Below are positions 1 through 64,000 of a DNA stretch of 64,000 bases, piece after piece. This DNA is from Norana najaformis (taxonomy: Eukaryota; Annelida; Clitellata; Crassiclitellata; Hormogastridae). The stretch covers positions 16,142,049-16,206,048 of the forward strand of contig OZ029914.1 of assembly GCA_964023275.1 (NCBI GenBank). The letters are read 5' to 3'. The notes under the pieces are model-generated. The model saw nothing but the letters and a program-made list of their open reading frames with translations. It did not search any database and was not told the origin of the DNA. How positions within the stretch are numbered: position 1 is the first letter of the stretch; each line of letters starts with the position of its first letter. The position numbers and the translations under genes were made by a program.

Positions 1-478
1 ACTGCAGCAAGGATATACAAAATATATGTGTTTCTTGTGTGAGTGGGATAGCCGAGCAAGAGAGTTGCACTACGTGCGGAAGGAATGGACTCCCAGACAA
101 AACATGGCAGTTGGACAGAAGAATATCCAGCACCCAGCTCTGGTCGAGGCTCACAAAATCCTACTACCACCCCTTCACATCAAACTAGGTTTGGTGAAGA
201 ACTTCGTGAAAGCCATGGACCGCACTTCGCCAGCTTTCCGATACCTGCATGAAAAATTCCCTCGACTCAGCGAAGCAAAGATTAAAGAGGGAGTTTTTGT
301 GGGTCCTCAGATTAGAGAACTCTTCAAAGATGACCGCTTCAACAACTTGCTGGAGGGTGATGCGAAACAAGCATGGAATGCTTTTCGTCTAGTGTCTACA
401 GACTTTCTGGGGAATGTTAGGGCAGAAAACTACAAGGAACTAGTAGAAGACATGCTCAAGCAGTACCAGAAATTTCGC
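1..478 (+). pseudogene. Truncated third copy of the CACTGG-ended transposon ORF
   Basis: The reading frame (codons start at base 2) is open from the window edge and matches the middle of the ORF at 61445-63132, read on the opposite strand there. I see only one residue difference over about 150 residues (P for S in KFPRL/KFSRL). It carries the CFLCEWDS cysteine motif and the LPPLHIKLGL block of the family. Homology stops abruptly after base 478. From 479 the sequence is the second arm of a hairpin in an endonuclease remnant (compare 18126-18170), so the frame runs on into foreign DNA until a stop at 596-598. The 5' part and one inverted repeat lie outside the window. The 3' third, including the GERFHQD motif, is missing, so this copy cannot encode the full protein. 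Confidence 0.85.
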
Positions 479-1931
479 ATCATCATTGGCCCGAGAATCT
501 TGAGATTCGATAGGAAAAAGAAGGCTTATCGCCTCCTAAACCGCCCTCTTTTCTCCGAGTTTAGGTCTATCTTGGAGGTCTTTGCAGTTGTCAAATGATT
601 ATTACTTGCGACTTGAATATTCACCTCGAGGATGGCTCCTCGCTGGATATAGTCCAACTCCTGGTGAGAAAATGCTCAAAAGCATGAAAAAATCTAAGCT
701 ATTTACAAAATGAGCAGGAAGACAAGATAATTTATTTGCCCAAAAATTTTTACAAATTTGAGACATCGATAATTTTATTAAAACTTTTAATAGAATGTTA
801 TTAACTCAATGCTTTAAATAAGTGGTTAGACTGCTATTCGAATTTTAGGCTTTGTTACTCAGAAAAGCGTTTTGCGACAGAAAATAAGAATATACATTTT
901 GAGAAAAGCAAATTTTTGGCAGAATGCAAGAATTCTGTACAAAAGAAACAAAGGACAAACCAAAATAGCAGAAATGCAGCAGCAGCTTTCGTACCTCGCA
1001 TCTTTTCGCTCAGAGACTGAAGAGTTTCTGAAGACTGTTCTAGATCCATTCGAGTACGACAGTGGCGGAGCTTTGGTCGTTGGTATTCTTCGGTTTTGTC
1101 TGATACCCGGCCTCTTGCGGAATGAACTGCACTGGTTACCGATGGAAGGGCATCGAGTTTCAAATTTTGATGCTTATGCGTAATTATTTTGCAGCCGGAG
1201 GCGCTAGGTAAATATGTGATTAGAATTACAATTACATTTAACTAGATAATGGTTTTAACTCTTGTATCTCATGAAGAATTATCAAGACGAATGAGTTTGG
1301 CTGCGTTTTCGTTCGTAGGCCTACTTAATTCGATAGCTTACACAATATTGTCTACTAGCCGGTGCCATCTTATCACAGGAAGTTATTTGACTATGTCTCA
1401 TCCATTCATAGCCGTGGATCCTTTCATTCGGCTGTTAGGATGATCTGATCTGGCATCGTGGCAGTTCAGGCCCACCGCACTTAAGCTTCGCTGTTTTTGG
1501 TCCAAATCTGTGAAATTAATTTGTTTTCCTAGCACCCAAAGGCATGACCTCCTTGACATTTCTTTACCCCTATGCCGTAAGCGCTTGAAAAACATTTTGT
1601 TTGATCGTCGTTTTGTATTGTCAGCTCTAAAGAGCCTCTGATGAGTCTCTGTTGAAGATGCGCTATATAAATCTGTGATTACAATTACAACTGCAATAAA
1701 ATACGCGGTGGTTCGAACTCTTGTGCCTCATGAAAAATTGTCGAAGTGATTCAGTTTGAATGCGTTTTTGTTCATACTTAACTCTATACATTTTGTTTTA
1801 CTAATTCCCACGATCAGCGAACTTACAAAAAAAGCAAACTTATAAAACTACACGTCGTACAAATGCCCAAGCCTTTCTTTGGAATTGCGATAAGTGGGCC
1901 TAGTTAGTTACAGCAATTTTCTCTTTAATAT
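479..1931 (+). mobile_element. L2/CR1-like non-LTR retrotransposon remnants (duplicated intergenic unit)
   Basis: The stretch is a patchwork of decayed non-LTR fragments that recurs at 18130-19000, 21600-22400, 33350-34000 and 37470-38090. Around 550-660 the frames read FSEFRSILEVF and then a DLNIHLED-like string, the typical GDFNIHLD region of an apurinic-type endonuclease domain. Around 1120-1240 and again 1440-1700 the frames resemble the reverse-transcriptase end (LHWLP, then RRLKNILF). Each is followed by a GCGCTATATAAAT-like 3' end and an ATTACAATTACAA-type tail (about 1685). Frames are broken by many stops, so nothing here is expected to be translated. Confidence 0.7.
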
Positions 1932-2048
1932 TCACTGGCCAACACATAATTTGTTGCCTCAAATGTTAGAGCTGTTTCTGGGTATATTTGACCTGCTGAT
2001 TCCAGAAAAGGCACCAGTTTTCTCCCAGCAGGTCTAGTTTTCGAGATA
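1932..2048. repeat. Left terminal inverted repeat of copy 1
   Basis: Pairs imperfectly (roughly 60% by eye) with 4431-4559. The outermost 13 bp, TCACTGGCCAACA, match perfectly. Flanked on the left by TAT. Confidence 0.8.
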
Positions 2049-2248
2049 TAGAACATTATGCCATATACCAGTCCTTGCCTCTGCTCGCCCATAAAACATA
2101 AGGCTATAGCTATAATTATATAGTGCTCAATTTATTATGTGATACACTAAATAAACATAATAATACAAATACTTAAAAGAAAATGGTAGTACCTGAAACT
2201 GTACTTATATGATACCAAACAGAACAAGTTTGTTATAAAAATTTCAAG

Positions 2249-3952
2249 TCATTCGACACCGAAGAAGCTCCTTTTGTACGATTTCCGAGTGTGGCATCTG
2301 CCGGAACAATCGCGCATAATATTCCAGCAATAGTCTGCCATCATGTGTGCATCCCATCTTCCTTGATATCGATTTTCCATTGTTTTGATGTCTTGGTGAA
2401 ATCTTTCACCTTGCTCTTCGCTGAAGTCACCAAGATTCTCTGGAAAGCGATCTAAGTGACTGTGGAGATAATGGACTTTAATGCTCATGTTACAGCCAAG
2501 CTTGTTGAAATGAAGAAGCATATCCTCTACTAGTTGTGCATAATTGTCTGCCTTCTTGTTGCCAAGAAAATTTTTAGTTACAAGAACAAAGGAAGACCAG
2601 GCACAAGATTCGATTTCATTCATTGATGGTATGAAAAGTGGGTCATTCATAAGTTGCCTGATCTGTGGACCATCGAAGATTCCAGCCTTCAATTTTTCCA
2701 TTGTAATTCCTGGTAACTTGTGTACTATGTATTCGAAGCATGAACCTTCTTTATTCAAAGCCCTGACAAATTGTTTCATCAGGCCTAGCTTTATATGTAG
2801 TGGTGGCAGTATGATCCTATCTCGTGCCACCAAAGATTCCTTGATTACATTTTGAGCTCCAACCACCATGTCTTTCCTCGAAGGCCAATCTTTTCTTGTC
2901 CAATGTTCATGCTTGGCTCTACTGTCCCAAAGACACAAAAAGCAGGAATACTTTGTGTAGCCACTTTGTTGACCAAGGAGGAAATTTACCATCTTCAAGT
3001 CTACACAAATTACCCATTGATGTTCTTTGTATTTTATCTTTTCCAGTACTAAAGAGATGGCATCGTACTCTTCTTTCATCCTGGTGGAGTGACCGATTGG
3101 AATAGAACCAAATTTGTTGCCGTTATTTAAAAGCACACATTTCAGACTACGTTTTGAACTGTCGATAAAAAGACGCCACTCATCTGGGCTGTAATCCGAC
3201 AGACCAATTTTCTTCAATAAGTTGCTGATGTCATTACAGAATACTAGGTTGTTGTATTCGGTAAAGAATGGCAGCAAATCCTTTTCTCTGTTTCTATAAA
3301 TTGTAATTTTCGTTCCAGGCTGAAGTGCATTCTTTTCCTTTAGTCTGGACGCAAGCAATTCAGAGGACTCTTTGGAAAGATTTAAGTCCCTGATCAGATC
3401 ACTCAACTCTTTTTGGTCAAAACGTTCACTGTGTGAAGTTGATTGGAAATCACTGTCACTGCCCCCACTTTCTTCACTTTCGTCATCTTGTCCGATATTG
3501 GACATGCAAGTGTCATCGTCTGAGAGCTGAGGTAGTTCGCGAAAAGGTGAAACTGGTACAATATCCGAATGCGGAACAGGTCTCCTGGCTGAAGGTATAT
3601 CAGGGTAAGACAACTTGTGACGATTATTTCGATTGATGCCTATGATATTAACCATACAAAAGTAACAGTCGTCGAAGTGGTTTATCTGTTCCCTCCAAAC
3701 CATCGGTACACCAAATTTCAGGCAGCTTCTCTTTCCAATTGTCCAGTGGCGCAATTGTTCAATACAAGTTTTGCATACTGTATGAGGAGCCCATTGCTTA
3801 TCTTGATCTCCAAGTTTGACACCAAAATAACCTACATATGCTCTTTTTACAAACTCAGAAATCGGTTTCCTGTTTGCTTTTAGTGTGTATTCCCCACAAA
3901 TGTAGCAGAATATGTCTGGATGGTTAATGCAGCTCCGTCTGGAAGTAGCCAT
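2249..3952 (-). CDS. Transposase-like protein of the CACTGG element, 567 aa, intact
   Basis: The intronless ORF starts at ATG 3952 (MATSRR) and ends with TGA at 2249-2251. I recognise it as one of the widespread, repetitive 'uncharacterized protein' families of invertebrate genomes. Visible features in order: C16-x2-C19 and C60-x2-C63 with H57, a treble-clef or ZAD-like zinc motif; DDCYFC at 94-99; an acidic Ser/Asp-rich linker at 143-170; LFIDSS with D264; ICVDLK with D318; C337-x2-C340; LPPLHIKLGL at 382-391; GERFHQD with E516. D264, D318 and E516, with a Cys pair between the second Asp and the Glu, could be an RNase H-fold DDE core. That is inference from spacing and from conservation between the two diverged copies here (roughly half identical by eye). 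Its position inside matched inverted repeats supports a role in transposition. It could instead be a non-transposase passenger. Confidence 0.75.
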   Translation of the reverse strand: MATSRRSCINHPDIFCYICGEYTLKANRKPISEFVKRAYVGYFGVKLGDQDKQWAPHTVCKTCIEQLRHWTIGKRSCLKFGVPMVWREQINHFDDCYFCMVNIIGINRNNRHKLSYPDIPSARRPVPHSDIVPVSPFRELPQLSDDDTCMSNIGQDDESEESGGSDSDFQSTSHSERFDQKELSDLIRDLNLSKESSELLASRLKEKNALQPGTKITIYRNREKDLLPFFTEYNNLVFCNDISNLLKKIGLSDYSPDEWRLFIDSSKRSLKCVLLNNGNKFGSIPIGHSTRMKEEYDAISLVLEKIKYKEHQWVICVDLKMVNFLLGQQSGYTKYSCFLCLWDSRAKHEHWTRKDWPSRKDMVVGAQNVIKESLVARDRIILPPLHIKLGLMKQFVRALNKEGSCFEYIVHKLPGITMEKLKAGIFDGPQIRQLMNDPLFIPSMNEIESCAWSSFVLVTKNFLGNKKADNYAQLVEDMLLHFNKLGCNMSIKVHYLHSHLDRFPENLGDFSEEQGERFHQDIKTMENRYQGRWDAHMMADYCWNIMRDCSGRCHTRKSYKRSFFGVE

Positions 3953-4430
3953 AACCTTAAGGATGTTCGCATCTGAGGAATTAAATGACTAACCTAAAAA
4001 ATAGTAAGAACATGTAGTTATTTAATGCTCACATTCACAGATTGTTCTTGCGACCAACTCTTAATATGCCCTAAGACGACTGCGGCTGCTCTAGCTTTCA
4101 GGAGGCGGTTTATATAGGCTATAAATGCTGACTTCAGCATAATCTATTTACATAGTTCGAAACCATGAAACGCTGTATAAGCACAAATAAATTCTAAATG
4201 AGGCCATGAATTTAGTGCTGAGTAAGCTGTAGGCTACGGAATAGTTATTTCGTTGAATCAGCAATATCTCAGCACGCGGCAAGATATGCTGATTTTACAT
4301 TATAAGGATGTAGGCATTATATGAATCAGCAAGAATTATAATTAGCCATAAATAAAGCTTATTATGACATTTTAGTTTTGCCAAAGACATCGTTTAAAGA
4401 GTGGACTGGGTTTTCTTTACAAAATCGACG

Positions 4431-4559
4431 ATATCTGAGAAACTAGACCTGATGCACTCAATCCAATGACATTTTCTGAATCAGCGCCCAAAATTACCCC
4501 AAGAACAGGTCTAAAACCGAAGGCAACATGAAAAAAAAATTTTTTCTGTTGGCCAGTGA
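4431..4559. repeat. Right terminal inverted repeat of copy 1
   Basis: Reverse complement of the left end, ending GGCCAGTGA and followed by TATCACG. The AGACCT and TTCTGAATCAGCG blocks have inverted partners near 2030 and 2000. Confidence 0.8.
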
Positions 4560-5248
4560 TATCACGCTGCTCTAAACTGTTTACTAACTCAACAGTAGGT
4601 TTCATTGCTTTATCAGCCCGGCCACTGGGCTCACAGGGGGTCCCCTTTATTCTACTGTTGGCCACTGATGGTTGGCTGTGAGTCGAATGCGGATGCATAA
4701 ATTGAAGACGTTGTTTGCATGTACCGACTTCATGACAAAGTTGTTTGTCATAAGTGAAGTTCGTCGACTCTGAAGTTGAGACCTGGATTTAAGCTGAAAC
4801 GTGCAGAGGTACAATAACCCTAGAGACCAATGAGTGAAGAGGTGCTGGCCAGATGGAATAAGCAAATACAGCATTGGAGTTTATGGGTGGGTGATACTCA
4901 TGTTTGAGCTATTTAGGTGGTTGTAAAACTCATTGCATTATTTGCCGAACATGTCTTAAAAATTGACTGCATCGGTGAATCGTGCGTTTTGGAAAAACAG
5001 ATCCAATCGTTACGCTGTGATGATTTTCCAAAGCGACTTCGCCTACTCAGTTTCATGACCATAAGCTATTTACATTATTCAAATGAGTCTTTCTGAAGTG
5101 CGTATATTTGCACACGTGACATGAGCTGAAATACCCTAGATTTTCCACTTCCTCTTTATGCTAAGATTTAAAGCCTCGGAACTCCAACGACCCAGACTTC
5201 ATTGCCTGACGGACGCCGAGAATTCAAACGTCTTCTTTGCACAGAAAA
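4560..5248 (+). promoter_or_regulatory. Conserved upstream region and putative 5' UTR of lysozyme gene 1
   Basis: About 600 bp before the start codon is retained in front of all four lysozyme genes (compare 22440-23056, 38100-38840 and 46600-47078). The strongest block is the last 80-100 bp, with CTTTATGCTAAGATTTAAAG, then GGAACTCCAACGACCCAGAC and GACGGACGCCGAGAATTCA just before the ATG. An AT-rich TTTAAAG could act as a TATA-like element about 75 bp before the ATG. The conservation may reflect recent duplication as well as function, because neighbouring non-coding DNA is also conserved between genes 2 and 3. No transcript evidence is available. Confidence 0.5.
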
Positions 5249-8200
5249 ATGACTTCATGCAAAGTGTTCGTGTGTATTTTGATTCTGTGGGGCTTCGTTG
5301 GTAAGCAACATAATTTCATTATAACATTTGGTTAAATGATCAGCCGAGACCATACTTCAAATATTTGCCTAAATCTTAGACCAGTCAAATATTCAGAATA
5401 AACTTTTATATTTATCTCTCTTACACTCCGTGTCGTGTTCTGTCATTTAATGTAGTTGATGGTAGATAATGTCTAGAATGTAGACTTTTAAATGATACTA
5501 GAAAGTTGCAGTAGCCACTTGAGATCTTTCACTCCTATAAACGATGTAAGATTGCTGTATAGTGTTTCATTGGTGGGCATTAGTCACAATAGTGTAAGTA
5601 TGACTTGGTGGGCAGGGCTACCATAAGAAACTGAAATAATTTTGATCAATTTTTCACCGAGAGAAACTGGACTGTTTGAAATGTGCTTGAATCGAGAGGA
5701 AATCAATTTAAAATTATGTTCAATGTATGCATATGAGCATTTGTATAGCGCCCTTTAAGAACCAAATATAGCCGCTGAAACACGGTTATTTGATAGATCT
5801 GAAACAATGCGGCTTATGCCAAAGATGTTTCTTGAGATCTGTGTGACCGTAAGGTTCTAATTTCGAGTGGAAGTCTGTATCGTGAGGACGGTCAGTGCAC
5901 CAAAAACAATGCAGCGTCCGATTCGTTGTACCAGAGCCCAGAACCAATAGGTCCCTCCGTACACTCGGAGCGCAATGTTTGTCGACTCGGCTGGCTGCGT
6001 ACAGCAACACATAGCCCCTTTACGTATTCTAAGTATGGACTGAACATCAATGTTCGGCCAAAGAGGAGGATCTCAAAAGTATTTTTATGAGAGAGTGAGT
6101 TTGACTACCGACGAAAGTTAAGGTGGAGCAAGTAAATAACTTAACGGGCTGGAAAGCAAATCGTTAAAGGTATAAAATTTCTTTCGATTAAAATGCTAAA
6201 GTAACTAAACGAAAACTACACCCTTTAATTAGCTAATATGCCCTTAGTAAAGCATTAATATTCGTTTATACTGGTAACGCTAATGTCCACATAGGCGGCT
6301 CCTGGATTGTTTGCGTAGGGGACACAGCATTTCCAAAGGGGCGCCACATTTTGGCAGCCCATCATGCATGGAAATGGTCTAAGGGGTTCCGGCGTATACC
6401 CGAGAGGTGCCTGGGGCAGACCCCTCCCACGCTTGCAGTTAAATTCGTCTTTGCAACTATTACAGTTGGAGTAAAGTATCAGTGAAAACTTGTGAAGAAA
6501 AGCAAATAATCAGTGAGAGTTCTTCTCTAAAATAAGAAGCAAGCATTATATACCTAGTGTTTTCTTCGATACATCTTTGCGTGCAGTTGATGGAGCATTC
6601 GATTATATACGGTACATACTAGCTCAGAAGCCCTCAACAAAAATAACCAGAATGGCGAATAGACAATATTAATCTCAAAAACAGAAATAATGCTGTTGGG
6701 GAAAATTGACGATTAAGTGGGTTTGAGTACCCCGCATAGTTGGAGAAGGAGAGGAAAGAAGCTCACTGAGTAAGTAGGACGAGTGAGTTGATTCTGTAAA
6801 TACAATTTTTTGACTAACACAGATGAATGCATTGGTGAACTCTGTTACGCGATGGGCTGGGTATCAGCCCATCCTTGTTGTAAGCACACCTGTTAAAAGG
6901 CACAGCACAGGCAGTTGAATAAACGACGTTAAACACGTAACATGGTGGCAGCGATTAAAACAGAACAATGGAAGAGGTGAACCCACGATCACCGAACACG
7001 GGACTAAAACTCCCGCAAACAATGGTTATAGATGAAAACATCGCAGAAAATTGGGGTTTGTTTAAACAAAAATGGGACAATTATGCGGTTCTTTGTAACT
7101 TGGCGCAGCAGACAGGTGAGTACCAGATAGATCTGTTCTTACACACAATAGGCGACGAAGCCCTGAAAATATACAACGGTTTCGAAATACGGACGGAGCG
7201 ACAGAATAGAACAGTTGAAGAAATTATTGAGAAATTTGATGAATTTGCAATAGGAGAGATCAATGAAACACATGAAAGATATATTTTTAACAAACGAGAA
7301 CAGAGAATAATTTTATGCAGGAATAAGGGCATTAGCCAAAACATGTAAATTTTGTCACACATGTGTGGACTCCGTTTTAAAATCAGCCCAAGGAATGTAC
7401 AAATGAAGGTGAACACAATCTGACAGCTGAACAATAATACATAAACAAGACCCGCCAACCAAATAATTCGCTAGACAACCTGCCACAAACTGTAACTTCA
7501 GAAAATCAAATCTATTATTAGCCTTGACCTCGAGATTAATATTAAACTCGCAACTCACTGCCGAAATTAAGATGCTGCGCTCCACTGTGCCAAATCTGTT
7601 CAGTGTTTGTCTACAGTTACGGGTGCCTTAAAAAGATATTTCGGATAATGCTTCAAAACGTCCCACGTTCTTCTTTCAGGGCCCGATCTGAAGCAATACG
7701 TCTCTTTTCCAAGTCATGACATGGATTGGCATCGGGTTACAAGGAGTTTAATTAATTAAGCTCCTTTAAAATCGGGTGCGATTCTTTCTCTCTAAAAATA
7801 GTTCCACTTCTATATCATATTTGTTTGGTCATATTGTCATCTCCCCCTTTCAAAAGCCGTCCTTCAGTTACTCTTTCATAAGTTATCGCCCTTGGAAATC
7901 CTCAAAGTTTAATCTTCAGAGCTGACATTTTTGTCTCTTCTCTACGGTCATGCACGGCTCAGACAGGATTTCTCGGTTCCAGGCGGCGTAGAATTGGACT
8001 CTCCACGTTACAACTAAACACCGTCCAAAACACATCAAATCCTTGGAGAATCAATAATAAACTCCGAAACGCAGATTCTGTCACAGCAAATGCCCAGCAT
8101 ACAAGAGTTATTCAGCAGATATTAGCTCCGTAGGTATCTCGGCAGCCAATATTACTGCGCACATGATTTCTTGATTACATGTTGGCCCTTTTTGCCAATT

Positions 8201-11200
8201 AAAAATGTCATGCATTAATAAGAAATTAACGAAAATATAAATTAAAAGTGTCTTCTGTTCACAACAGAAGTACGTTGATTGGTTTTCTTCAATTTTGCAG
8301 CTTTCGCAGCTGGAGATATCTCGGAGAACTGTCTAAGTTGCATCTGTCAGGTATGCTAGTAACACATCTAGACCCTTAGCATAACTTAATAAAGTCTGAT
8401 AGATAATTATTTACCTTTGTTTTGAATTGTGAAGTTTTTCCGTTATTATATATACAGTCATTATACCACGATTAGGCAGGTCCCTACTGCGTGCATAATA
8501 AAATTTCTGGTATAGACTGTGACAGTCGCTACAGTTCGACTTAGGTTTGCCCTCTTTTGTTTGTAAATTCGCGCTCTTAGTTATCTTAATACCTTAGGCA
8601 AAAGTGAAGTAAATAAATGGGTATACACGCTTACCAATAAGATTCATTTTAACTCTATGAGCGACTATTTCTCTCTAAATTAGAAAATTTATTGAAACTA
8701 ACGTTAAATTTGAAAATAAAGAATGTGTAGGTCAAAATTTTCAAATTAGCTTAACCGTTGAAATAAAAATCATAACAAAAACCATGACTTTCTGAATGTC
8801 CATAATTGAACAAAGTTATCACGTTTTAGTTCTCATTTATGTTAAGATTTATAAAACTCCACAAGGTCTCAAAATTAGTGTAATATTTTTCGTAAAGCAC
8901 GCGCTTTTGATAATTTAATTTTTCTAAATTTAAAACTTAATTTTTGTTTAGTATTTTAAGTTTTTAAATTTTAAGTCATTTTATTTTGAAAATATATAGA
9001 TAATTAAGTTTACATCAATAGGTGTAAATGAAAGAATTCATAAGGAACGATATGGGTCCCGCTATAGAGAGACACCCGAGCATCGTGCAATCATTCTTTA
9101 TCTTAAATCACTCCGTTTGCTGAAAATTCACGAATGCATTCAAAGCATTCAAATGCATTTCAAAGTTCCTGGATTACTTCCAACCTGCTTATTTTCGCAA
9201 ACTCTGTACCATCCAATTACCCCGCTCTACCCTTACTCCTGGCTGCTTCCCAGTAACTACTTATCTTACATTTTCTTACCGATACATATAAGCCCACATA
9301 GAACGCCCTTCTTGTTGCGTTTCGCAAATGCTCCGCTTATCTGCCCCTCACGTCGTTCACCCAACATCATCTCAATCCCCTCTACATATCACTCCTCAGG
9401 ATTTCATTTCAAAAGTTAAATCCCACTTTTTCGCAAATCTTACCCTGATCCATCCAATATTCCTATTTCCCTAAACCTAAACACAACCCACCGTAACAGC
9501 TTCTCTTTTCTTTCTGATCTTCCAGCAACCGGAATTTGTTCTTAACATGGTATCTATGGGCAACTCCTCTGACTTGACGCAGCGCCTGTCAATAAGCTTG
9601 TGCCCTGCGCTTAGCTTTCAAGTACCGCTTTTGAAATTTTCAGGATTATGAATGCGAGAGTCGCCCAATTGCATCATAACGCTGTACAGATGTTCATCGA
9701 TGTTTACTTGCTAAAATATAAGTTGATACGTCAATTTATAGTTTTGAAGTCCATTATGGAGGACTATCGTTACTGCAACAGTGATATATTATAAAATTTT
9801 AACTGTGCTTGTAACTGGCGTAAAGTGGGTAGTTCTGGTAAGTGCATAGGGCAGTCAGTTTCACAGAGCTGATCCTTTAAACAATATCGAAATTTTGTGT
9901 AATTCATATTTTTGAAGGCCATTATGGAGGACTATAATTACTGCAATATACCAATTCAGTTTCCTTAACTTTTAGCAAACAAATATATAAAAATGACTTG
10001 ATTCTTTCTTCACAACTTAAACTCTAAAACAAAACTCCCCTTTTGAGGTCCATCTAAAGGCCCTGTCACATTTGTGTTAATATGGGTAATTTCTCATTTT
10101 CAGGAGACATTTCGCTTTTCTGAGCTATTAATGAATAAAAGTAGTCAAATAATTTAACTGCTAACTATTCTTATCTATAATTCATCTTAACATGTCTGCC
10201 ACATGTTCAAAACTTTTATATTATGCATGTATTATTAAGACCTCCAGAACTGTAAAAGGAGATATTTTGTAATTTAAGTGAAATCTTCTGTGTCCAAATG
10301 TTTTCTGAACTGAATTTTAACTCTTGCTTCTCAGTATTCCTTACTATTGATTTGGAAACAGTATACTTGAGCCACATGTCCATTTAGGCTAGGCGGACGA
10401 ATCATATCATGGGCACGCAATTTCAGCTTCACTTTATCCTTGTAGATTGAAGGATGTCAGAATAATATTGGAAAATGTTCATATGACGTATATTCACTGA
10501 GCTGTGGACCATATCAAATAAAGAGCGACTACTGGAAAGAAAGTGGAAGACCGGGCGGAGGTATGGAATAATGAAATCTGAGTAGGTAAGGAATAGTTAA
10601 TATGGCAGAGGTAAGGAATGTAATTTGCTTAACAACAGTAGCCTAGCTTCTGGATTCTCTGACCTATCGAAATTCGAACCGGCTTCTCCAAAAGATTATG
10701 ATTTTGGATTGCGATTTTGACTTGAAGCGACCAACGACTGATGCCTTAGGCATTATGATAACGGCGCTATAAAAGTCCTTTAAGATTATTATTAACCTGG
10801 TGGAAATAGAAATCATAAATTTGGTGCAAGTAAGGTGTTGCGTTTAGAATCCCAGATTTGTCCTTTTTGTAGCGCCCTCTTTAGTCGAGGAAAGACACAA
10901 AGACTTTTCAGATCAAATCAAGTCGTTTATTGGAACAATTTTACAGATAAACAGATCATTGGTACAAAGATATCATGGGTCATTTTAACTTATTTTTGAA
11001 TGAAGTTAAACTTTTCAGATTTATAATTTTATCAAAGATGTTGTCCTACAATTTAGGTTCATGAATTTTTAATGTACATGATTTCAAAGTTGTTCTGCTG
11101 CTCTATACAAAGTCGTCGCCTTGTAGTGATGAATTTTTATATTTTGCCTGAAGAAGTTATTAAATACAGGTGGAAAAGTTCTGTTATGAAATCAATACAT

Positions 11201-13694
11201 AAATCCTGGGATATCTTCAACTTACAGTAAGAAATTTTCCTGAAAGTGAGGACTTGAATGGACTAATTGAGAATAATTACACTAAATGTGAATAATTAAT
11301 CGTAAATATTTCTGAAATGCAAACATTGTCGACACGTTAATTGGATACCTTCCAGCCCAAACAATTTTGTAGAATGCAAGATAAAGAATAGCTAAGAAAT
11401 AACATAAGGATTTCAAGATGTGCCTTGAAAAGATCCATGCTATCTTGTTGAATGATCCAATAGATTTGGAGATTTTTCTTTCTAGAATTTTAATGTAACT
11501 GTTTCATTTCAAATTGTCATCTACAATTACTCAAAGAAATTTTGTCTGATGTACTCTGGTAAACTGCATGTTACAAATCTTTACATCAAAAGTATGGATA
11601 AATATTTTCCCTGAAAATACCGCGTATGAAGATTTAGCCAAGTTAATATATAGTTTGCTCATAATGTACCACTGTGACAGCTTATCTATGGTTAATTCTC
11701 TCAACAAAAACATCAAATTCAGAAGCACAAAAAACAAATTGTACTATCAGCAAATTACGGCATCTTCAAAATTTTATGCGATTTAAAATTATTATTGATA
11801 TACAACAGGAACATTAGAGGTCCCATTAGTTAATCACGGGGCACTCTGCATGTTATCATTAGTGCTTGCGATTCAATGTCAATGTCTTTTCGAATTTATT
11901 TTATTGTATTAAATCAAAATAGTAAAATTACGACATATACTTCTATCGCCAACGTAAAAACTATATCTTCATGCAATTAGTCAAATTTTTATCTTAAGCA
12001 ATTATTAAAGTCGTTTGACATTGACATTTGTAACTCAACCAATCACTCGAGCACAAAGGCATACTCTCAAATGCTATCCTTTAATTGTGTTCGCTATATC
12101 TTTAGATGGCCTCAATTTTTTGTAAAATTTGCATCTGTTGGGTCAGCAAACCTTGTTCGGGAAGACTATGACGCATCGCGAACGTCAGCCCAATATATTC
12201 AGTGCGTGACATCTCACTTGGTGTATACTTGCCCAAGCCAACCCATAACTTAGTGACTCATCAGCGACCTGGTCTTAGAGCGAGATAGCTCGCCAATTAC
12301 AAGCACGTGATACAGACGCGCCTTGGAAAGTCTGAAACTTGTTTATTATTATTAATTAGTAACTTATATGGCGCCGATGTCTAACGCGAAAAGGCATCAA
12401 CCGATGGCGCACCAGAACCAAGCAGCAATCAGAACAATATCCAAACGATCAGTATACTAAGGCAGAAACGCAGTCTACGCAGAAAAAGTCCGACTGGGAA
12501 AAGTATGCCTTAAGTTGAGAACAAACACACAAGCGACTGAGCGAAACGTAATATGAAATCGTGACTCTAGCTGAGGTAGAGCTAATCTGGCGGAGACACA
12601 AAGTTCTGAAATCTGGCGAATATGTAAGAAAATAAAAAGTGAAAATGAGATACTTCTAAAGTTCATTCACATCATTAACATTGTAACCACATAGACTACG
12701 AATTGTTTAGTATTTTGGAAGTCTTCGAGCATCGTAAAAAATGTTCTACATCATCAAGGCTAATTTGCGTCTTTCCAGTACCTACAACTGTCGAAGGCAC
12801 AGTCTCACCGTTGACAGCAATACAACAGACTGTACTTACCAAAACAATGTTTTATCGAAGAGTTGCCCTTTCTATATAGGACATATATTATTAAATACCG
12901 TCAGCAGCTGTGAAAAGATGGCGCACAGCTCTATTTGTGCCTGGAAAAAGATTAGTTAACGTAGTATAATTTACTTTCTGATAGTGTCATGCAGCACTAG
13001 AATCATTTATTATAGAAAGTCTTTCAATCTTTTAACCTAGGTATTTTCACTAATAGGACTGAAAATACATTCTTCCACACAAAATTCATTCGCTGGATTT
13101 AGCTGTACTGGTGGGAAAATCAACCTCTTGTACTTTTATTCGAGATGAACCCATAAATCTTACCCATTATAAAGACTAGTTGTAGCTTTGACGAACTACT
13201 CTTGTTTATCATTAAGGCGGAGCCATCGCCGTGGTTGCGATTCGCGAAGGCTCAGAAATCTATCCAAAACCTTATTTTAGACAGATATTTCCAAGTGCAG
13301 ATGAAACGCCTGAACACCCGGAACCCACGACAAATTGCTAGCAAACAAACTGTGTATAATCGTTTACCCAACTGTCATGATAAGACACTCGCTTTTGATT
13401 ACCTAGGAATTACTAACCGATGCTTCAATTACACACATTGATTAAGGTATTTAATTTTTACTTTGATATTCTGAAGATTGGCAAACGTGCACAAAGCAGA
13501 TGGATTGTTCAAAAACCTGCGTAAGAGGCTACATGCAATACTACGCTAGCCGATGCACCGGTGTTCGAACTCCCACTTGCCAAGACTATGCTAGGATCCA
13601 CAACGGAGGACCAAAAGGTTGCCAGAAATCCTCCACGCTCGGCTACTGGAATAAAGTGCAGCGCTGCTGTGCCAAAAAGTCAGGCGGCTGTTGA
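5249..13694 (+). CDS. i-type lysozyme gene 1 (four exons, 144 aa)
   Basis: Exons are 5249-5300, 8301-8350, 10446-10560 and 13477-13694. All introns are GT-AG, with phases 1, 0 and 1. The product is a secreted muramidase of the invertebrate (destabilase-type) class, which cleaves peptidoglycan in defence or digestion. A hydrophobic signal peptide covers residues 1 to about 21, followed by GDISENC. The catalytic Glu and Asp of this family fall at E36 (CICQIEGC) and D48 (CSYD), with the family's usual 12-residue spacing. The C-terminal exon has CQDYARIHNGGP and GYWNKVQRCC. Oddity: residue 67 is Ser in WKESGRPGG where genes 2-4 have Cys (W-x-DC), so one cysteine should lack its partner. Intron 1 carries a 1.2-kb insert with a gypsy-like start, and intron 3 carries a minus-strand RT fragment. 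The reading frame is intact, so the gene is probably functional or recently so. Confidence 0.9.
6843..6942 (+). repeat. Short (100-bp) LTR with TGTTACG/CGTAACA ends
   Basis: The segment starts TGTTACG and ends CGTAACA, a perfect 7-bp inverted repeat with canonical TG...CA ends. It is followed at once by TGGTGGCAGCGATT, which looks like a tRNA primer-binding site because it begins with TGG, the complement of tRNA CCA ends. A gag-like ORF starts 26 bp further on. LTRs this short are unusual but occur in some gypsy lineages. Only one LTR is seen. Confidence 0.65.
6968..7400 (+). pseudogene. Gag-like N-terminal fragment of a gypsy-type retrotransposon
   Basis: The ORF starts MEEVNPRSPN and continues with NWGLFKQKWDNYAVL, a GDEALKIYNGF block and YIFNKREQR, the layout of gag N-termini in K02A2.6-like gypsy elements. 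It stops at 7346-7348. A second frame picks up immediately with RALAKTCKFC, which normally continues the same gag, so there is a frameshift near 7318. Nothing recognisable follows after about 7400. Confidence 0.65.
8351..10445 (+). other. Intron 2 of lysozyme gene 1
   Basis: AT-rich non-coding sequence, alignable with gene 4 intron 2 (48375-50475). Around 9520-9660 is an old retroposon 3' end (TGACGCAGCGCCTGT, then AGTACCGCTTTTGAAATT). Equivalents exist in all four genes near 25250, 41040 and 49560, so this insertion predates the cluster. I see no exon in it. Confidence 0.6.
10670..10800 (+). repeat. Small non-LTR 3'-end remnant in intron 3 of gene 1
   Basis: Contains AGCGACCAACGACTGATGCC followed by GGCGCTATAAAAGTCCTTTA, a 3' end also seen at 50765-50830 (gene 4) and in reverse near 60780-60840. 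No coding part remains. Confidence 0.5.
10890..12010 (-). pseudogene. Jockey-like non-LTR reverse transcriptase fragment in gene 1 intron 3
   Basis: Read on the minus strand, broken frames give GPLMFLLYINN, a FADS string where FADD is expected, then LYINLAKSSYAVFS, VHQTKFLG and later AFYKIVWAGRYP. This is the order of the palm-to-thumb part of jockey/Daphne-type reverse transcriptases. The catalytic FADD motif is damaged and stops interrupt every frame. A homologous copy sits in gene 4 intron 3 (50920-52260), but genes 2 and 3 have only a 0.38-kb intron there. The insertion therefore marks the gene 1/gene 4 lineage, or was lost from the other. Confidence 0.65.
12340..13000. repeat. Retroposon 3'-end remnant and unassigned intron DNA
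   Basis: TATGGCGCCGATG...GCATCAACCGATGGCGCACCA (about 12366-12412) is the reverse of a retroposon 3' end that recurs near 17130-17185 and 52600-52650. The remainder of intron 3, up to the acceptor at 13476, shows no coding signal. Confidence 0.4.
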
Positions 13695-14310
13695 GCTAAG
13701 GAAGGAATTTCGTCGAAGAAAATGGTCTTGAACCACGACATGGAAGAGATCAGACGATGCTTTGCTTTTGGCCATTTCAACTTTAAAAGATTGCTTTTGC
13801 TTCATTTAGCATCTTTATTAGTATTAATCTTCATTTTAAAGTAGCGGTTCAATCGTTCAAAGTAGTCGGCTCAATCGAACCAAACTAATCGATATATTGA
13901 TTATCTATATTATATAAGACATTTTGCTATTGTGATTAAATTGTAATGTACTTAATTTACTCACATTACATACAGTAGTGAGATATGATGATCTTGTTCA
14001 TTGTGACTGCATTAGTAATGGTAACCAAGCTAACAATAGTCGAACATGTCTTTCGCAACGGATGATGACTCGACGGAATGCTGAAGGATCAGCGTTTCCT
14101 CAATATGCCTTCATAAATATTGCCGGTTATTCTTGCAACATTATAATCCAGTACCAATCCAGTCATTGCATGGCTGTCTTCTTTCAGTCATATACCTCTG
14201 TCTCTGTGCAACTGTCTCTTTTTATGCCTGCGTCTGTTCACTCCATCCCATCCTATCTGTCTGTCTACATTGCTGTCTATCTCTACAACTACTGATGATG
14301 TCTGATAAAA
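13695..14310 (+). other. Putative 3' UTR of lysozyme gene 1
   Basis: The block after the stop is conserved behind genes 1, 2 and 4, and partly behind gene 3. It includes a CTGTCTGTC-rich stretch and ends GATGATGTCTGATAAAAC. Gene 4 has AATAAA directly after this point. Here the equivalent reads GGATAAT, so the polyadenylation signal is weaker or displaced. Confidence 0.4.
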
Positions 14311-16144
14311 CCGGATAATATAGTGGAAAGCAAATAATTTTCCCAAATTAGTGGGTCACAGCTATTCGTCTACTTTCTTTATGCCAGAATTTCCATCGCC
14401 TTTAGAGAAACCAGCAAAACTTCTTCCGTTAAACGCTGGTTTTCTTCGTTTTATCTTAAGTCTACGACCGATGGCTTACTCTAACATTTACCGATTCAGA
14501 AGACTTCAGACAACCACGTCCATTGTGCCCAGACGGGTCCGTATCATATCAATGGAGGCCAGATATGGGCTTAATTACTGCACAACGTACTTGGTATTAC
14601 CGACCGTAAACAGGACATTTTCGACGACGCCGTTTGGGCGCCGGGAGTACAACCCATGCTTTATCAGTATAAGTATGCTATGGAGTACTTGCAAGTTATT
14701 ATGCATTTCAGTAATATGAAGTCATGAAATCTTTTGGAAGCAACTCGTGAAATATTTGGCCCAGAAACGTTGGTTTTCAGTTGAAATAAATAAAATTCTC
14801 TTTGAAACTCGCAATATTATTTAAATACTTTAGCTTGGCAACTTTTAAATTACATCAAACATAGTACAAGATAGTTTCATTGTATTTTGTAACCAGTGGA
14901 CAAGCACCAGCAAAAGCCTGGTTATGTAAACCCTTGCTAACTAGTCCACAGAAATACTTGTGTTTTCCTCGTTAATGTTATTTATAAATTTATTATCGAC
15001 TATGCCACATTGGGTTTATTTTCAATTAGACAGGAGTTGATATATCACTTTTCCTGGAACTTTAGAAGAAAATGTAAGATTGAAATTGGTAGGTAATTAC
15101 TGGGTACAATATCTGTCCTATTATGTTCGTTCGTTCGTTATGCTCGTCAGTCTCTTGTATCATTTCGTTACCAACTTAGATTTACCTTTTCAGGATTTCC
15201 GCTGTAGGTTGCCTCTCTGTTTCTGTGGACTAACTTTCTGGATATTGACCTGACTGCAGCTTGAATTTGATACTCCATTGGTTGATGTCTTGTGCAGTAC
15301 GCTATAGAATTTTCTAATTAATTATAATATGTAAATTAAACTAAGAAACTTATCAAATATAGTAGACTTAACTGAATAATAAAAGTATATTAGATACATA
15401 AGCTTATACTGGATAATTTGGTCATGTTGATTTAATTACATTCGTGTGTTTTAAGCGCAGCACCGAAGAAGAAACTTCAAGGTTCAGTTCGCTAAAGCAT
15501 AAACATAAACCACCACTTCAGTGTCACACTAATTAATCATTTCCTGCCGTTGTCATATTCTTCAGGATGTCTTTTGTAGCACTTTGCCATTACTCCATAA
15601 TGCTGCTGCAACTAAGTCTAAATTTGGGTTTATAAGCTAAACTGTCATACATACATATATGCATATATACACTTACATACATAGGCCTAAAAATAACAAT
15701 GATTATTTACGGACACAAGAGATAATGAGAGATAATCTTTAATATACATCATAGATGTTAAAATTCATTACGCCTATCATTTATAGAAATATTCATGTTA
15801 GAGATGACATGCCATAGATGGTGTCATGCTGTCACATAGTATTGTCATATCCTAATGCCCTTAGTTATGAATTACAAAATATGGAGACCTACGTGATAAT
15901 GGAGAGACACTTAGCCTACAACATAATTTTACATAACTCGCCGAACAATTTTGCGGTTAAAAATAACAGAAAATATTACCGTAAGCGACAAACAACATAA
16001 GAATGGTTTAAACTACAATACAATACTGATGAAATATGTAAAGAACCAATACTAAGCGTCTACACTTTCGAAATCTTGATGCCCGGACAGATGATCTGTT
16101 TTATGCCTGTGCCACTTAAATTCAATTGCCGATAACACTCTTTT
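14311..16144. other. Duplicated intergenic DNA, no gene recognised
   Basis: Matches 27560-31868 apart from insertions in that copy. Around 15240-15320 is a short retroposon 3' end (GTTGATGTC...GCTATAGAATTTT). Short open frames occur but none has recognisable homology. Confidence 0.5.
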
Positions 16145-17004
16145 CTAAGTACGTATTCTTTTTACATTATGCACATTTCTGCGGTAGCTATGAGACAAAT
16201 TTACAGGTTTAGATGGATTTTTTCCAAATGCTAACTCAAATTCTAACAGAAATATGGTATTTATTTCTTCTGTCGTACTGCTGAGTGCATCTGTTTCTTC
16301 GTCCATTATCAGATAAATGTTTTTGAAGGAATGCGTAGCCCTACATTCAAACAACTCCAAACCGGGCCAAGTATTGTTAGTATGAGAAAGCAAACAGCCT
16401 AGGTAACTTGGAATACCTGAGAAGCGTGTGAAATTAACCTGATTGATAATCTGGCCATGAGTGCTCACAAGACTAAGGGTTATTGACACTATCTCTCTAA
16501 CACTGAACCGATGAACAATTACGAATTGTCCACTGTTCTTCGAAATTGCTTTGAATGGGTGATAACTGTCACTCGGCAATAAAATTCTACGAATAAGAAC
16601 AGCATCTGTTTCATGGATATCTATCTCAGAATGCGTTTCGCCACGTAGCAGTACCAGCACTTTACCATCACTGAAAACCGTCAAAGAAAAGTAGTCACCT
16701 AAGTCGGATAACCATTTCGTAACTTGATGACTATGTATTGCAATCTTCCAGACGCATGCAGCCTCTAAATCTGTAACGTAGAGACAATTTGATGTGGTAC
16801 TGGATTCGAGTTTAGTGGCATCACGAATCTCTTCGTTCATGATTAGCATTTGTAGATCAAACGGACTCGTACTATGGTACACTCGGATCGAATGTATGGA
16901 ATTACGATCTCCTTGACAAAGAATATAGATGTGATCCTCTAGTTGAGTCACGCTAAGCAGGAAGCAACATGGAGCATCTAAAGTCTTGAAGAAATTCACG
17001 TAGA
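16145..17004 (-). pseudogene. Beta-propeller-like (NHL/six-bladed) protein, 3'-terminal exon
   Basis: A 285-codon open frame on the minus strand begins just after a good acceptor (TTGCTTATTTGCAG at 17005-17018 read in reverse), in frame but without an ATG. It is therefore an internal-to-last exon whose upstream exon I cannot find. The sequence alternates blade-like segments: SNCLYVTDLEAACVWKI, then TVFSDGKVLVLLRGE, then EIDIHETDAVLIRRILLPSD and GQFVIVHRF. This matches a propeller family common in cnidarians and echinoderms, with unknown ligand. The paralogue at 31869-32616 is truncated. No upstream exon appears before the next element, so I call it a fragment, though a long intron is possible. 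Confidence 0.55.
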
Positions 17005-17337
17005 CTGCAAATAAGCAAAATTCGTAATTTTAACCAGATTTAAATGACAGTGATTGGACAGTTTTGGATATGTTGACGTATGCTAAGTTATAATAAAAAT
17101 ATTTAGCATTTTATTAATTGATATCAGTTTCTATGGCGCCGGTGTGTAATGCAGAAAGCATCAACCGATGGCGCACCAAATTCAAGCCGCAGTCGAAAGC
17201 CAGGCCATAGACACAGAAGGGAATCTTATTGTATACACTAGCTGGTGCTTTTCACTCCATTGATTTATTTCCTTTAAAATACTTGACAGCGTTCAAAGTA
17301 TGCTGAATAATAATAATAAAAACAACAACACTAACAC

Positions 17338-17375
<38 letters not shown>

Positions 17376-17700
17376 GTACTGGTTGTTGTGGTAGTAGTAG
17401 AAGTTGTAGTAGTGGAATTAATAGTAGTAATTGTCAGTTTCTGGTTTTGCGCCTTACGTATGAAGAACTATTTTAAGTGAGTGGCTGAAATACATCAGAT
17501 TTTGGCGATTTAGTGGCGCGTAAACAAGTTCCTCAATAAGCTTCCCCAAGAAAAAACTATGACTTGGTCGTCTCGAAGAGAAACCTTTATTCTTGTTCTT
17601 TTGTGGATCTTAGGCTGAAAATATTTAATCGGAGCTGAATGCTAGAGCTAAGCAACCAGACACTCCTCTTCGGAATTCGTACAACTCGTTACACCTAAGA
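17005..17700. other. Non-coding stretch with AAT microsatellite
   Basis: Holds a retroposon 3'-end remnant near 17130-17185 and an (AAT)n run at about 17338-17375. Interrupted AGT/TAG triplets follow to 17430. The paralogous region at 32640-32900 is shorter, with about 590 bp missing across the propeller fragment boundary. Confidence 0.6.
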
Positions 17701-18047
17701 ATATTCAATTGTCCAGTGATTAGTACGCAGTGATTAGTACGCAAGAGAAATTGGCTGGCGGCTACGGACGTAATCTACGTCTAGCAATGTGGAACAAATT
17801 TCTGGTCGTTTCCGACACCATGATTGCAAACCACCTGGACGTCCTCGTTCTCACCGAATCATCCTCAGCGGATGTTCCAGTGCGCAGAGCTGCACTAGTA
17901 GAAAGCTTGCACTGTGATCAAATTCGCACTTCGATTCCGGCATATCGCGAAGCAGTTCAAAACCATGACGCTATCGTCATCTACTATCGATACGCAATCA
18001 AGGTCAAAGTTACTACTTTACCAGTCAATTCAAAGATCTTCTAGGCA

Positions 18048-18170
18048 TTTTCCCTATCGACTCCCAAGTTCCTCGGGCGAATGATGCTGCTCGCTAGATG
18101 GCCAATGATGCTGCTCGCAGTCTGGCGAGCAGCATCATTGGCCCGGGAAACTTGAGAATCAATAGGAAAA
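18048..18170. repeat. Imperfect hairpin inside the endonuclease remnant
   Basis: The outer arms run from TTTTCCCTATCGACTCCCAAG to the inverse ending AATAGGAAAA. An inner stem, GGCCAATGATGCTGCTCGC (about 18100-18118), is repeated perfectly in reverse at 18125-18143 around a short loop. The copy at 33261-33358 keeps the outer arms but not the extra inner duplication. The truncated element at 1-478 is joined exactly to the second arm of this hairpin. Confidence 0.75.
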
Positions 18171-18246
18171 AGGAGGCTTATCGCCTACTAAACTGCCCTT
18201 TTTTCTCCGAGTTTAGTTCTATCTTGGAGGTCTTTGCAGTTGTCAA

Positions 18247-18353
18247 ATGATTATTACTTGCGACTTGAATATTCACCTCGAGGATGGCTACTCGCTGGAT
18301 ATAGTCCAACTCGTGGTGAGAAAATGCTTAAAAGCAAGAAAAAATCTAAGCTA
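18247..18353 (+). repeat. Arm 1 of a 107-bp inverted duplication (partner 19575-19681)
   Basis: This segment of the endonuclease remnant reappears as a reverse complement at 19575-19681 with only two mismatches. The partner arm is absent from the paralogous position near 35430-35460, so the inverted copy arose after, or was lost in, the segmental duplication. Confidence 0.85.
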
Positions 18354-18360
18354 TTTACAA

Positions 18361-19175
18361 AATGAGCAGGAAGACAAGATAAGTTATTTGCCCAAAAAAT
18401 TTTACAAATTTGAGACAACGATAATTTTATTAAAACTTTTAATAGAATAATATTAACTCAATATTTTAAATAAGTGGTTAGACTGCTATTCGAATTTTAG
18501 GCTTTGTTACTCAGAAAAGCGTTTTGCGACAGAAAATAAGAATATACATTTTGAGGAAAGCAAATTTTCGGCAGAATGCAAGAAATCTGTACAAAAGAAA
18601 CAAAGGACAAACCAAAATGGCAGAAATGCAGCAGCAGCAGCTTTCGTACCTCGCATCTTTTCGCTAAGAGACGGAAGAGTTTCTGAAGACCGTTCTAGAT
18701 CTACAGCGATGCTCGTTAGAAAAACTGGGCTTATCAGAGACAGAAACGCAATAAAGTACAGGTACGACATATTGTTTGAGAAACTTGAAGTATCGCAAGT
18801 AGAGAAAACTATGTTTCTATTACTAAAGAATTCGCACTTTATAAAGGCATATCAACAAAAGTAGCCTATCCAATGAATGCCTCTTTGAGTGATACAAAAT
18901 ACTGCAGGATCGATTTCACTACAGTCGACAAAGTCGTTTCCAAGACGGCAACTCAATATTTAAACAGGCGATGATTTTGTGTAGCCTAAAGATGTCAGCT
19001 GGGACACTACATACAGAAGGCTTAGTTTAACTCGAACCATTAGCTGGGAGGCTATATAAAAAGAGCTTATTTTAACCGGTATCACGTGTATCATATCATA
19101 TAGCATATAATTATGAGCAGATTACTGTCCTTCGCGATTGAACTTCAGCGAGAAAGTTTTAGATTTTTTTATTTG
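18361..19175. other. Decayed retroposon and intergenic DNA
   Basis: Matches 33520-34375 and in part 700-1010. It includes GCAGCAGCAG followed by a decayed coding-like stretch, with no intact frame or recognisable gene. Confidence 0.5.
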
Positions 19176-19404
19176 GGCATATGGCGTTTGCTATGCCCAA
19201 GGAGTGGATGAGCGGCCTATGGCATTTGCTATTCCCAAGGGGGTGGATGAGCGGCCTGTGGCATTTGCTATGCCGAAGGGATGGATGAGCGGCCTGTGGC
19301 ATTTGCTATGCCGAAGGGGTGGATGAGCAGCCCATGGCATTAGCTATGCCGAAGGGGTGGATGAGTGGCCTATGGCATTTGCTATGCCCAAGGGGTGGAT
19401 GAGC
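19176..19404. repeat. 38-39 bp minisatellite, about 6 copies
   Basis: The unit resembles GGCCTATGGCATTTGCTATG followed by CCCAAGGGGTGGATGAGC. Six adjacent copies are present, one 39 bp and the rest 38 bp or partial. The paralogous site at 34386-34429 has a single copy, so the array expanded here or contracted there. Confidence 0.9.
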
Positions 19405-19574
19405 GGCCTGAAACAGAGCACAACAGACATCTAAAAATAATCAGAATTAAGTTCAGAATTTAATATTTTCAAAACAATTTATTGACTGCGTAATCATTGA
19501 TTATGTAGTTTTATTTAATAGCAGGTAAGGATTAGCTGATTATTTTAGCTTAGATTTTTTAGCTTAGATTATTT

Positions 19575-19681
19575 TAGCTCAGATTTTTTCATGCTTTTAA
19601 GCATTTTCTCACCACGAGTTGGACTATATCCAGCGAGTAGCCATCCTCGAGGTGAATATTCAAGTCGCAAGTAATAATCAT
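19575..19681 (-). repeat. Arm 2 of the 107-bp inverted duplication
   Basis: Reverse complement of 18247-18353. It is preceded by short AGCTTAGATTTTTT-type tandem repeats at 19545-19590. Confidence 0.85.
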
Positions 19682-21330
19682 CTGTGTTCACGGCATTAAC
19701 GGCCACTGGCACTTTCGCTGTTTGGATGAATTTAAGAAAAATTGTGAATTGTCGACTTAATATGCCAAGGTTAGGAAAGTGAAGTCGCTAACACTTCATA
19801 CCCTTGGCTGTTGTTCAAGGCTAGTTTGAGGTTCTTCTTCTATGAAACGTCCATTTGGGTTTCCGAACGGCCCTGAATTGTTGACACAAATATCACCCGA
19901 CAACGATTGACTGCTCTGAAAGAAGATACACAGAATTATCTGGTTAACTACTTAATCAGTGATGGAAGTGCGTAGGATTTACAACATTTATGTTTTTGTA
20001 TATTAATTTTACCTCAAACAATGTTTCTTACTGTGAAAAGCTGTCGCTAAGATGGTGGAATAACCATTCGAAAGGTTCAGCTGTCACGACATCCGTTAAA
20101 ATAATTTATGCGTGACAAGAATTACTGCAAAACTTAATTAGCAACTGTAGTATGCATGCATGTATGTATGTATGTGTGTAAATATGCATACTTACATATT
20201 TACATGCATACATACACTTATCTACACATACATACTCTTGGTACAAATTTTACTTGTATATTTACATTTTTATCCTCCGTTAAGTCGTGTCTCAGTTTAT
20301 GTTATTACCAGGCCCTCAGGCATAGCTTTCCTTCCACAATTTTGTACAAGTACTCACTCTGTTCAAACTAGGGTAACAACGCCGTTCTAAGCTGCTGTTA
20401 TTTTTAATTGTAGCCAACTAAAAACAGCAACAATTCAGTATCAGACTGTTGCAACCAAATTAAAGTCTGACGCACCGTGTTGGTGATTTCACAGACCTGG
20501 TCAATCGATCTCTCAAACAATTTTACCAAAACATCGTCAGCAACTATGTCTTAGAACAAACATCAAATAAATTTGCATCCTGCGTCTGAACACTATAGCC
20601 ACATCTGTGCTTGTGTTACTTCGGTCCTTTACCGACTTTGACTGGGCTCCAATATCTAGCTATTAACCGAAATCAAAATTTGTTTACTATGGGGCAATTT
20701 ATCGAATAAACAGCGAAGGATGGTCCCACTGCATAATCTACTCTCAACACCAATTTCCATCAAAGATACTTCACGCGGGACCCCAGTAATTTTCTTATTG
20801 AGTCTATTTTCACCTGTGTCACTGCACTCAGATGAGCTTATTCGGCTAAATCTGCACTTACCAAACTTTGCAGTGAACCAGAGTCTCTCAGAAAAACAAC
20901 ATTACGATCTTTATCGCTTGGGGAAAACAGAAAACCCGTAGAGCAAAATGGCAAATAACGCTTAGCAGCCTTTAAAACCGAGATGTCAGTTTTCTGGAAT
21001 TCAACCACTCTAACTGAACTGTTTTGGACGTCGTTTGAAGGTTTTCTCGTTCATACTCTCGCTTCTTCCTCAATCAAACATAGGACGAGATAGAGTGACC
21101 AATCTCTTTGCAATAGTCATAAGCGAGTTGAGACCTAAATTCTTGATGAAATTTCCAATTATTCTAAAAACATGTTTATCTCAAATTTCGCCAAAAGCCA
21201 ACAAATTCTTGCCTTTCCCAGGTGCTGGCTCCCCAAATGCCTCAGCTGAAAATATTTACATGTATCTGAAAAAAGCGCCTGTTGCCTACAACTTAAGCTG
21301 CCACACCTATATTGCACGCAATCATATGCA
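19682..21330. other. Duplicated intergenic DNA, no gene recognised
   Basis: Aligns with 35455-37130 at high identity. It has TGTATGTATG/CATACATAC simple repeats near 20150-20235. A 101-codon frame at 21035-21340 is open in both copies, but nothing in it resembles a known protein. With such recent duplication, conservation is weak evidence for coding. Confidence 0.5.
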
Positions 21331-22200
<870 letters not shown>

Positions 22201-23056
22201 CAAAGTGGTTCGAACTCTTGTGCCTCATGGAAAACTGTCCAAATTATTCAGTTTGACTGCGTTTTCGTTTGTACTTAACTCTATACATTTTCTTTTACTA
22301 ATTCCTACGATCAGCGAACTTACAAAAAAGAAAACTTATAAAAATACACCTCCTATAAATGCCCATTCCCTTTCTTTGGAATTGCGATAACTGGGTCTAG
22401 TTAGTCACAACAATTTTCTTTTTACTGTCAAGCTTCTCTAAACTGTTTACAGGCTTGCATTCAATACGCATCTATTTTTACATTGATTCTGAATCAACAG
22501 TAGGCTTCATTGCTTTATCAGCCCGGCCACAGGGCTCATAGGGGGTTCGCATTATTCCATTGTGAAGTTCGTCGACTCTGACGTTGAGACCTGGATTTAA
22601 GCTGAATCGTGCAGAGGTACAATAACCCTAGGGACCAATGAGTGAAGAGGTGCTGGCCAGATGGAATAAGCATATACAGCATTCGAGTTTATGGGTGGGT
22701 GATACTCATGTTTGAGCTATTTAGGTGGTTGTAAAACTCATTGCATAACATGCCACCCATGTCTTAAAAATTGAATGCATCGGTGAATCATGCGTTTTGG
22801 AAAAACAGATCCAATCGTTACGCTGTGATGATTTTCAACAGCCACTTCGCCTACTCAGTTTCATGACCGTAAGCTATTTACATTATTCAAATGACTCTTT
22901 CTGAAGTGCGTATATTTCCACACGTGACTTGAACTGAAATACCCTGGATTTTCCACTTCCTCTTTATGCTAAGATTTAAAGTCTCGGAACTCCAACGACC
23001 CAGACTTCATTGCCTGACGGACGCCGAGAATTCAAACGTCTTCTTTGCACGGAAAA
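22201..23056 (+). promoter_or_regulatory. Upstream region of lysozyme gene 2
   Basis: Shares the conserved upstream block with the other lysozyme genes. The nearest part (about 22960-23056) has the same TTTAAAG, AACTCCAACGACCCAGAC and GACGCCGAGAATTCA strings before the ATG. About 110 bp present before genes 1 and 3 is missing near 22560. Confidence 0.45.
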
Positions 23057-26000
23057 ATGACTTCATGCAAAGTGTTAGCCTGTATTTTGATTCTGTGGGG
23101 CTTCGTTGGTAAGCAACATAATTTCGTTATAACATTTGGTTGAATGATCAGCCGAGCTCATACTTCAAATATTTGTCTAAATCTAAGACCAGTCAAATAT
23201 TCAGTATTAATTTAATCTTTTGTATTTATCTCTCCTGCACTCCATGTCTTGTTCTGTCATATAATGTAGTTGAAGGTAGATAATGTCTAGTAGGTAGCCT
23301 TTTAAATGATATTAGAAAGTTGCAGTAGCCACTAGAGATCTTTTACTCCTATAACCGATGTAAGATGGCATTACATTGTTTTATTGGCAGGCAATAGTCA
23401 CGACAGAGTAAGTATGGCTTGGTTAGCAGGGAACAAACTGAAATAATATTGATCAATTTTTCACCGAGAGAAACTGAAATGTTTAAAGTGCGCTTGGTAC
23501 TAGAGAAAGTCATTCTGAACGTGATACTTGTATATGAGCATTTGTATAGCGCCCTTTAGGAACCTCGCATAGCCGATGAAACACTAATATCTAACAGATC
23601 TGAAGCAATGCGTCTTAAGACAAAGCAAAGATGTTTCTTGAGCTCTGTGTGACCGTAAGGTTCTAATTTCGAGTGGAAGACTGTATGATGAGGACGGTCA
23701 GTGCACAAAAGAGAATGGTGTCCGAATCGTTCTACCAGAGCCCAGAACCAACAGGTCCCTCCGTACACTCGGAGCGCAGTGTTTATCGATTCGGCTGGTT
23801 GCGTACAGCAACACAGAGCTCCTTTATGTATTTTAAGTATTGACTGAACATCAATGTTCGGCCAAATAGGAGGATCTTAAATGTAATTTTGTGATTGACT
23901 ACCGACGAAAGTTAAGGTGGAACAAGTTACTAACCCACGGGACTGGAGATCAAATAGCTAACGGTATAAAATGTCTTTCGATTAAAATGCTAAAATATCT
24001 AAATCAAAACTACACATTTTAATTATCTTAGTAAGGCATAAATATTCGTTTAACCTTAGTAAGGCATAAATATTCCTTTATACTAGTATCGATAATGTCC
24101 ATATTAGGTAAAGACATGCACGGCAACTATTCGGTGGCGGCTGCAGGATTGCTTGCGTGGGGACACAGTATTTCCTACCAAAATTAAAATGCTGCGCTCT
24201 ACTGCGCCAAAGCTGCTTAAAGTTTATCTACAATTACGGGCGACTTAAATGAATACTTCGGATAATGTTTAGAAAAATCCGAGGTTCTTCTTTCAGGGCT
24301 CGATCTAAAGTAGCATGACTCTTTCAAAGGTCATGATATCGGTTGACATCGTGTATTAAGGATCTTAATTATATATAAACTCATTAAAAACCCGGTGCAA
24401 TTCTTTCTCTCTAAAAATAACTCTTCTTCTAAGTCATATTTATCTGATCACACTGTCATTTCCTCCCTTCAAAAGCCGATCTTCACTTAGTCTTTGATAG
24501 GTTACCACCCTTGGAAATGCTCCAAGTTGTAATCTTCAGAGCTGACATTCGTGCCTCTCCTCTATGGTCATGCACGGCACAGACAGGATTTCTCGGTTCC
24601 AGACGGCGTAGAAGTGGACTCTCCACGTTACAACTAAACACCGTCCAAAACACACCAAATCCTTGGAGAATCAATAATAAACTCCGAAACGCAGGTTCTG
24701 TCACAGCAAATGCCCAGCATACAAGAGCTATCCAGCAAATATTAGCTCCGTATGTATCTCGGCAGTCAACATGACTGCGCACATGATTTGTTGAGTTCAT
24801 TTTGGCGCTTATTGCCAATTAAAACGCAATGTATAGATAAGAATTTAACGGACGTATAAATTAAAAGTGTCTTCCATTCCCAACAGAAGGAATTGATTTC
24901 GTTTTCCTTCTATTTTACAGCCTATGCAGCCGCAGGTATCTCGGAGAACTGTATAAGTTGTATCCGTCAGGTATGCTACTAAAACATCTAGATCATAAGA
25001 GATAACCTTTCTAAAGTTTGATAGATAATTTACCTACAACCTCTCTCGTCGTTCACCCACCATCATGTGCCTCAAGTCTCTCTATCTAGTACTCCTCAGG
25101 CTTTCAGTTCAAAACTCAAATTCCACCTTCTATAGAAATCTGGCCCTGACCCATTTATTCATCTCTCTCTCTCTCTCTCTCTTTCTATCACTATCTCTGT
25201 CTTTCTCGAGTCTTCGGAATTTATTCCTCGCCTGGTATCCATGGGCAACTCCTTTGACTTGACGCAGCGTTTGTGAATAAGATTGTGCCATGCGCATAGC
25301 TATTAGGTAGCGCTTTAGAAGTTCTCAAGACTACTAATACGAGAGTCGCCCAAATACAGCATTATGTTGTACAGATCGTAACATCAATGGTTAGTTTCTT
25401 AATCTAATCTAATCTAATCTAATCTAAAGACTTTCATAGAGACGATATCCTATTGCCTAAGATATCAGTACATATCGGTTAAATGCAAATTAATATCAGC
25501 TGATAGTTTTCAGTTGTGTTATTTCATCCTTAATAGATGATGATGATGATGATGATGAGTTCTCTGCCCGAAGGCAGGTGTCCATTAGCTCTATGCCATC
25601 CGAGAATGAGATGAGTGAGGTGATTTTTTGCCTTCCTCACAGACAATTGTGGGTGAGCAACTTGTCCAAGATCGCTACGCAGTGGCTTGAGGTAGATTCG
25701 AACCCGCCAACCTCCGGCACAGACCGTACCACTATACCACCGCGACCCACGAAACCTTAATAGACACTGCTTTAAATGTTCTTAGAAGTGGCGTAACTAT
25801 AATAAGTGGGTGAGAGCATAAGGCAGCGAGTTTCACACAGCGTGTCCTTTCACCAAAGTTTAAAATTTCTCTGTTAGTTTGGGCAATTTTTCGTTTTCAG
25901 ATGGCATTTGGCACTATTCTGCGCTACTAACGTCTAAAAACTGGTTAGATAATTTACTGCAAACTGGTCCCATCTTCGATAAATTATCTGAAAATTGTAG

Positions 26001-26948
26001 ATTTTAAAAACGGTCACATTTTGCAGATATAATCTCCGCAAATGTGAAAAGAATACACACTTTTAATTTAGGTTTCATCATTTTTGCCCCAAATGTTTTC
26101 TCAGCTGAATTTACCTCTTGCTGATCAGTATTCCCTATCATTGATTTTGTAAAAAGTATACAATTTCCACATATCCAAAAGAGTTAGGCGGACGAACCGT
26201 ATAATGAACACGCAATTTCACCAACAGTTTTTATTTGCAGGTGGAAGGAGGTAAAGTCGGAAAATGCAACCAGGACGCAGGGTCACTGAGCTGTGGACCA
26301 TTTCAAATAAAGAACCCATACTGGATTGACTGTGGAAAACCGGGTGGAGGTAAGAAATGGTGAATCTGGTAGAGATAAGGTAGCGTTAATATGGCAAGTA
26401 CAGACCCTGGGTTAAGTAATCTTCAGTCACTATTATAAAAGCCAAGCCATCCCCGTGGAGCGATTCGCTAAGGTTTCAGAAATCTGCTAAACATATTATT
26501 TCAGACAGGCATTTCCAAATACAGACTGAGACGCCTAAAGATCCAGGGTCGGCAAGAAACTGCCAGCAAACAAAATATGTTCAATCAGGTACACCACTGT
26601 ACAGGATAGGATATTCGCTTTTGACTACCTGTGAATTACTAACTGATGCCTGAATGATAAAGTTTTATTTACTATTTGATTTTTACTATTATTCTGAATT
26701 TAATTTACTATTTAATTTACTATTCTGAAGGTTGGCAGACGTGTACAAAGCAGATACCATGTTCAAAAACCTGCATAAGAGCCAACATGCAACGTTACGG
26801 GACGTATTGCACCGGTGGTCGAACTCCAACGTGCCAAGACTATGCTAGGATTCACAACGGAGGACCAAAAGGTTGCCAAAAATCCTCCACGGTCGGCTAC
26901 TGGAGTAAAGTGCAGCGCTGCTGTGCCTCAAAGTCAGGCGGCTGTTGA
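23057..26948 (+). CDS. i-type lysozyme gene 2 (four exons, 142 aa)
   Basis: Exons are 23057-23108, 24921-24970, 26241-26349 and 26731-26948, with GT-AG introns in the same phases as gene 1. The signal peptide ends near residue 21 (AYAAAG). Catalytic-family residues are E36 (RQVEGG) and D46 (CNQD). The spacing is two residues shorter than in genes 1 and 4 because exon 3 is 6 nt shorter. Two cysteines kept in genes 1 and 4 are absent: position 33 is Arg (CISCIRQ) and position 38 is Gly. The rest of the cysteine framework is kept, including WIDC and the C-terminal set. Intron 2 holds a tRNA-derived SINE. Product and context are otherwise as for gene 1, and the frame is intact. Confidence 0.9.
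25160..25210. repeat. (TC)n simple repeat in gene 2 intron 2
   Basis: A TCTCTCTCTC run with interruptions, inside an old retroposon-like stretch shared with gene 3 (40948-40990). Confidence 0.8.
25390..25430. repeat. (AATCT)n short tandem repeat
   Basis: Four to five copies of TAATC/AATCT end a retroposon-like stretch in intron 2. Gene 3 has about two copies at 41186-41200. It looks like a non-LTR tail. Confidence 0.8.
25537..25754 (-). mobile_element. tRNA-derived SINE in gene 2 intron 2
   Basis: Read on the minus strand, the 218-bp body starts with a tRNA-like head: GTGGTATAGTGGTACGG resembles an A box and GGTTCGAATCT is a near-perfect B box. A tRNA-unrelated body follows, ending in a (ATC)n tail. 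Perfect 9-bp target duplications, CCTTAATAG, flank it at 25528-25536 and 25755-25763. An orthologous copy lies at 41296-41513 in gene 3, so insertion predates the gene 2/3 duplication. Confidence 0.85.
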
Positions 26949-27867
26949 GCCAAAGAAGGAATTTCGTCGAAGAAAATGGTCTAAAACCACTACATGGAAG
27001 AGATCAGACGATGCTTTGCTTTTGGCCATTTCAACTTTAAAAGATTGCTTTTACTTCATTTAGCATCTTTATTCGTATTAATCTTCATTCTACAGTAGCG
27101 ATTCAATCGTTAAAAGTAGTCGGCTCAATCGAACCAAACTAATCGATATGTGGATTATCTATCTTATTTATGTCAGATATTTCGCTATTGTGATTAAATT
27201 GTAATGTATTTAATTTACTCACATTACATACAGTAGTGAGATATGATGATCACGTTCATTGTGACTGCATTAGTGATGGTAGCCAACCTAACAAGAGTCG
27301 AACATGTCTTTCGCAGCGCATTATGACTCGACGGAATGCTGAAGGATCAGCGTTTCCTCAATATGCCTCCATAAATATTGCCGGTTTTTCTTACAAAATT
27401 CTCTTCTAATACAAATCCACTCATTGCATGACTGTCTTCTTTCAGTCATATGCCTCTGTCTCTGTGCCACTGTCTCTTTTCATGCCTGTGTCTGTTCACC
27501 CCTCCCGCCCTGTCCGTCTATCTGACTCTATTGTTGTCTATCTCCACAACTACTGATGATGTCTGGTAAAACCAGATAATAGAGTGGAAAGCAAATAATT
27601 TGCCCAAATCAGTGGGTTACTTCCTTTATGCCAGGATTTGCATCGCCCTTACAGACACGCAGTCTTGCACTGAAACCAGCAAAACTCCTTCCGTTAACCG
27701 CTGATTTTCTTCGTGTTATCGTAAGTCTACGACCGATGGCTCACTCTAACTCTAACCCATTCAGAAGACTTCAGACAACCACTTCCATTGTGCCCAGACA
27801 GGAACGTATCATATCAATAGGGGAAAGATATGGGCTTAATTACTGCACAAAGAACTTGGTATTACGG
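26949..27867 (+). other. Putative 3' UTR of gene 2 and duplicated intergenic DNA
   Basis: Conserved with the region behind gene 1 (13695-14600). Contains the GATGATGTCTGGTAAAAC block near 27553 without an adjacent AATAAA. No gene recognised. Confidence 0.4.
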
Positions 27868-28545
27868 ATACCTTAAGAGAGTACTAGTCACTCTAGACCG
27901 TTGCCCGGCGCTTTTTGAATTTCATCACTTTGATATTCATCTAGCTATGGGCAAATCTCCTCCCTCTCGGGTGTGGCCGAGAGGTGGATTCGTGCACAAG
28001 GCACACATCATTCAAGTGTATCGATACAGTTTCCGTCACCGGTTCAAAGTCTGCTGTAGTGTCCTCGCCCTTCTCCCCTGGGTCGGGGGTTCCTGGTTTT
28101 CACCCTGGAGGCAACAGGACGACACACTCCGAGCCCACCACTTGCTTTACAGGTGGCCGCTAAGTCACTGTCCAGTTCGAGCCGGGCCACTGGCACCCGT
28201 CCCCAGACAGGCACGTCCAACATGGCCCACCGATAAAGGTGTGTGACAGTCTTCCACTCCGGATTACATACTCTGTCCCGATAACGACCAGTGAGAAAGG
28301 TGCAATCACTACTGCACCGATCGGTTGGCACTCGACCCGACTCTTTTAACATTTCCGCATTAAGTAGGCAGCGGTGGGCCCATTACTCCTCCATCATGTA
28401 CGGCAATTGGTCCCTCACAGAACACGGTCCCTTGCGGGATACAGTACTGCTCAGAACCTGGTCGTAGGCAAGGCCACACTACGAGCCTCTAGTTGCCTGA
28501 CAAGACAGATAGAGCAGACGTGGTGTTGCGGCACCCCGCCAACGT
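27868..28545 (+). mobile_element. GC-richer insertion with tRNA-like (Pol III) promoter boxes
   Basis: The paralogous site near 14600-14630 lacks this roughly 0.68-kb block, so it is an insertion. TGGCCGAGAGG (27974-27984) fits an A box of Leu/Ser-tRNA type. GGTTCAAAGTC (28041-28051) fits a B box, at a spacing compatible with a type II tRNA head. The remainder shows no coding frame with recognisable homology. A SINE is my preferred reading. Clear target duplications and an A-rich or simple tail were not found. Confidence 0.5.
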
Positions 28546-28866
28546 TTGGGCGCCGGGAGCACAACCCATGCTTAACCAGCATGAGTATGCTACGGGCCAA
28601 TGCATGTTATTGTTATGCACTTTAGTAAAATGAAGTCATGAAATCTTTTGGAAGCAACTCGTGAAATATGTGACCCAGAAACGTTAGTTTGCAGTTGAAA
28701 TTAATAAAATTCTGTTTGAACCTCGCAATATTATTTAAATACTATTGCTTGGTAACTTTTTAAATACATCAAACATAGTACAAGATAGTTTCATTGTATT
28801 TTGTAACCAGTGGCCAACCAGAAGCAAATGCCCGATTATATACACCCTTGTTGACTAGTCCACAGA

Positions 28867-28937
28867 AATACTTGTGTTTTTCCTCGTTAATGTCATTAAT
28901 AAATTTATTATCGACTATGCCCAATTGGGTTTATTTG
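28867..28937 (+). repeat. Arm 1 of a 70-bp inverted duplication (partner 29072-29141)
   Basis: Runs AATACTTGTG...GGGTTTATTTG and reappears in reverse at 29072-29141 with few mismatches, across a spacer of about 134 bp. Only the first arm exists in the paralogous unit near 14955-15025, so the second arm is a local inverted copy. Confidence 0.85.
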
Positions 28938-29071
28938 GAGTTGATATAGAACTTTTCTTAGAAGAAACGGTAAGATTGAAATTGGTCTGTAATTACTCGG
29001 ATTCAATATCTCGCCTATTATGTTCGTTCGTTTGTTATGCTCAGCCTCTTGTGCCATTTCGATATCCATTG

Positions 29072-29141
29072 CAAATAAACCCAATTTGGCATAGTCGATA
29101 TAAATTTATTAATAACATTAACGAGGTAAAACACAAGTATT
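29072..29141 (-). repeat. Arm 2 of the 70-bp inverted duplication
   Basis: Reverse complement of 28867-28937, joined to sequence unlike the paralogous unit. Confidence 0.8.
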
Positions 29142-29647
29142 TTCGGGTTATTTCTGAGCTTTAGGGCCTCTCTATTTCAGTGATGTAGAACTGACTGCGG
29201 CTTGAATTTTACACTCCATTGGTTGATGTCTCGGGCAGTATACACTGGCGCTATAGAATTTTATAACTAATTATAATATGTAAATGAAACTAAGAAACTT
29301 ATCAAATGTAATAGACTTAACTGAATAATAAACGGATATTAGTTACACAAGCTAATACTTGATAATTTGGTCATGGGGATTTCGGACAAATGAAACTAAT
29401 AAAAAAATTAATTACAATCGCGTATTTTAAACGCAGCACTAAAGAAATTTTAAGGTTCATTTCGATAAGGCATAAATATAAACCATCTCTTCTGTGTCAC
29501 ACTAATCAGTCATTTCTTGTCGCCGTCATATTCTTCAGGATGTCTTTTTTTAGCGCTTTGCCGTTACTTCATAGTGCTATCGCAATTAAGTCTAAATTTG
29601 TGTATATAAGCTAAGCTAAGCTGTCATAAGCTGTCATACATACATAT

Positions 29648-31318
29648 ATGCACACTGATGGTTCTCCTCCTCCTTCCTTTCCTCCATCGTCATCTAGGCT
29701 TCCATGCTGGAAGCCTCTGCCTTTGGACGTCCTTCGTCGGCTCCTGCTGGAGTCACCTGCTAAGTCCTGTGAACTGGACTTATTACCACCATTTTTAATC
29801 AAGGATTTTATAGATGACTTAATTCCGTTCTTACACTTGATATGTAATACCTCCCTGGGTCAGGGTTCACTCCCGGCTTCTCACAAACGTGCTGTAGTCT
29901 TTCCCTCTCTCAAGCGCCAGGGACTTGACCCCAATGATATCTCTAACTACCGACCTATCTCTAACCTTTCCTTCCTCTCTAAGCTTCTTGAAAGATGTGT
30001 GTCCGTCCAACTGGTCGACTACCTTGACTCTAACTCCCTCATGCCTCCTCTTCAATCCGGATTTAGGAAGTTCCACTCTACTGAATCACTTATTACACGT
30101 CTCCTGGCTGACGTCTTTGGAGCTTTTGACCGTGGAGATTTTACTCTCCTTGGCCTCTATGATGTTAGTGCTGCTTTTGACACTGTGGATCACTCTATCC
30201 TTTTGGAGCGTCTAGAAAAATCTTTTGGCATTACTGATACGGCCCTTCTTTGGTTTCAGTCATTCCTATCAGACCGCTCTCATTCTGTTATCTTTGGGCC
30301 TACACGTTCCGCCTGGTCCCTTATACCTTTTGGCCTTCCTCAGGGTTCTGTTCTGGCCCCTCTCCTCTACATTCTGTACACTGCCGACGTGGCACGGGTT
30401 CTCCTTCTCATGGGTGTTGCTGTCCATCAGTATCCAGACGACACTCAGGCCTTCGTTCATGGCCCAGCGGAAGCGGCTTCCTCTCTGGTTGAGAGTATTC
30501 TTGACGCAACATCTGCCCTTGGTCTCTGGATGTCCTCTAATCGCCTCCGACTGAACTATGCTAAGACCCAGTTCATCTGGCTTGGTGGTCGTGCTCAGCT
30601 GGCAAAGATTGATTCATCATCCTTACGCCAGAGGTTTCCGGACATTCTATTCTGTTCCAAAGTCCGTGATCTTGGGGTTGTTCTGGACCGGGAACTCTCC
30701 TTGACCGATCATGTTAACAGTGTCTCCCGCTCATGCTTTTACCACCTTCGTCAGCTTCGTACCATCCGCCGCTCCCTCTCCTTTCATGCCGTTACTACTC
30801 TAATTCATGCCCTTATCTGCACCAGGGTGGACTTTGGTAACGCTATCTTTGCTGGACTCTCACTTGCCAATATTTCCAAGCTTCAATCTGTTCTCAATGC
30901 TTCTGCCCGTCTTATTGGAGGCGTCCCCAGGTATGGCCATATAACTTCCTTTATACGGGACACTCTACACTGGCTTCCCATTCAGCAGCGTATCAAGTTC
31001 AAGATCCTAACGCTTATGCGTAATTGTCTTGTTGGCTCTGCTCCATCATATCTTAGGGACTTCTGCATTTTGGTCTCCTTGGTTCCAGGCCATAGCACTC
31101 TCCGGTCGGCCTCCCTTGGACTTCTGACTGTCCCTCGGATGCGCACTGCTACAGCGCAGTCTAGAAGCTTTGCCTATGTTGGACCCAATAGCTGGAATCG
31201 CCTTTCCGGAGAGCTCCGGCTAGTATTCCTCAGTTTGTCTCTTCCGCAGTTTCGCAAGTGCCTGAAGTCTGTATTATTTGCCAGTGGTCTCACTGGTTCG
31301 GGTCGGGAGCGCTTCTGA
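29648..31318 (+). CDS. Reverse transcriptase ORF of the L2/CR1-like element (556 codons open)
   Basis: The open frame, starting in flanking DNA, carries reverse-transcriptase motifs in order: NDISNYRPISNLSFLSK, QSGFRKFHST, LYDVSAAFDTVDHS (first catalytic Asp), GLPQGSVLAPLLY, then YPDDTQ where YADDT is usual. After these come LGVVLDRELSLTDHV and LHWLPIQQRIKFK. A typical C-terminal end, FRKCLKSVLFASGL, precedes the stop at 31316-31318. Copying RNA into DNA is its family role. The N-terminal endonuclease is absent, so this copy cannot be autonomous. The Pro in YPDD is unusual and may impair activity. There is no internal stop, which suggests a young insertion. The true start is unknown. Confidence 0.85.
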   Translation: MHTDGSPPPSFPPSSSRLPCWKPLPLDVLRRLLLESPAKSCELDLLPPFLIKDFIDDLIPFLHLICNTSLGQGSLPASHKRAVVFPSLKRQGLDPNDISNYRPISNLSFLSKLLERCVSVQLVDYLDSNSLMPPLQSGFRKFHSTESLITRLLADVFGAFDRGDFTLLGLYDVSAAFDTVDHSILLERLEKSFGITDTALLWFQSFLSDRSHSVIFGPTRSAWSLIPFGLPQGSVLAPLLYILYTADVARVLLLMGVAVHQYPDDTQAFVHGPAEAASSLVESILDATSALGLWMSSNRLRLNYAKTQFIWLGGRAQLAKIDSSSLRQRFPDILFCSKVRDLGVVLDRELSLTDHVNSVSRSCFYHLRQLRTIRRSLSFHAVTTLIHALICTRVDFGNAIFAGLSLANISKLQSVLNASARLIGGVPRYGHITSFIRDTLHWLPIQQRIKFKILTLMRNCLVGSAPSYLRDFCILVSLVPGHSTLRSASLGLLTVPRMRTATAQSRSFAYVGPNSWNRLSGELRLVFLSLSLPQFRKCLKSVLFASGLTGSGRERF

Positions 31319-31375
31319 TGAGTCTATTCTTGAAGTGGCGCTTTATACATGTCAAATTACAATTACAAATTACAA
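29652..31375 (+). mobile_element. 5'-truncated L2/CR1-like non-LTR retrotransposon
   Basis: In the paralogous unit, CATACATACATATATGCA is followed directly by TATATACACTTACATACATAG (about 15650-15685). Here the two are split by 1.7 kb ending in a (AAATTAC)-type tail. The insert lacks the endonuclease half, as usual for target-primed insertions. It is inside one duplicated unit only, so it inserted after that duplication or in a different allele. Confidence 0.85.
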
Positions 31376-31868
31376 TATACACTAGCATACATAGACCTGC
31401 CTACAAAACTAATAATGACTATTTACGGAAATAAGAAATAATGAGAGATAATCTTTAATATACATCATAGGTGTTAAAATTCATTACGTCTACCATTTAC
31501 GTATATTAATATTCATGATACAGATGACATGCCATAGATGGTGTCATGATGTCACATAGTATTGTCATATCTTAATTCCTCTAATTTATGATTTACAAAT
31601 CATTGAGACCTACACGATAATGGAGACACTTAGGCTACAACATAATCAATAAATAAATTAACTCACGAAACAATTTTGCTGTCAAAAATATCAGAAAATA
31701 ATAACGTAAACGATTAACAGCATAAGAACGATTTATACTACAATACCAAACCGATTACATATGTCAAGAGAAAACAATAAGCGTCTATACATCCGAAATC
31801 TTGATGCCCGGGCAGATGATCTGCTTTTGCTCGTGCCACTTAAATTCAATTGCCGATAACACTCTTTT
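31376..31868. other. Duplicated intergenic DNA, no gene
   Basis: Matches 15670-16144. Nothing coding is recognised. Confidence 0.5.
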
Positions 31869-32616
31869 CTAAGTACGTAGCATTTTTACATTATGCTCAT
31901 TTTTGCGGTATTTATGAGAAAAAATTACAGGGTTAGATCTATCTTTGTCAAATGCTGACTTAACTACTAATAGAAATATGCCATCTGATTCATCTGTCAT
32001 ACTGCTGAGTACATCTATTTCTTCGTCCACTATCAAAAAAATGTTTTTAAAGTAATGCTTAACACTACATTCAAACGAATCCCATCTATGGTTCAGATAA
32101 GAAAGCAAACAGTCTATATAACTTGGAATGTCTTTAAGGCGTGTGATACTAACCTGATTGATAATCTGGGCATTAGTGCCCACAAGACTAAGGACCATTG
32201 ACACTGTCTCTGTAACAATGACCCGATGAACAATTAAGAATTGTCCATTGTGTTTCGGAATTGCTTTGAACGGATTATAAATGTCACTCGGCAATAATAT
32301 TCTACTGATTAAAACGGCATCTGATTCATAAATATCTATCTCAGAATGCATTTTACCACTTCGCAGAACCAGCACTTTACCATCACTAAAAACCGTCATA
32401 GGAATGGAAGTACTTAAGTCACAAAGCCATTTTGTAACTTGATGGCTATGTATTGCAATCTTCCAGACACATCCGACTTTTAAATCTGTAACGTAGAGAC
32501 AATTTGATGCGGTACTGGATTTAAGATCACTGGCATCACGAATCTCTTCTATCATGATCAGAATTTGTAGATCAAACGGACTAGTACGCTGGTACACTCG
32601 GATCGAATGTATATCG
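31869..32616 (-). pseudogene. Truncated paralogue of the beta-propeller-like exon
   Basis: Minus-strand frame homologous to 16145-16880 (SNCLYVTDLKVGCVWKI, TVFSDGKVLVLRSG, SDAVLISRILLPSD). Homology ends near 32616, where the sequence jumps to DNA matching about 17210. About 120 bp of the exon's start and the acceptor site are deleted. The remaining frame has no stop, but it lacks a known start. Confidence 0.65.
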
Positions 32617-32639
32617 ATATTCACAAGTCAGGCCACCAA

Positions 32640-32907
32640 AACAGAAAGGAAGCTTATTGTGTGTACCAGCTGATGCATTTCACTCCATTTATTTATTTCC
32701 TTCAAAATTCTCTACAAAGGTCAACGTATGCTGAATAATAATATTAAGAAACAACACTAATAATAATAATAGTGATAGTGTGGTATTAGTAGTAATGGTA
32801 GTAATAGTGGAATTAGTAGTAGTAATTTTCAGTTTCTGGTTGTGCCCCTTACGTATAAACAACGACTTTAAGCGAGTTGCAGAATTAAATATGATTTTGG
32901 CTATTTA
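32640..32907. other. Short non-coding stretch with AAT/AGT repeats
   Basis: Paralogue of 17210-17700. An imperfect (AAT)n and (TAG)n area at 32730-32825 is much shorter than its counterpart. Confidence 0.5.
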
Positions 32908-33520
32908 GTGGCGGCTAAGAATATTCAGTTGTCCAGGATTGTTTGTGCCGTGATTCGTACGCAAGAGAAATTGGCTAGCGGCGACGGACGCTATCTACAT
33001 CTAGCAATGTGGAAGAAGTTCCTGGTCGTTGCCGACACCATTATTGCGAACCACTTGGACGTCCTCGTTCTCACCGAGTCATCCTCAGCGGATGTTCCAG
33101 TGTGCAGAGCCGCACAAGCAGAATGCTTGCACTGTGATCAAATTCGTACTTCGAAACCGGCGAAGCAGTTCAAAACCATGACGCCATCGTCATCTACTAT
33201 CGAGACGCACTGAAGGTCAAAGTTACTACCTTACCAGTCAATTCAAAGATCTTTTAGGCATTTTCCATATCGACTCCCAAGTTTCTCGGGCGAATGATGC
33301 TTCTCGCCGTCTGCGAGCAGTATCATTATCCCGAGAAACTTTGGAATCGATAGGAAAAAGGAGGCTTATCGCCTCCTAAACCAATCTTTTTATCCGAGTT
33401 AGTCTCCAAGATAGTTTGGAGGTCCTTGCAACCTGCAATTGTCAAATGATTATTACTGGCGACTTGAATATTCACCTCAATGATGGCTCCTCGCTGGATA
33501 TAGTCCGACTCCTGGTGGGA
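32908..33520 (+). pseudogene. L2/CR1-like endonuclease remnant, second unit
   Basis: Paralogue of 17700-18360, with NHLDVLVLTESS and, later, DLNIHLNDG-like strings. A hairpin at 33261-33358 interrupts it, and frameshifts are present. Confidence 0.65.
33261..33358. repeat. Imperfect hairpin, paralogue of 18048-18170
   Basis: Arms TTTTCCATATCGACTCCCAA and the inverse ending ATCGATAGGAAAA flank a short GCTTCTCGCCGTCTGCGAGC apex. Confidence 0.7.
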
Positions 33521-34493
33521 AAATGCTTTTAAAGCATGAAAATATCTAAGCTATTGACAAAATGTAGAGGGGCAGGAAGGCAAGATAATTTATCTGACCA
33601 ATTTTTTTTACAAATTTGAGATATCAGTAACTTTAGTAAAACTTTCAATAGAATATTATTAACTCAATATTTAAATAAGTGATTAGACTGCTATTCGAAT
33701 TTGAGGCTTTATTACTCAGAAAAGCCTTATGCGACAGAAAATAAGAATATACATTTTGAGCAAAGCAAATTTCCGGCAGCATTCAAGAATTCTATTGGAA
33801 AAACAAAGGACAAACAAAATGGTTAAATGCAGCAGCAGCTTTCGTACCTCGCGTCTTCTCGCTACGATACTGAATAGTTTTCGAAGACTGTTCTAGATCA
33901 TGTAATTCAGCGATGCTCGGTGGCAAAACTGCACACATTAGAGACAGAACCCCAATCAAATACAGATACGACATATTGCTTGAGAAAGTTCAAGTATCAC
34001 AAGTAGAGAAAATCATAGACTGTTTCTATTGCTGAAGAATTCGCACTTTATAAAGGCATATCAACAAAAGTAGCCTATCCAATGAATGCCTCTTTCAATG
34101 ATACAAAATACTGCAGGATCGATTTCACTACAGTCGTCAAAGTCGCTTCCAAGACGGCAACTCAATATTTAAACAGGCAATGATTTTGTGTAGCCTAAAG
34201 ATGTCAGCTGGGACATTACATACAGAGGGCTTAGTTTAACTCGAATCAATAGCTGGGAGGCTATGTACAAAGGACTTATTTTAACCGGTATCACGTGTAT
34301 CATATCATATAGCATATAATTATGAGCAGATTACTGTCCTTCGCATTTGAACTTCAGCGAGAAAGTTTTAGATTTTTTTTATTTGGGTATATGGCATTTG
34401 CTATGCCCAAGGGGTGGATGAGCGGCCTGAAACAGAGCACAACAGACATCTAAAAAATATTCAGAATTAAGTTCAGAATTTAATATTTTCAAA
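33521..34493. other. Decayed retroposon and intergenic DNA
   Basis: Paralogue of 18361-19465. The 38-bp minisatellite is present as a single unit at 34386-34429. Confidence 0.5.
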
Positions 34494-35375
34494 ACCCCCC
34501 TTGAATCAAACATTGTTTAAACTCTGTTCCTAACTCCAAATATAGCATTAATAATATGCAGTATTGTCATTCATGGTGCCCAAAGCCTCACAGGAAGCAA
34601 CATCAACACAATGCGTTTCTTTATTTTATGTTCTTCTATATTCAAACGATTTCTAGCGAAGCATTCACTGGGGAAAGACATAAACTCATTTTCTCTTGCA
34701 TGATACTCACAATAGTTTAGTCACTGGCGTGACTTCTAACGCCTACATAAAACTATTATATGAACAACTGTCTAAATTGCTATCGTGAACAACAAACAAC
34801 TCAAAAATCTTAAGTAGGTTGTCATCTAAGCACACTAAACGCACTGTCTCATTAATCGATTTGCTACCGATGTCATATAGTTCGGAAACAACTGAATCAG
34901 AAAAATAGCCCAGACATAAAATTAGCCCTACGTAAGACACCTTTTAACACGGCAGCATTCACGTGACACATGGAAGTTCGGACAGACTCGTTACCTCTAC
35001 GTAAGCACAAGCAAAATCACATGACATTCGTATGCTTACCATGCCAATCTAAAACTTGCTGACTCATCATTTCTGCATTGCCCCAAAGCAAAGTCACGCT
35101 CAAATAATCACATTCGTGACTGACATTAATTGTATAGATTTACATTATCACATTTGTGACTGACATTAATTTAAAAGATTATTTTTTGGAATATTCACAT
35201 AATTATACGAACGACGTTAGAAGACTACATGGAAACGATTTTTTTAACACCTGCCACAGCAACAGTGGCAAAATAATGCAACAGGAATACCCCTTATGCC
35301 TTATCTATCATATGAATAATTACCATCTAGGCCTACTTAGGATACATACACTTCAACATAAGGAACGGACCATCG
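34494..35375. mobile_element. 0.88-kb insertion of unknown type
   Basis: Between ATTTTCAAAA and TATTGACTGCGTAATCATTG, which are nearly adjacent in the other unit (about 19470-19500), lies 0.88 kb beginning CCCCCCTTGAATC. It contains two tandem ACATT(C/T)GTGACTGACATTAA blocks near 35112 and 35152. I found neither inverted termini nor coding homology, so the class is unknown. A deletion from the other unit is the alternative. Confidence 0.5.
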
Positions 35376-37130
35376 ACTGATATATTGACTGCGTAATCAT
35401 TGATTATGTAGTATTATTTAACAGCACGTAAGGATTGGCTGATTAATAATCTCACCATTTGTGTTCACGGCATTAACGGCCACTGGCACTTTCGCTGTTT
35501 GGATGAATTTAAGAAAAATTGTGAATTGTCGACTTAATATGCCAAGGCTAGGAAAGTGAAGTCGCTAACACTTCATACCCTTGGCTGTTGTTCAAGGCTA
35601 GTTTGATGTTCTTCTTCTATGAAACGTCCATTTGGGTTTCCGAACGGCCCTGAATTGTTGACACAAATATCACCCGACAACGATTGACTGCTCTGAAAAA
35701 AGATACACATAATTATCTGGTTAACTACTTAATCAGTGATGGAAGTGCGTAGGATTTACAACATTTATTTTTTGTATATTAATTTTACATCAAACAGTGT
35801 TTCTTTCTGTGAAAAGCTGTCGCTAAGATGGTGGAATAACCAATCGAAACGTTCAGCTGTCACGACATCCCTTAAAATAATTTATGCGTAAAAAGAATTA
35901 CTGCAGAACTTAATTAGCAACTCTAGTATGCATTCATTTATGTATGTATGTGTGTAAATATGCATACTTACATATTTACATGCATACATACACTTATCCA
36001 CACATACATACTCTTGGTACAAATTTTACTTGTATATTTACATTTTTATCCGACGTTAAGTCGTGTCTCAGTTTATGTTATTACCAGGCCCTCAGGCATA
36101 ACTTTCCATCCATAATTTTGTACAAGTACTCTCTCTTTTCAAACTATGGTAACAACGCCGTTCTAAGCTGCTGTTATTTTTAATTGTAGCCAACTAAAAA
36201 CAGCAACAATTCAGTATCAGACTGTTGCAACCAAATTAAAGTCTGAGGCAACGTGTTGGTGATTTCACAGACCTGGTCAATCGATCTCTCAAACAATTTT
36301 ACCAAAACATCGTCAGCAACTATGTCTTAGAACAAACATCAAACAAATTTGCATCCTGCGTCTGAACACTGTAGCCACATCTGTGCTTGTGTTACCTCGG
36401 TCCTTTACCGACTTTGACTGGGCTCCAATATCTATCTATTAACCGACATCAGGTCATTATCTATCAAAATTTGTTTACTATGGGGCAATTTATCGAATAA
36501 ACAGCGAAGGATGGTCCCACTGCATAATCTACTCTCAACACCAATTTCCATCAAAGATACTTCACGCGGGACCTCATTAATTCCCTTATTGAGTCTATTT
36601 TCACCTGTGTCACTGCACTCAGACGACCTTATTCGGCTAAATCTACACATACCAAACTTTGCAATGAACCAGAATCTCTCAGAAAAACAACATTACGATC
36701 TTTATCGCTTGGGGAAAACAGAAAACCCGTAGAGCAAAATGGCAAATAACGCTTAGCAGCCTTTAAAGCCGAGATGTCCGTTTTCTGGATTTCAACCACT
36801 CTAACTGAACTGTTTTGGACGTCGTTTGAAGGTTTTCTCGTTCATACTCTCGCTTCTTCCTCAATCGAACATAGGACGAAATAGAATGACCAATCTCTTT
36901 GCAATAGTCATAAGCGAGTTGAGACCTAAATTCTTGATGAAATTTCCAATTTTTCTAAAAACATGTTTATCTCAAATTTCGCCAAAAGCCAACAAATTCT
37001 TGCCTTTCCCAGCTGCTGGCTCCCCAAATGTCTCAGCTGAAAATATTTACATGTACCTGAATAAAGCGCCTGTTGCCTACAAGTTAAGCTGCCACACCTC
37101 TATTGCACGCAATCATATGCACCAGGGCTG
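35376..37130. other. Duplicated intergenic DNA, no gene recognised
   Basis: High-identity paralogue of 19480-21340, including the TGTATG/CATACA repeats near 35940-36010 and a 101-codon frame at 36826-37131 of no recognised homology. Confidence 0.5.
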
Positions 37131-37880
37131 AAAAAGCAGTGCTATTAATGCATGCCAAACTCTTTCTCGCATAAATCAACGGCAGTTTATCTTGAATGCT
37201 GTAGCTCGGGTGATCGGTGGTGTTGGTGTGTGTGTAGTTTTTCAAACGACATCGAGTCATAATGTAGGTGATTACCCTGATCGGGTGTGTGTGTGCAGTT
37301 TCTTTTTAACGACACTGAGTCATAACGTAGATGATTTGCCTCGCCCTCCTCCTTTACCCAGGCTTCGGACTGGCTCCGTTCGAGCACAGGAGTGGGGGAG
37401 TTTTGGCAGGTGATATTCATAGGTTTGGGCAGATATCCAGCATCATGCGGGAGAAACTGCACTGGTTACCACTATGAAGCGCATTGAGTTTAAATCTTAA
37501 TGCTAAAGCTTAGTTGTCTTGCAGCCTATGCAATCTTATATCAGGGAGTTATGTGACTTGGTCTCATCCATTCCTTGCCGTGGTACCCTTCATTCCGCTG
37601 TTAGGGTGACTGATATGGCACCGTGGCAGTTCAGGCCCACCGCACTTATGCTTCGCTATTGTTGGTCCAAATTTGTGAAATTAATCTGTTTCCTAGCACC
37701 CTAAGCCATGACCTCCTTGACATTTCTTTACCTCTATTCCGTAGGCGCTTGAAAAACATTTTGTTCGATCGTGGTTTTGTATTGTCAGCTCGGGAGAGCC
37801 TCTGATGAGTCTCTGTTGAAGAGGCCCTATATATATGTATATATATATATATATATCTGTGATTACAATTACAATTGCAT
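37131..37880 (+). mobile_element. L2/CR1-like reverse transcriptase 3'-end remnant, second unit
   Basis: Paralogue of 21331-22200, ending [20 protein letters not shown] and a short TA/GTATA run (37828-37856) before the ATTACAATTACAA tail. It carries an extra 60-bp tandem copy of the ACGACA(T/C)(C/T)GAGTCATAA block near 37250-37330. Confidence 0.7.
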
Positions 37881-38840
37881 TAAAATACAAAGTGGTTCGA
37901 ACTCTTGTGCCTCATGGAAAACTGTCCAAATTATTCAGTTTGACTGCGTTTTCGTTTGTACTTAACTCTATACATTTTGTTTTACTAATTCCCACGATCA
38001 GCGAACTTTCAAAAAAGGAAACTTATGAAAATACACCTCCTATAAATGCCATCCCCGTTCTTTGGAATTGCGATAACTTGGTCTAGTTAGTCACAAAAGT
38101 TTTCTCATTACTGTCACGCTTCTCTAAACTGTTTACAGGCTTGCATTCAATACACGGCCGTTTTGACTTTGATTCTGACTCAACAGTAGGTTTCATTGCT
38201 TTATCAGCCCGGCCACTGGGCTCACAGGGGGTTCGCATTATTCTATTGTTGGTAAATGACGGTCGGCTATGAGTCGATTGCGGAAGCATAAATTGAAGAC
38301 ATTGTTTTCATGTACCAACTTTATGACAAACTTGTTTTGTCATAAGTGAAGTTCGCCGACTCTGACGTTGAGACCTGGATTTAAGCTGAATCGTGCAGAG
38401 GTACAATAACCCTAGGGACCAATGAGTGAAGAGGTGCTGGCCAGATGGAATAAGCGTATACAGCATTCGAGTTTATGGGTGGGTGATACTCATGTTTGAG
38501 CTATTTAGGTGGTTGTAAAACTCATTGCATTACATGCCGTACATATCTTAAAAATTGACTGCATCGGTGAATCATGCGTTTTGGAAAAACAGATCCAATC
38601 GTTACGCTGTGATGATTTTCAACAGCCACTTCGCCTACTCAGTTTCACGACCGTAAGTTATTTACATTATTCAAATGACTCTTTCTGAAGTGCGTATATT
38701 TCCACACGTGACTTGAACTGAAATACCCTGGATTTTCCACTTCCTCTTTATGCTAAGATTTAAAGCCTCGGAACTCCAACGACCCAGACTTCATTGCCTG
38801 ACGGACGCCGAGAATTCAAACGTCTTCTTTGCCCAGAAAA
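37881..38840 (+). promoter_or_regulatory. Upstream region of lysozyme gene 3
   Basis: Paralogue of the regions before genes 1 and 2. The last 90 bp carries the same TTTAAAG, AACTCCAACGACCCAGAC and CGCCGAGAATTCAAACG strings. It shows the empty site of the CACTGG element around 38097-38118. Confidence 0.45.
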
Positions 38841-41800
38841 ATGACTTCATTCAAAGTGTTAGCCTGTATTTTGATTCTGTGGGGCTTCGTTGGTAAGCAA
38901 CATAATTTCATTATAACATTTGGTTTAGCGATCAGCCGAGCTCATACTTCGAATATTTGTCTAAATCTAAGACCAGTCAAATATTCAGTATTAATTTAAT
39001 CTTTTGTATTTATCTCTCCTGCTCTCCATGTCTTGTTCTGTCATATAATGTAGTTCATGGTAGATAATGTCTAGTAGGTAGCATTTTAAATGATATTAGA
39101 AAGTTGCAGTAGCCACTAGAGATCTTTTACTCCTATAACCGATGTAAGATGGCAGTACATTGTTTTATTGGCAGGCAATAGTCACGACAGAGTAAGTATG
39201 GCTTGGTTAGCAGGGAACAAACTGAAAAAATATTGATCAATTTTTCACAAAGAGAAACTGAAATGTTTAAAGTGCGCTTGGTACTAGAGAAAGTCATTCT
39301 GAACGTGATACTTGTATATGAGCATTTGTATAGAGCCCTTTAGGAACCTCGCATAGCCGATGAAACACTAATATCTAACAGATCTGAAGCAATGCGTCTT
39401 AAGACAAAGCAAAGATGTTTCTTGAGCTCTGTGTGACCGTAAGGTTCTAATTTCGAGTGGAAGACTGTATGATGAGGACGGTCAGTGCACAAAAGAGAAT
39501 GGTGTCCGAATCGTTCTACCAGAGCCCAGAACCAACAGGTCCCTCCGTACACTCGGAGCGCAGTGTTTATCGACTCGGCTGGTTGCGCACAGCAACACAG
39601 CTGCTCCTTTATGTATTTTAAATATTGACTGAACATCAATGTTCGACCAAAAAGGAGGATCTTAAATGTAATTTTGTGATTGACTACCGACGAAAGTTAA
39701 GGTGGAACAAGTTACTAACCCACGGGACTGGAGATCAAATAGCTAACGGGATAAAATGCCTTTCGATTAAAATGCTAAAATATCTAAACCAAAACTACAC
39801 ATTTTAATTATCTTAGTAAGGCATAAATATTCGTTTAACCTTAGTAAGGCATAAATATTCCTTTATACTGGTATCGATAATGTCCATATTAGGTAAAGAC
39901 ATGCACGGCAACTATTCGGTGGCGGCTGCAGGATTGCTTGCGTGGGGACACAGTATTTCCTACCAAAATTAAAATGCTGCGCTCTACTGCGCCAAAGCTG
40001 CTTAAAGTTTATCTACAATTACGGGCGACTTAAATGAATACTTCGGATAATGTTTAGAAAAATCCGAGGTTCTTCTTTCAGGGCTCGATCTAAAGTAGCA
40101 TGACTCTTTCAAAAGTCATGATATCGGTTGACATCGTGTATTAAGGATCTTAATTATATATAAACTCATTAAAACCCGGTGCAATTCTTTCTCTCTAAAA
40201 ATAACTCTTCTTCTAAGTCATATTTATCTGATCACACAGTCATTTCCTCCCTTCAAAAGCCGATCTTCACTTAGTCTTTGATAGGTTACCACCCTTGGAA
40301 ATGCTCAAAGTTTTAATCTTCAGAGCTGACATTCGTGCCTCTCCTCTATGGTCATGCACGGCACAGACAGGATTTCTCGGTTCCAGACGGCGTAGAAGTG
40401 GACTCTCCACGTTACAACTAAACACCGTCCAAAACACATCAAATCCTTGGAGAATCAATAATAAACTCCGAAACGCAGGTTCTGTCACAGCAAATGCCCA
40501 GCATACAAGAGTTATCCAGCAAATATTAGCTCCGTATGTATCTCGGCAGTCAACATGACTGAGCACATGATTTGTTGAGTTCATTTTGGCGCTTATTGCC
40601 AATTAAAAACGCAATGCATAAATAAGAATTTAACGGACGTATAAATTAAAAGTGTCTTCCATTCCCAATAGAAGCAATTGATTTCGTTTTTCTCCTATTT
40701 ACAGCCTATGCAGCCGCAGGTATCTCGGAGAACTGTCTAAGTTGTATCCGTCAGGTATGCTACTAAAACATCTAGATCATAAGAGATAACCTTTCTAAAG
40801 TTTGATAGATAATTTACCTACAACCTCTCTCGTCGTTCACCCACCATCATGTGCCTCAAGTCCCTCTATCTAGTACTCCTCAGGCTTTCAGTTCAAAACC
40901 AAAATCCCACCTTCTATAGAAATCTGGCCCTGACCCATTTAATCATCTCTCTCTCTCTCTCTCTTTCTATCACTATCTCTGTCTCTCTCGGGTCTTCGGA
41001 ATTTATTCCTCGCATGGTATCCATGGGCAACTCCTTTGAATTGACGCAGCGTTTGTTGTTAATAAGATTGTGCCATGCGCATACCTATTAGGTAGCGCTT
41101 TAGAAATTCTCAAGACTACTAATACGAGAGTCGCCCAAATATAGCATTATGTTGTACAGATCGTAACATCAATGGTTAGTTTCTTAATCTAATCTAATCT
41201 AAAGACTTTCATAGAGACGATATCATAATGCCTAAGGGAACATTACATATCGGTTAAATGCAAATTAATATCAGCTGATAGTTTTCAGTTAATAGATGAT
41301 GATGATGATGATGATGAGTTCTCTGCCCGAAGGCAGGTGTCCATTAGCTCTATGCCATCCGAGAATGAGATGAGTGAGGTGATTTTTTGCCTTCCTCACA
41401 GACAATTGTGGGTGAGCAACTTGTCCAAGATCGCTACGCAGTGGCTTGAGGTAGATTCGAACCCGCCAACCTTCGGCACAGACCGTACCACTATACTACC
41501 GCGACCCACGAAACCTTAATAGATACTGCTTTAAATGTTCTTAGAAGTGGCGTTACTATAATAAGTGGGTGAGAGCATAAGGCAGCGAGTTTCACACAGC
41601 GTGTCCTTTCACCAAAGTTTAAAATTTCTCTGTTAGTTTGGGCAATTTTTCGTTTTCAGATGGCATTTGGCACTATTCTGCGCTACTAACGTCTAAAAAC
41701 TGGTTAGATAATTTACTGCAAACTGGTCCCATCTTCGATAAATTATCTGAAAATTGTAGATTTTAAAAACTGTCACATTTTGCAGATATAATCTCCACAA

Positions 41801-42702
41801 ACGTGAAAAGAATACACACTTTTAAATTTAGGCTTCATCATTTTTGCCCCAAATGTTTTCTCAGCTGAATTTACCTCTTGCTGATCAGTATTCCCTATCA
41901 TTGATTTTGTAAAAAGTATACAATTTCCACATATCCAAAAGAGTTAGGCGGACGAACCGTATAATGAACACGCAATTTCACCAACAGTTTATATTTGCAG
42001 GTGGAAGGAGGTAAAGTCGGACAATGCAACCAGGACGCAGGGTCACTGAGCTGTGGACCATTTCAAATTAAGAACCCATACTGGATTGACTGTAAAAAAC
42101 CGGGTGGAGGTAAGAAATGGTGAATCTGGTAGAGATAAGGTAGCGTTAATATGGCAAGTAGAGATCCTGGGTTAAGTAATCTTCAGTCACTATTATAAAA
42201 GCCAAGCCATCCCCGTGGAGCGATTCGCTAAGGTTTCAGAAATCTGCTAAACATATTATTTCAGACAGGCATTTCCAAATACAGACTGAGACGCCTAAAG
42301 ATCCAGGGTCGGCAAGAAACTGCCAGCAAACAAAATATGTTCAATCAGGTACACCACTGTACAGGATAGGATATTCGCTTTTGACTACCTGTGAATTACT
42401 AACTGATGCCTGAATGATAAAGTTTTATTTACTATTTGATTTTTACTATTCTGAGGTTAATTTACTATTTAATTTACTATTCTGAAGATTGGCAGACGTG
42501 TACAAAGCAGATACCATGTTCAAAAATCTGCGTAAGAGCCTACATGCAACGTTACGGGAAGTATTGCACCGGTGATCGAACTCCAACTTGCCAAGACTAT
42601 GCGAGGATCCATAACGGAGGACCAAAAGGTTGCCAGAAATCCTACACGGTCGGCTACTGGAAGAAAGTTCAGCGTTGTTGTGCCTCGAAAGGCGGCTGTT
42701 GA
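38841..42702 (+). CDS. i-type lysozyme gene 3 (four exons, 141 aa)
   Basis: Exons are 38841-38892, 40705-40754, 42001-42109 and 42488-42702. It is a near twin of gene 2, with intron 1 the same length (1812 bp) in both. It shares the R33 and G38 substitutions of otherwise conserved cysteines (CLSCIRQ, VEGG), E36 and D46, and a 6-nt-shorter exon 3. Differences include Phe for Cys at residue 4 in the signal peptide, KKPGG for GKPGG after WIDC, and a C-terminal end one residue shorter (SKGGC). The frame is intact. The catalytic pair is kept, so muramidase activity is plausible but depends on tolerance of the lost cysteine pair. Confidence 0.9.
41296..41513 (-). mobile_element. tRNA-derived SINE in gene 3 intron 2
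   Basis: Orthologue of 25537-25754, with the same length, B box and (ATC)n tail. The right target duplication CCTTAATAG is intact, while the left is reduced to TTAATAG by a deletion next to it. Confidence 0.85.
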
Positions 42703-44206
42703 GCTAAGAAAGGAATTTCATCGAAGAAATGGTCTTAAACCTGGACATGGAAAATCTTAGGAGCTCAGACGATGCTTTGCTTTTGCTCATATAAACTTTG
42801 ATAGATTTGCTTTCGCTTCATGTAGCATATTTATTCATCTAGGGCTTCATTCCAAAGTAGCGAATTCAATAGAACCAAACCAATCAATATATTGATTACC
42901 TACAGTATCGTATGTCAGCTTTATTTTTTGTATTGAGATTTAATTGTAGTGTACTCACTCAATTTACATATAGTAGCAACGCCTGATGGTCACGTTCAAT
43001 GTGACTGAATTAGTAATGGTAACAACGTAACAAGACGAATCCGATTCACTACAGTTTCGTTTGTACTTAACTCGATAGATTTTGTGTCACTAATTGCCAC
43101 AATCACCAAACTTGCTAAAATTCACATGGTATATATTCGCATGCCTTACTTTGTCATTTGAGTTGATTCTTCCTCTATAGTTATGTGATGATTGGGTCTA
43201 TTTAGTAGCTTTCTCTTTCATGTCATGCTGCATTGAAATGTTTGCAGGCTTCCATCCAATACTCATCCAATTGACTTCGACTCTGATTCTAGAGTCAAAT
43301 AATTTTCAAGTTAGCTTAGCTGTTGAATTAAACATAAAAGCAAACATCACGGAGATTGTCAATAAATTAGCAAAAGTTATCGAGTTTTACTTTATATTTA
43401 TGCTAAGAATTCTAAAACCCCATAAACTCTCAAAATAAGTGCAACATTTTACACATCACAAGAGCTCCGGATAATTTAAATTTTCAATTTTTTTATTTAT
43501 TTCTTTTAATTTGTAAAATTCGAAGTCAATTTATCTAACACCGACAGTTTAGAAAATATAAAGTCATGGAAGTTCACATCTACAGGCGTGAAAGAAAGAA
43601 TTCAGAAAGAACCACATAGGCCTTAATATGCAGAGACACCCATGCACCGCCGTGTTGCTCATATTTTTTAATTACGCTTGTGATTATATTGTAATGTACT
43701 TAATTCACCCAAGCACCGCAATATTGCTCATATTTTTAAATGACTCTTGTGATTATATTATAATGTACTTTATTCACTCAGTTTGCCTGCAATTTTAAGG
43801 TATGACTGTGACTGCAATAATATTGGTAGCCAATCTAGCAATAGCCGAGAATGTCTTATGCTGCAGATGCTAAAGCAACGTGATCCTGAATGATCAGCGT
43901 TTAATCATTAAGCCTCCATAAATATTGTCGGTTCTCCTTACTTCATTCTCATCTCAAACAAATCGTTTCATCTCAGTCTTCTTTTCTCGGGTCTTCTATT
44001 TCTTTGTATCACTATCTCTTTTCATACCTGTGTCTGTTCGCCCGCCCGCTTGTATTTCTGCATGCCTGTCTGTCTGTGTGTCTGCCTGTCTGTCTGTCTG
44101 TCTGCATTGTTGTCTGTCTGTACACCTAGTGATGATGTCTGATAAACCTGGATAATACAGTGGAAAGAAAATAAATTTGTCCAGATAGATGGGTCGCTTC
44201 ATTTTA
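42703..44206. other. 3' flank of lysozyme gene 3, no gene
   Basis: The first about 450 bp resembles the 3' UTR region of gene 4 (53711-54350). Part of the repeated retroposon flank follows (43040-43260), then AT-rich DNA, and a second 3'-UTR-like segment with a (CTGT)n tract at 44055-44110 and GATGATGTCTGATAAACC. A tandem pair of about 75 bp (GCTCATATTTTT...TTGTGATTATATTGTAATG) lies at 43660-43770. Confidence 0.45.
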
Positions 44207-44940
44207 TTGTAATTGTAATTGTAATTTGAGATTTATAAAGCGCTTCTAAGGGGATAAACTCAACAGAGATGCTTCCGACCGGAAAAAGAAAAATCACTGT
44301 TGAACAGTACAATCTTCAGGCGCCTGTGGAACACTGAGAGGGGAAGAGAAAGGAAATCAAGTCGCAATTCTCGAGGGAGACGATTCCAGCAAGTGGGACC
44401 AACGTAGCTTCTGGACTGGGCCGCAGGGTTTGCATGTGGGGTACAAACAGGAGATCTTGAGTGGCCGAGGAGACCAAAGCGCATAAGTGAATGAGGTAAA
44501 GGGGAGCAGAGCCAAAAACACAATTACGCATGAGGGAGAGGATCTTAAAGTGGACATGCTGCTGGACGGGGAGCCAGTGAAGAGTGTTACGAATATAAGA
44601 CGAGATGTGGCCAAATTTTGTAATGCTCCCTATGAGACAAGCAGTAGAGTTAAGCACAGACATTAGGCAGTGTTGGCTAGCGATAGGCCGGTAAAGATGG
44701 CGTTCCCAAAGTCAGCCCTGGTGCAAATGAGGGCATGAACCAGAGCGGAGATAGCGTGAAAGGAAAGAGTACGGCGAATGGAGCAGAGCTGACGACGATG
44801 GTAAAAACAAGAGCGAGAGACGCTGTTAACTTGAGCAGACAGGGTAAGCTCCTGATCCAGTACAACTCCGAGATCCTGGACCGTAGTAGAGAAGGAGATA
44901 TCCGGAAATATCTTGCGTAAGAAGGAGAGATCATTGCCAG
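44207..44940 (-). mobile_element. 5'-truncated L2/CR1-like RT fragment
   Basis: On the minus strand broken frames follow the element at 29652-31375: DLGVVLDQELTL-like, SRSCFYH, HALICTRADFGNAIF, then LHWLP-like and FHRRLKIVLFNSDFSFSGR. It ends in GCGCTTTATAAATCTC and a (CAATTA)n tail (44207-44230). At least two frameshifts separate the blocks. It splits a GGGTCGC/CAGCTATTC junction that is close to intact behind gene 1. Confidence 0.8.
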
Positions 44941-46210
44941 CTATTCTTCTACTTCTCGTATGGGAAAATTTGCATCGTCTTTAGATACACGCAGTTATGC
45001 ATGAAAACCAGTAAACTCCTTCTATTTAACGCAGATTTTCTTCATTCCATCGTAATCTACGCCCAACGATTTACTATTACACTTGACGATCGTACTTTTC
45101 TGTACAGTCACCATCTGCCTAGTTTCATGTCATCTAGTTAGTTTCTAAATAGCTGTAAGGCTCGCTATGTGAAGGCCTATCGCTACATACAATATTCATT
45201 ACATGTTCTACTTTGTTGATGCATTACCTCTTGAGCAAACGTAACTCATCGGATTTTTTATGGATGTGGAGTAGTGTGCACCTTGAGCAAACGTGATTTA
45301 TTAGAATCAAGGATGTTGACTATTATACCTCTTATGCAATCGTAATTCGTCTGAATCTTCAAGGACCAAGGAGGTCGACTAATTTGCCTCTTGAGCAATC
45401 TTAATTCATCCGAATTTTTATAAATATTGAGTAATATTTCAACTCCATGCAGACAGACTGCGAAGTAGATGTAGTCTGGAATATGTTTGGTACTGACAGG
45501 CGCTCAAGTCACGGCAGTTCTAAGCCAAAACAGTACTACTCTTCCACATTTACAAATAATGCAACATCGGCTCGTACGTCGCCCAGGTCAACCAACATCT
45601 TTTTAATCCGTTATTGATTTTGTATTATTTTCTTCTAGTTAAAAATCAAGTACAGAACACATACATATACACAAAAATGCATAACCGTTAATGCATGGTT
45701 TATGCATACACATTTCAATTTTTCTTATGATAAAAATATTGTATTTGATTAAGTAGTAACAGGGATGAAGGCATTAATTATTTTTATTATTTATTTGTAT
45801 ATTTATTATTTTTTCTCGTCAAAAACACCAGTTTCAAGCGTTCAGTGCAAAACACTTTTCCAGGTTTAGTCAACAGGATGCTTGAGTAAATTAATTTTGC
45901 GGATATTGGCTGTCCCAGCTTTGCAGCTAAGGGGCTTAGCAGCCCCGCAAGTCCGGCTAATTCTTCATAAACAAGCAATCCCCAATGCAAAGTCTTTCTT
46001 GTACAAGGAAATAAATATTGGGGCTAACCCCAAACAAGATAAGTCCCATTAATTAATCTCATGCCCACGTTGTTTGGAGAGTAATGCAAGCTTTAGGGTC
46101 GTTTCCCAAATGGTTGATGGAAGATTAGAATATCGGCATTTTTCGTATTTTTATTTGTTTATTTGAGCTGAGTATAACGTTGCTGCAAGTGTTGCAATCA
46201 ATGTACCCGA
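44941..46210. other. Non-coding DNA with imperfect repeats
   Basis: About four imperfect copies of a 55-60 bp unit around CCTCTTGAGCAAACGTAA lie at 45226-45440. The rest is AT-rich, with no recognised gene. Confidence 0.45.
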
Positions 46211-46383
46211 CTGTAAGTATACAAACTCTCCATTGCACTGTGTACAAACTCTCCATTGCATTGTGTACAAACTCTCCTTTGCATTGTGTATAAACTCTCC
46301 ATTGCCTTGTGCACAAGCTCTCCTTTACATTGTGTACAAGCTCTCCACTGCATTATGTATAAACCTTCCACTGCATTGTGTAA
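46211..46383. repeat. 23-bp minisatellite, about 7 copies
   Basis: Unit CATTGCATTGTGTACAAACT plus CTC, repeated from 46231 in exact 23-bp steps, with a partial copy before it. Confidence 0.9.
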
Positions 46384-47078
46384 TGTCAACAGAAAACATG
46401 TAGATGGATGTAGATGTGGATTTGCCAGCCGTCTTTGGAATTATAGACCCCCGTGTATGTCAGAGTCAAGCTCCAAAATCTCGATAGCAAATTGAAAACG
46501 TTGTTTTTCATTTACGAACCTTATGGCACACTTGTTTGTCATCAATTCATTTATCATTTTTATGGCACACTTGTTTATTATTTGTTTATTATTAATGCAA
46601 TTCATCAACCCTGAAGCTGAGGCCTGGATTTAACCTGAATCATGCAAAGGTATAAGCCCTTGGGACCAAAGAGCGAAGAGGTGAAGGTACAATATATTTC
46701 CCAAACAAATACAGCTTCGGAGTTTAAGACTGGGTGTTTTTATTTATGTTAGAGTTTTTCGGACTGACGAACAACTCACTGCACAACATGAATATAAATT
46801 CAATATAAATTGATTGGCGTGAAGCATGCACTTTCCAACGACAGATCCAATCGTTAAACGCTTTAATGATTATCAACAGCCTCTTCGCCTACTCAGTTTT
46901 ATGACCATAGGCTATTTATTTTTCTTAAGTGTGTATAGATTCACTACTGACATGAGCTAAAATAGATAGACTGGATTTCATCCTGTACGTGCTAAGATTT
47001 AAGTCTCGGAACTCCAACGACCCAGACTTCATTGCCCGACGGACGCCGAGAATTCACACGTCTTTTGTGCACAGAACA
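46384..47078 (+). promoter_or_regulatory. Upstream region of lysozyme gene 4
   Basis: Diverged copy of the common upstream region. The last 80 bp (GGAACTCCAACGACCCAGAC, GACGCCGAGAATTCACACG) is nearly identical to the other genes, while sequence beyond about 250 bp is more diverged. This makes the proximal block the best candidate for a constrained promoter. Confidence 0.5.
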
Positions 47079-50000
47079 ATGGCTACATGCAAAATGTTCG
47101 CCCGTATTTTGATTCTGTGGGGCTTCGTTGGTAAGCAACATAATTTCATTATATCGTTTGGTTAAATCATCAGCCGAGCTCATACTTCAGACATTTGTGA
47201 AAATCTTAGACCGGTTGAACATTCAGAATCGATATTATATTTTATAAGAGAATCTCTCTAGCTCCCTGTCTCTGCCTTTTCTGTCCTTTGTAGTTGAGGG
47301 TAGATAATGTCTAGTGCGTAGAAAGTAACTAGAAGATACTAAATGATACTATAAAGATGCAATAGCCACTACAGGTCTGTGGCAAAATCTATTCGATATA
47401 CGATGGCAGTAGATCGTTTCAGTGGCGAGCATTAGAAAATCGATTCGCAACTTCGAATCTCGCCGATAAGTTCACTTTTATATAGGGAATATTTATAGAA
47501 TCATATCTCACATGCTTCAAACTGTCTTACTTTCATTAGCAAATGTTTTGCTTTCAAGCCGTTAGTCTAACTGTAACTCACTGCCTACTGGTGTCACTAA
47601 TAGAGATTTGGACACACTTCAACTGGTTACTCAAAATAACTTGTTGCACAAACTACAAATTATGGAACCCACGGACCATCGTCGCATAGTGGCCCCAGTT
47701 TTGGGGTCTTCACAGACCTAAACTATGCATACGATTTCTCTCTGCTGGCGAAGGTGGCAGAAGTGTTACTTCTAGCGTTAGAAATTATGGGTAGATAGGT
47801 TATTGTCATCGGTCTAGAGATCAATTGCGACTAGACGAAGATCCAGACCATTACCTACTATCAAATGGCTGTGGGTGACAAACTAGAGGCCCTGGGTGCA
47901 CTAACTTACCTAGACAGCCAAACATTACCAGGGAACATGGGATCAAGTGCCGATTAACCTTTGTCAAATCCTGCGTGCTCTTCTTGGATAAGAACCCGTC
48001 CCAAACACATAAAATCGATGGAGCAATCGAAAAGAACTCCGAAACGCAGACTCGGTTGGAGCAGAAGCCTAGTATGCAAGAATTATCGAGCAAATATTGC
48101 GTGAAATCAACTAATTAGCGAAAATTAGCACCATACATATCTTTAGAGCCAACATGGCCGGACGCATGCGAAGTTTAATTGATTAACAAAACCAATGACT
48201 TCATGATGGCGCTTAATGCGAAGTAAAAATGTAATGCATAAATAAGAAATTAACGAAAGTACAGATCAAAAGTCTCTTCCATTTTCAACATAAGCACGTG
48301 ATTGGGTTTTCTTCAATTTTGCAGCTTTCGCAGTTGGAGATATCTCAGAGAACTGTCTAAGTTGCATCTGTCAGGTATGCTAGTAAGCCATCTGGAACCT
48401 TTGACATAACCTTAATCAAGTCTGATATATAATTCATCTTTGTTTTCAATTGTGAAGTTTTTCCGTTATTATATACAGTTATATACAGTTATTATATCAC
48501 GATAAGGCAGTCCCTACTGCGTGCATAATACAATTTCTGGCATAGACTATGAGTCATTACAGTTCGAGTTAGATCTACTCTCGTTTGTTTGTAAATTCAC
48601 ACTCTTTATTACCCAAACATCTTAGGCAAAAGTGGAGTATATAATGAATAAGATTTATTTTAAGTCTATGAGCGAATATTTATGTCTAAATTAGAAGAAT
48701 AGAATGAGATAAAGAAAAATTTAATTAAAATATTGTGTAAGTCAATATTTTCAAATTAGCTTAACTATTGAAAAAAAAATCCTAACAAAAACCAGGGCGT
48801 TATGATTATCCATAAATTAAAAGAGATTATTACGTTTTTCTTTGCATAATTAGTGTAATATTTTTCATATCGCATGAGCTTTGGATGTTTTTAATTTTTC
48901 AATTTAAATTTTTTTTTAAATTTAAAAATTTTAAATTTTAAATTTTAAGTCGATTTATTTAGAAAATAAATGTAGACAATGAAGTTTTCATCCATAGGTG
49001 CCAATGTAAGAATTCAGAAGGAATAAAATGGGTCGCGTTATGCAGAGACTTCCAAGCATCGTCCTGTTATTCCTTATCTTAAATCATTCCACTGACTGAA
49101 AATTCACGAACGCATTCATTTCAAAGTCCCTTCTCTAACCCATAACTCTCTGCAACACTTCCAACCTGCTTATTTTCGCAAAACTCTTTGCCACCCAATT
49201 GCCCTGCTCTACCCGTTCATCCTTACCTTACTCTTGGCCGTTCCCCAGTAACTACTCTTCTTACGTTTTCTAACTGATCCATATAGGCGTACAAAGAACG
49301 GCCTCCCTTTCGAATTTTGCAAAATCTCCGTTCCTCTGCCCCTCGTATCGTTCACCCTCCAACATCTGCCTCAAGCCCCTCTACTTATCACTCCTCAGGT
49401 TTTCCATTCAAGAATTAAATTCCCCCTTTTCAAAAATCTTACCCTGATCCATCCAATATTTCCATTTCTCTGAGCCTAAACACAACCCACTGTAACAGCT
49501 TCTCTGTTCTCTCTGATCTTCCAGCAACCGGAATTTGTTCTTCACATGGTATCTGTGGGCAACTCCTCTGACTTGACGCACCACCTGTGAATAACCTTGT
49601 GCCCTGCACTAAGCTTTTAAGTAGCGCTTTTGTAATTCTCAGGATTATGAATGCGAGATTCGCCCAATTACAGCATAACGTTGAGCAGATGATAGCATTA
49701 ATGTATAGTTGCTTAATTAAAAGCTAATAGGTAAATTTATAGTTTCGAAGTCCATTATCATTACTACAGTAATAATATATTATTAAATAGTAATTGGCGT
49801 AAAGTGGATAGTTGGGTAAGAGCATAAGGCAGTTAGTTTCACAGAGCTGATCCTTTAACCGAAAATTAAATTTGTTATGTTGATACAGGTAATTTCTCGT
49901 TTTCAGGAGGCATTGGCGCTATTCTGAGCTATTAATCAATAAAAGTAGCCAAATACTTTAACTGCTAACTGGTCTTATCTATAATTCATCTTAAAATTTC

Positions 50001-53000
50001 TGCCACATTTTCATTTTAAGCATGTATTATTGAGATCTCCAGAACTGTGAAAAGGAGACATTTTGTAATTTAAGCGAAATCTTCTTTCCCCAAATGTTTT
50101 CTGAACTAAATTTTAACTCTTGCTGATTAGTACACCCTACCATTGATTCTGGAAACAGTATACTTAAGCCACATGTCCATATAGGCTAGGCGGACGATCA
50201 TATTATGGGCAACCAATTTCAGCTTCCGTCTATCCTATCCAGATACCCCTTCTTCCTCTTATCTCTCTCCATGCTGCAATCCCAAATACCACCCACCGTA
50301 GATGCCACGCTATCTCTATGCCTGACTTTTGGATCTTGAACTGGAACGGAACGCTTTTGCCCATCGATTTTGTTTTGACTGAGCGCCTGTGAACAAGCTA
50401 GTCCCCGTGACGTGGCTTTCGTTGGGCGCTGTAGAAATTTCGGAATTACGATTACGATTACGATTATCCTTGCAGATTGAAGGATGCCAGAATCAAATTG
50501 GAAAATGTTCATGGGACGTAAATTCAGATAGCTGTGGGCCATATCAAATAAAGGACGATTACTGGAAAGACTGTGGAAGACCGGGCGGAGGTATGGAATA
50601 GTGAAATCGGAGAAGATAATGAATAGTTAATATGGCAGAGGTAAGGAATGACTGACCTGTTTCAATTTGCTTACCAACAGTAGCCTAGCTTCTGGTTTCT
50701 TTGACCTATCGAAATTCGAACTGCCTTCTCCAATTGATTATGATTTTGTATTGCGATTTTGACTTGAAGCGACCATCGACTGATGCCTTGGGCATTAAGA
50801 TAACGGCGCTATAAAAGTCTTTTAAGATTATTATTAACCTGGCGGAAATAGAAATCATGAATCTGATCAAGTAAGGTGTTGCCTTTAGTACCTCAAATTT
50901 GCCCTATTTGTAGCGCGCTCTTTAGTCGAGGAAAGACACACAGACTTTCAAATCATTGTCATTGAATCGCAAATCAAATCAAATCGTTTACTGGAACATT
51001 TTTACAGACGGTTGCCTACATAAGAAGTTAAAACTGTGGGTAATGGTCCGTCAAGATTATGAAGCTATTCTAGCTTATTTAGCCATTCTCGCCGTGTTCT
51101 TATAACCCAGATAATTAGTTAATCACGGTGAGTAGAACGAATATCAATGAAAATGACCAATTGATTGTAGAAGCCATATTTTAAGACGAAACTCTCGATA
51201 AAGAGATCTTTGGTACAAAGATATCAAGTGTCGTTTTAACTTAGTTTTAAATAAAGTTAAACTTTTCAGATTTAAAACTTTATCAGGGATGTTGTCCCAT
51301 AACTAGTTTAGGTCCATGAATTTCTATTTTACATGATCTCAAAGCTGTTCTTCTGCTCTCCACATAGTCATAGTCTTGTAGTGATGAATTTGTATATTTT
51401 GCCTGAAGAAGTTATTAAATACAGGTGGAGGAATTCTGTTATGAAATCAATACATAAATCTTGGGATATCTTCAACTTGCAGTAAGAAATTTTCCTGAAA
51501 GAGAGGAGTTGAATGCACTAAATTTTAATAATTAGTTAGACTTAAATTCTACATATTGCTGAAATGCAAACATTGTTAACATGCTAATTGGATACCTTCC
51601 AGCCCAAACAATTGTGGAGAATGTCAGATAAAGAATGGCTAAGGAATAACATAAGGATTTCAAGATGTGCCTTGGAAAGATCCATGCTATCTTGTTGAAT
51701 GATCCAATAGAATTGGAGATTTTTCTTTCTAGAATTTTAATGTAACTGTTTCATTTCAAATTGTCATCTACAATTACCCAAAGAAATTTTGTCTGATGTA
51801 CTCTGGTTAACTGTATATTACAAATCGTTACATCAAAAGTATGGATAAATTTTTTCCCTGAAAATACTGGTTATGAAGATTTAGCCAAGTTAATATATAG
51901 TTTGCTCATAGTGTACCACTGTGACAACTTATCCATAGTTAATTCTCTCAACATATAACGTGAAATTCTGAAGCACAAAAAACTAATTGTACTATCAGCA
52001 AATTACGACATCTTCAAAATTTTACGCGATTTAAAATTATCATTGATATACAACAGGAACATTATAGGTCCCAATGGCGGACCACGGGGCACTGTGTATG
52101 TTATCATTAGTGCTTATGATTCAATGTCAATGTCTTTTCGAATTTCTTTTATTGTATTAAATCAAAACAGTAAAATTACGACTTATACTTCTATCGCCAA
52201 CGCAAAAACCTTCTCTTCGTGCAACTAGGCAAATTTTTATCGCAAGCAATAATTAAAGTCATTTGACATTGAGTTTTGTAACTAAAGCACTCGGCTGAAC
52301 ACGAAAGCATACTCCCAAATGCTATCCTTTCATTGTGTTCGCTATATCTTTATATGGCCTCAAATCTATTGGGTCAGCAAACCTCGTTCGGGCATGATTA
52401 TGACTCATTGTGAACGTCAACCCAATATTTCCAGCTCGTGACATATCACGTGGTGTGTACTTGCTCGAGCCAACCATAACTTGGTGACTCATCAGCGACG
52501 TCGCTTTAGCGCGAGGTCGCTCGCCAGTTACAAGCGCGTGATATAGACGCGCCCGGGAAAGTCTAGCACTTGCTTATTATTATTAATTAGTAACTTATAT
52601 GACGCCAATGTATAATGCACAAGGCTCAACAGGTGGCGCACCAGAACTAAGCTGCGATCAGGTCAATATCCAAAATATCAGTCTGCTAGATCAGTCTACT
52701 AAGTCAGAAATGTAGCCCACGGAGGATAAGTCCGACTGGAAAAGGTATGTCTTGAGAACGAAATGATACAAGCGATTGAGCAGAACGTAACAAGGAATCG
52801 TGGCTCTTGCTGAAGTATAGTTAATCTGGCGGAGATACGGAATTCTGAAGTCTGGCGATTGTGTAATATCGTGACATTGGTGGGATTTCAGTTAGAAGAT
52901 ACAAGTGAAGATGAGGCACTTCAAAAGTTCATTCACATTATTTACATTATAAACACATAGACCACGAAAGGTTTAGTATTTCGGAAGTCTTCGGGCTTCT

Positions 53001-53710
53001 TGATAAATGTTCTACATCACCAAAGTTCATGAGAGTCTATCCAGTACCTAAAGCTGTCGAAGGAACAGTCTCACTCTTGACAGAAAATACAACAGACTAT
53101 CTCTACTTACTGCAGAAATGTTTTATCGAAGAAAAATCTACCTTTAGCTACTTTTATTTGAGATGAACCCCTATATCTTAGCCATTATAAAGACTTTTTG
53201 TAGCTTTGACGAACTACTCTTAAGTGTTTATTATAAAGGTCGAGCCATCGCCGTGGTAGCGTTTCGCGAAGGCTCAGAAATCTATTCAAAACCTTATTTT
53301 AGACAGATTTTTCCAAATGCAGATGAAACGCCTAAAAACCCGGAATCCACGATAAATTGCTAGAAAACAAACTGTGTACAACCGTGTACACAACTGTCAT
53401 GATAGGGCACTCGATTTGATTACTTAGGAATTATTAACCGATGCTTGAATAACAAATTGTTTAAGGTATTTAATTTATGCTTTGATATTCTGAAGCTTGG
53501 CGAACATGTACAAAGCAGATGGCTTGTTCAAAAACCTGCGTAAGAGGCTACATGCAACGTTACGGAACGCATTGCGCCGGTAGTCGAACTCCAACTTGTC
53601 AAGACTATGCGAGGATCCACAACGGAGGACCACATGGTTGCCACCGCTCCTCCACGCTCGGCTACTGGAGTAAAGTTCAGCGTTGTTGTGCCTCGAAAGG
53701 CGGCTGTTGA
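47079..53710 (+). CDS. i-type lysozyme gene 4 (four exons, 143 aa)
   Basis: Exons are 47079-47130, 48325-48374, 50476-50590 and 53496-53710, with GT-AG introns in the common phases. A signal peptide runs to about residue 21 (AFAVGD). E36 (CICQIEGC) and D48 (CSWD) are the expected catalytic pair. All framework cysteines seen across the cluster are present, including C33, C38 and C67 (WKDCGRPGG), so this is the least altered member. The C-terminal exon shows substitutions in HGCHRSST where the others read KGCQKSST. Intron 2 has a 240-bp retroposon fragment immediately before exon 3, and intron 3 carries the same RT fragment as gene 1. The frame is intact. Confidence 0.9.
50227..50466 (+). mobile_element. 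Retroposon 3' fragment abutting the exon 3 acceptor of gene 4
   Basis: Gene 1 reads CAGCTTCACTTTATCCTTGTAG continuously at this site. Gene 4 has about 240 bp inserted after CAGCTTC, ending in (ATTACG)n just before TATCCTTGCAG. It contains GAGCGCCTGTGAACAAGCTA and GGGCGCTGTAGAAAT, the same 3' end type as the old copies in intron 2. The tail ends 9 bp before exon 3, so it now supplies the branch-point region. Confidence 0.75.
50920..52260 (-). pseudogene. Jockey-like RT fragment in gene 4 intron 3
   Basis: Homologous to 10890-12010 with the same orientation and position. It has an extra stretch near 51000-51200 and its own stops. Confidence 0.65.
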
Positions 53711-54350
53711 GCTAAGAAAGGAGTTTCGTCGAAGAAAAGGTCTTAAACCACGACATGAAAAACCTTAAGAGATCAGACAATATTTTGATTTTGCTCATAT
53801 AACCCCTAAAAGATTTGCTTTCGCTTCATGTAGCACATTTATTCATCTAGGGCTTAATTTCAAAGTAGCTGATTCAATCGAACCAAACCAATCGATGTAA
53901 CGGCTATCTATCTTATGTCAGATTTTATTATTTTATTATGATTAAATTGTAGTGTACTTAATTCACTCACTTTACCTACAGCTGAGTTATGATGATCATG
54001 TTGATTGTGACTGCATTAGTAACGGTAGCCAACCAAACAAAATGTCTGATGCTACAAATGCTTACGTGACAGAATGCTTATGGATCAGCGTTTCCTCACT
54101 ACACCTTTCTAAATATTGCCGGTTATTCTTACATTATTCTTATCTCAAACAAATCATTTCATCGCTTCTTTTATTCATGTTCCTCTGTCGCTTTGTCACT
54201 GCCTCTTTTCATAGCTGTATCTGTTCACCCTCCCGCTAAATATGCTTGCATGTCCGTTTGTTTGTCTGTCTGCATTGTTGTCTGCCTGTATGCGTAATGA
54301 TGATGTCTGATAAAACTGAATAAAGCAGTAGGAAGCAGATAATTAATTTG
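53711..54350 (+). other. Putative 3' UTR of lysozyme gene 4
   Basis: Conserved block behind the stop, with a CTGTCTG-type stretch. AATAAA at 54319-54324 follows GATGATGTCTGATAAAACTG and is the only canonical polyadenylation hexamer I see at this conserved position in the cluster. Confidence 0.5.
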
Positions 54351-55525
54351 TCCATATCAGTGGGTCGCAACCGTTCATCTAACTATTAATTTCATTTGAC
54401 AGCTATTCGTCTACTTCCTTTATGCGGGAATTTGCATCGCCTATAGAGAACGCAGTTATGCATGAAAACCAGTAAGCTACTTCTGTTTGTTAGCAATTTA
54501 TCGCCGATTCCGGGCTTTAATTGTGTCAAGACGGGTCTGCATCATGCCACTGGTAACAAACTGTTGGTGTAAACACGAGTACATAACATATCTGATATTA
54601 TGAAATACAAGCAAGACCTTATCCGCCCTGGGCTGTATCCCTGTTTCAGTGGACTGACTTTTTGGTAATGACCTGACTGAGCAAAAAACAAGACTCTACA
54701 AAATAATACAAAGACTTAAGCAACAGAAACTTTCTGAAATGTTGTAACAGCCTTCGTACCTTGCCACTTTCTGATACACCGGGGTTGAAAACAGCAACAG
54801 TATTCATGCACGCCTAAATAGTTCTCGTAATCACCAACTGCAACCTATCTTGAGTGTTGCTGCCCGGCAGGTCGGTAGTGTGCGTAGTGTCTGTTTAACG
54901 ACACTGAGTCATAACGTAGGTGATTAGCCTCGCCCTCATCCTTTATCCAGGCTTCGGACTGGCATCATTCGAGTACGGCAGTGGCGGAGTTTTGATCTGC
55001 GGTATTCATCGGTTTGGGCAGATATGCAGCTTAATGCGGGATGGAGTGCACTGGTTACCGTTGAAAACCGCATCGAGTTTCAAATCTTGATGTTTATGCC
55101 TAATTATCTTGCATACAGAGGCGCTATATAAAATATGTGATTATAATTGCAATTACATTTAAATAGATTATGGTTTTGACTCATGTGCCTCATGAAGAAT
55201 TATCAAAACGAACGAGTTTGACTGCGTTTTCGTTCATAGGCCTACATAATTCGATAGCTTACATAATATTATCTTCTGGCCTGTGCAATCTTATCTCAGG
55301 GACTTATGTGTCTTGGTCTCATACATTCGTCGCCATAGATACCTTCGTTTCCTGTCAAGGTGTCAGGCCAACGTGCTAGACCGAGCACGTATAACATCAG
55401 CTAATTGGTCTCCTTATCTTTTAAAGCTTAAAAAGCATTCTGTTTGATCCTGGATTTCTGTCGTTACGACAGGAGCGCCTCTGATGAGTTCCTGTGAACA
55501 GGCGCTATTTAAATCTGTAATTACA
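54351..55525 (+). mobile_element. L2/CR1-like RT remnants and duplicated flank
   Basis: The block 54800-55140 matches 21400-21650 and 1010-1200 (ACGACACTGAGTCATAACGT, TGCACTGGTTACCG), then a GGCGCTATATAAA end. A second 3' end lies at 55420-55520, with GGCGCTATTTAAATCTG. Heavily broken. Confidence 0.6.
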
Positions 55526-57597
55526 ATTATATTTAAATAGATTATGGTTTGAACTCTTGTGCCTCATGAAGAGTTATCAAGACGGATGAGTCTGACTGCG
55601 TTTTTATTCGTAGGCCTACTTATTTCGTTAGTTTTCGTGTCAGTAATTCCAACGATCGGCAAACTTACTAAAATGCACCTGGTATAAATTCGGATGCCTT
55701 TCTTTTGAATTTTTTCGATCCTTCCTCGATAGTTGCGCAATGATTGGGTCTAGTTAGTTACAGTTATTTTTCCTTTAATGTCAAGCTGCACGAAAATGTT
55801 TTAGGCTTCCTTTCAGTGCATAGCTCATTTCACTTCGATTCTGACTGTGGTTATTATTGCTTAATCAGCCAAGTACTTTGGGTCCTCATAGCGGATCCGC
55901 ATTATTCCAATGTTGGCAAATGATGGTCAGCTGTGGGTCTTATAAAAAAGTAAAGTAAGTAAGTAATGCATTTTTTAACATGTCATATTTCAATCGACTG
56001 AGCGAGGAATCGTTGGCGGAACCATGAAGTGAAGACTTCCTAGGATTACAGATTAATTATAAATGACAGTGTCAGAAGTCGCGTTCCAAAGAAGTTTCGG
56101 TTTAAAATATCTTACTGACTGAAACTAATTATCTCCTTTTTATTTTTCATTATTTTTTATTTATCTTCATTATTTATTTGCTGGAAATATTATCTAAAAG
56201 GCGTCCTCTTACTTATTGTAGTCGATTCTTGCAGGCGAATTTCTGTTGGGTTCAAGTTCAGCTAATGTAGGCTATGTGAACAAGTCCATAGCTTTTGATT
56301 GACAATACGCGCTGTTTCGGTGTACTGATTACTTTCCTAACACAAGATGAATGTAAACGAGTAGCATTTAAACATTGGTTGATGCTTTGTGCATTAGACA
56401 TCGGCTCCATAGATCTTGCTACTTAATAATACTTATCAACAAGCGAAACAGTTTTGGCGAGATAAAGGCGATTTTAGTGAAATTTTGACGTGAGAACATC
56501 ACTGACTGGTTAACTACTATGATTGGAGATCTGTTTTATCATATGAGGTTTTGTCAGGATCTTCTGATAGCACTTTGTTAATGTGGTGGTATAGCCACAT
56601 TGTATGAACGTTCTTGACATGATATCCAAATAAGATCCCGAGAATAGTCAATGTTGATAGCGTAAAAGCGACATGAACCGCACGGGCTGAAGCTGCATTT
56701 CGACATTAACCATTTATATTTTTAATAGTTGACTGGTATTCATTATTCTTCTATCTACATTTTATAGCGGTCAGGTTTAGTGGCAATTTGCCCCACGCAG
56801 AGAAAATGAAGTTCTTCACACCGAGCCCGTTGATTTCTAATTTGAAACAGGCCTTGAACTACAAACATTTTACAGCGATAGTTTTTCGATCGAGTTAACG
56901 ACACCGACCACATAGGTAATTATTTTGTAGCTGTTGTTGTTTATATTGCATTTATTTGTCTCAAACCACAGTCCGTTCGAAACCGAGGTAACCTAATGCA
57001 CGCGAATATCAACCAAGAAATTATAACTGGAGTTTGAAGCCATTTATTGATTCATCAACAACAGTGCATAATGGAATAGTATTATAAGTTGCAGTGTTCT
57101 TCTATTGCTTTCAGAAGGAAAGCTCTCTAGAGTTAATAAATCCACTAGGTGCAGAGCTGTCCCATTACCATTAGAAGTGTTTTAGATGGCCATATTCACG
57201 CATAATATATTATTTAAAGCCAGTTTTTTCAGAACTCTTACCAATGGTGAAAATTAACGAAAGAAAGAGCAGAGTGAGATTGCTTACTCAGTCATAAATG
57301 AGAAACCTGTGCTAGGGCTTGAGTAATTATCCAGGTTCCAACGACGGGCTAGAAGCGTTTGGTACCGAGCCGTTGTCAGTCGTATTAGCAGGCGATTGCT
57401 ATAGCGAAGGTAAGCTACAATTGTACCATCGAAAAAAATCGGCATGTTGTTACAGTTGAAATGCCCAACACCGACATGCCTAGTACGGTGGAGCGAAAAA
57501 ATGAATTAACATTTCGGGATCGGCAGAGTGTCAGAAAGATGCCTAATGTGCACAGTAACCAGCTTGTGAAATAATATTGGATTTGGTTTACTTCCTA
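55526..57597. other. Non-coding DNA, no gene recognised
   Basis: The first about 400 bp is another copy of the cluster's repeated flank (compare 37880-38100). Beyond about 56000 I recognise nothing. A small hairpin, GGCATGTTG...CAACACCGACATGCC, lies at 57441-57481. Confidence 0.45.
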
Positions 57598-59947
57598 AGG
57601 TGCCCCAAGGCTATCAAAAAAAAAACATACTGTTGAAAATTGTGGTGTAAAGCCTCCATTCCAACTCTATCTCACAAGCGAGTGTGTGAAAAGATAAGGT
57701 TGTATCATGTCAAGTATAGAAATCTACTGAAACCAATTAAGGGCAGATTAAATAATCCCCAGTAAGCTGCAAAGCGGGAAGATTTCTATAAACAAGACGT
57801 TGATGCTTGCAAGTGTGCAGATTATCATTGTGCCACTGTGAGAAAGGTAAGAAGTTCCACATGAAGAAAGAACAATTCTATCCGATCAGATATCGCAAAG
57901 AGAGATGATGATTGGAGCATTGGACATAAGTATGACACGAAAATTGAGAAAACGAGTTTTTAGACAAAGGAAGATTTCAACTGAAGAGAATGCTACTGTG
58001 TAAGAACCTGGTGCCGGTCTATCAGGTCGTTAAAAGCCACAGTTAAACGTAACAGTTCTGACATGATGTGTTTTGACAGTTCAGATATTGACAACAGGTT
58101 TGTTTGCACAGTAACATCGCCTCCTATATCTAAGATTCATTCGCAAATGCGAACGACTTTGATTAATGTGGCAAGAGAATGTGACAGGTAGGATGTTTCT
58201 GATCGAAGTGCTGCTGAAATTGCAACTGTAGTTTTACAAGATGCTGGACTAGTGCATGAAGTTGACAAATCGCAAATCATCGAAAGGAGTAAAATTCGTA
58301 AACGAAAGAATGCCAGAAAAGATTTACAAGCCATTGAACAGGAATCATAACAGGGTTATATTTCGATGGTAGAAAAGACAAGACTAAAGTGTAAGTCAAG
58401 AGAGGAAGAAGGTATTATCCGCATATGATAACCGAGGAGCATGTTACACTTGTGTCAGACCCCAATTCAAAATATGTAGGTCATTTCAGTTCACCAGCTG
58501 CAGACTTAAAAAGTATAGCAGGAGGAATATCAGATCTACTTCGCCGAAAAGATTGCTTGCTGTTGGGTGCAATGGCACAAATTTTAATACTGGTAGTGTA
58601 GGAGATGTCATTGGCTGCAGTGGCTCGTAGTGTAGGGGGTGTCATTGGCTGCAGTGGCTCGTAGTGTAGGAGGTGTCATTGGCTGCAGTGGCTCGTAGTG
58701 TAGGAGGTGTCATTGGCTTGCTCGAAGTGGAGATACGGAGACCACTGCAGTGGCTCGTTTGTAAGTTGCATGCAAACGAATTGCCTTTGGACATCTTCTA
58801 CAGAATCTCGATGGTGTAACGCATGGTCCTAGAGCGTTTTCTGGTCCGATTGGTAAAGCGATGCAAGTATGTGGAGACATGCCAGTAGTTCCACTTACAA
58901 CAATTGCACCTGGCAATTTTCCGCAGGTTGATAATGCCGATCTCAGTACCGATCAAAAGTATTTGTACGATATATGTCAAGCTGTAGCTGCTGGGGAATG
59001 CCCTTTTGATGTCGCCAACCGAAAACCAGGTCAGATGGTTAAATCAAGATGGCTAACAGCTGCTAACAGAATTTTGCGCTTGTATGTTGCATCTGCAACG
59101 CCATCAGAGCAACATATTGCACTCACAACGTTCGTCATGAAAGTTTATGCTCTTGTCTGGTTTCACATCAAGACCGCATCTTGCTACATCTTGATCGAAT
59201 GATCGCATTTTCTAGATAACTGTCCAAGGATATGCTGGCGATAGTTGATCCAGTAATACAAGGAATGTCTTCTTTGGACATTTTGAGGATCCATTGCTTG
59301 CGATTTTAGCCGATAAGAGATAAGAGAATTATAAGAGAATTGGCATCCCGGAAGATACTGGCTGCAAAGCAACAAGGCACATCAGCTACAGTCCGACAGT
59401 TCGGTATGCCAATTTAGAACTTTGCTGCTAAAGATTACGTTGTCTTAATAAGTTGGTAAGAAACGGACAGATGTGATTCTCCTCTTACAAAGCTGCTGTC
59501 GGATGAAGAATTTATGGAATTCAATAAGAACAAGAATATGACTGAAACCAATGTTGAATTTCCGAAATTTCCTTGCCACACCCAAGTACTGAAAGATGTG
59601 TCAGACTGGTAACTGAATATTCAGCACCTGTGTGTTATGAGGATCAAAGAGATGGATTTATACGGGCTAGAACAGAATCCAGAGGCTTAATTAAAACGTT
59701 TTATAAGAATCTGATTTAGAGTTAGGCACTACTGATGCTAGAGTCTGAACAAGCAATTTGACTTAAACATTTTCAGCAAACGTTTTTCAATCAACTCAAT
59801 TTCAGTCCAACAACTTGCATTGTTTATGTGTCAGTACTTTTGCAAAGTTTAGTGGTTTTGTATCCGTGGAATTAGAGTATATGTGAACTCTCTGCAAATT
59901 CGCAATTTTTTGTTATAATGAGATAGGTTTTGACAGTTTGGTGCACC
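57598..59947 (+). pseudogene. Degenerate copy of a second repetitive gene family, possible TIR element
   Basis: Broken + strand frames line up with a protein family I recognise as repetitive and uncharacterised in many invertebrates. Blocks in order: ECDRxDVSDRSAAEIATVVLQD with IIERSKIRKRK (about 58180-58310), EEHVTLVSDPNSKYVGHF (58430-58490), VGCNGTNFNTGS (58563-58600), LDGVTHGPRAFSGPIGKA-like (58800-58860), LSTDQKYLYDICQA and MVKSRWLTAANRILRLYV (58940-59090), VYALVWFHIKT, RELASRKILAAK (59330-59360), and FPKFPCHTQVLKDV (59560-59600). Many frameshifts and stops separate them. The ends GGTGCCCCAAGGCTATCAAA (57599) and the inverse TTTGACAGTTTGGTGCACC (59928-59946) form a candidate inverted repeat. 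Biochemical function is unknown. Confidence 0.6.
58595..58718. repeat. 34-bp tandem repeat inside the pseudogene, about 3.6 copies
   Basis: Unit AGTGTAGGAGGTGTCATTGG plus CTGCAGTGGCTCGT, repeated at 58595, 58629, 58663 and partly 58697. It duplicates the stretch after FNTGS. Since 34 is not a multiple of 3, it breaks the frame. Confidence 0.9.
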
Positions 59948-60769
59948 TCAAAACTTTATACTACAGGCACGATATTTTACCATAGCAAAACTACTACCAA
60001 AACACAAGTTATGCACCCCCTGCCAAAACCCAGATCCGAATTTTTTTAAACCATAAATTTCGCTCCACCACTTTTATTTAAAGCATTTTTATAATGCCTA
60101 GGTGATATGCCATGACCAGGGGAGCGCAGCGGCATTGGCATATTTGAAAGCAAGTCTGCCCGACTGAGTGTGCGGCGAAACACTTGTATGAAGCAGTTAC
60201 CACCTGAAAGGAGACTGAACAAGGGAGTATTAGCAATGATCAATTCGAGATCCAATTCAGAACAATCCACAAAGGCAAAGTTGTGCTGGGGTTGAAGACC
60301 ATCTCCCTCCAAAAGACCGAAGGGCTAACGTGCAAATAAGTCTGGGAACATCGGACAGTTTTTTCTTTATGGAATTGGACATAGATGGTAAGAGATTGGA
60401 GGGGCGATGGGGAGGGAGTAGGCCTACATGGTGTTTAAAGCGCAATTCCTCAACTGTTTCCTAACCGACTTGAACATACTTGTCGCAGACAAGAGAACAG
60501 AGAAATTCTAACTTAGCCCTAATTTTCTCATCTTCTAACCAGGATGAAACGGTTGCTGTGATAAATATATTTCGCCGGTGATTGTTATCCTACTCAACAT
60601 AGTGGGTATTTGTGAGTCTTAGGAATACAGTTTGACCCCCTTCTGATGGTGGATATGAGATTATAACGCTTTCCACCTCTAAGCGGTTGCTATAACAAAA
60701 TTGCCCCAAAAGAAATAAGGTACACCTGAAGTAGTTTGGTAAAAGGTCTCGCAAAATATGATTGATGAT
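59948..60769. other. Non-coding DNA, no gene recognised
   Basis: AT-rich sequence. Minus-strand frames at 60046-60445 are open in pieces but show no recognised homology. Confidence 0.4.
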
Positions 60770-61232
60770 AATCTAATCTATTCTAAAAACTTCTATAGCG
60801 TCACTATAATAATGCTCGAGGCATCAGACGTTGGTCGCTGCTAAACAAAATCATTGTCCATGCCAAAGTCCATGGTGAGTCCGGGTCGAAAAGCCAGAGT
60901 GGAGTCCAGAAGTCACAGAGACAGCCTACGGAGGAAATGAGTTCAGGAAAAGTTTAGTTTTCAGTCGAGGTCTGAAGGTAGAAAAAGACTTTGCCGAGCC
61001 AACATTTGCAGGAAGAGAGTTCCAGAGTCAAGGGCCAGAAACAGAGAAGACACGCCTGCCAAGAGCTGTTCTCGTCCACGGAATAGTCAGATTTAAACGG
61101 CCAGAAGACCTGGTCGAGTGGAGGTAAGTCTTGGGAGTCAGTACAGAGTGAAGATAGTGAGGTTGGTTGAAATGTAGAGTCTTGAATACAATTAGTCCAG
61201 TCTTGAACATTATGCGCTTTTTTATGGGTAAT
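60770..61232 (-). pseudogene. 3' part of a non-LTR RT pseudogene interrupted by transposon copy 2
   Basis: On the minus strand the frame starts LPIKKRIMFKTGLIVFK, continues GRRVFSVSGPWNSLPANVG and FRPRLKTKLFLNSFPP, then stops. A CGCTATAGAAGTT 3' end and TAATC tail follow. Its upstream half lies at 63613-64000. Joining the two across transposon copy 2 restores the ISPILKSLHWLP order, with a duplicated TTA. Confidence 0.8.
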
Positions 61233-63582
61233 TCACTGGACAACAAATTTTTACAAAAGTCATGTTACTGAAATGAAATTAGTCAGTTCTTATCAATTTG
61301 TATGTGCTGAACACGAATATGACAGTGAAAATGTCGAATTGGCTCTAGTTTTTTTGTAATCTGAAATGAAGTAATTTTATATCGCACAATGCATGCCAAT
61401 AGTGATACACTTACAGGTAATATTTGTAAAAACCAGGTCATAGACTAGTTCTTAGATTTTTTTGCCTGTCTCTTGTACAGCTGTTCGGGAGCATCTCTGC
61501 GGAGTGTCCAGCAGTAGTCAGCCAACATTGTAGTGGACCATTTTCCCTGGTACCTTTGCTCCATTGTTGCGATATCTTGATGAAAACGTTCGCCATGTTC
61601 GTCACTAACCATACCACAGTTGTCAGGGAAGAAATCCAGATGGGAATGAAGGAAATGCATCTTCAGAGACATATTGCAGCGAAATTTCTGGTACTGCTTG
61701 AGCATGTCTTCTACTAGTTCCTTGTAGTTTTCTGCCCTAACATTCCCCAGAAAGTCTGTAGACACTAGACGAAAAGCATTCCATGCTTGTTTCGCATCAC
61801 CCTCCAGCAAGTTGTTGAAGCGGTCATCTTTGAAGAGTTCTCTAATCTGAGGACCCACAAAAACTCCCTCTTTAATCTTTGCTTCGCTGAGTCGAGAGAA
61901 TTTTTCATGCAGGTATCGGAAAGCTGGCGAAGTGCGGTCCATGGCTTTCACGAAGTTCTTCACCAAACCTAGTTTGATGTGAAGGGGTGGTAGTAGGATT
62001 TTGTGAGCCTCGACGAGAGCTGGGTGCTGGATATTCTTCTGTCCAACTGCCATGTTTTGTCTGGGAGTCCATTCCTTCCGCACGTAGTGCAACTCTCTTG
62101 CTCGGCTATCCCACTCACACAAGAAACACATATATTTTGTATATCCTTGCTGCAGTCCCATTAAAATGGCAACTACCTTCAAATCACCACACAGGTGCCA
62201 TTTGTACCTGTTATAGTCAATGGAATGCAGTAGCTGTTTTAGGTTATCGTATGTCTCTTTCATGTGGACAGCATGCGCTAATGGAATAGATGGAAGACGG
62301 TTTCCATTGTGCAAAAGCACAGCCTTAAGACTCAGTGTTGAAGAGTCTACAAAGAGTCTCCATTCTTGTGGGTCATGAGTGATCTGTAAGGCATTCATGA
62401 GGTCGTCAATATTGGAACAGAATACCAGATTACCTTCCTTCATAAAGAAAGGTACCAACTGCTGATGGCGCTTTCTATATGAAGTAATTGTGACATCTTC
62501 TTCTAGAAGATTCCATTGTTGGAGTCTTGATCCTAGCAATTCTGCCTTGTTTTTGGATAAGTCCAAATCACGAACAAGGTCATTTAGTTCTTCCTGTGTT
62601 ATTCTGTGTGGGGTTGATGATGCACCACAGTGAAAATCGGGATCACTGCACGCTGACGGACCAGGAGAAGAACATGTCGGCTCACCCTTGTCCTCATCAG
62701 ATGAATCAAGGAAAATATATTCTGCTGGAGGTTCTGGAATAGGAAGTCCATCACCATGTGGAACTGGTCTCAATGCTGACGGAATGTTTGGGTAGACTAT
62801 TGTCGACTTCTTTTGCTTCGTTATTTCACCGGAAAGAGGAGGAACCAAGCAGAAGTAACAGTCATCTACGTGGTTGCTTTGCTCTCTCCACACCATGGGA
62901 ACTGCAAACGGCATTGATGGTCTTTTGCCATTCAACCACTGTGAAAGCTGTGTTGTACATGTAGCACAGCATATATGCGGGGCCCATGGCTTGTCTTGGT
63001 CACCAACCTTGCATTCGAAGTAAGCATGATATGCCTTCTTGACTTGATAAGTGATACTTTTCTTCTGGTTGGCAAATGTCACTTCCAAATGTAACAAAAG
63101 TTGTCCACAGTATTTACGCACTTCCGAGGCATTACTGTTCTGTATTGTATCTAAATGGATAAAGTAATAATAGTTTTATAAAACAGTAACTTAAACTGTC
63201 TCGCACAAAGTCTGTAATATTGTAAATGCTCAACCGTTCCGACTCGCTTTATATAGTACACTGCTGACGTCATCTTACGTCAGCAGCCGACTGGCTGTAG
63301 TTTTACATTGCATCAGAAAATGACGTAATCAACTGTGCATGATGTGTCCATGATGGGATTATGCAATGAGGTGGAATATTACATCATTCTAGACTTAATT
63401 AGGATATTGTCGCAGTTCTACTGCATAAATTTACATGGTGAAACATAAAAAATGAACTATATGAAATATTTTCAAAACGAGAGCCAATAAAAATTTTTTA
63501 TGGTTATATTCGTGTTCAGCACACCAAGATGCTACACATTAGGGCCTTTTCCAGTCAGTAACGATTTCTATGTTGACCAGTG
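61233..63582 (-). mobile_element. DNA-transposon-like element, CACTGG ends (copy 2)
   Basis: The left end begins TTCACTGGACAACA and the right end is inverse, TGTTGACCAGTG. Inner blocks pair further: TGTGCTGAACACGAATAT (61303-61320) with its inverse at 63503-63523, and ATTGGCTCT with AGAGCCAAT. The whole inverted repeat is about 120 bp with a small indel. The element sits inside a reverse transcriptase pseudogene, with TTA on both sides as target duplication. Its right border carries an additional inverted copy of flank (63585-63612). The ORF is frameshifted near its start. Confidence 0.85.
61445..63132 (-). pseudogene. Transposase-like ORF of copy 2, frameshifted near the N-terminus
   Basis: From 63121 down to the stop at 61445-61447 the frame is open for about 558 codons and parallels the intact protein at 2249-3952: GDQDKPWAPH, DDCYFC, LFVDSS, LCGDLK, CFLCEW, LPPLHIKLGL, GERFHQD, YQGKW. 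The family start, ATG at 63130-63132 (MPRKCV...NFCYI), is in another frame. Compared with copy 1's FCYICGE, four bases are missing at the second cysteine codon (about 63090). The full-length protein therefore cannot be made. A product from an internal ATG would lack the Cys motif. Copy 1 and this copy are roughly half identical, so they are distinct subfamilies. Confidence 0.8.
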
Positions 63583-63584
63583 GT

Positions 63585-63640
63585 ACCAATCCTAAAATCG
63601 TTGCACTGGTTATAACCAGTGCAACGATTTTAGGATTGGT
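63585..63640. repeat. Perfect 56-bp palindrome at the right border of transposon copy 2
   Basis: The left 28 bp (ACCAATCCTAAAATCG...GGTTA) are the exact reverse complement of the right 28 bp, with no spacer. The right half is the genuine reverse-transcriptase flank (ISPILKSLHWL on the minus strand). The left half is its inverted copy, lying between the flank and the element end. Confidence 0.95.
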
Positions 63641-64000
63641 GATATGTGCTCATATTTCGGAGTTTCAGTGATAGCTTTCGCCAATGTATTTTGAACTCTT
63701 TGAAGCTTCATCAAATTAGCTTTAGAAATGCCAGTAAGATGCGAGTTTCAGTAGTCGAGACGGCTGGAGACAAGGGCATTAGCCAAACAAACCAAGGCAG
63801 AGAAGGGAATGTGGCGCCTAATCCTACGGATATCACGAATATGATAGTGGGAAGACCTACATATAGAATTGATATGTTCATTGAAAGACAGATTGGAGTC
63901 AAATACAACACCCAAGTTGCGGGATGAACTGTTGCGTTTTACGACAGAGGGGCCTAGATGGACGGAATTCAAAGAATTAAATTTAGTCAGTTGCTGTGAG
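63613..64000 (-). pseudogene. Upstream part of the interrupted non-LTR RT pseudogene
   Basis: Minus-strand frame: SSSRNLGVVFDSNLSFNEHI, RRIRRHIPFSALVCL, NALVSSRLDY, one stop (TGA where TGC is expected), then LTGISKANLMKLQRVQNTLAK and HISPILKSLHWL. This is the thumb-side region of an L2-like reverse transcriptase. It continues beyond the window edge and resumes at 61232 on the other side of transposon copy 2. Confidence 0.8.

Follow-up and report, generated by a model that had tools for sequence, protein, structure and literature searches.

A complete element in the window

The window (the whole 64,000-nucleotide stretch of DNA analysed here) carries one complete transposon of the family described below, two segments that represent its empty site, and, towards both edges, sequences of a second lineage that are considered later. 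The first set of features is as follows.

1933..4558, minus strand: complete lineage-1 element, CACTGGCC...GGCCAGTG, 2,626 bp, its ends fixed by 36 full-length copies; empty paralogues are present
1933..1949, no strand: 3' terminal inverted repeat, distal to the ORF, CACTGGCCAACACATAA; CACTGGCCAACACATAATTTG has 1,318 matches genome-wide
4542..4558, no strand: 5' terminal inverted repeat, proximal to the ORF; CACTGGCCAACAGAAAA has 1,318 matches genome-wide
2249..3952, minus strand: transposase ORF, 567 aa, single exon
1928..1931, plus strand: left-hand unit of the ATAT direct repeat at the flanks, followed by an extra T at 1932
4559..4562, plus strand: right-hand unit of the ATAT direct repeat at the flanks
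38061..38200, plus strand: empty site, a paralogous segment without the insert
22375..22510, plus strand: empty site, a paralogous segment without the insert

A first-pass annotation of this DNA had proposed a complete mobile DNA transposon here, and the ends, the empty sites and an ORF for a plausible DDE transposase bear this out. The inverted repeats, at 1932-1949 and 4542-4559, are 89% complementary over 18 nt, and the paralogous segments near 22.42 and 38.11 kb indeed lack the insert. Its limits need a small correction. The repeats had been read as starting (T)CACTGG; since full-length copies elsewhere in the genome end at CACTGG/CCAGTG, the element corresponds to 1933-4558 and not to 1932-4559, so that CACTGG...CCAGTG stands while the additional T/A belongs to the flank. 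Nor is the element bordered by TAT on both sides, as had been thought: the window copy has ATAT flanks plus one extra T, at a place where both empty paralogues read CTGT. It is one of the irregular copies, without a plain 3-bp target-site duplication (TSD). A candidate third paralogous segment (unaligned) lies near 55.78 kb.

The transposase and its predicted fold

The ORF at 2249-3952 (minus strand) is uninterrupted over its 567 codons, and D264, D318, C337, C340 and E516, which the first-pass annotation had singled out as conserved, occupy those positions, and none of them varies among five proteins that represent three lineages from the same genome. Between D318 and E516 lie C337/C340, L385-H386 and H494/H499, again invariant in the five sequences of three lineages; since H497 is not invariant, the histidine motif is H494-x4-H499. 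D264, D318 and E516 would constitute the catalytic triad. Three CxxC pairs are also present (C16/C19, C60/C63 and C96/C99), of which C60/C63 and C96/C99 are invariant in the five-protein alignment and C16 is not covered by every row. These Cys pairs may form a putative 'Chapa' zinc finger, an N-terminal domain named in Chapaev3 (PMC4411706).

AlphaFold2, with an input alignment of the two window sequences only, gave two low-confidence models, one of the full-length protein (mean pLDDT 36.9) and one of residues 228-350 (mean pLDDT 56.2). The first predicts strands at 259-266, 269-276 and 284-289, a helix at 292-305, a strand at 313-318, a helix at 319-325, a strand at 337-342, a long helical stretch and a helix at 512-528 that contains E516; D264 falls within the first strand, and the strand 313-318 ends at D318. 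This predicted order is that of an RNase H core, making an RNase H fold plausible for the 567-aa protein. Foldseek comparison of the predicted models with PDB and BFVD produced no significant match; given the low confidence of both models, nothing beyond the succession of strands and helices was used.

Sequence searches of Pfam, NCBIfam, PHROGs and PDB with the 567-aa protein returned nothing significant, and neither phage records nor viral or prokaryote contigs yielded any relatives of it. The protein has a weak zf-AD match (E 0.0047) below its cut-off; a zf-AD N-terminus was dropped as a candidate because three other proteins of the family give no such match.

Copies in the genome and their target sites

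A search with the protein covered the entire genome (608 Mb, 17 contigs), and 77 of the 6,418 first-look candidates were scored; 76 of these 77 have no inner stop, and identities are 99-100%. The best 50 loci were fetched, the window's own copy included. Both ends are present in 36 loci and one end in the remaining 14 (L041 and L046, whose apparent 5' ends proved false, are not among the 36), and among the 36 full-length copies CACTGG and CCAGTG are exact in 34, with a point change in L016 and L028. Compared to their own consensus, the full-length copies diverge by 0.28% on average and by 0.50% at most, an age estimate that leans young because the copies were picked by protein score. For the same reason dN/dS-like ratios (0.53 with two misplaced loci; 0.36) were left unused. 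The element is young, recently amplified and dispersed in its own genome.

Exact ends number 1,318 (5') and 1,318 (3') genome-wide. Pairing was sampled on contig C1 up to 50.04 Mb, where 98 5' ends and 100 3' ends are among the matches listed. Of these 98 listed 5' ends, 72 pair with a 3' end inside 3 kb, and 66 have a partner at 2,600-2,640 bp; five listed pairs are shorter (1884, 2321, 2374, 2565 and 2597 bp) and three, at 4.8-5.0 kb, are longer and likely mispaired. Extrapolation from the C1 sample suggests perhaps ~900 near-full-length copies in the genome. At G000:C1:4020208-4027286, four lineage-1 5' ends in one orientation form a tandem run with a spacing of ~2.3-2.4 kb, less than the length of the element.

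An exact 3-bp duplication is found at 24 of the 36 full-length copies (TAA 13, TTA 6, ATA 2, and TAG, TAT and AAA 1 each), TWA being the usual duplication of the family. Shuffled flanks gave a mean of 10.0 such duplications, and 0 of 5,000 shuffles reached 24. The other 12 of 36, the window copy included, have no exact 3-bp duplication. The anticipated pattern of copies ending at CACTGG with 3-bp duplications is thus mostly, not uniformly, observed (both ends in 36/50, exact duplication in 24/36). Position -4 is A in 32/36 full-length copies, and position +4 is T in 28/36. ATWA adjoins 922 of the 1,318 exact 5' ends and 908 of the 1,318 exact 3' ends, compared with 0 for reversed-pattern controls. 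Among the matches listed, ATWA lies on both sides of 37 of the 72 C1 end pairs, on one side of 15 and on neither side of 20; where it is on both sides the two are complementary in 37/37 pairs, which is what a duplication requires. A 4-bp repeat offset by one base occurs in 5/36 full-length copies, a weak signal that 72 of 5,000 shuffles reach.

In the mechanism that we propose, the N-terminal Cys-rich part of the 567-aa protein would bind the element ends. Cutting at CAC/GTG would be the task of an RNase H-like DDE core (D264, D318, E516), interrupted by a long helical insertion that would carry the motifs C(2)C, LH and H(4)H. The protein would then join both 3' ends, staggered by 3 bp, to the target A^TWA^T, and filling of this stagger would give rise to the TWA duplication.

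Other lineages

Relatives of the element are present in the window and elsewhere in the genome. Those in the window, which the first-pass annotation had not reported, are the following.

61234..63582, minus strand: second element, lineage 2, 2,349 bp, ends CACTGGTCAACA / TGTTGTCCAGTG; 902 exact 5' ends in the genome
61457-63127: transposase-like frame of the second element, its protein 49% identical to lineage 1
1..478, plus strand: lineage-2 fragment that corresponds to positions 1427-1904 of the element and is interrupted by the edge of the window; similarity stops at 478

The second element is Chapaev3-like, and its flanks have no plain 3-bp duplication; the genome search gave 78 scored matches for lineage 2. 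For the fragment at 1-478, a 50-bp duplication ending GGCTTA was sought at the 50-bp length only, without a match. Two bases past the end of the second element, positions 63585-63640 form a perfect 56-bp palindrome with the centre CACTGGTTATAACCAGTG, an arrangement that resembles two element ends placed head to head.

A motif pattern built to miss lineages 1 and 2 gave 490 matches, compared with 0 for a control, and all ten loci cut out from these matches encode relatives of the protein. They represent two additional lineages or more, with identities of 51-52% and 45-51%, and a more distant sequence, L064. Where the ends are present, those of lineage 2 (four loci) and the 3' end of an additional lineage (three loci) read CACTGG/CCAGTG; most, not all, of these ends adjoin TWA-like flanks. 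A search for the ends of the third lineage gave none.

Relationship to Chapaev3 elements

In the published description of Chapaev3 (PMC4079192), the elements have CAC/GTG ends and a TWA duplication always located between A and T, and the transposase (556 aa in Garfield) is mostly encoded by one exon and contains C(2)C, LH and H(4)H. The element studied here has 5'-CAC...GTG-3' termini, with both ends in 36/50 loci, and TAA or TTA makes up 19 of its 24 exact duplications, preceded by A and followed by T mostly, where the paper has always. C(2)C, LH and H(4)H accompany D264/D318/E516, and the transposase, at 567 aa and uninterrupted, agrees with the ~550 aa and single exon of the group. The family had been called possibly undescribed in the first-pass annotation, which compared CACTA only; that view gives way to the Chapaev3 hallmarks. 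We conclude, with a probability of about 0.88, that the segment is an autonomous cut-and-paste DNA transposon fitting the Chapaev3 group of the CACTA-Mirage-Chapaev-Transib (CMCT) clade. By these hallmarks, as published for the named Chapaev3 elements, it is probably a new family of a known kind.

An undescribed kind of element would account for the lack of significant matches in Pfam, NCBIfam, PHROGs and PDB and for the absence of relatives from phage records and from viral and prokaryote contigs. However, in searches run with no Chapaev protein as a positive control the absence of library matches says little, and such a coincidence of TWA with A/T alongside, CAC..GTG, a length of 567 aa (556 in Garfield), a single exon and three motifs with Chapaev3 makes this reading improbable. 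We consider it just as improbable that the element belongs to CACTA/EnSpm, to Chapaev with its 4-bp duplication or to another CMCT lineage. CACTA transposases are longer than the 567-aa protein, and the Transib duplication is 5 bp, compared with the 3-bp TWA of the element. The CACTA termini of CACTA/EnSpm are not found either, the termini being CACTGG. In favour of such a placement, C(2)C, H(3-4)H and mostly CA..TG ends with 2-5-bp duplications are common to the whole clade, which also includes RAG1 (PMC12730594), but TWA between A and T together with mostly single-exon transposases is reported for Chapaev3 in particular (PMC4079192).

Truncated copies with long target duplications

In 14 of the 50 fetched loci one end is short by 34-307 bp. 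Ten of the 54 unpaired C1 ends (26 of 98 5' ends and 28 of 100 3' ends among the matches listed) were also fetched as an end-selected sample; it is non-random, all ten being on the plus strand and near the start of the list, with three of the tandem run skipped, and ATWA adjoins all ten ends, compared with 40 of the 54 unpaired ends among the matches listed. Eight of the ten are truncated, whereas L067 is full-length with a changed end and L071 is one base short. The truncated copies considered below are therefore these 14 plus 8, or 22, with L016 (changed last base) counted as full-length and L071 (5-bp repeat) left out.

In 14 of the 22 truncated copies (L005, L010, L020, L022, L023, L026, L029, L033, L035, L040, L046, L066, L069 and L070), a target sequence of 7-56 bp lies directly at the intact end and again directly at the truncated junction, the two repeat copies differing at 1-2 places in L010, L020, L022 and L033. 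The other eight comprise L041, L068, L072 and L073, which are in tandem or low-complexity targets, L007 and L074 with a 3-bp duplication, and L025 and L065 without a duplication. The end lost among the 14 is the 5' end in nine and the 3' end in five, and the intact end adjoins TAA or TTA in ten, TAG in L040, and AAA, CGA and CAA in L010, L029 and L035, respectively. Microhomology is present at the truncated junction in 14/14 (1-6 nt, mean 2.1 nt compared with 0.37 expected).

The length lost and the length of the duplication are correlated (Spearman 0.82, n=14; 16/50,000 permutations). The coefficient is 0.87 when the two 3-bp cases are added, 0.89 when L025 and L065 are added too, and 0.56 over all 23 rows initially classed as truncated, which include the four tandem or low-complexity cases, L016 and L071. 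A search of each locus for other copies of the repeat, with up to 25% mismatch for repeats of at least 10 bp and exact matching for shorter ones, found none in 12 cases out of 14. Near-copies occur several times in L026, at one place 89 bp away, and L040 has two inverted matches with 2-3 mismatches. Flanks of different loci share at least 7 bp in 5 of 506 pairings, 23 bp at most. The lineage-2 copy L053 has lost 22 bp and has an 8-bp repeat in a repetitive target. At two loci further rearrangements were seen: in L065 (G000:C1:908931-911800) the last 17 bp of the element are inverted at the 5' end and the 3' end is 13 bp short, and L066 (G000:C1:3579698-3582560) has a duplicated internal stretch besides its 31-bp target duplication.

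A possible one-ended origin of the truncated copies

We infer that these 14 truncated copies are one-ended insertions finished by resection, strand-displacement synthesis and microhomology joining. In a minority of events the transposase would join one end only to a normal target, and the free transposon end would then be resected. The target strand would keep a free 3' end opposite the unbroken strand, and this end would be extended by strand displacement, copying the target past the usual 3 bp, until a microhomology join (1-6 nt) stopped both processes and left a truncated copy with a long target duplication. Such a course of events would give the position of the duplication, the coupling of both lengths and the microhomology. 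Among the matches listed, 54 of 126 inferred C1 copies (72 pairs plus 54 lone ends) are lone-ended; with 8 of 10 lone ends being true truncations and 14 of 22 truncations clean, about one fifth of copies is the resulting estimate. That some fifth of the copies arose in this manner, by resection, target-strand extension and a Pol theta-like microhomology join, and serve as a fossil clock, seems to us to have slightly better than an even chance.

The main rival is aborted gap repair after excision, whereby one arm copies the element from the sister and the other copies the empty homologue past the target before the two anneal. This would also yield truncation, an extended duplication and microhomology, and L007 and L074, which are truncated with a normal 3-bp duplication, fit a simple form of it. 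As an account of the long duplications we nevertheless think it unlikely, since it predicts truncation points spread over 2,625 bp and independent of duplication length, whereas seven of the eight end-selected truncations lost at most 352 of 2,625 bp (binomial 5.5e-6) and the two lengths are coupled in the 14 clean copies (Spearman 0.82). Chance matches or tandem-repeat targets could underlie the repeats of L041, L068, L072, L073 and the lineage-2 copy L053, and in part that of L026, and unrelated flanks do reach at least 7 bp in 5/506 pairings and once 23 bp. For the 14 copies as a group, however, such an origin is very improbable: the repeat is flush with both the intact end and the truncated junction, and, with the exceptions of L026 and L040, the search of the locus found only two copies of it (12/14).

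Significance and comparison with known systems

The truncation signature is the novel part of these results; the element itself is probably a new member of a known group. The truncated copies are the part that specialists would want tested. They would show the fate of half-finished transposition in a genome and its closure by the host, and would make one-end joining by a DDE transposase visible in a clade that also contains RAG1. If the interpretation as one-ended insertions is true, the growth of both lengths together makes each truncated copy a fossil clock of the lifetime of the half-joined intermediate. In addition, the ~900 near-full-length, low-divergence copies extrapolated for the genome offer ready material for a Chapaev3 system that may still be functional.

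The element resembles Chapaev3 (Garfield, Merrow and Conan; PMC4079192) in its ends, in TWA between A and T, in protein length and in C(2)C, LH and H(4)H. Truncated copies with long duplications find no mention in the available portion of that paper. With CACTA/EnSpm and the CMCT clade including Transib and RAG1 (PMC12730594, PMC4411706), it has in common the placing of C(2)C and H(4)H between the second D and the E, and its N-terminal Cys-rich region may match the 'Chapa' zinc finger. A narrow search of open papers, PMC3952818 and PMC4423477 among them, found no truncated DNA transposons with long duplications. Single-ended transposition is known from plasmid assays of piggyBac, with Mos1 and Tn21 cited in the same source (PMC3952818), and the events proposed here are alike in that one transposon end takes part in the join. 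Compared to those plasmid assays, the present cases are natural genomic copies, in which the target duplication grows with the truncation.
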